From contig JAJPIG010000021.1 in assembly GCA_021324855.1 (NCBI GenBank), positions 62,001 to 126,000 on the forward strand: a DNA stretch of 64,000 bases, read 5' to 3'. Source of the DNA: Pseudomonadota bacterium. Lineage in GTDB: Bacteria > Desulfobacterota > Binatia > Binatales > Binataceae. The position numbers and the translations under genes were made by a program. Under the pieces are notes generated by a model. The model ran no database searches. It was given only the letters and a program-made list of their open reading frames with translations, and had not been told where the DNA came from. Positions 1 through 64,000 of the stretch are shown here, in pieces (position 1 is the stretch's first letter; every line of letters starts with the position of its first letter).

Positions 1-1
1 G

Positions 2-244
2 CTCCGGCCGGTGCTGATGACTGCGCTGGCGATGATCCTCGGGATGCTACCGATGGCGTTTGCGCTCGGTACCGGGGCCGAGCAGAACGAACCGCTCGGC
101 CGGGCCGTGATCGGCGGGTTGATTGTCGCCACGCTGATGACGCTGTTCGTGGTGCCTGCGGCCTATTCAATCCTGAGCCGCGATGTGATCGGGAAGCATC
201 AACGCGATGCGGAGATTGAGGCGATTACGCTCCCCGGAGCGTAG
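2..244 (+). CDS. RND efflux transporter permease, C-terminal end (5' truncated by window)
   Basis: Only the last 80 residues are present; the reading frame is open from base 2 and ends at a TAG at 242-244. The visible sequence RPVLMTALAMILGMLPMA followed by a hydrophobic stretch ending in TLFVVPAAYSIL is typical of the last transmembrane helices of RND (AcrB/CusA/HAE1-type) inner-membrane pumps, where this region lies just before the cytoplasmic C-terminus. The adaptor gene follows after 11 bases, so the two are very likely co-transcribed, although permease-before-adaptor is the less common order. The substrate cannot be deduced from this fragment. Confidence in the family is high, in the substrate nil. 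Confidence 0.85.
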   Translation, partial: LRPVLMTALAMILGMLPMAFALGTGAEQNEPLGRAVIGGLIVATLMTLFVVPAAYSILSRDVIGKHQRDAEIEAITLPGA

Positions 245-255
245 CGAGTTCAGCA

Positions 256-1404
256 TTGAACGAGCATCAAGAAGAAACTGGAGTGTCTGTGGGCAAGCCG
301 CCGGGTCGGCTGTTCTTCGCCGGCTGGGTGTTGGCGATCTTGGTGGTGGTGGCGCTTACGGCGGGCCTCGTGATGGCGCGCGAGCTTTGGATCGGCCGTC
401 AGACCAATGAGCTCAAACAGGCGCTGGCGCGCGGGCGGCGCGTGCTCGTGATCAAGGCGATGGAAGCGCCGCCGCTCCGCACGATCGAGCTGCCGGGCAA
501 CACTCGCGGCTTTATCGAGACCCCGGTCTACGCGAAAATCTCGGGTTATCTCACATCGATCTCGGTCGACAAGGGCGATCGAGTCAAGCGCGGGCAGGTG
601 ATCGCGCGGCTGGAGTCGCGCGAGCTTGACCAGGAGGTCGCCGACACGCGCGCCAAGTACCAGATCGCGCAACTGACGGATCATCGAAATCAACTCCTCA
701 GACGCGAGAACGTGGTCGCCCAACAGACGGCCGACGAAGCCCACGCCGCGATGCTTTCGGCGCAGGCTGCGCTCCGGCAGTTGATCGCCATGCAGCAGTA
801 CAAGCTGATCGTCGCGCCGTTCGACGGCATGATTACGGCGCGCTACGCCGATCCCGGCACGCTCATCCCGCAAACCACGACGCCCGCCAGCGGCGCTACG
901 CCGATCGTCTCGATGGCGACGCTGAAGCCGATGCGGGTTTACGCCGACGTGCCGCAAAGCGATGCGCCGTTCATTCATGACGGCGACCCGGCGGTCGTCA
1001 CCGTCCGCGAGTTTCCGCAGCACGATTTCAGCGGCAAGGTCACGCGGCATCCCGATGCCCTCAATCCTGCGTCGCGCACGATGCTGGTCGAAGTCGATCT
1101 GCCGAATGACGATCTGCTGCTCTATCCAGGGATGTATGCGCGGGTGAAATTTACGATCGGAATGCCGGCCGGCGTGCCGCGTGTGCCCGACGATGCGCTC
1201 GTTTTCCGCGACGGTAAGGTTTTCGTACCGGTCATTCGCAACAATCTGCTGAAGTTGGCCGAGGTGACGCTCGGTTACGATGACGGCCAGACGGTGGAGA
1301 TTCGCCGCGGGGTCAACACCGGCGACTTGGTCGCGATCGACGTCGGACAGGCGGCGCGCGACGGCGAAGCCGTCCAGCCGGTCCTGCGCCAGCCGGGCAG
1401 TTAG
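256..1404 (+). CDS. RND efflux periplasmic adaptor subunit (HlyD/AcrA family)
   Basis: This 382-residue membrane-fusion protein should link the upstream RND permease to an outer-membrane channel. There is one N-terminal transmembrane anchor at about residues 19-41 and no lipobox cysteine. The split biotinyl-lipoyl-like domain begins near residue 88 (AKISGYLTSISVDKGDRVKRG) and is followed by an alpha-helical hairpin and the beta-barrel segment. The proposed TTG start at 256 sits 11 bases after the permease stop; GTG codons near 283-289 are alternative starts. No TolC-like outer-membrane factor follows, so the channel is probably encoded elsewhere. Family assignment is firm. Confidence 0.88.
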   Translation: MNEHQEETGVSVGKPPGRLFFAGWVLAILVVVALTAGLVMARELWIGRQTNELKQALARGRRVLVIKAMEAPPLRTIELPGNTRGFIETPVYAKISGYLTSISVDKGDRVKRGQVIARLESRELDQEVADTRAKYQIAQLTDHRNQLLRRENVVAQQTADEAHAAMLSAQAALRQLIAMQQYKLIVAPFDGMITARYADPGTLIPQTTTPASGATPIVSMATLKPMRVYADVPQSDAPFIHDGDPAVVTVREFPQHDFSGKVTRHPDALNPASRTMLVEVDLPNDDLLLYPGMYARVKFTIGMPAGVPRVPDDALVFRDGKVFVPVIRNNLLKLAEVTLGYDDGQTVEIRRGVNTGDLVAIDVGQAARDGEAVQPVLRQPGS

Positions 1405-1489
1405 CGCTGCCGAGGAGGCTCGAAGCATAAATTTGCTTGCCGGGCAGTGAAGACCTCGCTTATAACGGGGTCGGAGTCCCGGGCGAGCC

Positions 1490-3150
1490 ATGGCGTACCG
1501 TAATCCGCTCTACGATCTTGACCTCGCACGCAACGCCGCGAATTTCGAACCACTCACACCGACCAGCTTTCTGACCCGAACCGCAGCGGTCTTTCCCGAT
1601 CGCGTCGCCGTAGTCTACGAGGATCAGCGCTTCACCTGGCGCGAGTTCGAGCGCCGATGCCGCCGGCTGGCGAGCGCGCTCAAACGCCGCGGTATCGGGA
1701 CAGGCGACACCGTCGCGATGATCGCCTCGAACACGCCGCACATCCTGGAGGGTCATTTCGGACCAGCGATGATCGGCGCAGTGCTCAACGCGATCAATGT
1801 CCGTCTCGACGCCGACACGATCGCCTACATCCTGGAGCACGGCGAAGCGAAACTGCTGATCACTGATCGCCAGTATTCACCCGAGGTGAAGAAAGCCCTG
1901 GGCGCGATGAAATCACCGCCGCCCGTCGTCGATATCGATGATCCGCATGCGACCGGCGGTGAAGCACTCGGCCAATGCGATTACGAGGCATTGCTCGAAG
2001 AGGGCGATCCCGAGTTTCATTTCGCGTCGCCCGACGACGAATTCGACGCGATTACGCTGAACTACACTTCGGGCACCACCAGCCGCCCAAAGGGCGTCGT
2101 CTCAAGCCATCGCGCCGCCTATCTGAACGCGCTCGGCGGTGTCGTACTCGCCCGGATGACGACGCATCCGGTTTTTCTCTGGACGCTGCCGATGTTCCAT
2201 GCGAACGGCTGGTGCTTTCCATGGACCGTGACGCTGCTCGCCGGTACGCATATCTGCTTGCGCGCGTCGAACCGGCGAACATCTTTCGCGCGCTTGTCGA
2301 GCATCGCGTAACCCACTTTTGCGGCGCGCCGGTCGTGCTGAACATGCTGATCAATTCCCGCGAAAGCGATCGGCGTCCGCTGCCCGGCCGGTTGATCTGC
2401 GTTACTGCCGGTTCAGCGCCGCCTGCAGCAGTGCTGGCTGCGATGGAGCAGATGGGCTTCGAGGTCATCCACGGTTACGGCCTGACGGAGACGTTCGGTG
2501 CGGTGGTGGTTTCGCAATGGCACGAAGAATGGGACGGCCGTGAACTCCCGGTTCGGGCGCGGCTCAAGGCGCGGCAAGGCGTTACCACTGTAGTCGAGGC
2601 CGGAGCAGATGTATTCGATCCCGCGACGGACACCCCGGTGCCGCGCGACGGAACGACAGTTGGGGAAATCGTGTTGCGCGGCAACGTGATGATGAAGGGC
2701 TATCTCAAAAACCCCGAGGCAACTGCTGAAGCGTTTCGCAGCGGATGGTTCCATACCGGCGACCTCGGCGTGATGCATCCGGATGGCTATCTCGAAGTAA
2801 CCGACCGCGCCAAGGACATCGTGATCTCCGGCGGCGAGAACATCTCGAGCCTAGAGGTCGAGGGCGTTCTGTTCACTCATCCTGCGGTGCTCGAAGCGGC
2901 GGTCGTGGCGCGCCCTGATCCGAAATGGGGCGAGACGCCATGCGCCTTTGTCGCACTCAAGCCGGGCGCGAATGCGGGCGCCGACGAGTTGATCGCGTTT
3001 TGCCGAGCGCGCCTCGCGGGTTTCAAAGTCCCGCACACGATCGTCTTCGGCGAGCTGCCCAAAACCGCAACCGGCAAGGTACAGAAGTTCATCCTGCGCG
3101 AGCGTGCGCGCCAGCTCGCGACTGGATCGGCGAAAGATGCCGGCGAATGA
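1490..3150 (+). pseudogene. AMP-binding acyl-CoA synthetase with one frameshift
   Basis: Two open frames together encode one long-chain/medium-chain acyl-CoA synthetase of about 553 residues. The 5' part (from ATG 1490) carries the P-loop YTSGTTSRPKG at residues 192-202. The 3' part carries GYGLTE, the hinge stretch GWFHTGDLGV and the C-terminal catalytic-lysine motif PKTATGKVQK. They are joined by a one-base loss at about 2261-2266: the first frame reads TGCTTGCGCGCG and the second resumes at GTCGAACCG, where homologues would read C-L-R-R-V-E-P. Without the shift the enzyme would make acyl-CoA thioesters using ATP. The next gene is a CoA-transferase pair, consistent with acyl-CoA catabolism. 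It may be a real pseudogene or a consensus error in a GC-rich GCGCGC run. Confidence 0.85.
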
Positions 3151-3188
3151 AGCGGCGCCATCAGCAAAGCGAAAACGAGGTAGGGAGA

Positions 3189-4109
3189 ATGGCCGAAAGA
3201 AAAAAGCGCAGGGAAGTAGTTACTTCAATTGCGGAGGCTGCCGCCCAGATCAAGGACGGGATGACGATCGGGCTTGGCGGCTTCGGCTCGGACAACCATC
3301 CGATGGCGATCACGCGCGAGATCATCAAGCGCGGCGTTAAGAACCTCACCCTGGTTGGCGCCGCGACCGGCGGCCTCGACATCGATCTGATGATCGGCGC
3401 GGGATGCGTGCGAAAGCTCGTTGCGCCGTATGTCGGGCAGGAAGCCCTCTGCCCGATCGGCCATAATCTGCGCAAGGCGGCCGAGAAGAAGGAAATCGAA
3501 ATTTGGGAGTGCAGCGAGTACACGCTCTATGCCGCATTGTTCGCCGGCGCGGCGGGTCAGGATTTCACCGCGTGGCGCGGCGGCATCGGCTCGAGCATCC
3601 CGGACCTCAATCCGGACATGAAGGTCTTCACCGATCCGATCGGCGGAAAGAAGCAATACCTCGCGATCCCCGCGCTTCGCACCGACTGGTCGATAATTCA
3701 CGTGGGCTGGTCCGATCCGTACGGCAACGGACAGCACTTCGGCGCGCCGTTCGGCGATCGATGGATCGCGCGGGCCGCCGATCGAATCATGCTTGTAGCC
3801 GAACGTGTGGTGCCGAACGCGCTGATTCGGAAAAATCCGTTCATGACCTCAGTGTCGTATGCCGATTGCGTGGTCGAAGCGCCCTATGGAAGTCATCCGT
3901 TCGCCGCGCACGGCTGCTATCGCGAGGATGTCGCCCATCTCCGTGAATATGTCGCGGCGAGCGAGGCGAACCGGAAAGGCGACGCGAAGACCTGGAACGC
4001 CTATCTCGACAAATACATTCGCGGACCGAAGGATCACATCGATTATCTCCAGCGCATCGGCCTCAGAAACCTGCTCGGCCTCTATACCGCGCCGATCGTC
4101 ACATGGTGA
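3189..4109 (+). CDS. Class I CoA-transferase family, alpha subunit (IpdA-like)
   Basis: The 306-residue protein has the glycine-rich CoA-transferase start GLGGFG at residues 28-33 and the later GIGSSIPDLN and AIPALRTDW segments typical of the IpdA/CoA-transferase I alpha family. Glu107 and Glu110 in ECSEYTL lie near where I recall the IpdA catalytic glutamate; this needs an alignment. ATG 3189 is preferred because AGGTAGGGA precedes it; an upstream ATG at 3147 overlaps the synthetase stop and would add 14 residues. The beta subunit follows after 16 bases. In actinobacteria IpdAB opens a steroid-derived ring CoA ester; other members move CoA between acids, so the substrate here is unknown. Confidence 0.82.
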   Translation: MAERKKRREVVTSIAEAAAQIKDGMTIGLGGFGSDNHPMAITREIIKRGVKNLTLVGAATGGLDIDLMIGAGCVRKLVAPYVGQEALCPIGHNLRKAAEKKEIEIWECSEYTLYAALFAGAAGQDFTAWRGGIGSSIPDLNPDMKVFTDPIGGKKQYLAIPALRTDWSIIHVGWSDPYGNGQHFGAPFGDRWIARAADRIMLVAERVVPNALIRKNPFMTSVSYADCVVEAPYGSHPFAAHGCYREDVAHLREYVAASEANRKGDAKTWNAYLDKYIRGPKDHIDYLQRIGLRNLLGLYTAPIVTW

Positions 4110-4125
4110 GCGAAAGGAAACTGTG

Positions 4126-4959
4126 ATGAGCGATTACACATGGAAGGAAATGATGGCGGTGTTCTTTGCGCGCGAGATGCAGGATGGCGATCGCGTCACC
4201 TCGGGCGCCCATACCGAAATCTTCTTCGGCGCGACGATGCTCGCGCAGAAGACCCATGCGCCCAATCTCAAGCTGCAGCTCGGCGGCACCTGCTTTCTTT
4301 GCAACGTGACCGACATCGATATCGACGAGCTGCCGATTTCCTCGACCAGCTACAGCCTGCTCAAATACGCCGAGACCGTGCACGATCATCCGGAAACTTT
4401 TCTCTTCTACTGTCCGCCCGGCCGCGAGAAATACTATGAGGAGAACAGTCCCTACCAGAACACGAATCACTTCTGGTTCGCGGACAAGTTTTTCGTCGGC
4501 GGCATCCAGGCCGACAAGTACGGCAGCGCCAACCTGATCGGGATCGGCAAGCCCGGCGCGATGACTTTCCGCGGCCCCGGCAGCATCGGGATCAACGACA
4601 TTGCGAACTCGGTGCGCGATGTCTACGTCTTTCTCACCTCGCACGACAAGCGCCGGCTGGTCGAGAAGGTCGATTTCGTTTCCTTTCCCGGCCGCAAGCT
4701 CCATCGCGAGCATCAGTTGCTCGCCACCAGTCCCAAATGGATTGTGACGCCGCGCGCGATTTTCGATTTCGACACCGCGACCGACGAGGCGCGCCTCGCC
4801 GCGCTGTTCCCGGGCGCGACGGTCGATTGGGTTCGTCAGAATACGGGCTTCGAGGTGAAGACCGCGCCCAACGTCAAGGAGATCGAGCCGCCACGCAAAG
4901 ACGAGCTCGAAATCCTGCGCAACGAGATCGATCGCACCGGCGTGCTGCGCCAGCAATAA
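4126..4959 (+). CDS. Class I CoA-transferase family, beta subunit (IpdB-like)
   Basis: This 277-residue partner of the preceding alpha subunit starts at ATG 4126 after an AAGGAAA ribosome-binding site. It has the beta-subunit fold hallmarks SGAHTEIFFGATMLAQ near the N-terminus and the glycine-rich GPGSIGIND turn in the middle. The usual SENG active-site motif of succinyl-CoA:3-ketoacid CoA-transferases is not visible, which favours the IpdB-like branch over a classical 3-oxoacid transferase. The two subunits plus the broken upstream acyl-CoA synthetase look like one catabolic operon that ends just before tRNA-Arg. The specific substrate is not evident. Confidence 0.8.
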   Translation: MSDYTWKEMMAVFFAREMQDGDRVTSGAHTEIFFGATMLAQKTHAPNLKLQLGGTCFLCNVTDIDIDELPISSTSYSLLKYAETVHDHPETFLFYCPPGREKYYEENSPYQNTNHFWFADKFFVGGIQADKYGSANLIGIGKPGAMTFRGPGSIGINDIANSVRDVYVFLTSHDKRRLVEKVDFVSFPGRKLHREHQLLATSPKWIVTPRAIFDFDTATDEARLAALFPGATVDWVRQNTGFEVKTAPNVKEIEPPRKDELEILRNEIDRTGVLRQQ

Positions 4960-5076
4960 GGCGAAGGCGAGCAATGACGCGGCAAGCGTGAGGCGGTGCG
5001 CCAGCACACAGTGAGCTTCGGCGAAACGTCCGATTCCTGTGATTGGGAATTCCAGCTATGTTGGTCTTCCCGGTGC

Positions 5077-5153
5077 GCCCCCTTAGCTCAGATGGATAGA
5101 GCACAGGATTCCTAATCCTGGGGCCGTGGGTTCGAATCCCGCAGGGGGCGCCA
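5077..5153 (+). tRNA. tRNA-Arg(CCT)
   Basis: A full cloverleaf can be drawn: acceptor GCCCCCT/AGGGGGC, D-arm GCTC...GAGC, anticodon stem CAGGA/TCCTG with loop TTCCTAA (anticodon CCT), T-arm GTGGG/CCCGC with TTCGAAT, discriminator G at 5150 and an encoded CCA at 5151-5153. It reads AGG codons. A degenerate copy of its 3' end appears 30 bases further on (5181-5200). Confidence 0.95.
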
Positions 5154-5204
5154 ACGCCTATTCAATCGCGAGGCCGAGAATTCAAACCGCAGGGAGTGCC
5201 GACA

Positions 5205-5513
5205 ATGTCATCAGGAACCGATGATCGGATTCACGTAGTCACGCACGTCGATATCATGCCGAAGTACACGGAAGAGGGCGCCCGAGTCTTACGCGATCTC
5301 GCGGCGCAGAGCGCGCAACATCGCGGCGTCGTGCGTTTCGAGATCTGGCAGGAACCGCCGCGACCGAATCACTTCACGATCGTATCGGTGTGGGAAAATC
5401 AAAACGCGTTTAACGACTATCTCTCCGCCGAGTCGACCAGGTCGTTTCGCGAGAAGCTACAGCCGATGCTCGGCAGCCCCTTCGATGAACGGGTGCATCG
5501 GCTGCTGGTCTAA
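5205..5513 (+). CDS. Antibiotic biosynthesis monooxygenase (ABM) domain protein
   Basis: The 102-residue protein matches the small dimeric alpha/beta barrel of the ABM/quinol-monooxygenase-like family: HVVTHVDIMPKYTEEG at the start, RFEIWQEPPRPNHF in the middle and SVWENQNAFNDYLSAE near the end. Such proteins act as cofactor-free oxygenases or as small accessory enzymes; no substrate can be named. ATG 5205 is chosen because AGGGAG lies 8 bases upstream; a GTG at 5196 is in the same frame. It stands alone between tRNA-Arg and a convergent membrane-protein gene, and its ribosome-binding site lies within the tRNA-like repeat. Confidence 0.75.
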   Translation: MSSGTDDRIHVVTHVDIMPKYTEEGARVLRDLAAQSAQHRGVVRFEIWQEPPRPNHFTIVSVWENQNAFNDYLSAESTRSFREKLQPMLGSPFDERVHRLLV

Positions 5514-5546
5514 ACATTACCCATCGCGCAAAAGTCGCCGAGCCAT

Positions 5547-6752
5547 TCAGGTTGCCGATCCTGCCATCACTGCCGCCGATAACGCTCGCGACCTTCGAAC
5601 TCGAACGACTATGAGGCCGAAAAGCAAAAGTATCAGCCACGGTGCAAGTAAAAAGAGGTAAACGATTGGGACCAGCCACAACGCGGCAAGGGTTGTCTTC
5701 TCATACGGGAGAAATCCAGTTTCGAGACCCTCGTATCCGAGCCATGCGATTGGCAGCGCCAGCAGAGTGAGATCGTAATAGCCAAGGTATGGCGTTACGA
5801 TCAGTGTGCCGGTTGCCAGAGCCGCGGCTTTTACTCTGAACGAAACCGGCGCATACCAGATCCAAAGAACGATTCCTGTCACGAGCAACGAGACGACGGT
5901 CTGCGCTGCATCGGCGGTATGCAGCGGCAGGCCCGCGAATCTGAACTCAGCGAAAAGCGTCTGCTGCATGTTATATGGATTCGCGCCGGCGCCGAGGATC
6001 ATCCGGCTCGCGAGCGATGCCACTTGGAGGAAGCCGCGCCAGGAATCGATGCCGAATAAAATCAGAGCGATGGCGGCGAGGACTACGGCGCTGATGACGG
6101 CGGATAGCACCGCGCGCCATCGCCCATCCGCGACCAGCACGATCAACATCAGTAGCGCGAGCTGCGGTTTGTAGGTGAGCAAGCCGCAAAACGCACCTGC
6201 AAGCAGCGGAAATCTTTCGAGCGTCAGAAGGGCTGCGCCGAAAAGGGCGGTGCTCAAAAACGCGTTCTGGCCGCTGACTACGTTCATCCAGGCACCCGGA
6301 AAGGCCAGCGCCAGCCACATAACGCCATCCATGGGCGCTATTCTCCGAATCACCGCGAGATAGCCGCCGGCGGTAACCAGGATCCAGGCAACCAGGGACC
6401 AGGTGTAAGGGAGCAGGGCAAGCGGCAGGATCAAGAGGATGAAAGTCGGCGGGTAATCAAACAGATGAATCGAGAGCGGGCGACCACCGACTACGGACCG
6501 CTCCGCGGCGCCGTGCGCGGCAACATCGTAAGCTTGCGATGCGTGACCGGCGAGGCTCTGTGCCGAGGCGGCGTAAAAGTTAATGAAATCCGGACCGAGC
6601 GGCCTGCCCAGCGGATCGATCAGGCCATGACCCGTCGCCACCCAGCCGGCGAAGCTGAGCACGAACAGCGCCGCAATGAGTTTCGGATAAACGGTCAGGC
6701 GCCGCTGGTTCAGCCAACGGGCTTCACGCAGCCACTCAAGTGGCTTATTCAC
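5547..6752 (-). CDS. GT87/DUF2029-like integral membrane glycosyltransferase
   Basis: The 401-residue protein has around ten hydrophobic helices, with the first near residues 25-42, and a periplasmic loop with GPDFINFYAASAQSLAG followed by FDYPPTFILLILPLA. An acidic residue after the first helix and a YPP motif are typical of the polyprenol-phosphate-dependent GT87 (DUF2029) mannosyltransferase-like family. Family members add sugars to lipids or cell-envelope glycans on the outer face of the membrane; the acceptor is unknown here. The gene is monocistronic, converging on the ABM gene and divergent from the alpha/beta hydrolase across about 220 bases. The basic C-terminus lies in the cytoplasm. 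Confidence 0.75.
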   Translation of the reverse strand: MNKPLEWLREARWLNQRRLTVYPKLIAALFVLSFAGWVATGHGLIDPLGRPLGPDFINFYAASAQSLAGHASQAYDVAAHGAAERSVVGGRPLSIHLFDYPPTFILLILPLALLPYTWSLVAWILVTAGGYLAVIRRIAPMDGVMWLALAFPGAWMNVVSGQNAFLSTALFGAALLTLERFPLLAGAFCGLLTYKPQLALLMLIVLVADGRWRAVLSAVISAVVLAAIALILFGIDSWRGFLQVASLASRMILGAGANPYNMQQTLFAEFRFAGLPLHTADAAQTVVSLLVTGIVLWIWYAPVSFRVKAAALATGTLIVTPYLGYYDLTLLALPIAWLGYEGLETGFLPYEKTTLAALWLVPIVYLFLLAPWLILLLFGLIVVRVRRSRALSAAVMAGSAT

Positions 6753-6970
6753 GACCGGTTTGAAATTTGACGTTCAAAAGCGGCTCGGATTCGAAAAAAA
6801 CGCCACCCCTCATCCGTAACGTCAGGACGACATTACATGGGGCGCGCGCGGCAATTCAATTCGAGCCTTGACAGGTATCGCGGCTGGATTTATGAGAGTT
6901 CGGCACGACCAAACGTCCATCGGGCGCGTATCGCCTGGACGAGAATCCGACGCTCAACAATTGGGATGGT

Positions 6971-7750
6971 GTGAATTTGGAAACACTCAATGTGCGCGGA
7001 GTCGAATTGCAGTTTTTTCGTGGGGGCTCGGGAGCGCCGCTTTTGCTGCTCGATTCAGGGTTCAGCTTTCAGCATGATCTCGCCGCCCGGCTGGCGAAAA
7101 CTTTCAATGTGATCGCGCCGCTTCACCCGGGATTCGGCGGTTCGCGCCGTCCCGAGCATATCGATACGGTTGATGACCTCGCCTATCTCTATCTCGATCT
7201 TCTCGAGAGCTTCGATCTGCGCGGCGTGACAGTCGTCGGCGCTTCGCTGGGCGGATGGGTCGCGGCGGAAATGGCGGTGCGATGCAGCCATCGGCTGGCA
7301 AAGCTCGTGCTGGTGGATTCGTTGGGCATCAAGGTGAGCGATCGCGAAACCCCCGACATTGCCGATATCTTCGCGATCTACGAGGAAGAGCTGATGGCCT
7401 TGCTGTTCCGCGATCCACAAAAATTTAAAATCGATGCACGCGCGCTTTCCGAACAGGCGCTTGCATGCATGATCGAAGATCGCAGCGCCCATGCGCTCTA
7501 TATCTGGGAACCATACGCGCACAACCCAAAGCTCCTCGGCCGCCTCGGGCGCATCACGATCCCGACGCTCGTGATTTGGGGCGGGAACGACGGACTGGTG
7601 AAGCCCGATTACGGACGCAAGTTCGCCGCCGCGATTCCGAACGCCACGTTCACTACCGTCGCGCAGTGCGGCCATCTGCCGCAGGTTGAGCAGCCGGAAC
7701 GCCTGGTCGAGGAAATCGTGCGGTTTGCCGGAGATCGCAGGGCCAGCTAA
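6971..7750 (+). CDS. Alpha/beta-fold hydrolase
   Basis: The 259-residue protein carries the nucleophile elbow VVGASLGGWVAAE with Ser92, the acid in VIWGGNDGLVKPD and the histidine in QCGHLPQVEQPE, so the Ser-Asp-His triad is complete. The oxyanion-hole region is LLLDSGFSFQHD rather than the common HGxPG. Length and layout match meta-cleavage-product hydrolases and related C-C or ester hydrolases. The start is uncertain: GTG 6971 is used, TTG 6977 is possible. An LLM flavoprotein follows after 14 bases, probably in the same transcript. Confidence 0.82.
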   Translation: MNLETLNVRGVELQFFRGGSGAPLLLLDSGFSFQHDLAARLAKTFNVIAPLHPGFGGSRRPEHIDTVDDLAYLYLDLLESFDLRGVTVVGASLGGWVAAEMAVRCSHRLAKLVLVDSLGIKVSDRETPDIADIFAIYEEELMALLFRDPQKFKIDARALSEQALACMIEDRSAHALYIWEPYAHNPKLLGRLGRITIPTLVIWGGNDGLVKPDYGRKFAAAIPNATFTTVAQCGHLPQVEQPERLVEEIVRFAGDRRAS

Positions 7751-7764
7751 CCTCGGTTGCAACG

Positions 7765-8889
7765 ATGAAAGCTTACTTTTTCAGCGAGTGCGCCTATCCC
7801 TATTTGCCGGCCGAATACGATTCGATCCGGGTGAAGCTGCCGAACCGGATTTACGATCCGGAGAAGGGCGCGCAACTTTTTCACGACTACATCGACGAGT
7901 GGGTCGCGGCCGACGAGCTCGGGCTCGACCTGATGCTGAACGAGCATCATCAGACCGCGACGTGCATGAACTCCGCCGTACCGCTGACGGCGGCTATCCT
8001 GGCGCGGGTCACCAAACGCGGCCGCATCCTGATCCTCGGCAATCCGATCGCGAACCGGCGCGAACCGATCCGCGTCGCGGAGGAGATGTCGATCATCGAT
8101 TGCATCTCGCACGGCCGCCTCGACGCCGGTTTCGTCCGCGGCGTGCCCTACGAAATTTCCGCGATGAACAGCCGCCCGGTCGATATGCAGGAGCGCTTCT
8201 GGGAGGCATTTGATCTGATCGTCAAGGCGTGGCAGACGCATGACGGTCCGTTCTACTGGGAGGGTAAATATTTCAGGCATCGCCAGGTAAACATCTGGCC
8301 GCGCCCGCTCCAGCAGCCGCATCCGCCGATCTGGATTACCAGCACCAGTCCGGAAGGCGCGCCGAAAGTCGCCGAACGCGGACACGTGGTGGCGACGTTC
8401 CTGACGGGCTTCGATGCGACGCGGCCGGTTTTCGACGCGTATCGCCGCCGCCGTGCGGAACTCGGGCAGGACACGCCCCTCGATCGATTGGCGTACGCGG
8501 CGCTGATCTACACGGGCGATAACGATGCGAAGGCGGTTGCGGTCGGCGAGAAACTGCTCTGGTACCTGAATTCGAACCGCGTGCCGATGCAGTTCGTCAA
8601 TCCGCCGGGATATCACTCAACGGCGACCGTGATGAAGATTATGCGCGGCGCAGGTCCGTTCGCCGCCTTCGGCCGCAACACCACGGCGGACATGGAACTG
8701 CAGAAGGGAGTGCTGTTCGCCGGCAATCCGGACACGGTCTACAAGCAGATCAAGGCGCTGTACGATCACGTCGGCGGGTTCGGGAATCTGCTGATGATGG
8801 GACAGGCGGGGTTCGTCACGCCCGACGAGACCATCAAGGGGCTCGAACTCTTCTCGCGCGAGGTCTATCCGCGGCTCAAGGAGCTGTAG
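7765..8889 (+). CDS. LLM class flavin-dependent oxidoreductase
   Basis: The 374-residue protein has the luciferase-like monooxygenase barrel: N-terminal MKAYFFSECAYPYLP, ELGLDLMLNEHHQTAT, then LGNPIANRREPIRVAEEM and GRLDAGFVRGVP, all typical of bacterial-luciferase-like enzymes using FMNH2 or F420. The central stretch WPRPLQQPHPPIWITSTSPEG is a strong family marker. It follows the alpha/beta hydrolase after 14 bases, suggesting a two-gene catabolic unit. The substrate and flavin type cannot be deduced. A second LLM gene of different sequence lies at 36321-37358. Confidence 0.88.
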   Translation: MKAYFFSECAYPYLPAEYDSIRVKLPNRIYDPEKGAQLFHDYIDEWVAADELGLDLMLNEHHQTATCMNSAVPLTAAILARVTKRGRILILGNPIANRREPIRVAEEMSIIDCISHGRLDAGFVRGVPYEISAMNSRPVDMQERFWEAFDLIVKAWQTHDGPFYWEGKYFRHRQVNIWPRPLQQPHPPIWITSTSPEGAPKVAERGHVVATFLTGFDATRPVFDAYRRRRAELGQDTPLDRLAYAALIYTGDNDAKAVAVGEKLLWYLNSNRVPMQFVNPPGYHSTATVMKIMRGAGPFAAFGRNTTADMELQKGVLFAGNPDTVYKQIKALYDHVGGFGNLLMMGQAGFVTPDETIKGLELFSREVYPRLKEL

Positions 8890-8920
8890 GCGCGGGCAGG
8901 ATTCTCAAGTCCGGCGGGAC

Positions 8921-9706
8921 CTAGATCAACTCGAACTCGATGGTCTCGTTCTGCGCCTGGAAGAAGCTCTTGCGAAACGCGCGGTCGCCATCGAAAGTGG
9001 TTCCCGCCAGATGCTTTAGACGCAGTTGCACCTTGAGCGGGCGCACATCGAATGGGTAGGGCGAGAAAGCGACGCGGGTTTTGCTCTCGGCGTGCATCGT
9101 CATCTTGATGCCCGCGTTGCCGTTGCTCGAGTACTTTGTCGGCACGGGCTCGATGAAATCGTCGCCGACATCCTGGCAACAGAAATAGAGGCCCAGCAGG
9201 TCCCACACCTGCAACAGGCTGTAATTATGCCTTAGTTCGGCGGCATCGTAAGACTGCTTCTGTTTTTCCTGCCACTTCTCGTTGTCATCGATAAACTTGG
9301 CGACCTCGGGAGGAGGGTTGTTCAGGTTGAATGCGCTCGGATACTGGATCGCCTTATAGCGCCCGCGCCACAGCCCCGTGCGATGCATGCACATGATCAA
9401 CGCCGAGTACGGATCGATCTCGTTCATCCAATCGACCACCCATCGATACGCCTTGAGCTGCGAGCCCTGCAGGCCAACCTGCATGAAACTCAGCGGTTTG
9501 CCTGATTTCGGATCACAGCCGGGCATGGTCTCGTACGGCAGCCATCCGAAATCATGATAGATCGCGGCGCGCACTACCGATTCATATGGACGCGGCGCGT
9601 CGAACTCGGAATTACCCCAGTGCGCGGCGAGTTGGCCTACCAGTTGCGAGTGATCGGTCTGATTGACGAGCACCGCGCCGCCGTTCTGTTCACCCCGAAT
9701 AATCAT
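8921..9706 (-). CDS. DUF3891 family protein
   Basis: The 261-residue protein begins MIIRGEQNGGAVLVNQTDHS and continues with QLAAHWG, AAIYHDFGW and CMHRTGLW. Histidines at the end of strands and the HD pair are characteristic of DUF3891, a family with an HD-domain-like pattern but no settled function. ATG 9706 is preceded by GAGGAGAG on the minus strand. It lies downstream of the SDR gene on the same strand with a 50-base gap and could share its transcript. A hydrolase activity is possible but not shown. Confidence 0.75.
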   Translation of the reverse strand: MIIRGEQNGGAVLVNQTDHSQLVGQLAAHWGNSEFDAPRPYESVVRAAIYHDFGWLPYETMPGCDPKSGKPLSFMQVGLQGSQLKAYRWVVDWMNEIDPYSALIMCMHRTGLWRGRYKAIQYPSAFNLNNPPPEVAKFIDDNEKWQEKQKQSYDAAELRHNYSLLQVWDLLGLYFCCQDVGDDFIEPVPTKYSSNGNAGIKMTMHAESKTRVAFSPYPFDVRPLKVQLRLKHLAGTTFDGDRAFRKSFFQAQNETIEFELI

Positions 9707-9756
9707 GATCGCTCTCCTCGGGAGGCTCCGGATCGATGCTCCGGGTTGCGATTACT

Positions 9757-10524
9757 CTACTGCGCTACATAGCCGCCGTCGACCGGTACGATCGCGCCGA
9801 CCAGCAGCCGCGCCGCATCCGAGCAAAGCCAAGTAATCGCCTCTGCCACCTCTTCGGCGGTGCCCCAGCGCGCGATCGGGAGCCGCGTCATGATCGCGTC
9901 GGGAATTGACGGATCAAGATCGATCGCGTTCTGCGACAGCGGCGTGAGCGTCGGGCCCGGGCATACGGCGTTGACCCGGATGCCGCGCTGAGCGACTTCG
10001 AGCGCTGCGGTTTTCGTCAAACCGACGACGCCGTGCTTGGCGGCGGAATAGGCCGGCATATGCGCCGATCCGACCAATCCGAAGTTTGACGCGATGTTCA
10101 CGATCGCACCGCTCTCCTGCTTTAACATCTGGCGCAGCTCGTACTTGAGGCAGAGAAAGACGCCCTTCAAGTTGGTCGACGTAATCCGGTCCCAGTTTTC
10201 TTCGCTGCAATCGACGGTGGGGACAATCTCGCCTTGAATGCCGGCGTTGTTGACCGCACAATCGAGCCGGCCGAAGGTCTTAACCGCGTATGCGACCATC
10301 GCCTCGACCTCGGCCGCGCGCGCCACATCGAGCGTGTAGGGGACGGATTGAACCCGCTGCTCCTTGAGCATCACGCAGGTTTCTTCGGCATTGGTCTGGT
10401 TCAGATCGGCGACGACGATCTTCGCGCCAGCGGCTCCCAATCGGAGCGCCGCAGAGCGTCCGATCCCGGAACCGCCGCCGGTAACGATTGCCACCTTGTC
10501 CTTGAGGTTAAAATCGATCATCAA
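9757..10524 (-). CDS. SDR family NAD(P)-dependent oxidoreductase
   Basis: The 255-residue protein is a classical short-chain dehydrogenase: nucleotide-binding TGGGSGIG near residue 16, Asp at the end of beta 2 in VVADLN (favouring NAD), CAVNNAG, and the catalytic YSAAKHG with a preceding IASNFG serine. The C-terminus (VGAIVPVDGGY) is the usual one. It probably oxidises or reduces an alcohol/ketone. It is divergent from the zinc alcohol dehydrogenase at 10691, with a shared 166-base control region holding an operator-like dyad. Confidence 0.9.
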   Translation of the reverse strand: MMIDFNLKDKVAIVTGGGSGIGRSAALRLGAAGAKIVVADLNQTNAEETCVMLKEQRVQSVPYTLDVARAAEVEAMVAYAVKTFGRLDCAVNNAGIQGEIVPTVDCSEENWDRITSTNLKGVFLCLKYELRQMLKQESGAIVNIASNFGLVGSAHMPAYSAAKHGVVGLTKTAALEVAQRGIRVNAVCPGPTLTPLSQNAIDLDPSIPDAIMTRLPIARWGTAEEVAEAITWLCSDAARLLVGAIVPVDGGYVAQ

Positions 10525-10576
10525 AAGCGCTCCGGGGGACTTGAACGCTATCGCTTTAGACCCGACGATCGGGAAG

Positions 10577-10630
10577 TGTCAAGCAAGCACGGGAGAGTTC
10601 GCTTGACATGCAACAAACGCAGTCTATCAT
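10577..10630 (+). promoter_or_regulatory. Sigma70-type promoter overlapped by an 8-bp inverted repeat
   Basis: A consensus -35 TTGACA (10603-10608) and a -10 TATCAT (10625-10630) are 16 bases apart and would start transcription about 50 bases before the alcohol dehydrogenase ATG at 10691. The -35 lies in the right arm of an inverted repeat: TGTCAAGC at 10577-10584 and GCTTGACA at 10601-10608. That arrangement looks like a repressor operator, and it also lies upstream of the divergent SDR. No regulator gene is adjacent. Confidence 0.6.
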
Positions 10631-10690
10631 CGGGGCGACAGCCGAGAGACGAAAATCCCCCCGGCGTTTCTGGTCACAGGAGAAATTGCG

Positions 10691-11809
10691 ATGGCCGAAT
10701 GCAAGGCAGCCGTAGTCACCAAGTTCAACTCACCGCTCGAAGTCTGGTCGGTTCCGATTCCCGAGATGGCGACCGGGGGCGCGCTCGCCAAGGTCGAGGC
10801 CGCGACGCTGTGCGGCACCGACGCTCATCGATGGCAGGGACATCTGACGGAGGGCGGCGGCGTCGATCTGCCATTCATCGAGCCGACGACCACGCCGTTT
10901 GTTCCCGGCCATGAGACCTGCTCGCGACTGGCCGAGACGCGCGGCCAACTTTTCGATCTCATGAATCAGCCGCTCAAGGTCGGCGATCGGGTGATCGCAT
11001 CATACCCGCATTGCGGCCATTGCTATTACTGCACCGTCACGCGCCAGACCACGCTTTGCGCGAAGAATCTGAGCTTCGGCCATTCGGCGCCGAATGCATT
11101 GCTCGGCGGATGCGCTGAGTACCATTACTATCCGCCGGGCGGCAGCTTCATCCGCGTGCCCGACGAAGTGAGCTCGCCGCTCGCAGCCTCGGCCGCCTGC
11201 GCGCTGCGCACCGTGATGCACGGCTACGAGCAACTGGGCGCGCTCGCGAGCCACGAGAGCGTGCTGATCCTCGGGTGTGGTCCGCTCGGTCTCTACTCGC
11301 TCGCGGTCGCTAAGGATCTCGGGGCGAGGCGGACCTTGGTGATCGGGGCCCCGCAGGCGCGGCTAAAGGTGGCGCAGGAATGGGGTGCGGATGCGGTGCT
11401 GAATCTCGATGAAACGCCGCAGCTCAAAGATCGCCGCCAGTGGGTGCTCGATCACACCGGCGGGCGCGGCGCCGACGTTACCTTCCAATGCGCCAACTCG
11501 CGGGCGCTACCCGAGTCGCTCCAGATGACGCGGCCGGGCGGACGTCTGATCAACATCGGCGTGAGCGGCGGGCCGGCGCTCGAATTCGACCCGATGATGT
11601 TCTTCAAGCAGGTGCGGATTAACAGTGTCGTGATGGCCGAGGCGCGCCATTTCTACCAGGCGATCGATTTTCTCGCCACGCGCCGCCGCGACTTCAAATT
11701 CGACCAGTTGCTGTCGGGCACCTATTCGCTCGACAAGACCGGCGACGCGCTGAAGGCGATGGCCGAGTATCGCGAGGTGAAGCCGGTCGTGATGCCGGCA
11801 GCTGCCTGA
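10691..11809 (+). CDS. Zinc-dependent alcohol dehydrogenase (MDR family)
   Basis: The 372-residue medium-chain dehydrogenase has the catalytic zinc region LCGTDAHRW and PGHETC, the four-cysteine structural zinc loop (CGHC, YYC and TTLC, about residues 112-127) and the Rossmann motif LGCGPLGLYSLAVA. It should oxidise an alcohol or polyol with NAD(P). ATG 10691 follows AGGAGAAATTGCG, a good ribosome-binding site. It has its own recognisable promoter (10603-10630) and is divergent from an SDR, so the pair may process the same alcohol/ketone intermediates. Confidence 0.88.
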   Translation: MAECKAAVVTKFNSPLEVWSVPIPEMATGGALAKVEAATLCGTDAHRWQGHLTEGGGVDLPFIEPTTTPFVPGHETCSRLAETRGQLFDLMNQPLKVGDRVIASYPHCGHCYYCTVTRQTTLCAKNLSFGHSAPNALLGGCAEYHYYPPGGSFIRVPDEVSSPLAASAACALRTVMHGYEQLGALASHESVLILGCGPLGLYSLAVAKDLGARRTLVIGAPQARLKVAQEWGADAVLNLDETPQLKDRRQWVLDHTGGRGADVTFQCANSRALPESLQMTRPGGRLINIGVSGGPALEFDPMMFFKQVRINSVVMAEARHFYQAIDFLATRRRDFKFDQLLSGTYSLDKTGDALKAMAEYREVKPVVMPAAA

Positions 11810-11833
11810 GATTCGGGGCGCGGCGGGCAGGGA

Positions 11834-12325
11834 TTACTCGCCCGCCGAGCTGCGGTTGGTGTTCAGAGTCTTCTCGACCTCGGGACAGGACATGTGGGCG
11901 GCGCGGAGCTTGGCGCCAAGCTCCGTCATCTCCATTCCGTGGCTCGTCATTGCATGACACTGGGTGCATCCGAATTCATGGAAATCATGCACCTGCGCCT
12001 GCTGCTCGCTGGTCCATCGCTCCTCCGGAACGCTGATCAGTTTGGTCATCGCGGTAAGTAGATCGACGCATCCGAGCGACTGTTTTTTGATTTCCAGCCC
12101 ATGCGCTGTGTAGCCAAACTGTCCCTTGCTGCCGAGCGTATGGCAGCTTCCGCAGTTATGCTCCTTGAAGATCTTGGCGGCCAGCCGATGAGGGTTCGAG
12201 CCGGCGTCGCCCTCGGCGGCATTCGCAATGCTGAGCGATGACCCGGCAATCAGAATCGCGCCTAGCACCGCGGCGATCACATTACAGTTCGACCGAAGTG
12301 TCGACGTCATCAGATGCCGCTCCAT
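11834..12325 (-). CDS. Exported di-heme c-type cytochrome
   Basis: The 163-residue protein has an N-terminal signal peptide (hydrophobic core about residues 16-33, likely cleaved after ANA at 37) and two heme c attachment motifs, CGSCH at residues 58-62 and CTQCH at 120-124. Spacing and low similarity between the halves do not match a duplicated class I cytochrome I can name. It would carry electrons in the periplasm. The start could also be ATG 12310 (residue 6). It is convergent with the alcohol dehydrogenase, so a direct electron-acceptor role is possible but unproven. A lone extra Cys86 and Cys147 are present. Confidence 0.72.
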   Translation of the reverse strand: MERHLMTSTLRSNCNVIAAVLGAILIAGSSLSIANAAEGDAGSNPHRLAAKIFKEHNCGSCHTLGSKGQFGYTAHGLEIKKQSLGCVDLLTAMTKLISVPEERWTSEQQAQVHDFHEFGCTQCHAMTSHGMEMTELGAKLRAAHMSCPEVEKTLNTNRSSAGE

Positions 12326-12390
12326 CCCGGCAGATAAAGCATCGTGCGATGTTCGATGTCAGACGATTCGAAATGCGTCAGCGGAATAAT

Positions 12391-12978
12391 TCAGCCGGCC
12401 GCTCCCCAGTAGCGGACCCGGCCGCAATCGACATGGACGAAACCCGAGCGCGGATAGTAGCCGACGCCGCCGCCGCGCAGCGACATCGCGGCGCGATGCA
12501 CGTTGGCGAGGTAGCGTCCTGGCACGCAGATGTCCGCCGCCATCCCGTACATATGAAGACTGTTGGTGGCCACGGCCTCGCTGTGCGCGTGCAGCATCGC
12601 GTTGGTCTGCGGCGAGCGATAGCCGGAAACCAGGTCGAACGGCGCGCTCGTGTCGAGCGTGTAATGGAGCGCGTAGAGCAGGTCGAGGAGGCGGCGATCG
12701 ATGTTGACCTCCAGATTGAGGCGAAAATCGCGCATCAGGTAATTGATCGCCTGCAGGCCCTCGGGAACATATTGATTATCGGCATAATAGACCGTCTTCA
12801 GAGACTCGCCGGTGTGAAGATTGTAGAACGAAAGCGAACGCTCGCCGCTCCAGAAACCGCTCGCCAGCGCATGTCCTGGAATCGCGAGCCCGGCCAGGGC
12901 AGTCGCGCCAAGGCAGATGAAGCGGCGACGGCTGATGATCGACGCTGGACTCGATTGCTTTTCCGCAAGCGCGCTCAT
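12391..12978 (-). CDS. DUF882 (YcbK-like, M15-type) protein with Tat signal
   Basis: The 195-residue protein starts with a twin-arginine signal, SRRRFICLGA at about residues 17-26, followed by a hydrophobic stretch ending at ALAS. The mature part begins RSLSFYNLHTGESL, the usual DUF882 opening, and carries the zinc ligands of M15-like murein peptidases: SGYRSPQTN, SLHMYGMAADI and FVHVDCGRVRYW. It is thus a probable periplasmic cell-wall-modifying metallopeptidase exported folded. ATG 12978 is only 11 bases from the start of the divergent FHA-CAP gene, so the two share a promoter region. Confidence 0.85.
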   Translation of the reverse strand: MSALAEKQSSPASIISRRRFICLGATALAGLAIPGHALASGFWSGERSLSFYNLHTGESLKTVYYADNQYVPEGLQAINYLMRDFRLNLEVNIDRRLLDLLYALHYTLDTSAPFDLVSGYRSPQTNAMLHAHSEAVATNSLHMYGMAADICVPGRYLANVHRAAMSLRGGGVGYYPRSGFVHVDCGRVRYWGAAG

Positions 12979-12989
12979 CGCGCGTTATT

Positions 12990-14450
12990 GTGGGCATTTT
13001 CCGCGTCGGAATCAACCAGGATGTCGAGGCTGGCGAAACTCCATGGATGGTGATTGACGGCATCGCCCGTCCTGATGACGATAATGGCATGGAGCCGGCG
13101 GCGAGGGGGCGTGCGCAGCGGCCGACGATGCGCCTGGTCGGGCTGGGAGGCTCCGCGCCGCGCGAGGTCGCTATCGCTGAGGGGCGCACGCGCATCGGCA
13201 GCGCCGATGACAACGATCTCGTAATCGCGGAGCCCACCGTCTCCCGGCGCCACGCCGAGATCCATCGGCGGCGAGCGCGATGTGTAATCAAAGATCTCGG
13301 CTCGACCAATGGGACCTTTCTGAACGGGGTCAGGCTTGGCTCGCGGGCGCGAATCAAAGGTGGCGATGAAATCCGCTTCGGCTCGGTGCGCTTCGTCGCG
13401 CACGATCCGACAGTACGGACCCGCAAGCGCCGCCTGCGGCCCAGGACCGCAATCGAAATACTGATCGCGCTGTTCGTCGTCGGGTTCGGTGTGACCGAAT
13501 ATTTTCTGAGTACGGTTGGACCGCGACCTCCGAGCGAAGAATTTTCGGCCGCTCGGTTCACCAAACTGGTCGCGCTTCACTCGGTTTCGCCACCCGTATC
13601 TGCCGGCGCGAGTTCAGGCGCACCTGTGCCGCAATGGCTCGCGTGGCTGAATCATTACCGCGCCAGTGTCGATGTACCCGCCGTCAGCGAGGACTCCGCG
13701 CTCAGCGCCGGCGATGAAGCCCATGCGCGCTACCTGGTCGAGAACTACGGCGATGCGATCGCGCGCGGCGTCCGTCCCGGCGCGGAGATGCACACGGAGA
13801 ATCCCGGCGCACCCGGTTATAGCGAGGCTGGTTTCAAGGCCGCCTCGGCCAGCGATGTCGCGCAGTGGGCGGGGTATGGCGGCATACACTTCTCCGCCAG
13901 GGAGGCCATCGACGGATGGATGTCGATTCCGTTCCATCGTCTGCCGATCCTGAGTCCGCGTCTGCAGCGGGCCGGCTACGGTCAGTACTGTGGGCCGGCG
14001 AATTGTGCGGCGGCGCTCAACGTCCTGACCGACTCCGAGCCGCTGCATCCGATTCCGACGCTGTTCAAAAATCCGATCGAGTTTCCAGCCAACGGCTCGA
14101 CGATCGCGCTCAAAGCCGCGGGGTCCGAATGGCCCGATCCGCTGACCTCGTGCGCCGGGTATGCATTGCCGACCGGACCGCCGATCACGTTGCAGCTCGG
14201 TTCCTGGTATCAGCCAACGCTCTCGGCGTTTTCGGTACAGCGAGATGGCGCGAACATCGAGGCCTGCGGCTTCGATGCGAACAGTTACAGGAATCCCGAT
14301 GCTTCGGTGCAGAAAGTCGGGCGGGGCGTGCTGCGCGATTACGGCGCGGTCGTCATCATTCCGCGCGAGCCGTTTAGCGCGGGTTCGACCTACGCGGTCA
14401 CGATGACCGTCGACGGCAAGCGGTATGGATGGTCGTTCAAGGTGGAATAG
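12990..14450 (+). CDS. FHA domain - transmembrane - CAP (SCP-like) domain protein
   Basis: The 486-residue protein combines an N-terminal cytoplasmic forkhead-associated domain (about residues 48-138, with TRIGSADDNDLVI, SRRHAEIH and DLGSTNGTFLNG), one transmembrane helix (about 154-172) and an extracytoplasmic CAP/SCP-like domain (about 214-347; WLAWLNHYRASV, EAHARYL with His245, MHTENPG with His268, and FHRLPILSP with His316). A C-terminal Ig-like part (about 362-485) begins at IEFPANGSTI. FHA domains bind phosphothreonine, so the protein looks like a signal-linked envelope protein. The start is unsure: GTG 12990, ATG 13047 or ATG 13089 are all upstream of the FHA domain. It is divergent from the DUF882 gene. 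Confidence 0.78.
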   Translation: MGIFRVGINQDVEAGETPWMVIDGIARPDDDNGMEPAARGRAQRPTMRLVGLGGSAPREVAIAEGRTRIGSADDNDLVIAEPTVSRRHAEIHRRRARCVIKDLGSTNGTFLNGVRLGSRARIKGGDEIRFGSVRFVAHDPTVRTRKRRLRPRTAIEILIALFVVGFGVTEYFLSTVGPRPPSEEFSAARFTKLVALHSVSPPVSAGASSGAPVPQWLAWLNHYRASVDVPAVSEDSALSAGDEAHARYLVENYGDAIARGVRPGAEMHTENPGAPGYSEAGFKAASASDVAQWAGYGGIHFSAREAIDGWMSIPFHRLPILSPRLQRAGYGQYCGPANCAAALNVLTDSEPLHPIPTLFKNPIEFPANGSTIALKAAGSEWPDPLTSCAGYALPTGPPITLQLGSWYQPTLSAFSVQRDGANIEACGFDANSYRNPDASVQKVGRGVLRDYGAVVIIPREPFSAGSTYAVTMTVDGKRYGWSFKVE

Positions 14451-14463
14451 AGCCCGCGCGCGG

Positions 14464-15252
14464 TCATTGCGAGAGACGCCACGTTGCCGGTTTGCCCTGG
14501 TCGGGGCCGGTCATCGCATGGCCTCCGTCGACCGGCAGGTTGACGCCGGTGATGAATGCCGCCTCATCGGAGCAGAGGAACATAACTGCGCGCGCGACAT
14601 CCTCGGGATCGCCGATGCGTCCCAACGGATGATAGTCCGCGCCGACGCGGTCGGCCTTGGCGCGGTCGCCAGCGGTGGCGCGCTCGATCGACGCCGACCA
14701 AGTCCATCCGGGCGCGATCGAATTGACGCGAATCTTGTGCGCCGCCAGCTCCATCGCCTCGTTGCGCGTGAGCTGCAGGATGGCCGCCTTGCAGGCCGGG
14801 TAGAGCGCCCGTCCGGCCTGTCCGAAGCGCGCCGCGATGCTGCTCAAATTCACGATCGCGCCGCCGCCGCGCGCACGCATCTGCGGGGCGGCCTCACGGA
14901 CGAACCGCGCGCCGCTCACCACGTTGACGTTGAACGATTGCAGCCATTCTTCGCGGCTCGATTCCAGTCCGTGGTCGATATAGATGCACGCGTTATTGAC
15001 CAGAAAATCGAGGCCGCCAAAGCGATCGACCACGGCTTTGACGCAGGCTACGATCTGCTCGTCGACCGCAACGTTCGTAGGATGAAACAGCGCGCGCGAG
15101 CCGAGTTCGGCAGCGAGTGAGGCGCCGGCTTCGCGATTGATGTCCGCGATCGCGACTTTGGTTCCCGCGCCGTGAAAGGCGCGGACGATCGCCGCGCCGA
15201 TACTGGTCGCGCCGCCCGTCACGATCGCGACTTTTCCGTCGAGTCCTCTCAT
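14464..15252 (-). CDS. SDR family oxidoreductase, possible dihydrodiol dehydrogenase
   Basis: The 262-residue short-chain dehydrogenase has TGGATSIG near residue 13 (the usual TGxxxGIG with Ser in place of Gly), the NAD-favouring AIADIN, DFLVNNACIY, the active-site serine in NLSSIAARFG and tyrosine-lysine in YPACKAAIL. ATG 15252 overlaps the upstream hydrolase stop by four bases, so they are translationally coupled. It is the last gene after a Rieske dioxygenase alpha-beta pair, where such enzymes often rearomatise cis-dihydrodiols; that role is inferred from position only. Confidence 0.85.
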   Translation of the reverse strand: MRGLDGKVAIVTGGATSIGAAIVRAFHGAGTKVAIADINREAGASLAAELGSRALFHPTNVAVDEQIVACVKAVVDRFGGLDFLVNNACIYIDHGLESSREEWLQSFNVNVVSGARFVREAAPQMRARGGGAIVNLSSIAARFGQAGRALYPACKAAILQLTRNEAMELAAHKIRVNSIAPGWTWSASIERATAGDRAKADRVGADYHPLGRIGDPEDVARAVMFLCSDEAAFITGVNLPVDGGHAMTGPDQGKPATWRLSQ

Positions 15253-15848
15253 TGCGTGAAGCCCTTGACCACTTCGGCGGCGGTCTCGATCGAGCCGAGC
15301 AGGCTCATCGTGCGGAGCGCTCCTTCGTGCAGTTCCGGCACCGCCGACGAACAGGCGTCGCGCACGACCGTGATCTCATAGCCGGCGTCGGACGCGTAGG
15401 CGACCGTGTGCTGCACGACATAGTTCGTCGCAATCCCGGCAACGATCAGGCGCTCGGGATCGAACAGATCGACGATCTCCTGGAGCTGCGAGCCGTAGAA
15501 TGCATTGATGCGCGTGTGATTGACAATAAATTCGCCCGGCGCGGGACGGAGTTCATCGAAAAATTGCGAGCCCCACGCGCCATCCTCGCACGCGCGAATC
15601 TTGAGTATGTTCTGCCAGATCGGTCCGTTGACCGTCAGGTCGCGAAAGTCGGGTCGAAACGCGATCCGCACTGAGATGACCGGCACGCCGTGGGTGCGCG
15701 CACCGTCGAGCAGGGTTTTCGCGGCACGAATGAGGTTCGCGCGTCCCGTATCGCCCTCGGCCACGCCGACGCGAATCTTACCGTCGGGGTGGAGCACCTC
15801 GTTCTGATAATGGAGCGCGAGTACGACAGATTTTGATTTCTGCGCCAT
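15249..15848 (-). CDS. Cysteine hydrolase (isochorismatase-like)
   Basis: The 199-residue protein fits the isochorismatase/nicotinamidase fold: the strand VVLALHYQNEVLHP (where the usual catalytic Asp position reads H-Y-Q, unlike DMQND), a lysine/arginine region, and VAGIATNYVVQHTVAYA, where the nucleophilic cysteine of CV..T is replaced by Asn-Tyr. The expected Asp and Cys of the catalytic triad are therefore not seen, which suggests a divergent or non-catalytic member. It sits between the dioxygenase beta subunit (53 bases upstream) and the SDR (4-base overlap) in one operon. Confidence 0.72.
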   Translation of the reverse strand: MAQKSKSVVLALHYQNEVLHPDGKIRVGVAEGDTGRANLIRAAKTLLDGARTHGVPVISVRIAFRPDFRDLTVNGPIWQNILKIRACEDGAWGSQFFDELRPAPGEFIVNHTRINAFYGSQLQEIVDLFDPERLIVAGIATNYVVQHTVAYASDAGYEITVVRDACSSAVPELHEGALRTMSLLGSIETAAEVVKGFTQ

Positions 15849-15901
15849 TGGCCGACCTCCCCAATCCGAATAGATCCGTGCGAACGGCGCAAGCTGCCCT
15901 T

Positions 15902-16411
15902 TCAGATGAAAAGCTGCAATGGCTCGTGCACGCCGCCGGCGTTGATCAGATCAACGCGCTTAAGCTTGATTTTGAAGCTGTCGCCCGCCGGCGCCAGCGT
16001 GAAAGTCGCGACGCCGCCGAAGATCCGCTGTTCGTCGCGTCGGAATTCCAGCAGATGGAAGCTCGAGCGCACGACGCATTCGCCGCTCGCTTCATCGAAG
16101 CTCTCCAGCATGACTCCCGAGACCACGTGCGAAGTGAGCGTGGGTGGCTCCTGCGAGAAGGCGCGGGGATGGCGCAGGCGATCGATCCGCATCTGCATCA
16201 GCACGCGGTCTTCGTAGAAAAGCGAGGTGTGCTCCAAGGGGTTGGTCTGCTCGGCGAACAGCGGCACCCAGTAGTAGCCGTCGTCGGTGAAGAGCTCGAG
16301 CCATTCGTCCCACTGCTTGCGGTCGAGCAGCATCGCTTCGCGATAAAGAAACTGCTCAAGGTCGCGCTGGTCCGGCGTCTGCGCGCGTGGTTTCCTGGCT
16401 GCCGTCGCCAT
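15902..16411 (-). CDS. Aromatic-ring-hydroxylating dioxygenase, beta subunit
   Basis: The 169-residue protein shows the small-subunit cystatin-like (SnoaL/NTF2) fold markers LEQFLYREAMLLDRKQWDEW, LFTDDGYYWVPL, and later SFHLLEFRRDEQRIFGG. It forms the structural beta subunit of a Rieske oxygenase. The start at 16411 overlaps the alpha-subunit stop by one base (TGATG), which fixes it over an upstream ATG that would add 45 unrelated residues. No ferredoxin or reductase is encoded nearby, so electrons must come from components made elsewhere. Confidence 0.9.
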   Translation of the reverse strand: MATAARKPRAQTPDQRDLEQFLYREAMLLDRKQWDEWLELFTDDGYYWVPLFAEQTNPLEHTSLFYEDRVLMQMRIDRLRHPRAFSQEPPTLTSHVVSGVMLESFDEASGECVVRSSFHLLEFRRDEQRIFGGVATFTLAPAGDSFKIKLKRVDLINAGGVHEPLQLFI

Positions 16412-17742
16412 CAGAGCGCCTCCTCGGTCATGTACTTTTTCCAGACCCGCAACTGGTTGCGCATCGGCATCTCGCTGGTAGCATTCGCGGTCAAGCTGCC
16501 GTTGCGATGGCCGTCGCGGCCGAAATCGCGCTGGAAATTGATCCATTCATAGCCGTTCGCGCCGAGTCCCTCCTGCACGCGATTATAGGCCTCGAGATCG
16601 TCGGGCATCACGATCGACGAGGGCGAATTGGTGAGGTTGGTGAAGATCAGCGTGCGGCGATAGGTATCCGGCGGCGAGCCAAGCAGCCGGAAGTTGTAGA
16701 TTTCGATCATCGTGCGATCGACGGCGAGCGGCCGGATCACGCGCAACTGCTGGTAGGCCGATTGCGTCGAGCAACTCGGATAGATGATCGCGTTGTGGCG
16801 ATTGACCGAGAGAATCTCGCGCATTCGCTCGGTCCCGTACGCGCGCTCCAGGGCTTCGACGTAGCTCCGCTCGTAACTCTCAGGATTGAAGAAGCCGCCC
16901 AGGTAACTGTGGCCCCACTCGAACGCGGTGGTCTCGATCTGCTCCCACGCCGAGTACGGGATGCCGTTCTTGTCCATCGTCGGGATCACTTCCGAAGCGT
17001 AGGAGGTGAGGCCCTGCGCACCCATGCGGGCGATTCCGCCGCGCGCCGCATCGACCGAGGATTCGTGCACGACCAGCGCGTGCATCGCGTCATTCAGATT
17101 TTCGAAGAAAAGCTTCCAGTTGTTGCGTTGGAGAACCCGAAACGGACGACCGGCGACCTCGACGCGGCCTTCCGGCGCGCGATCGACGAAATCGTCGAGC
17201 GAACTCGCGATGCCGCCCAGGAACGTGCGGAGATCTGGTCCCTCGGGGGCGAGGCTCGCAAACACGAACCCGCGATAACTGTCAGTGCGCGCCGCGCGCG
17301 GCATCCAGAAAGCGGGATCATTCGGGTCGAAAGCCGTGCCATCGTAGCCGTGACGCATTGGGACCGAATGCACCTGACCGTCGGTGCGAAACGTCCATCC
17401 GTGATAGCAGCAACGGAAGAAGCGCACATTGCCCGTGCGATCGCCGACGATCTTGGCGCCGCGATGACCGCATCGGTTGTAAAGCACGCGCACCGAGCCG
17501 TCGGCCTGACGTACCATGATCATCGGCTGCCGCCCGACTATCGTGGTGAAATAGTCGCCTGGATTCGGGACCTGGCTTTCATGTCCGATGATGATCCATG
17601 CGCGGCCGAAGATGCGCTCCATCTCGAGATCGAAGATCGCAGGATCGACGTAGATCGACCGATGGACGCGGTCGGGTTCAACCAGCTTTGAAAGGTCGTC
17701 GCCAATTGCGTTCATACCCGTCCTCCCGGACGTAAAGCCCAC
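16411..17742 (-). CDS. Aromatic-ring-hydroxylating dioxygenase, alpha (Rieske) subunit
   Basis: The 443-residue catalytic subunit has a complete Rieske site, C91-x-H93 and C111-x2-H114 (RCGHRG and RCCYHGW), and the mononuclear iron site ENLNDAMHALVVH around residue 210, where D, H and H lie close together. It would add two oxygens to an aromatic ring using electrons from a reductase chain. The beta subunit overlaps it by one base downstream. Two ATGs are possible, 17742 and 17715; the second gives the conventional MNAIGDDLSK start. The DHA2 transporter gene lies 42 bases upstream on the same strand. Confidence 0.92.
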   Translation of the reverse strand: MGFTSGRTGMNAIGDDLSKLVEPDRVHRSIYVDPAIFDLEMERIFGRAWIIIGHESQVPNPGDYFTTIVGRQPMIMVRQADGSVRVLYNRCGHRGAKIVGDRTGNVRFFRCCYHGWTFRTDGQVHSVPMRHGYDGTAFDPNDPAFWMPRAARTDSYRGFVFASLAPEGPDLRTFLGGIASSLDDFVDRAPEGRVEVAGRPFRVLQRNNWKLFFENLNDAMHALVVHESSVDAARGGIARMGAQGLTSYASEVIPTMDKNGIPYSAWEQIETTAFEWGHSYLGGFFNPESYERSYVEALERAYGTERMREILSVNRHNAIIYPSCSTQSAYQQLRVIRPLAVDRTMIEIYNFRLLGSPPDTYRRTLIFTNLTNSPSSIVMPDDLEAYNRVQEGLGANGYEWINFQRDFGRDGHRNGSLTANATSEMPMRNQLRVWKKYMTEEAL

Positions 17743-17784
17743 AACGATTGTTGCGTACCAGCTTGCTCTATGACAAGGCGGCGG

Positions 17785-19371
17785 CTAATGCGCGCCGGCG
17801 CCTGCGCCGCTCTGCGGCTTCTTGAAGAACACGAACCATGGAATGAGCGCAGCCATCGCGATCGCAAGAATGCGATAAACGTCGTTGTAGGCAAGCAGCG
17901 TCGCCTGCGCCTGGATGGTCGAGTAGACCATCCCGAGTCCCTGCTGATGGCCTGCGGTGAGAGACGGAATCACGCTCATGTGGATACCGCCCGGCACTGC
18001 AGGCATCCGAGCCGACATCTTCCATGCATCGAAGACCGAAAAATGCTGCACCAGGTAGGTCTGATGGACCTGCTCGCGCTCGGTGAGCAGGTTGCTTACC
18101 AGCGAGATTCCGATGGCCGCGCCCGTGTTGCGCATCATGTTGTAGAGGCTCGCCGCGTAGCCCATCCGCTCACGCGGGACACACGAGACCGCGGCTGCCG
18201 ACAACGTCGGCCATCCGAGCGATCCGCATCCGAACAGCAGCACCGGCCATAGAATCGAGGCCATGCTCACCTGCAGGTCCCATCCCGCCATCTGCCAAGT
18301 CGCATAGGCGGAGAGTACGAAACCGAGACCCATCAGCGGCCGGGTATCGATACCGTAGCGCGCCAACTGGCCGAGCGTGAACATGCAGACACCGGCGGCG
18401 ATCCCGCGCGGCAGCATCGCGAGGCCCGCCTTCCAGGCCGTATAGCCCAGCAGTTCCTGCAGGAAGAGCGGATTCAGCAGGTTGACGCCGTAAAAGGCGG
18501 ACACCATCACGGCAACGATCGAGACCGAGAGCGTGAACTCGCGCTTTCCGAAGATGCGGAGGTCGAGGATTGGCTCCGGGTAACGCAGCTCGTGCACGAT
18601 TAGCGCCGCCAGCGAGCAGGCCGAGAGAAAGCTGAAGTAGCGGACCCACGGGGCGGCGAACCAGTCCGAACGCTGCCCGCGGTCGAGCACGATCTGGAGC
18701 AGGCCGAGAGCGGCGATCAAAAGGCCGATGCCGAGCCAGTCGATGCGTCCCTCGCCTTTGCGCACCAGGTACGGCGGATCGTGCACGAAAATGAAAACCA
18801 TAATTGCGGCGAGCGTGCCGATCGGGAGGTTGATGTAGAAGTTCCAACGCCAGCTCAGATTGTCGGTGATCCAGCCGCCAAGCGTCGGCCCGAGGATTGG
18901 CGCCGTGATGAGCCCGAGACCCCAGGTCGCCATCGCCAGCGCCTGTTCATTAGGCGGGAAAGTCTCCATCAGGATCGCCTGCGATGACGGAATCATTGCC
19001 GCCCCGGCGACGCCCTGGAGCAGGCGGAAGACCACCATCTGCGCGAGGCTCTGCGCGAGTCCGCACAGGCCGGATGCCAGGATGAAGACGGTTACGGAAA
19101 ACAGGAAGTAACGCTTGCGGCCGAAGCGCGCCGAGATCCATCCGGTCATCGGGAGCGTGACGCCGTTCGAAACCAGGTAGCTGGTCAGCACCCAGGTGAT
19201 TTCATCGACGCTCGCGCTGAAGCTGCCCTGCATGTGCGGCAGCGCGACGTTGACGATCGAGGTGTCGAGAATCTCGAGCGTCGCCCCAAGCATGACCGCG
19301 ATCGCGATCAGCCACTTGTGCTTGTGCCCGGCTTCCGCGGGTGCGGGGCTGGTAAGGGACGGCGCGGCCAT
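17785..19371 (-). CDS. DHA2 family MFS efflux transporter (EmrB/QacA type)
   Basis: The 528-residue protein fits the 14-helix DHA2 drug-exporter subfamily. Helix 1 contains MLGATLEILDTSIVNVALP (motif D1), the loop 2-3 has GWISARFGRKRYF (motif A) and helix 5 carries GPTLGGWITD (motif C), which marks an antiporter that exports. No adaptor (EmrA-like) gene adjoins it, although an RND adaptor exists at 256. It may export toxic aromatic compounds or products of the downstream dioxygenase operon; the gap of 42 bases supports co-transcription. Confidence 0.9.
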   Translation of the reverse strand: MAAPSLTSPAPAEAGHKHKWLIAIAVMLGATLEILDTSIVNVALPHMQGSFSASVDEITWVLTSYLVSNGVTLPMTGWISARFGRKRYFLFSVTVFILASGLCGLAQSLAQMVVFRLLQGVAGAAMIPSSQAILMETFPPNEQALAMATWGLGLITAPILGPTLGGWITDNLSWRWNFYINLPIGTLAAIMVFIFVHDPPYLVRKGEGRIDWLGIGLLIAALGLLQIVLDRGQRSDWFAAPWVRYFSFLSACSLAALIVHELRYPEPILDLRIFGKREFTLSVSIVAVMVSAFYGVNLLNPLFLQELLGYTAWKAGLAMLPRGIAAGVCMFTLGQLARYGIDTRPLMGLGFVLSAYATWQMAGWDLQVSMASILWPVLLFGCGSLGWPTLSAAAVSCVPRERMGYAASLYNMMRNTGAAIGISLVSNLLTEREQVHQTYLVQHFSVFDAWKMSARMPAVPGGIHMSVIPSLTAGHQQGLGMVYSTIQAQATLLAYNDVYRILAIAMAALIPWFVFFKKPQSGAGAGAH

Positions 19372-19456
19372 CGGCGTGCAACTATATCAGACGCGGACGC
19401 GATGACTGGTATGTGAACTGCGGCGTTTGAATTTTGTGGCGTCGCGCCCGGCGCTT

Positions 19457-20233
19457 TCAGTTCGGCGCCAATGCGAGTACGCGCGCCGGGCTGCCGCTGC
19501 CACGCACGATCTTGAGCGGCGCCGCGATCACGATCGCGCCGGTGGCCGGTAACTGATCGAGATTGCGCAAGCTCGCGAGGCCGAACTTGCCGGCGCCGTG
19601 CATAATCGAATGATTCGAGTAGGGCGGATCGAAGCGGCCGGCCTGGCCCGCATCGGTGCCGACGGTTTCGACTCCCACGCCCAGCACGTCGCGCTCGTAC
19701 GCTAGCAGGCGCGAAGTCTCGGGCAACCATCCGGGCGTATGCGGACCGTCGTCCGCCATGTTGAGGAAGGCGTCGCCCGTGCGCTTGCTCCAATCGCTGC
19801 GTAACAGCACCCACGAAGCCTTCGGGATGCGGCCGTGCATGCGCTCCCACGCCAGAATGTGATCGGGCGTGACCAAGAAGTCGGGATCGGCCGCCGATTC
19901 GCGCGCATAGTCGAGCACGCACGCGGGACCGACGAAGCGATGCGGCGCGATGGTGTCGCATGCGTTCTCCGGGAGATCCTTGCCGGTGACCCAATGGATC
20001 GGGGCATCGAAGTGCGTGCCGGTATGCTCGCCGATCTCCAGCACGTTCGAATAAGCGAACGGCGCGCCTGGATCGTACCGCGAGTGCACCTTGATCGAGG
20101 GGATCGGCGTTTGCGTGTACTGCGGCGGCAGCGGAATCACCGGCGTGTCGTTCGAGAGCGGTTGCGTGAGATCGATCACTCGTACGCGCCCGCTGGCGAG
20201 TTCGTCGAGCAGCATGGACAGTGCCTGGGCCAT
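19457..20233 (-). CDS. Cyclase family protein (kynurenine formamidase-like)
   Basis: The 258-residue protein has the metal-binding signature HTGTHFDAPIHW and the N-terminal VIDLTQPLSNDTPVIPLPP of the cyclase/kynurenine-formamidase family, plus a late histidine in YSNHSIMHGAGK. Members are Zn/Mn-dependent amidohydrolases or polyketide-cyclase relatives. It is the first gene of a same-strand run (cyclase, DHA2 exporter, dioxygenase alpha and beta, cysteine hydrolase, SDR). Its minus-strand start ATG 20233 follows AGGAGAGACGTAA. The exact substrate is not clear. Confidence 0.85.
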   Translation of the reverse strand: MAQALSMLLDELASGRVRVIDLTQPLSNDTPVIPLPPQYTQTPIPSIKVHSRYDPGAPFAYSNVLEIGEHTGTHFDAPIHWVTGKDLPENACDTIAPHRFVGPACVLDYARESAADPDFLVTPDHILAWERMHGRIPKASWVLLRSDWSKRTGDAFLNMADDGPHTPGWLPETSRLLAYERDVLGVGVETVGTDAGQAGRFDPPYSNHSIMHGAGKFGLASLRNLDQLPATGAIVIAAPLKIVRGSGSPARVLALAPN

Positions 20234-20682
20234 TTACGTCTCTCCTTTGCGCCTCTCTATAGCGCGGGGAGGGTCGAAATCGGAAACCACAAAGTTCGCC
20301 GGTGGCTACTGGTGCTTTCGGTCACAGGTGGAGAAAACACGGCGGTCGAGAAGCAAGCGGCCCATGGTTAGGTATGCGGATGCAAAATTCTCTCAATTGA
20401 GACGATTTTTTGATAATTTTTATGATTCAGCGTGTCTAAACGCGTCATTGCTTCAATCTTTCCTGCGCTATATTTGCGCCCGATGTGACTAGAAGGCACC
20501 TCCTAGTTGACAAGTTGTCAACATCGGGCCATTTCTGCACGCGCAAAGTCGAAGTGCGCGGCGGCTCGAAGGGGAGGGGCGAGCCGATTGGTTTCCGGAC
20601 GCGAATTGTCGATTCCGCCGCAATTGCATCGGTTTTGACGCCGCGCCTGGGCTCGGGCGCTGCGGGACGGAGAGGGGAGAGT
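20234..20682. promoter_or_regulatory. 449-base intergenic region with three palindromes
   Basis: No gene is evident in this stretch. Around 20384-20470 the base composition turns AT-rich, with TTTTTTGATAATTTTTATGA. Three dyads are visible: TCTCAATTGAGA (perfect, 20391-20402); an imperfect pair ACTAGAAGG/CCTCCTAGT at about 20488-20507; and the perfect 17-base GTTGACAAGTTGTCAAC at 20506-20522, which also contains TTGACA. The two last ones abut, as in regulator-binding sites. They lie 160-290 bases upstream of the DUF6197 gene and divergent from the cyclase operon. Confidence 0.5.
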
Positions 20683-21132
20683 ATGCATCGGCGAGTCAAG
20701 ATACTGGTCAGGGCGTTTGAAATGATCTCCGACGAGAAATGTTGGGCACAGGGCGCGAGCGCGATTGATCGCACCGGCGCGCCGGTCAGAACCAACGATC
20801 GGCGGGCGGTTGCGTGGTGCGCGGTCGGCGCTCTCGATCGCGCGGCCGGCGATGACGACGAGCTGTTCGAAAGCTGCCTTCGGTATCTGCAGAAGGCGAG
20901 CCTGCAGTTGTTTCAAGGGGATCCCGCAGTGATCAACGACAACACGGACCACGTCGCGCTGGTCGAGATGTACACACGCGCCATCCAGCTCGCGAACCGG
21001 CACGAAAATCGCAACTCCGCAAGCCGTGTCTCTTCGTCGTATCGGCGGCCTGCGCGCGACGATATCTTTGCGCGGACGCGGCTTCGCCTGATTTCGACGC
21101 CCGCGGCCGCTGCGGCCGGCGGAGCCCGATGA
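20683..21132 (+). CDS. DUF6197 family protein
   Basis: The 149-residue protein reads KILVRAFEMISDEKCWAQGA, SAIDRTGAPV, RAVAWCAVGALDRAAGD and NDNTDHVALVEMYTRAI, the pattern of the small DUF6197 family (a W-x-QGA start, WCA-GAL core and a final ND...H). Function is unknown. ATG 20683 follows GGAGAGGGGAGAGT, a strong ribosome-binding site, so the in-frame upstream open region (from 20485) is not needed. The next small gene overlaps its stop by four bases. Residues after about 110 are basic and Ala-rich and may be disordered. Confidence 0.65.
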   Translation: MHRRVKILVRAFEMISDEKCWAQGASAIDRTGAPVRTNDRRAVAWCAVGALDRAAGDDDELFESCLRYLQKASLQLFQGDPAVINDNTDHVALVEMYTRAIQLANRHENRNSASRVSSSYRRPARDDIFARTRLRLISTPAAAAAGGAR

Positions 21133-21389
21133 CGCGGCGGTTGCCGATCGTCGCGGCCGATCACGATCGACTCGCCGAGCACTTGATCACAGCCCTGGTT
21201 CTGAGCCTCGCGCACGATCTTGCGATCGAGAGCCGGCGCAAGGGCGTCACGGGCTGCGATTACATCGGCGATGCCGTCGAGCTCATTCGCCATAGCCGTC
21301 CGCGCATCCTGCGATTGCTCGGCGGTGGATATCGAAATCGCCGGAGCGGCGAAAATCACGCACGCAGAGCGGGGCAAGCGGGCCGATGA
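21129..21389 (+). CDS. Small hypothetical protein coupled to DUF6197
   Basis: The 86-residue frame starts with ATGA overlap at 21129 on the DUF6197 stop. The first 60 residues look helical (DRLAEHLITALVLSLAHDLA, then SRPRILRLLGGG) and the last 20 are basic. I do not recognise it. It is a small soluble protein with a coupled start, which supports its being real, but there is no upstream ribosome-binding site and no homology I can cite. It could equally be a chance frame. Confidence 0.4.
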   Translation: MTRRLPIVAADHDRLAEHLITALVLSLAHDLAIESRRKGVTGCDYIGDAVELIRHSRPRILRLLGGGYRNRRSGENHARRAGQAGR

Positions 21390-21431
21390 GGCGGCCCTTC
21401 GATGTTGCAATCGGATAAAAAACGGCGGCGG

Positions 21432-22160
21432 TCATGGCGCAGCGGCGCTCTCGAAGCTGTTGAGACCCGCAGACGTGCGCACCTCAGGCTGCACCGACAT
21501 CTGTGCTGGCGGCGAGAAGAGCGGGCGTTCCGTGGTCTGCGAGCTGATGCCGAGAAAATCCTTCATGCGGATCGCGCCACGCGCATCGGCGGCTCCGGCC
21601 GTCATCCTCGAGAGCACCTTGATCAGCCGCTGCATCGCATCGCCTTCGAGCACCAGCGCCTGCACCAGGACGTCACCGCCGTCGAGCGTTTCCAGATAAG
21701 GATAGGGAAACGGCTCGCCGGCTTTTACGAACCCGGCAGTAAGATAGGCGCCCGTGCGATCGTTGTCGCCGACCACCATATAGACCAGGGCGGCACGCGG
21801 CTGAGTGCGGCTCGCGGCGACTGCTGCTCCGCACCAGACGAGGCTTCCGGCGCCGGGCGAGAGCGACCAGAAATCACTGATTTCGATGATCGAGCTGGGC
21901 TGAAGGTGGGACAAGTCGGGCCGCGGGCAGGTCTGCGGGAACATCTCGAGATCATGCATCGCGAGTCCGGCGATCATCGCATCATCCGGCTCCTCTTCGT
22001 CCTGATAAAGGGCGTAAAGGTCCGCAAACATGAGCTGGATTCTGGCCAGTTGCGAGCGCGATTTTTCCTTGAAGCGCATGCCCACGCTGGCACGCGCACG
22101 GGCCAGCCGCTCGCCGAAGATGCTTCGTTGTTCCGGAGTGTCGAGTACGCGAAGTTCCAT
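21432..22160 (-). CDS. Hypothetical protein, possibly GNAT-like
   Basis: The 242-residue protein is preceded by an AAGGAG ribosome-binding site on the minus strand (22171-22176). Its middle part, ALVYMVVGDNDRTGAYLTAG and FVKAGEPFPYPYLE, resembles the beta4-alpha4 stretch of N-acyltransferases (GNAT), where AAVAAS precedes a strand, though no clear acetyl-CoA loop is visible. The N-terminal third is charged and helical; the C-terminal 40 residues are low-complexity and Ser/Pro-rich. I cannot assign a function. It is convergent with the 21129 small gene and divergent from the ImmA/XRE pair. Confidence 0.5.
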   Translation of the reverse strand: MELRVLDTPEQRSIFGERLARARASVGMRFKEKSRSQLARIQLMFADLYALYQDEEEPDDAMIAGLAMHDLEMFPQTCPRPDLSHLQPSSIIEISDFWSLSPGAGSLVWCGAAVAASRTQPRAALVYMVVGDNDRTGAYLTAGFVKAGEPFPYPYLETLDGGDVLVQALVLEGDAMQRLIKVLSRMTAGAADARGAIRMKDFLGISSQTTERPLFSPPAQMSVQPEVRTSAGLNSFESAAAP

Positions 22161-22181
22161 CGATACTTTCTCCTTAGAAAA

Positions 22182-22215
22182 GGTGAGTCATCTGCAGAAA
22201 TGGTGAGTCATCTGC
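22182..22215. repeat. Tandem 20-base direct repeat, unit GGTGAGTCATCTGC
   Basis: The 14-base sequence GGTGAGTCATCTGC occurs twice, at 22182-22195 and 22202-22215, exactly 20 bases apart. It lies just upstream of the minus-strand 21432-22160 gene, whose ribosome-binding site and start lie at 22160-22176. It could be a regulator-binding direct repeat or a remnant of a mobile-element end. Confidence 0.6.
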
Positions 22216-22585
22216 GGCTGCCAGGCATCGCAGATAGGGGTACGGTCTTGAGGGGCAAAAATTTCGGTGGGGGGCGCGGCGGCCGCGTTTTGGAAGCCGA
22301 AGCCGACCTCCCGAGACGGCGCAAATCGACACTGAGCCAGGGTTCACTTGCTCGAACTTGCAAAGAACACCACTCCCGACGCTGTCGCATCGAAAAATCC
22401 ATCGCTATTGACGAGAAGTCAAGGGAGATGTAACTACAAGTCATGGCATCGCCGCAACTGCTTTAGGCGGCGTAAGTGTTTTTCAGCGGGCTCGGAGTCG
22501 CTATCTTTTGAGGCTTCGGGGGGCTTGCTAGCTCTCTGTCAATCGGACTAAGCTCTTGGTTAGCTCGCAAGAGGGGATTTCGGGA
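22216..22585. other. Gene-free stretch upstream of the protease gene
   Basis: About 370 bases with no convincing coding frame. I see a short GGGGTACGG-rich part at 22237-22270 and a pyrimidine/purine-mixed stretch up to 22540, but no clear promoter, hairpin or tRNA. It must hold the promoter of the ImmA/XRE pair, whose ribosome-binding site (GAGGGG, 22571-22576) is at its end. Confidence 0.35.
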
Positions 22586-23401
22586 TTGTCGCGCAAACGT
22601 CCGATATTCGATGCGTTGCTGAGCGAGATCATAACCGAAGCGAAAGCATCGCCTGGCAGCGGCGCCGCTCGGCTGGAGGGCAACAAACCCACACGGGACA
22701 CCGCGGCTGAGATTAGGGCGCTCTCGAAGATCGATTACGGCAAGGCGCTGCGGCAATGCCTCAGCCGGGCTGAAGTGGAGGAATTGGTCAAGCTCGGACG
22801 CAAGCGGGTCTGGCCACAGCTTAATCGCCAGCCGCTTGAACTGCTGACTCCGCCGGAGTTTGCCAGGCGCTGGGCCGGGCTCGGTGTCGAGTTCCGTACC
22901 GCCGACTGGACTTGGCCGGAAGGGATGGCGTTGCTGGGAGTTTATATCCGCAAGGCCGAGGGTGTGATCGATCGTCCGGTCATCTGCATCAACACCGCGC
23001 ACCATCCGTTGATGGTGGGTGCGGCGTACGATCACGAGATGGGACATCATGTCACCGCGGAGCTGTTTGACTCGCATGCGGAGGGCGCACATTTTCTTAC
23101 CTACACAGGGTACGGCGACCATCTTATGGACCCTGCGGAGCTCGCGCCGGACGTGATGGTGAGCCTCGGGGGATATCCGCAGGCGCAGGCGCGGAAGCTC
23201 TTCGAGGCGCCCGCCCGAGCGCGCGGGCGACGAGAAGGCGGGGCCGGTGATCCGTTCGAGAAAGCGACGCAGTACATCGCGAACCATTACGGATTGAATT
23301 TCAGCGCGAAGTTCGCGACTGAAAAGAAGCTTCAATGTCTGGCGGCGCTGATCCATTACACTCGTCTTAGACAAGCTCTGCTGAACGAATACGACATATG
23401 A
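22586..23401 (+). CDS. ImmA/IrrE-like zinc metalloprotease
   Basis: The 271-residue protein carries an HExxH zinc motif, YDHEMGHHVTAEL, with H150, E151 and H154 (numbering from the TTG start at 22586). A third acidic ligand could lie in MDPAELAPD near residue 185. This layout matches the ImmA/IrrE (COG2856) family, which cleaves a partner XRE-type repressor. Its stop overlaps the XRE gene start by four bases, the classic order and coupling. The start TTG 22586 is chosen for the GAGGGG ribosome-binding site nine bases upstream; an in-frame TTG 22556 is also open. A long N-terminal part (about 100 residues) is of unknown role. Confidence 0.7.
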   Translation: MSRKRPIFDALLSEIITEAKASPGSGAARLEGNKPTRDTAAEIRALSKIDYGKALRQCLSRAEVEELVKLGRKRVWPQLNRQPLELLTPPEFARRWAGLGVEFRTADWTWPEGMALLGVYIRKAEGVIDRPVICINTAHHPLMVGAAYDHEMGHHVTAELFDSHAEGAHFLTYTGYGDHLMDPAELAPDVMVSLGGYPQAQARKLFEAPARARGRREGGAGDPFEKATQYIANHYGLNFSAKFATEKKLQCLAALIHYTRLRQALLNEYDI

Positions 23402-23838
23402 AACAGAAGAAATCACTCGGAAAGATGCTCAAGGATCGGCGAATCGAACTGGGCCTCACCCAGCGGCTGCTGGCCGACCAGGTCGGCATCAAGCCGAGCC
23501 ACATCGCGTACATCGAGAGCGGCCGGCGCCGCCCCTCGCTGCCGCTGCTGGAGCGGATGGCGACGGCGCTCGGACTCGACCGGCGCGAACTCTTTTTGCT
23601 CGCGCATCCCGAAGCCAAGGGCATCATCGACGGCGGCACGCAATCGCGGCCTGAAGCGCAGACGCCACCCTCGACGGCTGATGCGTGGCAGCAGTTCGTC
23701 AGCGACCGCGCGCTGCTCGCGCGCTACAACGTTACGCAGCGCGAGCTCAAGGCGCTGAAGCAGCTCAGCCTGCTGGGCTACGTCCTGACCTCGCGCGAGT
23801 TTCTCGCCATCTTGAGCCTGATTCGCACCGCTTCCTGA
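23398..23838 (+). CDS. XRE-family HTH regulator paired with ImmA-like protease
   Basis: The 146-residue protein starts with a helix-turn-helix: MLKDRRIELGLTQRLLADQ, then VGIKPSHIAYIESGRRRPSL, a clear XRE/Cro-C1 domain at residues 7-70. The second half is rich in charged residues and lacks a recognisable sensor, but has ELKALKQLSLLGYVL. Its ATGA overlap with the protease gene suggests translational coupling and a protease-repressor switch of the ImmR/ImmA type. A histidine kinase gene follows 239 bases downstream, and might be a target. Confidence 0.8.
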   Translation: MKQKKSLGKMLKDRRIELGLTQRLLADQVGIKPSHIAYIESGRRRPSLPLLERMATALGLDRRELFLLAHPEAKGIIDGGTQSRPEAQTPPSTADAWQQFVSDRALLARYNVTQRELKALKQLSLLGYVLTSREFLAILSLIRTAS

Positions 23839-24077
23839 GCGTCGCGAAGCTTCCTGATTCGGCGGCGCACCCCGGCGTGATCCGCCCGGCGCCGCCTATG
23901 CACGCCGGGCCCGCCGGGCTTTCACCGGCACCGGGCACTTCTTTCCTTCGGTTGTCTTTTTGTCACAAAATGATTGACTGAGAGACAACATACTGCAAAA
24001 ATCAACTCCATGTCGCGATACCAATCGCAAGCGTGGCTTGAAGTATCTTGGTTGGGACCCGGCCGCGACGTGAGCGT

Positions 24078-25319
24078 ATGGGAAACCAGATTCTGCTGAG
24101 CGGAGAATATTTGCGGCCGCTCGTCGATGATGACGAAGGCGGCCAGGCGCAGGCGGCCCTGATCTCGATCGTCTGCTCATCGACGAATGCCGTTATCCGC
24201 ATCTCGCGTTACGGCAGGGTCACCACCTGGAGTCCCGGCGCGGAGGCGCTCTACGGTTTCGATGCAGCCGAGATGATCGGACGTGTGCCGTGTTTTCTGT
24301 TTCGTGAAGACGCCTTACTGCGCGAGGGAGGGCGCTGCGATCCCCAGATACTCAGCGGTGGCGACGCGGTGCATCGCTACGAGGCGCGTCATTTCACCCG
24401 GACCGGCGCGGCGGTCGACGTGGCGGTGGCGCTCTCCCCGACTCGCGATCGCGACGGTGCGATGAGCGGCGTGGTCGCCGTCATCAGCGACATCACGGAG
24501 CGCAAACGCGCGGAGCGCGAGATCGCGCGCGCACGCGCCGCGGCGGAAGAGGCCGCGCGGCTCAAGTCGGCGATTATCTCGAATCTCAGCCACGAGATTC
24601 GCACGCCGCTCAACATCATTTTGGGTTACGCCGAAGTCATCAATGATTATTTCGCCGGCAAGGGCGATGCGAGCCAGCGTGAGGCGCTTGCGGCGATCAT
24701 GCGCGCGGGCGATCGGCTGTGCAGCACCGTTCAGGAAGTCCTCGAGATGTCGAAGATCGAGGCCGGCGGATTCGAACCGCGTCCCGCACGTATCGAGCTC
24801 GATCGCGTCGTCGAGCTACATGTCGCCGCTCACGCGAACGCCGCTCGCCGCAAAGGCCTCGACTTCGAATATCGCGCGGAGACTACGGGAGTCGCGGTGC
24901 ATTTCGACGAGTACAGTCTTACGCGCGCGCTCGAAATCCTGCTCGACAATGCAATTAAGTTCACCGAGCGCGGCAGTGTCGCGGTGCGCCTCGCGACCGA
25001 TGCGCAGGGCACACTATGTCTCGAAGTGCGCGACACGGGGGTCGGCATCGCGCCCGCGCATCTGGCGCGGTTGTTCGAGCCCTTCTCGCAGCAGTCTGCG
25101 GGCGAGAATCGCAGCTTCGGGGGGCTGGGCCTTGGGCTCGCGCTATGCCGCCGCTACCTCGAACTCAACGGCGCTTTGCTCTCCGTTGAAAGCGCGCCGG
25201 GCCGGGGCAGCACCTTCACCATCCGCTTCCTGAGCCACGAAAAGTCTGCCCGCGCACCGGAGCGGCATTCGGAAACGCGGTCGCCACGCCGCAAGTTCGT
25301 CCCGCAGTTCTCGTTTTGA
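24078..25319 (+). CDS. PAS-domain sensor histidine kinase, cytosolic
   Basis: The 413-residue protein has a PAS domain (about residues 28-140, with AVIRISRYGRVTTWSPGAEAL and GVVAVISDITERKRAE), a coiled HisKA with SNLSHEIRTPLNIILGYAEV (His172) and a HATPase_c domain with LLDNAIKFTE, DTGVGIAP and FGGLGLGLAL. There is no membrane helix or periplasmic domain, so it senses an internal signal. No response regulator follows; it is an orphan or signals to a distant partner. The start could be TTG 24048, which adds 10 residues. Confidence 0.85.
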   Translation: MGNQILLSGEYLRPLVDDDEGGQAQAALISIVCSSTNAVIRISRYGRVTTWSPGAEALYGFDAAEMIGRVPCFLFREDALLREGGRCDPQILSGGDAVHRYEARHFTRTGAAVDVAVALSPTRDRDGAMSGVVAVISDITERKRAEREIARARAAAEEAARLKSAIISNLSHEIRTPLNIILGYAEVINDYFAGKGDASQREALAAIMRAGDRLCSTVQEVLEMSKIEAGGFEPRPARIELDRVVELHVAAHANAARRKGLDFEYRAETTGVAVHFDEYSLTRALEILLDNAIKFTERGSVAVRLATDAQGTLCLEVRDTGVGIAPAHLARLFEPFSQQSAGENRSFGGLGLGLALCRRYLELNGALLSVESAPGRGSTFTIRFLSHEKSARAPERHSETRSPRRKFVPQFSF

Positions 25320-25388
25320 GCGACTCGCCAAAACCCATTCCTTGCTTCTCTAAGGTTTAGGGCAGGGTGCGCGAAGCGCAGGTCAGGG

Positions 25389-25426
25389 TCCTTCCGGCAG
25401 CAGACTGATTTTGGCCGGAAGGATTT
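25389..25426 (+). terminator. Inverted repeat, possible terminator after the histidine kinase
   Basis: TCCTTCCGGC at 25389-25398 and GCCGGAAGGA at 25414-25423 form a perfect 10-bp stem with a 15-base loop, followed by TTT at 25424-25426. It lies 70 bases after the kinase stop and 68 bases before the VOC gene start. The long loop and short T-run make it a weak-to-moderate candidate terminator; it could also be a protein-binding site. Confidence 0.45.
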
Positions 25427-25493
25427 GCCCGGCCAGTCGCGCGATGATAAAGCGTCGAGTGAAAGAGCGTGTGCTCGAAGGAGGAAGCCATCG

Positions 25494-26033
25494 ATGCCCG
25501 CAATTACGGATCGCTCAACCAAGCGCCCGGTACTCGACATTCTCCGCCTCGGTCACGGCACGCTCGAATGCGTCGATATCGCAAAAACCCGTCGCTTTTA
25601 TGAAGAGGTACTGGGCTTCGATATCGTGCAGACCAGCCCGATTTCGCTCCTGATCCGCAAGGGCTTCGATCACACTTACGCGGTGGTCGAGACCGGGCGA
25701 AGGGTTGAGCAGCCGCTGCTGAATCACAATGGCCTCGAAGTCGTGGGCGAAGCGGCGGTCGATCGATGCTACGAGCAGTTGATGCAGATCAAGGACGAGT
25801 ATGGGATCCGCAAGATCCAGAAGCCGCACAAACAGCACGGCAACTATGCGTTCTATTTCATGGATCTCGATGGCAACTGGTGGGAAATCGTTTCAGTCGG
25901 ACCGGGCGGCTATGCCGATGCGTTTCGCGATCGCGGGTACGATCTGACCGGCCGCCACGACATCGATATTCCGAAATCGACGCACGTCAACGATCCCGAG
26001 GTCCGCGCCCGCATCGCAAGAGAAAGCGCGTGA
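25494..26033 (+). CDS. VOC family protein
   Basis: The 179-residue protein has the vicinal-oxygen-chelate pattern: LRLGHGTLECVDIAKTRRFY, a beta-hairpin VEQPLLNHNGLEV, and FYFMDLDGNWWEIVSVGPGG with the C-terminal Glu ligand in WWEIV. Metal ligands (His of the first motif, Glu of the last) match glyoxalase/extradiol-dioxygenase relatives. ATG 25494 follows AAGGAGGAAG, a strong ribosome-binding site. Its substrate is unknown. It stands alone, with convergent hydantoinase B downstream. Confidence 0.82.
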   Translation: MPAITDRSTKRPVLDILRLGHGTLECVDIAKTRRFYEEVLGFDIVQTSPISLLIRKGFDHTYAVVETGRRVEQPLLNHNGLEVVGEAAVDRCYEQLMQIKDEYGIRKIQKPHKQHGNYAFYFMDLDGNWWEIVSVGPGGYADAFRDRGYDLTGRHDIDIPKSTHVNDPEVRARIARESA

Positions 26034-26083
26034 CCGGCAGTCACCGCCTCGCATCCTCGTCCGGTTTCTGAGTCCCTCCCAAA

Positions 26084-26121
26084 ATCGGACAAACGGGGGG
26101 CGTCCGATTCGCGGCGCGAAT
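26084..26121. terminator. Inverted repeats between convergent genes
   Basis: ATCGGAC (26084-26090) pairs with GTCCGAT (26102-26108) across an 11-base loop, and ATTCGC/GCGAAT forms a second hairpin at 26107-26121. They sit between the convergent VOC and hydantoinase B genes, so a two-way terminator is plausible. No strong T-run follows directly; TTTTTG appears 15-20 bases on at 26137. Confidence 0.35.
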
Positions 26122-26227
26122 ATTGCCGCTCAGCCTTTTTGTTTTCGTAAACTCAGGCGTGCGCCGCGACGGCTCGCACCTACTGTTCGGTAGAAAGGAT
26201 AGGAAGGGCGCGGACTGCGCGCCGGAT

Positions 26228-28543
26228 TCAGCGCTGCTTCATCTCCGTTTGATCGAAGTCCGTCGCGTGACTCTCCGGCACGACCTGACTGATGAATGCC
26301 GTCGCGCAGCCGGGACAGCAGTACTGGCGGAACACCACTTTCGCATCGATGTAGCGCCACGGCTCGGCGAAAATCTGCGGGCCGGCCTCTTCCGGCTTGC
26401 CCTCGACCATCATCAGATGCCGCTGATAGTCGCCGCCGCCGCGCGAAATCTCGTACCCGCAATGGCGGCATAGCACGACGCGCTCGCCGCCGCGGGTCAC
26501 CTCGGCCAGGTTGTCGTTCCATCGATGTTCGTGCCCATGAGCCGATGGCTGAGCGGCGGCCGCTCGATGCTTTCCGCCGGCGCGCAGCCGGCGGCGCTCG
26601 CGAATCATCTCGCGCAGCCGCCGCGTCTCCTCCCGATTGACATGCAAATCCTGACCCTCGATCGCGACGCCGTAGATTTCGCGCGCGGTCGCCGGCGAGA
26701 CCTTGAACTCGGCAATGTCGTTGCGCACCATCTCGGGGTCGCGCAGAATCGGGTCGCCGTAACCCCCGCCCCCCTGCCAGAACAAAAAGTACGTATCCTT
26801 GACTCCAAGATAGGTTTCCTTCTCGGGTGGCTCGTACTCGAGGTTGCCCGCGATTTCCGCCAACTCCGAAGGCATCACGCCGCGCCGCAACAGTTCCTGC
26901 GTGTTCGAGTCGCGAATCGTCACGTCGAGCTGTGTGTTGCCGGGGTAGCCGCCGTGGATGCCGACGTTCATGCTGACCGCTTTGCCCGATCCGGACAGCA
27001 CCAGGCTCATCGGCGTCTCGGTGCGGTACGGAATGACGCAGACCGATGCGCCGAGTCCGCCGCGAAAGCGGCCGGGGCCGCCGGAGTCGGTTTCCTCGCG
27101 CCGCCAGAGGTAGAGAAACGGCGCCATGAACTCGGCCATCTCGACGTCCGGCATCCGGCCCATCACGATCGTCATGCTGCCGCCGGTGTCGACGCCGTCG
27201 CAATCGGTGCGCGCGCCGAGGCCGCCCGCCATGGGATCCATCAGCATCGTGACGAACGGGCGTTGATACTGGTCAATCCCTGAGAGCGCGGCGAGTGACC
27301 AGGTGCCGACGCAGACCGCGATCCCATGCTTGCGCTGCTCGGGATGCGCATCGACCATCTTCGAGAGACACTCGACCACGGCGTTCATCGTCGCCCACGA
27401 CGACGCGACCGAGCCCTTCGAGACGCCGCCCGGGAAAGTGACGTTATTGAGAGTGCCTTCGTCGCTGATGATATCGAAGCATCGCAGCAGGCCGCCGGCG
27501 GAATACGGCATGTCGCCGCACAGTACCGGCAGCGTGCCCATCAGGACGCTCGCGTAAAGCGTGCTATGGGTGCAATGGATGATGCCTTCCGCCTGCGGAT
27601 CGGTGCCGCGGAAGTCGAAGGTCAGATGGTCGCCGCTTTTAGTCATGTGGCACGCGATCTTGTAAAGGCCGCGATCGCCTTCGCGCGCCGATTCCTGGTA
27701 TGCGGTCGCATGCCACGATCCGTCGGGCAGCGCGCGCAGTTTGGTGCGCACGCGCTGCTCGGTGTCATTCATCATCCGTTTCATCACGGCCTTGACGGTA
27801 TCCGCGCCGTACTTGCGCAGCAGCGCGTGGACGCGCTCCTCGGCGAGATTGATCGCGCCGACCTGCGCGCGAAGATCGAGCGCGACCAGGCGCGGAATGC
27901 GCGAGCGGCGGAGATAGACATCTTCAATATCGCGCTGGATACGGTTGCCGCGGACGATCTTGACCGGCGGCGTCGGCAGTGATTCCCAGAACACACTGGT
28001 CGCCTTGGGCGTCCAGCTTCCGGGTGAGACGCCGCCGAGATCGAGCTGATGCGACACGGCTGCGGTCCACGCGAAAAGTTTGCCTTCCCAGAAGATCGGC
28101 GCGAACACCGCGACGTCGTTCTGATGCATCCCGCCGCCTACCCACGGATCGTTGCACAGGAACATGTCGCCTGCTTCGATTCCCGGGTTCTCGGCGCGAT
28201 TCTCGAGCGTCCACTTGGCGGCGCGATCAAGCGCGACGGCAAGTCCCACGTTGTAGGGGCCGAGCTGCGCGATGTCGCCGACCTCGTCCATGATCGCGAA
28301 GTTGAAATCGTTGGCGTCGGTGACGACGATCGATCCCGACATCCGCTTGAGCGCCTCACCCATCTCGAGCGTCGACATCCAGAGCCGATGCCGAATGACC
28401 TCGTAGCTCAGCGGATCGACCGATTCGACTAGCTCGTCGGCGACCCGGTGAAGCGCGACGAACGGCTCGGCCTTGCTCCGGATGACAGCGCCGGGATTGC
28501 CCTTGTAGGCGAAAACCTCGGAGCCGGGAATCGTTACAGGCAT
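26228..28543 (-). CDS. Hydantoinase B/oxoprolinase family protein with C-terminal zinc ribbon
   Basis: The 771-residue protein contains the HyuB/N-methylhydantoinase B core: MFLCNDPWVGGGMHQND, then SHQLDLGGVSPGSW, FRGTDPQAEGIIHCTHST, and FRGGLGASVCVI. The last 100 residues add CxxC at 692-695 (LCRHCG) and CCPGC at 742-746, which resembles the acetone-carboxylase gamma-like zinc ribbon. HyuB normally works with a HyuA ATPase subunit to open hydantoin or oxoproline, or carboxylate acetone; no hyuA is next to it here. Genes upstream on the same strand are a HAD phosphatase and an M24 peptidase. Confidence 0.82.
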   Translation of the reverse strand: MPVTIPGSEVFAYKGNPGAVIRSKAEPFVALHRVADELVESVDPLSYEVIRHRLWMSTLEMGEALKRMSGSIVVTDANDFNFAIMDEVGDIAQLGPYNVGLAVALDRAAKWTLENRAENPGIEAGDMFLCNDPWVGGGMHQNDVAVFAPIFWEGKLFAWTAAVSHQLDLGGVSPGSWTPKATSVFWESLPTPPVKIVRGNRIQRDIEDVYLRRSRIPRLVALDLRAQVGAINLAEERVHALLRKYGADTVKAVMKRMMNDTEQRVRTKLRALPDGSWHATAYQESAREGDRGLYKIACHMTKSGDHLTFDFRGTDPQAEGIIHCTHSTLYASVLMGTLPVLCGDMPYSAGGLLRCFDIISDEGTLNNVTFPGGVSKGSVASSWATMNAVVECLSKMVDAHPEQRKHGIAVCVGTWSLAALSGIDQYQRPFVTMLMDPMAGGLGARTDCDGVDTGGSMTIVMGRMPDVEMAEFMAPFLYLWRREETDSGGPGRFRGGLGASVCVIPYRTETPMSLVLSGSGKAVSMNVGIHGGYPGNTQLDVTIRDSNTQELLRRGVMPSELAEIAGNLEYEPPEKETYLGVKDTYFLFWQGGGGYGDPILRDPEMVRNDIAEFKVSPATAREIYGVAIEGQDLHVNREETRRLREMIRERRRLRAGGKHRAAAAQPSAHGHEHRWNDNLAEVTRGGERVVLCRHCGYEISRGGGDYQRHLMMVEGKPEEAGPQIFAEPWRYIDAKVVFRQYCCPGCATAFISQVVPESHATDFDQTEMKQR

Positions 28544-28621
28544 CGGCAGACCTCGTACTCGAACATGGTGCGGCGACGCAGCGTCCCCGCGCGCGAAAAT
28601 TTTCAGACGCTGTGCCGATAG

Positions 28622-29329
28622 TCAAGTTGAGTTCGACGCAGAGACTGTCGAAAGCCGCCGCAAAATATCGTCGAGATCGGTAGCGGCGAGCGATTGTCGG
28701 ACAAGGTCGGCTTCCGCGAGTTCCGACTGCCCCGCGCTTTGCGCGAGTCCGAGCACTCTCATCCCGGCGGCGCGCGCGGCACGCACGCCGGCGACGGTAT
28801 CCTCGATTACCAGGCACTCGGCGGGTTCGATCGGCGGTCGGCTTCGCAGGATGAAACCGAGGCGGCCGAGCGCGGTGATGAAAATCTCCGGGGCGGGCTT
28901 GCCATGCTCGACATCTTCGGCCGCAACGATGTCGACGAACAGCTCCTTCAGCCCGGCGCGGCGCAAAATCATGTCGGCTTCGACACGCAGCGTGCCGGTC
29001 GCGATCGCGAGCGGGAACCGTTCGGCGCATCGCCGAACGAACTCCGCCGCGCCGGGGTAGAGGACGTCGCGCTCGGCGATAAGCTTTTGGTAGACGGCGG
29101 CCTTGCGTGCGACGAGCGCGGCGATAGCCGCCTCATCCGCGGCGCGGCCGCGTTCGGTCAGCACCACGGTGAAGCAATCGCGATCGTCGTAGCCGATCAA
29201 ACGCGCGAAGTATTCCTCGCGCGTAAGTTCGATTCCCTCGGACGCGAGCACCTCGGCGAAGGCGGCGAAATGAATCGGCTCAGTGTCGGCCAGCGTGCCG
29301 TCGAGATCCAGGATGATCGCGCGAATCAT
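28622..29329 (-). CDS. HAD-superfamily phosphatase (phosphoglycolate/beta-PGM type)
   Basis: The 235-residue protein shows motif I DLDGT with Asp8 and Asp10, a helical cap (about residues 15-90), motif II threonine in AIATGTLR, the lysine in VEHGKPAPEIF and motif III IEDTVAGVRAARAAGM. These mark the subfamily IA phosphatases/mutases (phosphoglycolate, beta-phosphoglucomutase-like). Substrate is unspecified. It lies 9 bases after the M24 peptidase stop and 78 bases before the hydantoinase B gene on the minus strand, so it is probably one operon. Confidence 0.88.
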   Translation of the reverse strand: MIRAIILDLDGTLADTEPIHFAAFAEVLASEGIELTREEYFARLIGYDDRDCFTVVLTERGRAADEAAIAALVARKAAVYQKLIAERDVLYPGAAEFVRRCAERFPLAIATGTLRVEADMILRRAGLKELFVDIVAAEDVEHGKPAPEIFITALGRLGFILRSRPPIEPAECLVIEDTVAGVRAARAAGMRVLGLAQSAGQSELAEADLVRQSLAATDLDDILRRLSTVSASNST

Positions 29330-29338
29330 GCCGGGAGC

Positions 29339-30535
29339 TTACGCGAATGCGGTGAGCAACGGCACGACCGCAGTCTGCATCGCGCCGGTGGTCACCAGGG
29401 CGCGGCCGTTTTCGATCGTCATATCGATTTCGGTGCGCACGCCGAAGCGTCCGGGGAAATAAAGGCCGGGCTCGACCGAGAAGCACGTGCGCTCCATCAG
29501 GTGGCGCGAGTCGCGGGTCTCGAGCGAATCGAGGTTCGCGCCGTTGGCGTGGACTTCACGTCCGATTGAATGTCCGGTGCGATGCATGAAAGCGTCACCC
29601 AAACCCGCGGCCTCGATTACCGCGCGCGCCGCGCGGTCCGCCTGCTCGCCGGTGACCGGCTCGCCGCGGGCAACCTTTTCGGCCACGAATTCGATCGCCG
29701 CATCGCGCGCGCGGGCGACAAGCCCGAACGCCTGCTCATACTCGGCGGGGACCGACTCGCCGACATATGCCATCCAGGTGAAATCGGCGTAGATGCTATC
29801 CGCGTCCGGCTCGCGCGCCCAGAGATCGAGCAGCACGAGATCGCCGCGAGCGATCCGCGCGTCGTCGGCGGTGTTGGGGCTGAAATGGGGCAGGGCGGCG
29901 TGCGCGTTGACCGCAACAATCGGCGGGTCGCGCGTAACCATCGAGTGGCCGGCGCTGATCCGATCGATCACGAAGCGCTGCGCATCGAGTTCGCTGATGG
30001 CGATTCCGGCGCGCACTCGTCGCGCGATTTCGGCGAAGGTTTCGTTGACTACCGTGAGCAACGCGTCGCCTGCGCGACGATGGCTCTCGAGCTGGGCCGG
30101 CGCCAGCGTGGCCTCGAAACGCTGGATCAGGTCAGCGGCGCTGATCACCTCGGCGCCGCACGAACGCACCAGCTCGACAATTCCCGCATCGACGCGCGAG
30201 ACGTACGGGATCGCGCAGTGCGGCGAATAGTTCATCGCGATGCGCCGGCGCCCGGCGAGCATCGCGGCGAGCCCTGCCGTCATCTCACGTTCCGATCGAT
30301 AGACGATGCGCCGCCCGGGCAGCCGATCGAGGCGATTGGGCTCAACCGCCGACACCAGGGCCGCGGGCTCCTTATCCGGCGCGACTAAATAGAACCATCG
30401 CCGGGTCGAAAGCCCGTCGGAATCGAGGTCAAGCACTCGATACGCAATCGGATCGCTGCGGCGAAAATCGTAGAACAACCATCCGTCGAGTCCGGCCTCG
30501 CCGAGCGCGGCGGCGATCTCTTCGATGCGCGTCAC
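29339..30535 (-). CDS. M24 family metallopeptidase (Xaa-Pro aminopeptidase/creatinase-like)
   Basis: The 398-residue protein has the pita-bread metal site: DLWAREPDADSIYADFTW (two Asp), HRTGHSIGREVHANG (His), CFSVEPGLYFPG (Glu) and VRTEIDMTI (Glu). The N-terminal half looks like the creatinase-like lobe. The specific peptide or amide substrate cannot be told. The GTG start at 30535 overlaps the preceding PPOX-fold gene by 4 bases, so they are coupled. Confidence 0.85.
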   Translation of the reverse strand: MTRIEEIAAALGEAGLDGWLFYDFRRSDPIAYRVLDLDSDGLSTRRWFYLVAPDKEPAALVSAVEPNRLDRLPGRRIVYRSEREMTAGLAAMLAGRRRIAMNYSPHCAIPYVSRVDAGIVELVRSCGAEVISAADLIQRFEATLAPAQLESHRRAGDALLTVVNETFAEIARRVRAGIAISELDAQRFVIDRISAGHSMVTRDPPIVAVNAHAALPHFSPNTADDARIARGDLVLLDLWAREPDADSIYADFTWMAYVGESVPAEYEQAFGLVARARDAAIEFVAEKVARGEPVTGEQADRAARAVIEAAGLGDAFMHRTGHSIGREVHANGANLDSLETRDSRHLMERTCFSVEPGLYFPGRFGVRTEIDMTIENGRALVTTGAMQTAVVPLLTAFA

Positions 30536-31029
30536 CGCCGATCACCGGCAGCGACCGGTGCGGAGATGAAGCGCGCGCCCCAAACGTGGACCCGTGCGAC
30601 CTCGATGCGGACCATCGGGTTGGCCTCGGCGACCAGCGCCATCGTGCGGTACTGCGGATATTTCTCGCGCAGGTTGCGGAGCGCGAGCAGGTACTCGTTC
30701 GGATCCTGGACCACCTGCGCGCGGCCGTGAACCAGCACATAACCGAGGAAATTCCAGTCCTCTTCGTAATGATCGATCACCAGCGCGACTCGCGGATCGG
30801 CGGCGATATTCCGCATCCGCTTGAGCTCCATGCCGATGCGGCGCTTGGGCTTTTGATCGATTACAAAATAGAAGTGCGAGCCATCGAACCAGAAGCAGAC
30901 CGGGATGTTGTGCGGCGCGCCGTGCTGGTCGACGGTCGCCAGATGGCCGACGCGGGCGCCGGCGAGAAATCCCGCCACCCGGGGCTCCCGCAGCAGCCCG
31001 ATCGATTCGGATTCCGGCTCAGCCATCAC
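30532..31029 (-). CDS. Pyridoxamine 5'-phosphate oxidase-fold (PPOX/FMN-binding) protein
   Basis: The 165-residue protein fits the split-barrel PPOX family: AGARVGHLATVDQHGAPHNI, VCFWFDGSHFYFVIDQKPKR, NIAADPRVALVIDHYEEDW and YVLVHGRAQVV. Such small proteins bind FMN or F420 and often act as F420-dependent or heme-linked reductases. With two LLM-type flavoproteins in the window, an F420 role is possible but not shown. It overlaps the M24 gene by four bases and follows lptG after 52 bases. Confidence 0.85.
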   Translation of the reverse strand: MMAEPESESIGLLREPRVAGFLAGARVGHLATVDQHGAPHNIPVCFWFDGSHFYFVIDQKPKRRIGMELKRMRNIAADPRVALVIDHYEEDWNFLGYVLVHGRAQVVQDPNEYLLALRNLREKYPQYRTMALVAEANPMVRIEVARVHVWGARFISAPVAAGDRR

Positions 31030-31081
31030 GATCTATCCAATACGCCTCGCCGCCGGCGGTGCAAGCGCCGCGAATCATCCG

Positions 31082-32176
31082 TCAGCGCTCCTCGCCGAAG
31101 AGGAACAGCGAGAGTGCGATAACCGAAAATAACAGATTTGGGATCCACGCCGCCGTCCACGCCGGCATCAGTTCCGAACGGCCGAGCGACGACGTGATCC
31201 CGAGGATGACCCAGTAGCCGAAGCCGATCGCGAGCGCGAGGCCGAAACTGCGGCCCAGACTGAGCCGGCGCGGCAACGGATCGAGGCTCAGCACGACGCC
31301 GAGCGCGACCATGATGAGACAGGAAAGCGGCAGCGCGTACTTGAGATCGCGGTCGACGAGGTAGCCGCCCGGGTCGAGCCCCTTCTCGCGGAGCCCGGCG
31401 ATATATCGATCAAGCTCCCAGAGCGTGAACTCCTCGGGGTCGAGCTTGAGCAGGCCGAAGTCGGCCGGATTGACATCGGGATGGAAGTAGTTGGTCGCGA
31501 CCGTGGTGACTGAGTTGTGCGGGCCCAGCTCCACGGTCGAAGGATTCTGCGGCACCCATTCCGCGCCGTTCCATCGGGCGCGGCGGGCGCGGACGATGTC
31601 ACGCAGGTTGAAATCGGGCGTCAGCCGGTAGAGGGTCACTCCCCATAGCTCGTGCTTGTGTGCATCGTAACGATCGGCGCTCAGGAAACCTTCACTCACT
31701 CGTACCCAGATATGGGCGTTGGCAAAAACGCCGCGCAACGTGCGGCGCTTAAGCTCCACTTCATACAGGTAGCGGGCCTGACGGGTCGTGTACGGCACCA
31801 CCGTCTCGCTGATGACGAAATTGAAGATCGAGATGACGAAGGCGAGCATCAGAATCGGGACGGCGAGCTCGAGCCGGCTGATGCCGAGTTGCTGGCAGGC
31901 GAGGATTTCGCCCGAGCGGCTCAGAATCGCGAGCCCGAGCAACGCGCCGGCGAGACACGCGACCGGCAGCAGTTGCGAAACAATCAGCGGCAGCTTGAGG
32001 GCGAAGTATTGCACACCCAGCAGACTGAAGCCGCCGTAATGCATGAGGTCATCGAAGCGATCGAAGATGTCGCCGATGAGATAGGTAATCGTGAAAGCGG
32101 CGAGGCAGACGAAGAACGGCCCGATGAAGTTGGTCGCCATGAAGCGATCGATCGTGGGCGAGAGCCGCGCGCGCAT
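31082..32176 (-). CDS. lptG: LPS export ABC transporter permease LptG
   Basis: The 364-residue inner-membrane protein has six predicted helices: near residues 19-38, 63-81, 101-120 in the N-terminal half, then a periplasmic jellyroll (about 130-250) and three C-terminal helices. LptF/LptG signatures include RSGEILACQQLGISR (coupling helix with Glu and Ala-rich start) and ISETVVPYTTRQAR. It forms with LptF the membrane part of the Lpt bridge that extracts LPS from the inner membrane. lptF lies 3 bases upstream on the same strand, so they are co-expressed; the ATPase LptB is elsewhere. Confidence 0.9.
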   Translation of the reverse strand: MRARLSPTIDRFMATNFIGPFFVCLAAFTITYLIGDIFDRFDDLMHYGGFSLLGVQYFALKLPLIVSQLLPVACLAGALLGLAILSRSGEILACQQLGISRLELAVPILMLAFVISIFNFVISETVVPYTTRQARYLYEVELKRRTLRGVFANAHIWVRVSEGFLSADRYDAHKHELWGVTLYRLTPDFNLRDIVRARRARWNGAEWVPQNPSTVELGPHNSVTTVATNYFHPDVNPADFGLLKLDPEEFTLWELDRYIAGLREKGLDPGGYLVDRDLKYALPLSCLIMVALGVVLSLDPLPRRLSLGRSFGLALAIGFGYWVILGITSSLGRSELMPAWTAAWIPNLLFSVIALSLFLFGEER

Positions 32177-32179
32177 CGT

Positions 32180-33364
32180 TCAGGCTGCCTGCCGCGAGCG
32201 CTCGAAGCGCTCGACCAGCTCCCAGATGATGTCGCCCGGACCGCGGCCCTGGTCGGTGCGATCGCCGGCGCTTTGCACGAACAGCCACGCGGCAACCAGC
32301 GCGAACAGGACATCGGGGATGCACATCGCGGGCAGCGCGGCGAGCCGGCCGCTCTGCGCGAGGTTCTCGCCCACCCGCATCAGCGCGTAATAGAAAAAGA
32401 ACAGCGCGATCGCGACGCCGAAGCGCTCGGATTGTCCGCCGCGCGCCGGCTTCAGGCCGAGCGGTATTCCCAGCAACGCGAACAGCACGCTCGCGAACGG
32501 CACTGTGTATTTGCCAGCGAGCTCGCTCTCAGCCATATGGTCAGGATGGCCGGCGGCGCGGGCCGCGGCGATCGTGTGCCTGAGCGTTGCGTAGTTCATC
32601 TCGTCGGGCGTGAGCACCGCCCAATTGACGGCGCTCTCCGGCTCGACATTGAGATCATAGATACGGAAGCTCGTGACATGGCTCGCATGATTCTCAGTCT
32701 CGAGCCCGAAAATCGAGCCTTCGTAGAGCCGGAGCGTGACCGTCTCGCGATCCTTGCCGGGCAGCACGATGCCGCGGCTGGCGATGATCGTGCTCTGCTG
32801 TCCCTGGTTGCGATCATCCGCGATCATGACGCCGTGCAGGCTGCCGTCGGCGGATGAAATCTTATCGACATACAGCACGATACCCGGGAACGTGCGGTTG
32901 AAAATCTTTTCCTTGAGTCCCGCTGCGCTGCGCGTCCTGCTTAATTGATAAAGCAGGCCGGAGAGGCTGTGATTCGCCCATGGCCGCACAGAAAATGCAA
33001 ACCAGCTCGCTAGGAACCAGACCGCGACACCGATGGCGACCACCGGAATTGCGAGACGATAGAGGCTGATTCCGCAGGCGCGCGCCGCGATTAGCTCGCG
33101 CTCGGCCGACATGCGGCCGAAGCCCAGCAGCACGCCCAGCAGCACCGCCATCGGGAAAGTAAGCTCGAAGAACGACGGCATGATGTACCCGATCATCGCG
33201 AGCACGTCGTGGAGCGAGACGCCGCGATTCACGACCATCTCGGTGAGCTTGAGCAGCCGGCCGGTGACGAGCGCGAAAGTCAGCAAGACGACGCCGAGCA
33301 TCAGGGGCGCTGCGACTTCGCGCGCGACGTAGCGATCGATAATCGGTACTCTCAGGAAGCGCAT
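32180..33364 (-). CDS. lptF: LPS export ABC transporter permease LptF
   Basis: The 394-residue protein opens MRFLRVPIIDRYVAREVAAP, the classic LptF start, with helices near 17-38 and 50-75, RMSAERELIAARACGISLYR (coupling helix) and HMAESELAGKYTVPF before the C-terminal helices. The reading frame continues open far upstream (to 34369) but that part is antisense to the methyltransferase; ATG 33364 is the real start by homology. It pairs with LptG 3 bases downstream. Its upstream region is shared with the divergent rRNA methyltransferase gene. Confidence 0.92.
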   Translation of the reverse strand: MRFLRVPIIDRYVAREVAAPLMLGVVLLTFALVTGRLLKLTEMVVNRGVSLHDVLAMIGYIMPSFFELTFPMAVLLGVLLGFGRMSAERELIAARACGISLYRLAIPVVAIGVAVWFLASWFAFSVRPWANHSLSGLLYQLSRTRSAAGLKEKIFNRTFPGIVLYVDKISSADGSLHGVMIADDRNQGQQSTIIASRGIVLPGKDRETVTLRLYEGSIFGLETENHASHVTSFRIYDLNVEPESAVNWAVLTPDEMNYATLRHTIAAARAAGHPDHMAESELAGKYTVPFASVLFALLGIPLGLKPARGGQSERFGVAIALFFFYYALMRVGENLAQSGRLAALPAMCIPDVLFALVAAWLFVQSAGDRTDQGRGPGDIIWELVERFERSRQAA

Positions 33365-33460
33365 GGATCGAAACCGCCCATCCGAGCGAAGTCTAACGCG
33401 AGCGGTGGGCGATGGAAACGTACCGCGCCGTCCGAGTGCAATCCGGTGCGGCCTGCCGGT

Positions 33461-34318
33461 ATGATCGCGCGGATGAAGACGCCACGCAGAGGCCGCCCGG
33501 CGCGGCATCGCGCCGAGCGGGGCGCGCCGCCGCCCCCTCCATCGTCGCGCGAGCCGAGCGCGGGCGGCGCACGCGAGGACGTGGTGTTTGGCGTCGAGCC
33601 GCTCCGCGAGCTGATCGCCGGAGCACCCGGGGCGATCCGCACGCTCTATCTCCGCCGCGGCACGCGCCGGCGCTTCGAGCCCGAGGCGGAGCGTGTCGCC
33701 GCCGCGGGCGGCGCGGTCGAGGAGGTCGACGACCGAGCTCTCGTCGCGCTGGCCGGCGCGCAGGCGGTGCATCAGGGACTGGTGGCGCTCATCCGGCCAC
33801 ATCGCTACGCCGCGCTCGAGGATCTGATCGCGGCGCGTCCCGATCCGGTCCTGATCGTCGACGGCGTTACCGATCCGCGCAATCTCGGCGCGCTCCTGCG
33901 CTCCGCCGAATGCGCTGGGGTGCGCGGCGTGATCGTCGCGCGCGACCGCACCGCGCGGCTGACCCCGGCAGCGCTCAAGGCCTCGGCCGGCGCGTGGGTT
34001 CATCTGATGATCGCGGAGTGCGGCAACGTGGTCCGCACGATGGAACAGTTGCAGGAGGCGGGCTACTGGATCGCGGCGCTCGCTCCGGACGGTGACCGGA
34101 CGATATATGAGCTCGACACCGGCCGCCCGCTCGCGATCGTCGTCGGCGCCGAGGGCGAGGGAGTTCGCGAGCTGGTGAAGAAACGCGCAGATTTCGTGGT
34201 CGCGATTCCGATGCGGGGGCGGGTCGCGTCCCTGAACGTCTCGGTCGCCGCTGCGATCGTTTTGTTCGAGATCGCGCGCCGCCGCGAAAGGTCGGCGTCG
34301 GAGGCCAGCGCCCGCTAA
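33461..34318 (+). CDS. 23S rRNA 2'-O-ribose methyltransferase, RlmB-like (SpoU family)
   Basis: The 285-residue protein has the small substrate-binding domain (EDVVFGVEPLRELI, about residues 44-120) and the SPOUT catalytic domain with its three motifs: DPRNLGALLRSAECAG, IVVGAEGEGV and IPMRGRVASLNVSVAAAIV. It should methylate a 2'-OH in 23S rRNA (G2251 in E. coli RlmB). The N-terminus (about 40 residues) is Pro/Arg-rich and disordered-looking. ATG 33461 or 33473 could start it. The stop overlaps the stop of the convergent gene at 34315 by three bases. Confidence 0.83.
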   Translation: MIARMKTPRRGRPARHRAERGAPPPPPSSREPSAGGAREDVVFGVEPLRELIAGAPGAIRTLYLRRGTRRRFEPEAERVAAAGGAVEEVDDRALVALAGAQAVHQGLVALIRPHRYAALEDLIAARPDPVLIVDGVTDPRNLGALLRSAECAGVRGVIVARDRTARLTPAALKASAGAWVHLMIAECGNVVRTMEQLQEAGYWIAALAPDGDRTIYELDTGRPLAIVVGAEGEGVRELVKKRADFVVAIPMRGRVASLNVSVAAAIVLFEIARRRERSASEASAR

Positions 34319-35106
34319 GCGCCGCGGCGCATCGGCTCGGACCATTCCATCCGCGCCGCTTCGTTCCACAGACTCTGTGAGACCTCGCGGCCTTCAAGCA
34401 CTAGCGCGTAGGTGCATTCGGCGCGCAAGCCAAGATAGGAGATCGCATCGTCTCCCGCGGCACCCAGAGCCGCCCGGATTGCCCCTGTGCGATCGAGCAA
34501 GGCAAGCTCGCCGAAGCCGTCGCGCCGCACCGCGAGCATCGCGCGCCGCCGCTGGTCGCCGTCAAGTAGATCGAGCGCTGCATCACCGTTTTCATGAATC
34601 GCAAGCCGCACGCGCATCGCGCCATGTTCGTCGCAAATCGCGATCGCCGGACTCCCCGACGCATCGAGACCGATCGAGATTCGCTCGCGTCCATGTTCAT
34701 CGCCGATCACGATCCGGCGCGCCCTTACGAGACCGCTCTCGATCTGGCCCGACTCCTCGACGATTCGCCGTACCAGAGCCTCAAGTTCGCGCATTTCGGT
34801 CTGGCGCGCGGCAGGTTCGGACGCGACCGCGGCTGAAGGCGGATAGATGTTCTGGATAATCTGAGCGGTGGGCGATGCAGCGGAGCGCTCGCGGAGCGGT
34901 GCTTCCTCGAGATACTCGCGCCACATGTAGAGCATCGCTACCGCGATGGCGGCCGTCGCCTCGAGGATTTGCTGCCAGACCTCGATGCCGCCCTGCGAAG
35001 CGCCAGCGTGAAATACCTCGAGAGCCAAAAACGCGGCGGCGAACAGCGCCATCGCGACTACGGCAACGGTGAGCCATCGCATCCTGCGTCCGAACAGATG
35101 GAGCAT
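34315..35106 (-). CDS. Hypothetical membrane protein with repeated beta-rich tail
   Basis: The 263-residue protein has two transmembrane helices (about residues 11-33 and 44-60), a short linker and a soluble domain with successive similar strands: ERISIGLDASGSPAIAICDE, then MRVRLAIHENGDAALDLLDG and AMLAVRRDGFGELALLD. Such near-repeats (about 20-25 residues each) suggest a beta-solenoid-like or stacked-strand fold. I do not recognise the family. ATG 35106 lacks a strong ribosome-binding site. Its stop codon overlaps that of the convergent rRNA methyltransferase gene. Confidence 0.6.
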   Translation of the reverse strand: MLHLFGRRMRWLTVAVVAMALFAAAFLALEVFHAGASQGGIEVWQQILEATAAIAVAMLYMWREYLEEAPLRERSAASPTAQIIQNIYPPSAAVASEPAARQTEMRELEALVRRIVEESGQIESGLVRARRIVIGDEHGRERISIGLDASGSPAIAICDEHGAMRVRLAIHENGDAALDLLDGDQRRRAMLAVRRDGFGELALLDRTGAIRAALGAAGDDAISYLGLRAECTYALVLEGREVSQSLWNEAARMEWSEPMRRGA

Positions 35107-35302
35107 CTGAACCTCCGCGGGCGTCGCGATAATTTTTGTGAGAGTCCCCTCGAAGCGGGATTACGGGCAGCCGCTGGAATCGCAACCGCCCAAGCTACGG
35201 ATTATAGCACAGGAGCTAGGTTTGCGACCGCAGAATAGAGATAGAGTAAGTGTACTTCCGGCACCGGTTGAATTAAAATGAGTACGCGCTTCCCGACCTG
35301 CC

Positions 35303-35331
35303 TTGACTTCGGAAAATCGGCGGCATACTAG
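35303..35331 (+). promoter_or_regulatory. Sigma70 promoter for tRNA-Thr/tRNA-Tyr
   Basis: A -35 TTGACT (35303-35308) and a -10 TACTAG (35326-35331) are separated by 17 bases and would start RNA near 35338, ten bases upstream of the first tRNA base. Five of six -35 positions match consensus. The -10 is imperfect (CATACT, one register upstream, is an alternative). Confidence 0.55.
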
Positions 35332-35347
35332 CTGATATTTGCATCCT

Positions 35348-35419
35348 GCCGATGTAGCTCAACGGAAGAGCAACTGACTTGTAATCAGTAGGTTGCCGGT
35401 TCGATTCCGGCCATCGGCT
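35348..35419 (+). tRNA. tRNA-Thr(TGT)
   Basis: The cloverleaf is complete: acceptor GCCGATG/CATCGGC, D-arm GCTC/GAGC, anticodon stem ACTGA/TCAGT with loop CTTGTAA (anticodon TGT), T-arm GCCGG/CCGGC with TTCGATT, and discriminator T at 35419. CCA is not encoded. The order with the following tRNA-Tyr matches the start of the thrU-tyrU-glyT-thrT array. Confidence 0.94.
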
Positions 35420-35437
35420 TGCAAGTTCCGGGCATCT

Positions 35438-35523
35438 GGAGAGGTTCCCGAGCGGCCAAAGGGATCAGACTGTAAATCTGACGGCTTATGCCTTCGGAGG
35501 TTCGAATCCTCCCCTCTCCACCA
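35438..35523 (+). tRNA. tRNA-Tyr(GTA)
   Basis: A class II tRNA: acceptor GGAGAGG/CCTCTCC, anticodon stem TCAGA/TCTGA with loop CTGTAAA (anticodon GTA), a long variable arm (CGGCTTATGCCTTC), T-arm GGAGG/CCTCC and discriminator A, with CCA encoded at 35521-35523. It lies 18 bases after tRNA-Thr, so they are one transcript. Nothing tRNA-like follows until 40777, unlike in enterobacteria. Confidence 0.95.
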
Positions 35524-35545
35524 TCACCTCAGAAATCCACAAACC

Positions 35546-35938
35546 CTATGCCAACTCGACCCGCGCGTAACGTGCCGCGATGGCCGCGAAGCGTTGATCT
35601 CGCGTGAGCAACGGCGCCTCGAGAGCCTCCGCCAATGCAACGTAAACGGCGTCGTAAGCGGTAAGATTTGCGCGCAGCTCCCATACGCGCGAGAGAAGGA
35701 AATGATGTGGATAGCGCCGGAGCGGAAAGTCCGCCAGGTCCGCGAGGGCCGCACGTACGCGTGCTGCATCAAGCTCCCCCATCGCCGCATACCGGCGGAT
35801 GACCTGTGCCACTTCCATGTCGATCAAGTGAGGCGCGTGCAGCGTCTGTCGCGCCGCGAAAATCCGGCGCTCTACGGCTTGCGCTGCAGGGGTGCGGAGC
35901 AACGTTTCGAGCAGCGCGGACGCATCAACGACAATCAT
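35546..35938 (-). CDS. vapC: VapC-type PIN domain ribonuclease toxin
   Basis: The 130-residue protein is a complete PIN domain: VVDASALLE (Asp5), IDMEVAQVIRR (Glu42), AYDAVYVALAEAL (Asp96) and LLTRDQRF (Asp114). All four acidic metal ligands of VapC toxins are present, so the nuclease should be active. It would cleave RNA, commonly tRNA or rRNA, when not bound by VapB. Its ATG 35938 overlaps the VapB stop by four bases. The antitoxin, however, is frameshifted (see next entry). It sits just 23 bases from tRNA-Tyr, convergent to it. Confidence 0.9.
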   Translation of the reverse strand: MIVVDASALLETLLRTPAAQAVERRIFAARQTLHAPHLIDMEVAQVIRRYAAMGELDAARVRAALADLADFPLRRYPHHFLLSRVWELRANLTAYDAVYVALAEALEAPLLTRDQRFAAIAARYARVELA

Positions 35939-36169
35939 CGGCGGTCGCGTTCAGCGCGGATCGCCTCTGCGGGCGGGATCGAAGGCGTCACGGCGGAGCG
36001 GCTTTCGAGGCGCGCCCGGAGTTCCTGCAGGGTCGGCTGGCCGTTCAGCCGCTTCGCGGATCTCCGCGAGCGGGTAGTCAGACAGCGACATGCCGGCCAA
36101 TGCGGCGCGCGACTTGAGCCGGCGATGCAAAGCATCGGGCACATTGCGGATTTGGATCATCACTGACAT
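35935..36169 (-). pseudogene. vapB: VapB-type antitoxin with net +1 frameshift
   Basis: The first frame, from ATG 36169, encodes MIQIRNVPDALHRRLKSRAA followed by LAGMSLSDYPLAEIREAAER, the ribbon-helix-helix/FitA-like DNA-binding part. The second frame encodes PTLQELRARLES then AVTPSIPPAEAIRAERDRR, the toxin-binding tail, ending in a TGA that overlaps the vapC ATG. They are in different frames; the switch lies at about 36035-36044, where GAACGGCCAGCCGACC appears to hold a CCAG insertion relative to the expected GAACGGCCGACC. If real, the antitoxin would lose its VapC-binding end. Sequencing error remains possible. Confidence 0.75.
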
Positions 36170-36320
36170 GTGACAAGCATAAACACACGCAAATCACAGC
36201 TCAGACTCAAGGTAAACAGGGCTCGCCGCGTCCGGTTGGCTTTTGACGCGACTATCGCTAATCACATGGGCGGGGACGACGCCGCAGCGCGCCGCTTCAT
36301 AATCGAAGGGAGACAGGGCG

Positions 36321-37358
36321 ATGAGATTCGGAGTGTTGTTCGAGGGCAGTCAGTTCGACAAGCCCGGACTTGATTACAGCCGACACTATCGGGCCGAGCT
36401 CGACCTTGCCTCTGAGGTCGAACAGCTCGGCTACGATGAAATCTGGGTGCCTGAGCATCATTTCGTGCGCGATGGTTATTGCTGCGCGCCGCTGACGTTC
36501 TGCGCGGCGCTTGCCGCGCGCACCTCGCGTATCCGGGTCGGTTCGTATATAGCGCTGATGCCGCTCCATAACCCGATCTCTATCGCCGAACAGGCGGCGT
36601 GGGTCGACGCGCTTTCGGGCGGGCGGTTGGACCTTGGGTTCGGCCAGGGCTATCGCAAGGAAGAGTTCACCGCTTACGGCGTGGACGGCAACCAGAAGCA
36701 TTTGCGGATGGAAGAAGGCGCGGCGATCGTGCGCAAGCTACTCGATGGCGAGCACGTCACTCACAAGGGGCAGTTCCATAGCATTCCGGAGCCGATTACG
36801 ATCTCGCCGCGGCCGGTGCAAAAGCCGTTTCCGATCTGGATGGCGGGGCGGGGCAAGATGGCGATCGATCGCGTCGCGCGCGAAGGCTACCATCTCGCCT
36901 CTGCCGGCGATCCGCGCCAGATCAAGCTTTTCGATGAGGCCTGCAAACGCCACGGGCGGCGCATCCAGGATTTCAAGATCGCGCAGCTCCGCTTCGGCTA
37001 CTGCGCCGAAACGGTGAAGAAGGCGTGGGACGATGCCGAGCCGGCGATCCATTACCTGCTGAGCCGCTACGGCAAGTGGATCGCAGAGAATCAGACGCTC
37101 CCCGGCGACGAGAAGATCGCGGACCTCAAGCCCATCGGCGAGTTGCGCAAAGGGCATCCGGTGTCGTTCTTCGGGCTGCCGCTGTTCCTCGGCACGCCTG
37201 ACGATCTGATCAAACTAATTGAAGATCTGAACGCGCAAGGCCCGTTCACTGACCTGGTCTACAATATGTCACCGCCGGGATTGACACTCGACAAGGCGCG
37301 CGAGAGCCTGCGGTTGTTCGCCAAAGAGGTCATCCCGCACTTCAATAAGCGGAAGTGA
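36321..37358 (+). CDS. LLM class flavin-dependent oxidoreductase (second copy)
   Basis: The 345-residue protein has the luciferase-like start MRFGVLFEGSQ, the YDEIWVPEHHFVRDGYCCA strand, YIALMPLHNPISIAEQAAWV and GGRLDLGFGQGYRKEEF, followed by ISPRPVQKPFPIWMAGRGK. It uses a reduced flavin (FMNH2 or F420) on an unknown substrate. ATG 36321 follows AAGGGAGACAGGGC. It is the first gene of the plus-strand set inserted between tRNA-Tyr and tRNA-Gly and is not close in sequence to the 7765 gene beyond family features. Confidence 0.87.
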   Translation: MRFGVLFEGSQFDKPGLDYSRHYRAELDLASEVEQLGYDEIWVPEHHFVRDGYCCAPLTFCAALAARTSRIRVGSYIALMPLHNPISIAEQAAWVDALSGGRLDLGFGQGYRKEEFTAYGVDGNQKHLRMEEGAAIVRKLLDGEHVTHKGQFHSIPEPITISPRPVQKPFPIWMAGRGKMAIDRVAREGYHLASAGDPRQIKLFDEACKRHGRRIQDFKIAQLRFGYCAETVKKAWDDAEPAIHYLLSRYGKWIAENQTLPGDEKIADLKPIGELRKGHPVSFFGLPLFLGTPDDLIKLIEDLNAQGPFTDLVYNMSPPGLTLDKARESLRLFAKEVIPHFNKRK

Positions 37359-37411
37359 TTTGATGATCGGCGCGGCGGTGGCAGCCGCCGCGCCGGCAAT
37401 CAGCGACACCG

Positions 37412-39877
37412 GTGGCATCGGCATCCGATCATCCCGCATCGCAAGGCCCGCTTGCGGGCCTGCGCGTCGTCGAATGCGGCGAGGGCGTTTCGGCCGCTTT
37501 CGCCACCAAGCTGATGGCTGACCTTGGCGCGGCGGTGATCAAGGTCGAGCCTCCCGGTGGCGATATCGCGCGTCGCCGCGGGCCTTTCCCGGGCCATCAG
37601 CCGGATTTCGAGAAGAGCGGCCTTTTCATTTATTTGAATGGCGGCAAGCTCGGCATCACGCTCGATTTGACCGATGCGCTCCAGCGCGCCACCCTCGCGC
37701 GCATCCTTGCCGATGCCGACATCCTGATACATAACGTGCCGGTGCCGGATCGGCGCGCCCGCGGACTCGATCGCGAGCGGCTGCGCGAGGAATTTCCGGC
37801 GCTGGTGATCGGCGCAGTTTCGCCGTTCGGAGATTTCGGTCCGTATTGTCAATGGAAGGGCTATGAGCTCAATGTCGTCAACGCCGGCGGATGGGCGTAC
37901 CTGAGCCCTGGTTCATCGAAGCATCCGGAACTTCCGCCGCTCAAGATTTTCGGATCACAGGGAGATTTTCAGGCCGCGATGCACGTCGCGTTTGCTGCGC
38001 TCGCCGCGATGTGGCGCCGGCTTGAGACCGGCCGCGGCGAGCATCTCGAAGTGTCCGGTCAGGAATGTATCGCCGCGATGCTCGAGCTGAGCTTCGCGCA
38101 CTACTCGTATGCGGGCCAGGTCGCATCGCGGCTCGGCCATCGCACGGTCGCGCCCTGGGCGATCATGGAGTGCGCCGACGGCTACATCATGATCCTCTGC
38201 ATCGAGGAGGAGCAGTGGCGCCGGATGGTGGCGCTGATGGGCAACCCGGAGTGGACGCAAGAAGAGATTTTTGCGACTGGCCGCGATCGCGGCGTCAACG
38301 CCGACGCGCTCTACGCGCTGATGGGTGACTGGGTGAAGCAGTGGAAGGTTCGCGACCTCTTCCTCGAAGCGCAGCGCAACCGGATTCCAGTCGCCCCGGT
38401 CAGCACGATCAAGGATCTGTATTTCAACGATCAGCTCCTCGACCGGAAATATTTCATCCCGATCGAAGTGCCAGGCGTGGGCGAAGTTTCGATTCCCGGC
38501 CCGCCGTTCAAAAGCACTGCCGATGGCTGGCGCATCCGTGGTTCCGCGCCCCGCGTTGATGAAACCCGCGCTATATGCCGCGACGGCGCGCCGAACTGGC
38601 CCGGCTCGGCCGAGCCGCGATTGCCGCAACGCGTTGTTGCGAAAGGTTCAGTGCGCGAACCGTCGCCGCTGCCGCTCTCGGGAATCCGCGTGCTCGATTT
38701 GACGTGGGTGTGGGCGGGGCCCTATTGCACGTTGCAGTTCGCGCACATGGGAGCGGAGGTGCTGCGAATCGAATCGCGCAAGCGCCTCTGTCCGACGCGG
38801 CGGGTGCCGCCTTTCGCTGACAACATCGCGGGTCCGAATCGCTGCGGCTATTTCAATCAGTACAGTCAGGGCAAGAAGAGCGTGACGTTGAATCTCACCA
38901 ATCCCGAGGGCGTTCGCCTCGCGCTTGAACTCGCAAAGCATTGCGACATCGTCGCGGACAATTTTTCGGCGGGCGCAATGGCCCGTATGGGCCTCGGTTA
39001 CGAGGCGCTCCGCGCGGCGAAGCCCGATATCATCGCAATCTCGATGTCCGGGTGCGGCCAGACCGGGCCATGGAAGAATTTTCTGAGCTACGGACCGACC
39101 GCGGCTGCGTTCGCGGGTTTCTTCGCGCTCACCGGTTATGAAGGGATGGGTCCGAGCGAGGTCGGGGTCTCATTCGCCGACCCGACCGCCGGGTTGCTCG
39201 GCACGGTCGCCGTGATGGCCGCGCTGTTCCATCGCGCGCGCACCGGCGAGGGGCAGTTCATCGATTTGTCGCAACTCGAAGCGACCATCGCGACGCTGCC
39301 TGAAGGGATTTTCGAGTATGTCTTCAACGGCCTGCAGCCGCCGCGAAGCGGAAATCACGATCCGATCATGTCGCCGCATGAGTGTTACAAGGCGGCTGGC
39401 GATGAAAACGCGTGGGTCAGTATCGCGGTCGGCAGCGAAACGGAGTGGCGCGCGCTGTGCGAAGCGATGGGGATGCCCGCGCTGGCCGACGACTCGCGCT
39501 TTAAGACCCTTGCCGATCGCAAGCGCAATGAGGCGGCGCTGGACCGGATCATTACGGAGTGGACCAGCGCGCGCGATCGATGGGAGATAACGCGGTTGCT
39601 GCAGAGTCGCGGCGTCGCCGCGTTTCCCGCCATGAGCAGCGCGGACATCGCGGCCGACCCGCACCTGGAGGAGCGCGGCTTCCTCGTAAAGCTGCCGCAT
39701 CCGGAGGTCGGGCGCCGGATTCATCCGGGAATCCCGTGGACGATGACTGACACGCGATGCGAAGTGCGCAGTCCCGCGCCGCTGCTGGGCGCCGACACGG
39801 AATCCGTACTGCGCGAACTGCTGAACATGAACGAGGCCGAAATTGAGCGGCTCAAAAACGCGGACGTGCTGACCTGA
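37412..39877 (+). CDS. Tandem CaiB/BaiF family CoA-transferase, fused double protein
   Basis: The 821-residue protein contains two successive class III CoA-transferase domains. The first (about residues 1-395) starts GLRVVECGEGVSAAFATKLM and has the aspartate-containing GDFQAAMHVAFAALAAMW. The second (about 420-815) starts IRVLDLTWVWAGPYCTLQFA and has the analogous FADPTAGLLGTVAVMAAL. Family members move CoA between carboxylates through a covalent Asp intermediate and normally work as interlocked dimers; here two units are on one chain. GTG 37412 is the start; a linker with GTVREPSPLP-like sequence joins them. Enoyl-CoA hydratase follows after 12 bases. Confidence 0.85.
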   Translation: MASASDHPASQGPLAGLRVVECGEGVSAAFATKLMADLGAAVIKVEPPGGDIARRRGPFPGHQPDFEKSGLFIYLNGGKLGITLDLTDALQRATLARILADADILIHNVPVPDRRARGLDRERLREEFPALVIGAVSPFGDFGPYCQWKGYELNVVNAGGWAYLSPGSSKHPELPPLKIFGSQGDFQAAMHVAFAALAAMWRRLETGRGEHLEVSGQECIAAMLELSFAHYSYAGQVASRLGHRTVAPWAIMECADGYIMILCIEEEQWRRMVALMGNPEWTQEEIFATGRDRGVNADALYALMGDWVKQWKVRDLFLEAQRNRIPVAPVSTIKDLYFNDQLLDRKYFIPIEVPGVGEVSIPGPPFKSTADGWRIRGSAPRVDETRAICRDGAPNWPGSAEPRLPQRVVAKGSVREPSPLPLSGIRVLDLTWVWAGPYCTLQFAHMGAEVLRIESRKRLCPTRRVPPFADNIAGPNRCGYFNQYSQGKKSVTLNLTNPEGVRLALELAKHCDIVADNFSAGAMARMGLGYEALRAAKPDIIAISMSGCGQTGPWKNFLSYGPTAAAFAGFFALTGYEGMGPSEVGVSFADPTAGLLGTVAVMAALFHRARTGEGQFIDLSQLEATIATLPEGIFEYVFNGLQPPRSGNHDPIMSPHECYKAAGDENAWVSIAVGSETEWRALCEAMGMPALADDSRFKTLADRKRNEAALDRIITEWTSARDRWEITRLLQSRGVAAFPAMSSADIAADPHLEERGFLVKLPHPEVGRRIHPGIPWTMTDTRCEVRSPAPLLGADTESVLRELLNMNEAEIERLKNADVLT

Positions 39878-39889
39878 GCGAGAAATTTT

Positions 39890-40696
39890 ATGGAATCACT
39901 GCTCTACCAAGTCGATGGCCACATCGCGATCATAACCTTCAATCGCCCGGAAAAGCTCAACGCCTTCGACCCCGAGACCATCGTGCGGCTCGCCGCGGCG
40001 TGGGATGAGGTTGAAAGAGACGACGCGGTGCGGGTTGCGATCGTGACCGGCGCGGGCGACAAGTCGTTCTCGATCGGCGCGGACTTCAACCGACTGACAC
40101 CGCTGGGTACCGGGGCGCGTCCGCCCGACGACGAATGGGATCGCAAATTTCTCGAGCCGCAGACGGGAGACCGCGCGATGCTGCGGCATCAGTATGCCCT
40201 CAGCAAACCGATCATCGCGGCGATTAACGGCTTCTGCTTCGCCGGCGCGCTCGAGTTCATGACCTCGACCGACATCCGGATCGCATCGGAGTCGGCGAGC
40301 TTCGGGTTGCAGGAGGCGCGCTGGGCATTGGCGCCCGCGCGCGGGGCTTTGGCCCGTCTGCCGCGTCAGATTCCGCACTGCCGCGCGATGGAGATGATGC
40401 TCACGGGATCGCGCTTCACGGCTTCCGAGGCGCTCGCGATGGGGCTTGTTAACTACGTGGTGCCACCGGCGCAGGTGATGCCGAAGGCGCGCGAGATCGC
40501 GGAAACTATCGCAGCCAACGGCCCGCTCGCGATTCGGCTCATCAAGAGCGCGGTCATCCGCACTGCGGGACGTCCACTGGCCGAAGCATATGCGATCGAG
40601 GATGAAATCTTTGCCCAGGTGATGCGTTCCGAGGATGCGCGGGAGGGGCCAAGATCGTTCCTTGAAAAGCGCAAACCTGCTTACAAGGGCCGCTGA
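39890..40696 (+). CDS. Enoyl-CoA hydratase/isomerase family protein
   Basis: The 268-residue crotonase-fold protein has the oxyanion-hole segments GDKSFSIGADFNRL and ININGFCFAGALEF-like INGFCFAGALEFM. The usual catalytic Glu pair is not clear; ALEFMTSTD and GLQEARWAL carry the aligned acids. It could hydrate or isomerise a CoA ester. ATG 39890 is 12 bases after the CaiB gene, so they form an operon, and its stop is 80 bases before tRNA-Gly. A C-terminal EKRKPAYKGR is the usual crotonase tail. Confidence 0.85.
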   Translation: MESLLYQVDGHIAIITFNRPEKLNAFDPETIVRLAAAWDEVERDDAVRVAIVTGAGDKSFSIGADFNRLTPLGTGARPPDDEWDRKFLEPQTGDRAMLRHQYALSKPIIAAINGFCFAGALEFMTSTDIRIASESASFGLQEARWALAPARGALARLPRQIPHCRAMEMMLTGSRFTASEALAMGLVNYVVPPAQVMPKAREIAETIAANGPLAIRLIKSAVIRTAGRPLAEAYAIEDEIFAQVMRSEDAREGPRSFLEKRKPAYKGR

Positions 40697-40729
40697 CGAG
40701 CTGCGCTAAGAACCGTCGTCGCCGTCGCT

Positions 40730-40762
40730 TTGCACTCGCAAGCCGCTGTGCAATGTTATAAG
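40730..40762 (+). promoter_or_regulatory. Possible promoter for tRNA-Gly/tRNA-Thr
   Basis: A -10 like TATAAG (40757-40762) would begin RNA near 40770, seven bases before tRNA-Gly. The best -35 match TTGCAC (40730-40735) is 21 bases away, longer than ideal, and pairs as an inverted repeat with GTGCAA (40748-40753). A new promoter here would be expected if an insertion cut this tRNA pair off from its original one. Confidence 0.4.
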
Positions 40763-40776
40763 CTTGCCGGTTCTGG

Positions 40777-40852
40777 GCGGGAATAGCTCAGTTGGTAGAG
40801 CGCGAGCCTTCCAAGCTCGGGGTCGCGGGTTCGAGTCCCGTTTCCCGCTCCA
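40777..40852 (+). tRNA. tRNA-Gly(TCC)
   Basis: Acceptor GCGGGAA/TTCCCGC, D-arm GCTC/GAGC, anticodon stem CGAGC/GCTCG with loop CTTCCAA (anticodon TCC), T-arm GCGGG/CCCGT with TTCGAGT, discriminator T and an encoded CCA. It corresponds to glyT in the enterobacterial array order. Confidence 0.95.
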
Positions 40853-40895
40853 TCGTTCTGGATTTTGGGCCTGCGCGGCAGATTGGTTCGGGGAT

Positions 40896-40968
<73 letters not shown>

Positions 40969-41012
40969 TTGCAATTTTGGCGTTGTGAGTAACGCGAGCG
41001 AAAGTATCGATC

Positions 41013-41165
41013 ATGAGAGATCTTATCGGGCTGGCATGCGACGGCTGCAAGCGGCGCAACTACACCACCACCAAGAATAAAAAGCGGCAGACGGAAAAAT
41101 TTTCGATCAAGAAGTTCTGCCCAAGCTGCCGTTCCCATACCGTGCATCGCGAGGTCAAGGTCTGA
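41013..41165 (+). CDS. rpmG: 50S ribosomal protein L33
   Basis: The 50-residue protein reads MRDLIGLACDGCKRRNYTTT, then KNKKRQTEKF and ends HTVHREVKV. Two Cys pairs (C9/C12 and C36/C39) show it is the zinc-binding C+ form of L33. It is short enough to be missed by length filters. It lies between tRNA-Thr(GGT) and tRNA-Trp, next to secE-nusG, a common bacterial arrangement. ATG 41013 is the only fitting start. Confidence 0.95.
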   Translation: MRDLIGLACDGCKRRNYTTTKNKKRQTEKFSIKKFCPSCRSHTVHREVKV

Positions 41166-41273
41166 CGGGTAATCGGCGCTCTCTGGCATGTGGCCGTTGG
41201 TTGGCGAAGCTTGAGGCGTCAAAAGTGGGTAAACCCGCCGCTAAAGCTGGCTGGCGGATGAGGGTATTTATGA

Positions 41274-41351
41274 GGGTCAGTAGCTCCAACTGGACAGAGC
41301 ATCGGACTCCAAATCCGAGGGTTGCAGGTTCGAATCCTGCCTGACCCGCCA
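41274..41351 (+). tRNA. tRNA-Trp(CCA)
   Basis: Acceptor GGGTCAG/CTGACCC, D-arm GCTC/GAGC, anticodon stem TCGGA/TCCGA with loop CTCCAAA (anticodon CCA), T-arm GCAGG/CCTGC and discriminator G with CCA encoded at 41349-41351. It precedes secE by 34 bases, as trpT precedes secE in many bacteria. Confidence 0.95.
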
Positions 41352-41385
41352 TCGATGATTTGGCTCTTGATTTGCATAAGGGCAT

Positions 41386-41589
41386 ATGGATAAACTGAAA
41401 AATTACCTCGAACAGGGCGTCAATTTCGTCAAAGAGGCGTGGACCGAACTTGCGAAAGTCCATTTCCCGTCGCCCAAAGAGACGATTCAGGCGACGATCG
41501 TGGTGCTGGTTCTGACGATCGTAATGGCTGTATGGCTCGGCCTGATCGACCTCGGCGCGACGAGGATTGTGCGGCAGATACTGAGCTGA
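41386..41589 (+). CDS. secE: Preprotein translocase subunit SecE
   Basis: The 67-residue protein has an amphipathic N-terminal helix with FVKEAWTELAKVHFPSPKET, the conserved cytosolic segment of SecE, and one transmembrane helix (about residues 37-58). It clamps the SecY channel in the inner membrane. It is the one-helix form, unlike the three-helix E. coli protein. ATG 41386 follows GCATAAGGGC. It is co-linear with nusG 84 bases on. Confidence 0.93.
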   Translation: MDKLKNYLEQGVNFVKEAWTELAKVHFPSPKETIQATIVVLVLTIVMAVWLGLIDLGATRIVRQILS

Positions 41590-41673
41590 GTTCGAGATAT
41601 TGAATTGACTGCGATCGTTCACGGGCTGGTCTGAAGGGGGCGCGGAAGCGGCGCCGGAGGGGCCCGGTCGGTT

Positions 41674-42267
41674 ATGGAAACCGCAACGCAAGAGCAAAGC
41701 AAGAAGGCCGGGGCAGGTGCGTCTGCCGGCAAGCGCTGGTACGTCGTGCATACTTATTCCGGCTACGAGCAGAAGGCCAAGGCGGCGCTTGAACAGCGCC
41801 TGCGTTCGCCCGAGTTCGCAAAGCTGCGTGACAAGATTGGCGAGGTGCTGGTTCCGGTCGAAAGCGTGCAGGAACTTGGCAAGGGCGGTCAGCGCAAGAT
41901 CTCGAGCCGCAAGTTCTTCCCCGGTTACATCTTCGTTCAGATGCAACTCGATGACGAGACATGGCACTTCATCAAGAACACACCCAAAGTGACCGGCTTC
42001 GTCGGCCACGCGACCCAGCCGCCTGAAGTGCCGGAGTCAGAAGTCCGTGAGATTACGCAGCAGATGGAAGAAGGAGCACTGCGGCCCAAACCGAAGGTGC
42101 TGTTCGAGGTGGGCGAAGCAGTCAAGGTCATCGACGGGCCGTTCCAGGATTTCAATGGCACCGTCGAAGAGGTGCGGCCGGAAAAAGGCAAGGTGCGCGT
42201 GCTGATCTCGATCTTCGGGCGCGCCACACCGGTCGAACTGGATTTCGTGCAGGTCGAAAAGTCGTAA
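41674..42267 (+). CDS. nusG: Transcription termination/antitermination protein NusG
   Basis: The 197-residue protein has the NGN domain (WYVVHTYSGYEQKAKAALEQ, about residues 22-130) and the KOW domain (FEVGEAVKVIDGPFQDFNGT, about 142-196). It binds RNA polymerase and Rho or S10. ATG 41674 starts it; the first 20 residues are a Gln/Lys-rich extension not needed for the fold. It comes between secE and rplK in the usual order. Confidence 0.95.
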   Translation: METATQEQSKKAGAGASAGKRWYVVHTYSGYEQKAKAALEQRLRSPEFAKLRDKIGEVLVPVESVQELGKGGQRKISSRKFFPGYIFVQMQLDDETWHFIKNTPKVTGFVGHATQPPEVPESEVREITQQMEEGALRPKPKVLFEVGEAVKVIDGPFQDFNGTVEEVRPEKGKVRVLISIFGRATPVELDFVQVEKS

Positions 42268-42371
42268 ACCAGATTGGCAGTCGGGCTCGCGGCAGCCGCT
42301 CCGGGTATCGCCCGGACGGTTTGGGAAGTGGGCCTTGGCGGATCGGTTTTGGATAACGGGCGGCATCAGCA

Positions 42372-42794
42372 GTGGCGAAAAAAGTCGTCGGACAAATCAA
42401 ACTTCAGATTCCGGGGGGGGCGGCAAATCCCTCGCCGCCGGTGGGGCCTGCGCTCGGCCAGCGCGGCGTAAACATCATGGAGTTCTGCAAGGCCTTCAAC
42501 GCCCAGACCCAGAACATGGCGGGGCTGGTCGTGCCGGTGATCGTGACCGTGTATGCCGACCGGTCGTTCACGTTCATTACCAAGAGTCCGCCGGCATCCA
42601 ATCTTCTACTGAAAGCGGCGGGACTCGAGAAGGGCTCCGCGGCGCCCAACAAGAACAAGGTCGGCAAGGTGACGCGCAAGCAGGTCGAGGAGATCGCCAA
42701 GACCAAGCTCAAGGACCTGACCGCGAAAGATATGGCGGCCGCGATGAAGAGCATCGAGGGTACGGCGCGCTCGATGGGTATTGAGATCGAGTAG
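42372..42794 (+). CDS. rplK: 50S ribosomal protein L11
   Basis: The 140-residue protein has the L11 signature start [20 protein letters not shown] then [20 protein letters not shown], and the RNA-binding C-terminal half with [16 protein letters not shown]. It binds the GTPase-associated 23S rRNA region. GTG 42372 is the start. It begins the rplKAJL-rpoBC cluster, 105 bases after nusG. Confidence 0.96.
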
Positions 42795-42811
42795 CGGAGA
42801 GGGAATTGACG

Positions 42812-43519
42812 ATGGCGGGCAAGAAATATCGCGAAGCATCCAAGCAGATCGATCGCGCGACGCGCTATCCGCTCGCTGACGCGATCAAGCTGGTGGCGGG
42901 AAGCCACGTCGCCAAGTTCGACGAGACGGTCGAGCTCGCCGTGCGCCTCAACGTCGATCCGCGTCAGGCCGATCAAAACGTGCGCGGCACGGTAGTGCTC
43001 CCCAATGGCACCGGCAAGGTGGCGCGGGTCCTGGTGCTCGCCAAGGGCGAGAAGGAAAAGGAAGCGCGCGACGCCGGCGCGGACTTCGTCGGCGGCGAAG
43101 ACCTGATCAAGAAGATCCAGGAGGAGGGCTGGCTCGATTTCGACCGCGTCATCGCAACGCCCGACATGATGGGACAGGTCGGCCGCCTCGGTAAGATTCT
43201 CGGACCGCGCGGCCTGATGCCGAATCCCAAGGTCGGCACCGTGACCTTCGACGTCGGCAAGGCGGTCGCCGAGGTGAAGGCGGGCAAGGTCGACTATCGC
43301 GTCGACAAGGCCGGCGTGATCCATGCACCGATCGGCAAGCTCAGCTTCGGCGAGCAGAAATTGCTCGAGAACGCACATGCGCTGCTAGACGCGATCGCGC
43401 GCTCGAAGCCAGCTAGCGCCAAGGGCAATTACATCAGGAGCATCGCCGTCTCCTCGACGATGGGCCCCGGGATCAAAGTCGATCCCGGTGCGGTCCGGAC
43501 GGTGGCGGCCGCGGCATAA
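42812..43519 (+). CDS. rplA: 50S ribosomal protein L1
   Basis: The 235-residue protein has the L1 hallmarks [13 protein letters not shown] at the start, [36 protein letters not shown] and a C-terminal [15 protein letters not shown]. It sits on the L1 stalk and, in other bacteria, represses its own mRNA. ATG 42812 is preferred over the TTG at 42806. It follows rplK after 17 bases. Confidence 0.96.
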
Positions 43520-43540
43520 GAGGCGCGCGATTTTGAGATC

Positions 43541-44113
43541 ATGAAGAAAGCGGAAAAAACCACGATCGTCGACGAGCTCGCGGCGCAGTTCGCGCGGGCC
43601 ACGATGGCGCTCGTCTCGGAGTATCGCGGACTCAGCGCGGCGGAATCGACCGATCTGCGCCGGCGCGTGCGCGAGGTCGCGGGTGAAATCAAGGTCGCGA
43701 AGAACACGTTGGTACGGCGCGCGATTAAGGAGACGCCCTACGCGGCGCTCGCTCCGCAGCTCGGCGGCCCGATTGTGATCGTCTTCTGTTACGGCGATCC
43801 GGTGACGGTCGCCAAGACTATCGCGGGACTCCGCGATCTTGGCGACAAGTTCAAGGTGCGCGGCGGCGTGCTCAGCGGCAAGCCGCTCACGGCCGAGGAA
43901 GTACAGGCGCTCGCCACGCTGCCATCGCGTGAAGTGCTGATGGCGCAATTGCTCGGATTGCTGCAGGCGCCGGCAACCCGCCTGGTGCGATTACTCAACG
44001 AGCCTGGCTCGGCGCTGGCCCGCTTGGTCGATGCGATCGGCAAGCGCAATGGCGAAGGCGCACCGGCCGCATCCGCAGGACCCGCGGAGGCGTCGGCGGG
44101 AGCTCCACAATAG
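43541..44113 (+). CDS. rplJ: 50S ribosomal protein L10
   Basis: The 190-residue protein shows LVSEYRGLSAAESTDLRRRV and KVAKNTLVRRAIKET of L10, the base for L7/L12 dimers, with a C-terminal helix (about residues 125-175) that would bind them. The tail is Ala/Glu-rich. It lies 21 bases after rplA and 74 bases before rplL. There is no clear L10 leader structure in the short gap. Confidence 0.95.
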   Translation: MKKAEKTTIVDELAAQFARATMALVSEYRGLSAAESTDLRRRVREVAGEIKVAKNTLVRRAIKETPYAALAPQLGGPIVIVFCYGDPVTVAKTIAGLRDLGDKFKVRGGVLSGKPLTAEEVQALATLPSREVLMAQLLGLLQAPATRLVRLLNEPGSALARLVDAIGKRNGEGAPAASAGPAEASAGAPQ

Positions 44114-44187
44114 AGATTTTTATTTCGCTTCGGCGCGCTGCAGCGTCGCCGGTGGTGAGTGATACGGCAGCAAGGAGATAGATCACA

Positions 44188-44577
44188 ATGGCAGAGGTAC
44201 AAGTCAGCCGCGATCAGGTGAAGGATTACCTGAAAAATCTGAGCCTGATGGAAGCGGCGACGCTGGTGAAGGAGCTTGAGCAGGAACTCGGCGTCTCGGC
44301 GGCGGCTCCGGTCGCGGTGGCGGCAGCGCCCGCAGCCAGCGGCGCAGCGGCGGCTCCGGTCGAGAAGGATGAGTTCTCGGTGGTGCTGACCGGCTCCGGT
44401 GACAAGAAAATCCAGGTTATCAAGGTCGTGCGGGAACTGACCGGGCTCGGCCTCAAGGAGGCCAAAGACCTGGTCGACGGCGCGCCCAAGCCGGTCAAAG
44501 AAGGCGTGAGCAAGGCCGAGGCCGAGGAGATCAAGAAAAAGCTGGAAGAGGCGGGCGGCACGGTCGAGTTGAAGTAA
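44188..44577 (+). CDS. rplL: 50S ribosomal protein L7/L12
   Basis: The 129-residue protein has the dimerising N-terminal helices (about residues 10-35), an Ala/Pro hinge (about 38-56) and the globular factor-binding domain with [20 protein letters not shown] and [20 protein letters not shown]. It recruits elongation and initiation factors. ATG 44188 follows AAGGAGATAGATCACA, a strong ribosome-binding site that fits its high copy number. Confidence 0.96.
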
Positions 44578-44741
44578 TCCGGCTTTGTATCTGATGCCGG
44601 TAAAAATGCGTGAGTATGAGGGTCCATGCGGACGCAGGGTCGGCATGGGCCCGCAATCTATTTGTGGCGGCTGGGAGGTCGAAGCGGGGGCAAGCGCGGA
44701 CGCCTGCGGGCGCGCCGCGAAACATTCCGGCGTTGTTATTG

Positions 44742-44761
44742 CGCGTCACGCCCGTGACGCG
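44742..44761. repeat. Perfect 9-bp inverted repeat upstream of rpoB
   Basis: CGCGTCACG (44742-44750) and CGTGACGCG (44753-44761) are perfect reverse complements with a two-base centre, ending 17 bases before the rpoB ATG. In RNA it would form a tight stem just upstream of the rpoB ribosome-binding site. In the 201-base rplL-rpoB gap it could be a processing or attenuation element, or a protein-binding palindrome. No direct support is available. Confidence 0.5.
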
Positions 44762-44778
44762 TGCCGGACGAGGTAACG

Positions 44779-48948
<4,170 letters not shown>

Positions 48949-48979
48949 GGAATCGCCGCCGACTAAAGGGAGCAGAGTA

Positions 48980-53229
<4,250 letters not shown>

Positions 53230-53233
<4 letters not shown>

Positions 53234-53260
53234 CAGGGCGGAACCAACAGGCTATATACT
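53230..53260 (+). promoter_or_regulatory. Consensus sigma70 promoter for the str operon, overlapping the rpoC stop
   Basis: A perfect -35 TTGACA (53230-53235) includes the rpoC TGA stop codon. It is followed by TATATA (53253-53258) at 17-base spacing or TATACT (53255-53260) at 19. The start would be about 53265, right at the edge of the hairpin at 53268. This likely drives rpsL-rpsG-fusA-tuf. Confidence 0.65.
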
Positions 53261-53267
53261 AGTGTTT

Positions 53268-53304
53268 CCCCCAAGGGCGAATCAGCCCTTGGGGGGTTTG
53301 TTTG
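53268..53304 (+). terminator. Strong hairpin with T-rich tail between rpoC and rpsL
   Basis: CCCCCAAGGGC (53268-53278) pairs perfectly with GCCCTTGGGGG (53285-53295) across a six-base loop, followed by GTTTGTTTG. This 11-bp stem with T-rich tail looks like a Rho-independent terminator for the rpoBC transcript. It lies just downstream of a predicted promoter, so new transcripts would begin with it and must bypass it. Confidence 0.7.
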
Positions 53305-53404
53305 CAAATTTCGCCGGATGACGCTGCAGCCTCGACGGCGGGGCAAGTGTGCCGGTGGAATCCGAATCGGGCCGGGAGACCCGGGCCGGGAGATCGAACC
53401 CGAA

Positions 53405-53776
53405 GTGCCGACGATCAATCAACTGATTCGCGATGCGCGGATCAAGAAGCGCTACAAGATTAGCGCTCCTGCCCTGCAGGGCTCGCCGCAAAAACGCGGG
53501 GTCTGCACACAGGTGAAAACCACCACGCCAAAGAAGCCGAACTCGGCGCTGCGCAAGGTGGCGCGGGTGCGGCTATCGAACGGATATGAAGTGAACACCT
53601 ACATCCCAGGCGTCGGGCATAACCTGCAGGAGCATTCGGTGGTGTTGATTAGGGGCGGGCGGGTGAAGGACCTGCCGGGTGTTCGCTATCACGTGATCCG
53701 CGGCACGCTCGATTCGATCGGTGTCCAGGAGCGGCGCAAGGGCCGCTCCAAGTACGGCTCGAAGAAGCCCAAGTAG
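53405..53776 (+). CDS. rpsL: 30S ribosomal protein S12
   Basis: The 123-residue protein starts [20 protein letters not shown] after GTG 53405 and has [20 protein letters not shown] and [20 protein letters not shown]. The conserved lysine in TPKKPNS and the aspartate in VKDLPG (RimO target) are both present, so it looks like a wild-type, streptomycin-sensitive form. An upstream in-frame extension to 53318 is discounted by homology. It opens the str operon and is 8 bases before rpsG. Confidence 0.96.
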
Positions 53777-53783
53777 GAATCGC

Positions 53784-54254
53784 ATGTCGCGCAAGGGCCA
53801 AGCCAGAGTCCGGGAGGTAAGCCCGGATCCCAAGTTCCACGACCGCACGGTCGCAAAGTTCATTAACGTCGTGATGGAACGCGGGAAGAAGTCCACTGCG
53901 GAGACGATTCTCTACGGCGCGCTCGACTTGGTCGCCGAGCGGGCCAGGGAAGATGGCCTGGTGGTCTTCAAGCGCGCGCTCGACAACGTCCGTCCGGCGG
54001 TGGAAGTCCGCTCGCGACGGGTCGGCGGCGCCAACTATCAGGTGCCGGTCGAGGTGCGGCCGATTCGGCGCACGTCGCTTGCGATGCGATGGCTGGTGGC
54101 GGCCTCGCGGGCGCGAAGCGAGAAATCGATGCGGGAGCGGCTGGCGGCCGAGATTCTGGAGGCGGCGGCCAATCGCGGCGGGGCGGTGAAGAAGCGCGAA
54201 GATACCCATCGTATGGCCGAGGCCAACAAGGCCTTCGCCCACTTCCGATGGTAA
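53784..54254 (+). CDS. rpsG: 30S ribosomal protein S7
   Basis: The 156-residue protein has the S7 pattern [60 protein letters not shown] and [18 protein letters not shown] at the end. It nucleates the 30S head. ATG 53784 is the homologous start, 7 bases after rpsL. The fusA start is 25 bases further on. Confidence 0.96.
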
Positions 54255-54279
54255 GAGTGGCATTGGTTCAGGTTTTTTT

Positions 54280-56373
54280 GTGGCACGTCAGACTCCAATT
54301 GAACGGGTACGCAATATCGGCATCATGGCGCACATTGATGCCGGTAAGACCACTACAACCGAGCGGGTGCTCTACTACACCGGGATTACCTACAAGATCG
54401 GCGAGGTGCACGAGGGTACCGCGACGATGGACTGGATGGTCCAGGAGCAGGAGCGCGGCATAACCATCACCTCGGCCGCGACCACCTGCTTCTGGCGCGA
54501 CCATCGCATCAACCTGATCGATACGCCCGGTCATGTCGACTTTACGATCGAAGTCGAGCGGAGCCTGCGGGTGCTCGACGGCGCCGTTGCGCTGTTCTGC
54601 GCGGTGGGCGGCGTCGAGCCGCAATCCGAGACTGTCTGGCGGCAGGCCGACAAGTACCACGTCCCGCGCATCGCGTTCATCAACAAGATGGATCGCGTGG
54701 GCGCCGACTATGAGCGCGTGGTCGAGGAGATCCGCGAAAAGCTCAAGGCGACGCCGCTCCTGCTGCAGCTTCCGATCGGCAGCGAAGACAAGTTTGCCGG
54801 CGTGATCGATCTGATCGAGCAGAAGGCGATCATCTGGGACGGCGACACGCTGGGCGCAAATTTCCGCTCCGAGCCGATTCCCGAGGCGCTGCGCGAGCGG
54901 GCGGCTGGTCAGCGCGAGAAGCTGATCGAAACGATCGCCGACCACGACGAGCAGATCATGGAGCTCTACCTTGAGGGCAAAGACCCTGAGCCGGCGGCGA
55001 TTCGCGCCGCGATTCGGGCGGCGACCCTCAATCTCAAGCTGGTGCCGGTCCTGATGGGCTCGGCGTTCCGCAACAAGGGCGTGCAACCGATGCTCGACGC
55101 GGTGATCGACTACCTGCCGTCGCCGCTCGATCAGCCGCCGGTCATCGGCAAGGTCGGCGATAAAGTCGAGGAGCGATGGCCGCGCGATGACGCGCCGTTC
55201 TCCGCGCTCGCCTTCAAGATCATGACCGATCCCTACATCGGAACGCTTACCTTCCTGCGCGTCTATTCGGGCCGTCTCGAGCAGGGCAGCTCGGTGCTCA
55301 ACTCGACCAAGGGCAAGCGCGAACGGATCGGGCGGTTGGTCAAGATGCACGCCAACAAGCGCGAGGAGATCAGCGAGGTCTACGCGGGCGACATCTGCGC
55401 GGTCGGATTGCGCGACACTACCACCGGCGACACGCTCTGCGATCCGGCGCATCCGATCGTGCTCGAATCGATCGAGTTCCCCGAGCCGGTCATCCAGATC
55501 GCGATCGAGCCCAAGACCAAGGCCGACCAGGAGCGTCTCGGCGAGGCGCTGCAGAAGCTCGCCAAGGAGGATCCGTCGTTCCGCGTGACCGTCAATCGCG
55601 AGACCGGGCAGACCCTGATCGCCGGGATGGGCGAGCTGCACCTGGAGATCATCGTCGACCGGATGCTCCGCGAGTTCAAGGTCGATGCGAATGTCGGCAA
55701 GCCCCAGGTTGCCTATCGCGAAACGATTCGCCGCGCCAACGAGGCCGAGGGCCGCTTCGTCCGCCAAAGCGGCGGCCACGGCCAGTTCGGCGTGGTCGAT
55801 CTCCGGATCGAGCCGCTCGGCAAGGGGACCGGCTTTGAGTTCGTCGATGAGACCAAGGGCGGATCGATCCCGCGCAACTTCATTCCGTCGGTCGAAGACG
55901 GCGTGAAAGAGGCGATGGAGACCGGCGTGCTGGCCGGCTATCCGATGGTCGACGTGCGCGCGGTGCTGCTCGACGGGCAGTATCACGAGGTCGACTCATC
56001 CGATCTGGCTTTCAAGATTGCGGGTTCGATGGCTTTCCGGAAGGCGGCCGAAGGCGCCGATCCGGTGCTGCTCGAGCCAGTGATGGAGGTCGAGGTGGTC
56101 ACGCCGCAGGAGTTCATGGGCGACGTGATCGGCGATCTGAGCGCGCGGCGCGGCAAGATCCTGAGCATGGAAAACCGCGCGGGCGCGCAGGTGATCGAGG
56201 CGCGCGTGCCGCTGGCCACGATGTTCGGCTATGCGACCAAGCTGCGCTCGATCACGCAGGGCCGCGCCACCTACACGATGCAGTTCGGCGCCTATGAACC
56301 GGTGCCGCAGGCCGTACACGAAGAATTAATCGCGCGCAGCGACGAAGGCGAGGAGCCGCGTCCGCGCGCGTGA
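54280..56373 (+). CDS. fusA: Elongation factor G
   Basis: The 697-residue protein has the G1 loop [21 protein letters not shown]2 [13 protein letters not shown]3 [10 protein letters not shown]4 NKMD and a full set of domains II-V (ending [19 protein letters not shown]). It promotes translocation. The GTG start at 54280 follows a T-run (TTTTTTT) rather than a clear ribosome-binding site, though GGTTCAGG lies near. It is followed after 40 bases by tuf. Confidence 0.96.
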
Positions 56374-56413
56374 TGGTGAACCGAGACCGGGGGATCAAAG
56401 CGGAGGCAAAATC

Positions 56414-57613
56414 ATGGCGAAGGCGAAATTTGAACGGACCAAGCCGCATGCCAACGTCGGCACAATCGGGCATATCGACCACGGCAAGACGACCTTGACC
56501 GCGGCGATCACCAAGGTGCTGGCGGCGCGCAAACTTGCGCAGTTCGTGCCTTTCGACAAGATCGACCGGGCGCCCGAAGAGCGCGAGCGCGGTATCACCA
56601 TCGCGATCACGCACGTCGAGTACGAAACTCCGGTGCGCCATTACGCGCACGTCGATTGCCCGGGCCACGCCGACTACATCAAGAACATGATCACCGGCGC
56701 CGCCCAGATGGACGGCGCGATCTTGGTGGTCGGCGCGAACGACGGACCGATGCCGCAGACGCGCGAACACATCCTGCTCGCCCGCCAGGTCGGCGTGCCG
56801 TACATCGTGGTGTTCATGAACAAGGTCGACATGGTCGATGATCCCGAGTTGCTCGACCTGGTCGAACTCGAGGTCCGCGACCTGTTGAAGAAGTACGAGT
56901 TCCCCGGCGACGACATCCCGGTGATCCGGGGCAGCGCGCTGAAGGCGCTCGAATGCGGCTGCGGCAAAGACGATTGCGCAAACTGCAAGCCGATCCTCGA
57001 GCTCATGAATGCGGTCGATTCCTACGTCAAGCAGCCCGAGCGCGAGACCGACAAGCCCTTCCTGATGCCGATCGAAGACGTCTTCTCGATCTCCGGGCGC
57101 GGCACGGTCGTGACTGGACGCGTCGAGCGCGGCCGCGTAAAGGTCGGAGAAGAGGTCGAGATCGTCGGCTTTCGCGAGACCACCAAGACCGTCGTGACGG
57201 GCGTCGAGATGTTCCGAAAGATTCTTGACGAGGGGCAGGCGGGCGATAACATCGGCGTGCTGCTGCGCGGCCTCAAGCGCGAGGACGTCGAGCGTGGACA
57301 AGTATTGGCGCAACCCGGATCGATTACGCCGCACACTCGATTCGAGGCCCAGACTTACGTGTTGACCAAGGAAGAGGGCGGACGGCATACGCCGTTCTTC
57401 AACGGCTATCGCCCGCAGTTCTACTTCCGCACCACCGACGTCACCGGCGTCGTCACGCTGCCCGAAGGCACCGAGATGGTGATGCCGGGTGACAACGTGA
57501 GCGTGGTCGGCGAGCTGATCACGCCGGTTGCGATGGAGCAGGGGCTGCGGTTTGCGATCCGCGAAGGCGGCCGCACCGTAGGCGCCGGCGTGGTTTCCAA
57601 GGTTCTCAAGTAA
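56414..57613 (+). CDS. tuf: Elongation factor Tu (with a cysteine cluster in the G domain)
   Basis: The 399-residue protein has [40 protein letters not shown] and NKVDM, so it is a regular EF-Tu. An unusual insertion-like stretch near residues 180-192 reads [15 protein letters not shown], with Cys at 181, 183, 188 and 191. Most EF-Tu proteins have a short acidic loop there. The four Cys could bind a metal. This is the only tuf gene seen; the tRNA array elsewhere has rpmG where tufB is in enterobacteria. Confidence 0.95.
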
Positions 57614-57639
57614 AGCTCTTAAGAAAAGTTCTTAGGTAA
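57601..57639 (+). repeat. Three degenerate 13-base tandem units over the tuf stop
   Basis: GGTTCTCAAGTAA (57601-57613, ending with the tuf stop), AGCTCTTAAGAAA (57614-57626) and AGTTCTTAGGTAA (57627-57639) lie head to tail. The second and third look like decayed copies of the last codons of tuf plus stop, shifted by one base per copy. This suggests small local duplications after the gene end. Confidence 0.6.
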
Positions 57640-57701
57640 CGCTTTTTACAGGTCGATTTGCGAATGGGCAGGCGGGACAGGGGCCGAAAGACGTGGCTGG
57701 G

Positions 57702-58010
57702 ATGAACGAAAAGATTCGCATCCGTCTCAAGGCGTATGACTACCGGCTGCTCGATCAGTCGGTGCGCGAGATCGTCGACACGATTCGGCGCACCGGTGGA
57801 CGCGTTGCCGGCCCGATTCCGCTGCCGACCCGGATTGAGCGCTTCACCGTGAATCGCTCGCCGCATGTCGACAAGAAATCGCGCGAGCAGTTCGAAATCC
57901 GCACGCATAAGCGGCTGCTCGATGTGCTCGAACCGACCCAGCAGACCATCGACGCGCTCGGCAAGCTCGACCTCGCCGCAGGCGTCGATGTCGAAATCAA
58001 GCTTGGATGA
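57702..58010 (+). CDS. rpsJ: 30S ribosomal protein S10
   Basis: The 102-residue protein has [59 protein letters not shown] and [13 protein letters not shown]. It also binds NusB/NusG in transcription. ATG 57702 gives the usual length; GTG 57693 would add three residues. It starts the S10 operon after tuf with an 88-base gap that holds the tandem repeats. Confidence 0.96.
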
Positions 58011-58017
58011 ACGCGCC

Positions 58018-58671
58018 GTGCTGACCGGATTGATAGGGATGAAACTCGGGATGACCCAGGTCGGCGACGACTCCGGACGGGTGCGCGCCGTGACCGTGAT
58101 TCAGCTCGGTCCGTGCATGGTCACCCAGTTAAAAACCGCAGAGACCGACGGCTACGAGGCGGTCCAGGTCACCTACGGTCGCAAGAAGCCGATCCGCACG
58201 ACCTCGGCTGAGCGCGGCCATTTTGCAAAGAGTGAAGTGGCGCCGGGTATCGCGACGCGGGAGTTCCATCGCCGCGGCGACGGCGAGATTAAGCTCGGAC
58301 AGGCGATCGCGGTGGGCGAGGTTTTCAAGCCGGGCGACTTGGTTGACGTCTCGGGCGTGTCAAAAGGGCGCGGCTACGCCGGCGTTATCAAGCGGCATCA
58401 CTTTGCCGGCTTTCCCGGCTCGCGCGGCACTCATGAATACTTCCGCCACGGCGGCTCGATCGGCAATCGCTCGTTTCCGGGCCGCGTGCGCAAGGGGTTG
58501 CGGATGGCCGGGCAGATGGGCAACGAGCGAGTGACGATCGTCAATTTGCCGGTGATCGATATTTTGGCCGACGAAAATGCGATCGTAGTTGGCGGCGCGG
58601 TGCCCGGCGCCGACGGCGGAATCGTAACCGTGCGGCATGCCGCCAAGTTGCGGCGCCAGGCGGCGGAATGA
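58018..58671 (+). CDS. rplC: 50S ribosomal protein L3
   Basis: The 217-residue protein has [57 protein letters not shown] and [13 protein letters not shown] with the conserved glutamine methylated by PrmB in other bacteria. GTG 58018 is the start. It lies 7 bases after rpsJ and is followed by rplD after 12 bases. Confidence 0.95.
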
Positions 58672-58683
58672 AAGTAACGACTG

Positions 58684-59346
58684 ATGAAGGCGATGGCTGA
58701 GCGCGACGACCATACCGCACCGGTTAAGCTGCCGGTCTATTCCGCCGATCGCCAGCAGACCGGCGAGCTCGAAATCTCCGGGCGGGTCTTCGCCTGCGAA
58801 GCGAATCCGGGGCTGGTGCATGAAGCGGTCACGATGCAGCTTGCCAATCGGCGCGCCGGCACTGCCGCCACCAAGACGCGCGGGTTCATCTCCGGCGGCG
58901 GGCGCAAGCCGTGGCGACAGAAGGGCACCGGCCGAGCGCGCGCCGGCTCGACGCGGTCCCCACTATGGCGTCATGGCGGCACGATCTTCGGCCCGCAGCC
59001 GCGTGACTATTCCTACTCGATGCCGAAGAAGGCGTGGCGCAAAGCGCTGTGCATGGCGCTCTCGGATCGGGCGCGCGAAGGTAAGCTGGTGATTGTCAAC
59101 GCGCTCGAACTTGCAGAAGCCAAAACCAGGCTGGCGAAAGCGATGCTGGAGAGGCTCGGACTCAAGCATGCGCTGATCGTTTTCGGCGAAGGCGAGGAAG
59201 GTTTCTATCGCGCGGCGCGGAATCTCGCCGCGCACAAGGTGTTGCCACTTGGCGGCCTCAACGTTTTCGACATCCTGAATTACGACGAGCTCCTGATGAC
59301 GGAGAAGTCGGCGCGCGCGCTCGAAGCGCGTCTGGGAGAGCGCTAG
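58684..59346 (+). CDS. rplD: 50S ribosomal protein L4
   Basis: The 220-residue protein has NRRAGTAATKTRGFISGGGR, KPWRQKGTGRARAGSTRSP and GGTIFGPQPRDYSYSMPKKA, the extended loop that lines the exit tunnel. In E. coli L4 also represses this operon. ATG 58684 starts with a short basic extension, with ATG 58693 possible. rplW is two bases on. Confidence 0.95.
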   Translation: MKAMAERDDHTAPVKLPVYSADRQQTGELEISGRVFACEANPGLVHEAVTMQLANRRAGTAATKTRGFISGGGRKPWRQKGTGRARAGSTRSPLWRHGGTIFGPQPRDYSYSMPKKAWRKALCMALSDRAREGKLVIVNALELAEAKTRLAKAMLERLGLKHALIVFGEGEEGFYRAARNLAAHKVLPLGGLNVFDILNYDELLMTEKSARALEARLGER

Positions 59347-59348
59347 TC

Positions 59349-59636
59349 ATGCCCGACGCCGGACTGATCATCGCACCGCTGGTGACCGAGAAGGGCACTG
59401 TGATCGCGGAGAAATCGAACCAAGTCGCGTTTCGGGTGCGCCCCGAGGCGACCAAGGATACGATTCGCGACACGGTCGAGGAGCTGTTCAAAGTCACCGT
59501 GATCAAGGTCCGCACCTCGAACTTCATGGGCAAGCAGCGCCGGCGCGGACGAATCGTCGGACGCCAGGCTAATTGGAAGAAGGCCTACGTGACGCTCAAG
59601 GATGGCGACCGGATCGAATTTTTCGAGGGCGCATAA
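59349..59636 (+). CDS. rplW: 50S ribosomal protein L23
   Basis: The 95-residue protein has IIAPLVTEKGTVIAEKSNQV, DTIRDTVEELFKVTVIKVRT and KKAYVTLKDGDRIEFFEGA. It sits at the tunnel exit and binds trigger factor and SRP. ATG 59349 follows the rplD stop after 2 bases. Confidence 0.95.
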   Translation: MPDAGLIIAPLVTEKGTVIAEKSNQVAFRVRPEATKDTIRDTVEELFKVTVIKVRTSNFMGKQRRRGRIVGRQANWKKAYVTLKDGDRIEFFEGA

Positions 59637-59673
59637 CCCAGGCGGTGAACTTTTTTGACGGACTGATTTTGCG

Positions 59674-60504
59674 ATGGCGATAATCCAGCTCAATCCGCGC
59701 ACTCCCGGGCAGCGCTTTCAGCAGATCGCGGACTTTTCCGATCTGACGCCGAAGCCGCCCGAAAAGGCACTGCTGAAGCCGATCAAGCGCTCGGGTGGAC
59801 GCAACAACCTTGGCCGGATGACGCTCCGCCATCGCGGCGGCGGCCACAAGCGGATGCTGCGCGTGATCGACTTCCGGCGCGACCACGATGGAGTGCCGGC
59901 GACGGTCGCGGCGCTCGAATACGATCCCAATCGCTCGGCCAATATCGCGCTGCTCCATTACGCCGACGGTCGCAAGAGCTACATTCTTGCGCCGCTCGGA
60001 CTGAAGGTGGGCGACAAGGTCGAATCAGGCGATGCGGCGGACATCAAGCCGGGCAACGCGCTTCGGCTCCGCGCGATTCCCGTCGGCACGGTCGTGCATG
60101 CGATAGAGCTCAAGCCGGGTGCGGGCGCGCAACTCGCGCGCGGTGCGGGCGCGCAGGCCCAATTGATGGCGAAGGAAGGGAAGTTCGCGCTCCTGAAGCT
60201 GCCGTCGGGCGAGCAGCGGATGGTGCTCGCGGAGTGCCGCGCGACCATCGGGCAGGTCGGCAACGTCGAATACGAGAACATCTCGATCGGCAAGGCCGGC
60301 CGCACGCGGCATCTCGGATGGCGCTCGTACGTGCGCGGTATCGCAATGAACCCTGTCGACCATCCGCACGGCGGCGGCGAGGGCCGCTCGAAGGGCAATC
60401 ATCCGCAATCGCCGTGGGGGATGCCAACCAAGGGACACAAGACGCGCGGCAAAAAGCCGTCGGATCGGTATATCGTAAGCCGCCGTCCACGAGGCAAACG
60501 CTAA
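59674..60504 (+). CDS. rplB: 50S ribosomal protein L2
   Basis: The 276-residue protein has [20 protein letters not shown] at the N-terminus, [19 protein letters not shown], and [20 protein letters not shown] with [19 protein letters not shown], which hold the conserved catalytic-region histidine. It organises the peptidyl-transferase centre. ATG 59674 is the homologous start; the 37-base gap after rplW contains TTTTTTGACGG. Confidence 0.96.
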
Positions 60505-60531
60505 TTACGGGAAGCTCAGCCGGGACAGAAG

Positions 60532-60885
60532 ATGAGATCGCTCAAGAAAGGACCGTTCGTCGACGGCCATCTGCAGAAGAAGGTCGAGGCCGCCAGCGCC
60601 TCCGGCGACAAGCGGATCATCCGCACCTGGTCGCGCCGCTCGATGATCACGCCCGACATGATCGGGCTTACCTTCGCCGTGCATAACGGCCACAAGTTCA
60701 TCCCGGTCTACTGCACCGAGAACATGGTCGGACACAAGCTCGGCGAATTTTCGCCGACGCGCACCTTCCACGGCCATGCGGGTGATCGCAAGGGCGAAGT
60801 CCGATCCGCAGCCGGAGCGGCTCCGGCTGCGCCTGCGGCAGCAGCCGCCTCGCCGGCCGCGCCGGCAAAGCCGGCAGGAGCATAA
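60532..60885 (+). CDS. rpsS: 30S ribosomal protein S19 with Ala/Pro-rich tail
   Basis: The first 90 residues are standard S19 ([53 protein letters not shown]). About 27 more residues form an Ala/Pro-rich tail ([20 protein letters not shown]), giving 117 residues rather than the usual 90-95. Such a tail would be disordered on the 30S head. The gene keeps its usual place between rplB and rplV. Confidence 0.95.
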
Positions 60886-60897
60886 GGAAACCCGGTT

Positions 60898-61236
60898 ATG
60901 GAAGCGAAGGCGCGCACGCGATTTGTCAGAATCTCGCCGCAAAAGCTCAGGCTGGTCTGCGATCTGGTCGCGGGCAAGCGGGTCGACCAGGCGCTCTCGA
61001 TCCTCGATTTCACGCCCAAGAAGGCGGCGCGGATTTTGTCGAAGACCTTGATGGCGGCGGTGGCCAATGCGCGCGATCAACAGAATATCGACGAGGACCG
61101 GCTCTACGTAAAGCGCGTCACGGCCGATACCGGACCGACCTGGAAACGCTCGCTTCCGCGCGCGCACATGCATGCGACGCCGATTCTGAAGCGCACCAGC
61201 CACGTGACCGTAATCGTCGACGAGATCGGGTCTTAA
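60898..61236 (+). CDS. rplV: 50S ribosomal protein L22
   Basis: The 112-residue protein has [40 protein letters not shown] and [20 protein letters not shown], the extended loop in the exit tunnel where macrolide resistance arises. ATG 60898 follows AAGGAAACCCGGTT. It is followed by rpsC after 11 bases. Confidence 0.95.
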
Positions 61237-61247
61237 GGATTTCCATT

Positions 61248-61928
61248 ATGGGTCAGAAATCGCATCCGCGCGGCCTGCGTCTCGGTATCATCGAGAGCTG
61301 GGACTCGAAATGGTTCGGCAGCAATCACAACTACGTCGAGCTGCTCCATGAGGATCTCAAGATCCGCGAGTTTATCAAGAAGCGCCTCTACCATGCGGGC
61401 ATCTCGCGGATCGAGGTCGAGCGGATGGCCAACAAGGCCAAGATCAACATCCATACGGCGCGGCCCGGAATCGTGATCGGCAAGAAGGGCGCGGAGATCG
61501 ACAAGCTCAAGCAGGATATCCAGAAGGTGATGAAGGCGCGCGAAGCGTTCATCAACATTCACGAAGTCCGGCGCCCTGACCTCGACCCGCAGCTCGTCGC
61601 CGAGAATATTGCGCTTCAGCTCGAACGCCGCGTCGCGTTTCGCCGCGCGATGAAGGAGGCGGTGCTGCGCGCGATGCGGATGGGCGCGCAGGGCGTGAAG
61701 GTCCACGTCGCGGGACGTCTGGGCGGCGCCGAGATCGCGCGCCGCGAATGGTATCGCGAAGGGCGCGTGCCGCTGCAGACGCTGCGGGCTGACGTGGCGT
61801 ACGGTTTTGCCGAGGCCCATACGACTTACGGGGTCATCGGGGTGAAGGTCTGGATCTTCCGCGGCGAAATCCTGACCCGCCAGGAAGAGGCGCGCAAGCG
61901 CGCTGGCGCCGCGGCCCAGCAGGGCTGA
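61248..61928 (+). CDS. rpsC: 30S ribosomal protein S3
   Basis: The 226-residue protein has [20 protein letters not shown], the KH-domain motif [12 protein letters not shown], and [20 protein letters not shown] with [20 protein letters not shown]. It lies at the mRNA entry. ATG 61248 is preceded by TAAGGATTTCC. It is followed by rplP after 19 bases. Confidence 0.96.
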
Positions 61929-61947
61929 TTAGCAGGGACGCGAAACG

Positions 61948-62373
61948 ATGCTGGCACCGAAGAAAGTCAAGTGGCGCAAGATGATGAAGGGGCGCGTGCG
62001 CGGCGCGGAATCGCGCGGGCTCGAGATGGCCTTCGGCGACTTCGGTCTGAAGGCGATCGAGACTGCCCGGGTCGACACGCGCGCGCTCGAAGCCGCCCGC
62101 ATCGCGCTCACGCGCCATATCAAGCGCGGCGGCCGCGTCTGGATTCGCGTGTTTCCGGACAAGCCGTATACGAAGAAGCCGGCCGAGACCCGGATGGGCA
62201 AAGGCAAAGGGTCGCCCGAAGGATGGGTCGCTGTGGTAAGACCCGGGCGTATCCTGTTCGAGATGGAAGGCGTAGACCGGGCGACCGCCCACGAGGCGAT
62301 GCGGCTCGCGGCGCATAAGCTACCGGTCAAGACGGTCGTGGTCGAGCGCGAAGGAGTTGAGCTTGGAGCTTGA
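61948..62373 (+). CDS. rplP: 50S ribosomal protein L16
   Basis: The 141-residue protein has [80 protein letters not shown] and [12 protein letters not shown]. It helps place tRNA in the A and P sites. Its 3' end overlaps the rpmC start by about 11 bases. Confidence 0.95.
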
Positions 62374-62593
62374 CGAAATCCGGCAGATGAACCTGGAGGA
62401 TCTGCGCGTCAAGGAGCGTGAGACCCGCGAGGAGATTTTCCGGCTGCGGCTCAAGATGCGCACCAATCAGCTCGATAATCCGTCGGGCTTGAGGCGCGCG
62501 CGGCGCGAGCTCGCGTGGATTAAGACCGTGATGCACAGCAAACAGGGTGCAGCGGAGACGGCAAGTAAGGAATCAGATGCGGCAGCGAGCTAA
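62363..62593 (+). CDS. rpmC: 50S ribosomal protein L29
   Basis: The 76-residue protein has the L29 helical hairpin: [40 protein letters not shown] and [13 protein letters not shown]. The TTG start at 62363 lies six bases after AAGGAG inside rplP; TTG 62357 is too close to it. Its 3' end ([13 protein letters not shown]) overlaps rpsQ by 17 bases. It lies near the tunnel exit next to L23. Confidence 0.9.
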
Positions 62594-62831
62594 ACGGCGC
62601 GAAGGTGTGGTGATCGCCGCGCGGATGACCAAGACTGTGGTGGTGCAGGTCGACCGCCTTGTCCAGCATCCGTTGTACGGAAAGCGCATGCGGCAGCGTC
62701 GGCGCCTGATGGCGCACGACGAACGCGGTGAGTGCCATGAGGGTGACCGTGTGCTGATTATCGAGACCCGGCCGCTATCCAAGAACAAGCGCTGGCGCGT
62801 GAGCCAGGTGATCCGGCGCGCGGCGGGTTGA
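62577..62831 (+). CDS. rpsQ: 30S ribosomal protein S17
   Basis: The 84-residue protein has [60 protein letters not shown] and LSKNKRWRVSQVIRRA. ATG 62577 follows AAGGAATCAG within rpmC, giving overlapping genes and likely translational coupling. It binds the 5' domain of 16S rRNA. rplN follows after 32 bases. Confidence 0.94.
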   Translation: MRQRAKRREGVVIAARMTKTVVVQVDRLVQHPLYGKRMRQRRRLMAHDERGECHEGDRVLIIETRPLSKNKRWRVSQVIRRAAG

Positions 62832-62863
62832 GCGGGAAGGGTTGAGAAAGAAGGACCGTAACC

Positions 62864-63232
62864 GTGGTTCAGATGCGCACAATCCTTGAGGTCGCCGACA
62901 ATTCGGGCGCCCGCAAGGTCCAATGTATCAAGGTGCTCGGCGGCTCGCGCCGCCGCTACGCCACCGTCGGCGACGTGATCGTGGTATCGATCAAGGAAGC
63001 GGTGCCCAATGCCAAGGTCAAGAAGGGTGATACGAGCCGCGCGGTGATCGTGCGCACCAACAAGGAGATCAGCCGCGCCGACGGCAGTTATATCCGCTTC
63101 GACGACAACTCGGCCGTGCTGCTCGACAGTCAGCACGAGCCGATCGGCACGCGCATCTTCGGCCCCGTCGCCCGCGAGCTTCGCGCGCGCCGCTTCCTCA
63201 AGATCATCTCGCTCGCTCCGGAGGTGCTCTGA
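62864..63232 (+). CDS. rplN: 50S ribosomal protein L14
   Basis: The 122-residue protein has [60 protein letters not shown] and [20 protein letters not shown]. The start is GTG 62864. Its stop and the rplX ATG overlap as TGATG. It makes up part of the 30S-50S bridge. Confidence 0.96.
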
Positions 63233-63603
63233 TGCCGGAGCAGAACATCGTCAGGCGGATCAAAAAGGCGGTGGCGCGCGTCAAGCCGCGAATCAAGAAA
63301 AACGACATGGTGATGGTCGTGACGGGGCGCGAGCGCGGCAAGACGGGCAAGGTGATGCGTGTGATGGCGGATGATGCGCGTGTCATTGTCGAGCGCCTTA
63401 ACGTCGTCAAACGCCATTCCAAGCCGCGCGGCCCGCAGAGCCCCGGCGGAATCGTCGAGAAAGAAGCGCCGATCCCGATCTCGAACGTGATGTTCTTCTG
63501 TGAGCGATGCAACGCGCCGGTGCGGGTCGGAATCAAAACCGCCGCCGATGGCGCGCGGATCAGAATTTGCCGCCGATGCGGCGAGCAACTCGGTAATGAA
63601 TAG
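63232..63603 (+). CDS. rplX: 50S ribosomal protein L24, zinc-ribbon form
   Basis: The 123-residue protein has [20 protein letters not shown] and [20 protein letters not shown] (KOW), and [17 protein letters not shown]. The C-terminal part has C90/C93 (FCERC) and C113/C116 (ICRRC), the four-cysteine form found in many bacterial L24 proteins. It is fused tightly with rplN through the TGATG overlap. It assists the first steps of 50S assembly. Confidence 0.95.
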
Positions 63604-63619
63604 CGTTCGGTAATCGATA

Positions 63620-64000
63620 ATGGCCGACGAAGAAAAATCGGAAAAGAAACCGCGGCAACGCCCCGAGGGCGAGGCGCGGAAAGGCGGCGAGCAGCAGAAG
63701 GGCGGCGAAGGCCGTCCGCGCGGCAAGCGTCCGCCCAAGGGCGACGCTGAGGCTGCTGCGGCCCAAGTCGAGCCGGAGCCGAGCGAGCCCGAGCCCAAGG
63801 TCACGCCGCGACTCAAGGAGCGCTACGAGACCGAGATCGTGCCGGCGCTGATGCGCGAGCTAAAGATCACAAACCGGTTTCGCGTGCCGCGTCTCGAGAA
63901 GATCGTCATCAATATGGCGCTCGCCGAGGCGCGCGAGAACGTCAAGGTGCTCGACGCGGCAGTCGAGGAGCTCAAACAGTTAACCGGGCAAAAGCCGGTC
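63620..64000 (+). CDS. rplE: 50S ribosomal protein L5 with long N-terminal tail (3' truncated by window)
   Basis: Only 127 residues are present. Normal L5 begins near residue 63 (TPRLKERYETEIVPALMREL, then FRVPRLEKIVINMALAEARE). Before it lies a tail of about 62 residues rich in Lys, Glu, Gly, Pro and Arg (EKSEKKPRQRPEGEARKGGE, then RPRGKRPPKGDAEAAAAQVE). ATG 63620 follows the rplX stop by 16 bases. The alternative GTG near 63801 gives a standard length, so the tail may not be translated. Confidence 0.88.
   Translation, partial: MADEEKSEKKPRQRPEGEARKGGEQQKGGEGRPRGKRPPKGDAEAAAAQVEPEPSEPEPKVTPRLKERYETEIVPALMRELKITNRFRVPRLEKIVINMALAEARENVKVLDAAVEELKQLTGQKPV

Follow-up and report, generated by a model that had tools for sequence, protein, structure and literature searches.

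The window, by which the whole analysed stretch of 64,000 nucleotides is meant, comes from a soil bacterium of the Binataceae (phylum Binatota) and encodes a protein in which an FHA domain, one membrane helix (TM), a linker, a CAP domain and a C-terminal Ig-like domain (CopC/Big_5-type) follow each other in a single chain; this domain order is confirmed. We cautiously favour its interpretation as a single-pass inner-membrane protein of the Binataceae, whose FHA-TM part would be a phospho-independent docking anchor for exchangeable periplasmic heads. The cytoplasmic FHA domain and the membrane helix would together fix the periplasmic head, made of the CAP and Ig-like domains, to a particular site or assembly. 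Most of the ligand face of the FHA domain is kept and the phosphate-gripping arginine is lost, which points to a fixed cytoplasmic partner, or the domain itself, as the most likely ligand, with little or no phosphothreonine dependence, by analogy with what is reported for the FHA-like domain of PrgH, a ring protein of type III secretion. Such a front also occurs with a TlpA-like head, and a degenerate version with two CAP-Ig units, so that it looks like a mounting module rather than a CAP-specific switch. The analysis adds the C-terminal domain, an architecture shared across the family, the loss of the arginine and the exchange of heads; no FHA-CAP fusion was mentioned in the titles and abstract openings covered by a literature search.

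Start of the gene and coding

The ORF (12990–14450, plus strand, 486 aa) opens at a GTG, which is probably not the start codon because just 11 bases separate it from the first codon of the divergent peptidase. The true start is probably 13047 or later, in each case ahead of the FHA domain, and the later starts 13089 and 13128 are possible. Residue numbers of the parts are counted from ATG 13047; residues 1–21 are unconserved (14 % identity to the congener). The FHA core stays intact with each of the in-frame upstream starts (12990, 13047, 13050, 13089 and 13128). The original prediction had named a start past the FHA domain as one of two findings that would refute its reading; such a start is ruled out, as all in-frame starts up to 13128 precede the FHA core, and it is also at odds with 29 of the 34 other family genomes, in which the ORF includes the FHA domain as well. 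Identity to the congener is 54 % in the FHA domain, 50 % in the TM helix, 37 % in the linker, 63 % in the CAP domain and 64 % in the C-terminal domain. Nucleotide differences in the FHA domain number 32, 28 and 62 at codon positions 1, 2 and 3, a third-position bias that speaks for selection on the protein.

Table 1. Features in the window and in related loci (window positions unless a locus is named).
Feature	Position	Strand	Basis or remark
Divergent neighbour, M15_2/MepK-type peptidoglycan endopeptidase	12391..12978	-	NF053624; Pfam
FHA-TM-CAP-Ig gene	13047..14450	+	467 aa from ATG 13047; ORF opens at GTG 12990; orthologs aligned
FHA domain, predicted cytoplasmic	13122..13415	+	residues 26-123; PF00498, AlphaFold, fold match
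Ser52 codon at site of phosphothreonine-contact Arg	13200..13202	+	IGS instead of IGR; alignment
Single transmembrane helix	13440..13514	+	residues 132-156, N-terminal side positive; hydropathy and modelled helix
Linker, presumably periplasmic	13515..13628	+	poorly conserved (alignment); pLDDT <50 at residues 160-190
CAP/SCP domain	13629..14036	+	residues ~195-330; PF00188, GAPR-1 fold match, conserved columns
C-terminal Ig-like beta-sandwich, CopC/Big_5-type	14058..14444	+	residues ~338-466; fold match, Big_5, motif
TlpA-type FHA-TM paralogs	L050:6843-8132	+	
	L026:216-1412	-	
	L189:930-2120	-	
	L190:892-2046	-	
Degenerate-FHA CAP paralogs	L047:7768-10293	+	VADRHA-like, pocket Ser lost
	L049:9247-10803	+	VADRHA-like, pocket Ser lost
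	L052:4146-5591	-	VADRHA-like, pocket Ser lost
	L071:5451-6929	-	VADRHA-like, pocket Ser lost
	L078:1011-2462	+	VADRHA-like, pocket Ser lost
	L079:4839-6317	+	VADRHA-like, pocket Ser lost

Domain architecture and structural model

The occurrence of FHA, one membrane helix and CAP in a single chain, as originally proposed, was borne out by Pfam, hydropathy and AlphaFold and by conservation as a unit; the domain list was incomplete, the C-terminal domain (about 14058–14444) having been overlooked. Of the two segments singled out for structure prediction in that proposal, the N-terminal one folded as FHA in the model and the CAP one resembled CAP structures at modest Z-scores. The full AlphaFold model (built with 31 relatives) had a mean pLDDT of 86.3; the FHA and CAP/C-terminal domains were mostly above 90, and the linker (residues 160–190) and the first 21 residues were below 50. 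In the FHA domain the ten-residue blocks from 41 to 120 averaged 94–96. The CAP and C-terminal domains modelled alone gave a pLDDT of 94.2 and a pTM of 0.90.

FHA domain and membrane helix: PF00498 matched ORF residues 67–131 (E 2.2e-21; 76.5 bits, cut-off 20.7), and the modelled beta-sandwich superimposed on the FHA domain of GarA (6i2r_B) with Z 18.4 (93 residues aligned, rmsd 1.2), so that the domain belongs to the FHA fold. The protein has one strong hydrophobic segment, with the basic stretch VRTRKRRLRP just before it; since this segment was also modelled as one helix, an N-in/C-out topology is suggested, with the FHA domain in the cytoplasm and the CAP domain outside.

CAP domain: PF00188 matched ORF residues 220–339 (E 1.8e-7; 32.4 bits, cut-off 21.1) and, at E up to 0.1, all 31 rows of alignment A4, the window protein included. 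The model has the CAP sandwich fold, which together with the Pfam match places the domain in the CAP superfamily. The Z-scores of 8–10 for the CAP-Ig part are modest, barely over the level common for models without a clear match: 9.8 with GAPR-1 (5vhg; 125 aligned, rmsd 3.2), 9.6 with an SCP-domain protein of B. anthracis (4ifa) and 8.4 with Borrelia BB0689. In a Foldseek search with the CAP-Ig model the best match was an L,D-transpeptidase by way of the Ig-like part (E 1.6e-4), and GAPR-1 came second (E 6.5e-4). The CAP assignment, a prediction from sequence, is accordingly taken from Pfam. The metal-binding tetrad of CAP proteins is reported to consist of two His and two Glu (PMC10189770); the conserved His249, Glu251 and His297, of which both His are invariant and the Glu nearly so, are putative tetrad candidates, chosen from alignment columns.

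C-terminal domain: Cys369 and Cys407 and an EWPxPL motif are invariant. The domain matched CopC (6nfq_B) with Z 9.3 (88 aligned, rmsd 2.5) and also resembled the Ig-like parts of L,D-transpeptidases. Big_5 was matched by Pfam in 4 of 31 alignment rows, and the domain is taken as an Ig-like sandwich on this account. Copper binding in the manner of CopC was considered and is not claimed, the fold alone being in common (sequence match to PcoC: E 0.42). NCBIfam DalA gave weak matches in 7 of 31 rows, from which no inference was drawn, as neither CAP nor SCP is mentioned in the DalA paper.

Phosphothreonine pocket

FHA domains are described as having the hallmark residues Gly, Arg, Ser, His and Asn (PMC4238996). 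Gly, Ser, His and Asn are present in the window FHA and Arg is not: the alignment reads IGS where Rv1747 and OdhI have GR. The 40 distinct CAP-linked FHAs were split by eye into 34 of the main type and 6 degenerate ones. Among the former the Arg position is occupied by S (27), A (3), T (3) or Y (1) and never by R, and the rest of the pocket is largely kept (Ser 33, next Arg 33, His 34, Thr 29 and Asn 33 of 34). All 17 rows of alignment A5 share the Gly, the Ser with the Arg that follows it, the His and the Asn. The degenerate FHAs have all lost the pocket Ser, and three of them keep R. Two FHA fragments at contig edges, probably from further FHA-CAP genes and counted outside the 34, show Ala (L195) and Lys (L192).

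For comparison, 43 other FHAs were used; these came from the 30 best-match loci of a longer list (23 genomes) and from the own genome, and are not all FHAs of those genomes. The Arg position reads R in 37, S in 2, K in 1 and C in 1, with 2 gaps. In the 33 that have the pocket Ser it reads R in 27, with the same 2 S, 1 K, 1 C and 2 gaps. Both S-type controls are TlpA-type paralogs of the same FHA-TM group (L013/L050 and L026), so that outside this group R is found in 37 of 41. In the own genome the position is covered in four other FHAs, each with R; a fifth shows GR in a longer segment, and for the sixth the position is covered in neither segment set. Because 10 of the 43 controls keep the Arg without the pocket Ser, the arginine by itself is an imperfect marker.

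In MupFHA, R41A or S55A is reported to disrupt the interaction with PknQ severely, and docking and simulation indicated that the Arg following the Ser can contact the phosphate (PMC4238996); in DgcB, Lys and a second Arg are reported to support phosphothreonine as well (PMC6733907). As the other pocket residues are mostly kept, the window FHA likely binds some ligand, and phospho-reading is uncertain. We consider phospho-reading by FHAs of the window type doubtful; it is not given up altogether because the five other pocket residues do not vary in A5 and further basic residues are used in DgcB.

Exchange of heads

In two genomes (G008 and G016) an FHA of the GS type, a TM helix and a linker are joined to an AhpC-TSA/TlpA-like thioredoxin head (CPVC motif), directly beside the FHA-CAP gene. 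TlpA-like heads on GS-type FHA-TM fronts also occur in G023 (CPAC) and G002 (CADC). These heads were identified by Pfam (AhpC-TSA, Redoxin, Thioredoxin), and the name TlpA/ResA-type was given by eye. One chain in G026 combines a degenerate FHA front with two CAP-Ig units. These TlpA-headed and double CAP-Ig sequences show that FHA-TM fronts of this kind are exchanged between heads. In the congener (G001; L188:598-1584, plus strand) the FHA-TM front of the TlpA-type paralog runs into a transposase HTH domain and is apparently broken by insertion. A small lipoprotein-like ORF accompanies the degenerate paralogs in five of six loci (no Pfam match in the one example scanned).

Distribution

The genome set comprised 57 genomes: the own one, 34 of the same genus or family and 22 of the class. 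A CAP-Ig match was found in 35 of them (the own, 32 of 34 from the family and 2 of 22 from the class). FHA and CAP lie on one ORF in 29 of the 34 other family genomes, the exceptions being G002, G004, G018, G025 and G031; 25 of these 29 sit in alignment A1 and the other four were counted through L062, L073, L083 and L094, the last being the copy of G024, to which isolate name and position tie it. In A1, at E up to 0.01, Pfam gave CAP in 23 of 26 rows and FHA in 26 of 26; the latter figure is no survey, since FHA was the criterion by which rows entered A1. In G025 a contig edge carries a fragment of an FHA-TM sequence. In G004 and G018, which belong to one genus, TM helix and head occur without FHA, and a six-frame search of these relatives gave no FHA remnant.

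A collection scan with the single protein as query gave no matches. With alignment A2 it gave 42 loci, 18 with the FHA motif, 4 Binatota-like ones without it (L088, cut at the contig start, L093, L101 and L118) and 20 outside the group. No FHA was found in these 20 CAP-Ig relatives (L106–L112, L114–L117 and L119–L127; three are open at the contig start). By record title they belong to Chloroflexota groups and once to Actinomycetota, and many start like exported proteins, judged by eye.

Genomic neighbourhood and kinases

Neighbouring genes were compared in 40 fetched loci (L046–L085, 4.7–16.5 kb), of which 27 carry main-type FHA-CAP, 3 the degenerate-FHA CAP paralog only and 10 FHA-less CAP relatives. 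The divergent neighbour had been described as a Tat-exported cell-wall peptidase; this agrees with its NF053624 (MepK) score of 213.7 bits (cut-off 185) and with a twin-arginine-like SRRRF at its N-terminus, seen by eye. The hint at envelope remodelling that was drawn from it is weak, because an M15 homolog stands beside the gene in just 1 of the 40 other loci, that of the congener; as a general feature the linkage is ruled out. A small protein with CxxCH motifs adjoins the peptidase gene (window 11834–12325, minus strand), is conserved near it in the congener too and looks cytochrome-like by eye, with no Pfam match over cut-off.

A Ser/Thr kinase gene, whose presence had been proposed as a check, was looked for in the window's genome, and six Pkinase matches over cut-off were found. 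Five of these six matches were used as queries against the ORFs of 90 aa or more in the 40 loci, and at E 1e-8 they gave no kinase homolog; contig ends truncate several of these loci.

An HDAC-family gene lies near FHA-CAP in 12 of the 40 loci, all among the 27 of the main type (L047, L049, L051, L054, L058, L059, L061, L063, L069, L072, L073 and L083), in 11 cases immediately upstream on the same strand; it was not found in the congener locus L046. Of the 40 loci, 12 contain a member of the TatC family and 13 one of a GH15-type glycosidase family. One example each of the HDAC, TatC and GH15-type genes was checked with Pfam.

Interpretation and comparison with known systems

The original prediction took FHA domains as readers of threonine phosphorylation and suggested a kinase-linked switch of the extracellular CAP module. 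In this form, phosphothreonine would be read through the remaining pocket and a kinase would recruit or regulate the CAP head across the membrane. The six kinase matches, the retained Ser, following Arg, His and Asn, and the phosphate contact of the Arg after Ser proposed for MupFHA (PMC4238996) leave room for such a switch. The loss of the phosphothreonine-reading arginine makes it doubtful: it is missing in 34 of 34 main-type CAP-linked FHAs and kept in 37 of 43 others, and R41A severely disrupts binding by MupFHA (PMC4238996). The search of the 40 loci with five of the six kinase matches gave no homolog either, and we rate this mechanism as unlikely, though it deserves serious consideration. 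Several of the same facts bear on the docking anchor from the other side: main-type FHAs retain the other pocket residues, which would be expected of a domain that still binds a phosphopeptide; in DgcB phosphothreonine is supported by Lys and a second Arg as well (PMC6733907); presence or absence of the arginine is an imperfect guide, given the controls that have it without the pocket Ser; Ser/Thr kinases are encoded in the genome; and the topology is predicted from hydropathy and charge.

A quite improbable reading is that the FHA domain is vestigial, or a purely structural plug that does no more than aid membrane insertion, so that function would reside in a CAP-Ig head anchored in the inner membrane. 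It would account for TM and head without FHA in G004 and G018, with no remnant in six frames, for the degenerate FHA paralogs and for CAP-Ig without FHA in Chloroflexota. Against it, the FHA domain is kept as well as the TM helix in the congener (54 % vs 50 % identity) with third-position-biased differences, and the pocket residues besides Arg are near-invariant in the main type. The docking anchor remains our preferred reading. A bolder version, which we regard as rather improbable, is a dedicated FHA-TM mounting module of the Binataceae, the Arg-less pocket of which is re-tuned to recognise one conserved, non-phosphorylated cytoplasmic scaffold and so gathers the heads at one envelope site. 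If this were true, CAP-Ig, double CAP-Ig and TlpA-like thioredoxin would form a set of interchangeable periplasmic tools that is directed to its site from the cytoplasmic side.

A close parallel is with the SctD family of secretion systems (PrgH, MxiG, YscD), the members of which are likewise bitopic and combine an FHA fold at the cytoplasmic N-terminus with a periplasmic portion; their phospho-pocket is reported to be poorly conserved and PrgH not to depend on its pocket (PMC3635987). PrgH with Ala at the proposed phosphothreonine-contact residues shows normal secretion, whereas deletion of the domain gives immature, secretion-incompetent basal bodies (PMC3635987). The window protein differs in its C-terminal part, which is CAP plus Ig-like, and TIGR02500 (SctD/YscD) gave 16.6 bits, below the cut-off of 86. 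With the FHA phosphothreonine readers (GarA/OdhI, Rv1747, EmbR, FhaA) it shares the fold (Z up to 18.4) and the Gly, Ser, His and Asn hallmarks; unlike them, it has Ser for the hallmark Arg, a membrane anchor and a CAP head. The CAP/SCP superfamily (GAPR-1, PR-1, 4ifa, BB0689) is matched through PF00188 and the folds of GAPR-1, 4ifa and BB0689, although identity in the fold matches is 13–22 % and the CAP domain is joined here to an Ig-like domain, with the FHA-TM front as an additional fusion in Binataceae. Paralogs bear a head like the TlpA/ResA-type membrane-anchored periplasmic thioredoxins on the same kind of FHA-TM front; here, in contrast to those thioredoxins, the anchor is FHA-TM, and the window protein itself is without a thioredoxin domain.

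In a barely studied phylum, FHA would be employed repeatedly on the cytoplasmic side of membrane anchors whose periplasmic heads are exchangeable, and a residue usually taken for granted under the label 'FHA' is consistently lost. The label should not be equated with 'phosphothreonine switch'. The family is compact enough for comparing phospho-dependent and phospho-independent FHA binding inside one organism.

Relationships of the FHA domains

The FHA tree (92 columns) is poorly resolved, 40 of its 87 inner branches being open, and its groups are not used as the basis of any result. The automatic group labels in it were in part erroneous, with some main-type rows marked as degenerate and TlpA paralogs and FHA-CAP fragments marked as 'other'. 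CAP-linked, TlpA-type and L002-type (VWA) FHAs stand largely together, apart from most others (support 97/83), with L033 outside. The L002-type is represented by a VWA-domain ORF with a C-terminal GR-type FHA (G000:C22:43886-44080); relatives of it lie near some of the CAP- and TlpA-linked FHAs, and an FHA of this type is a possible source of the CAP-linked one.
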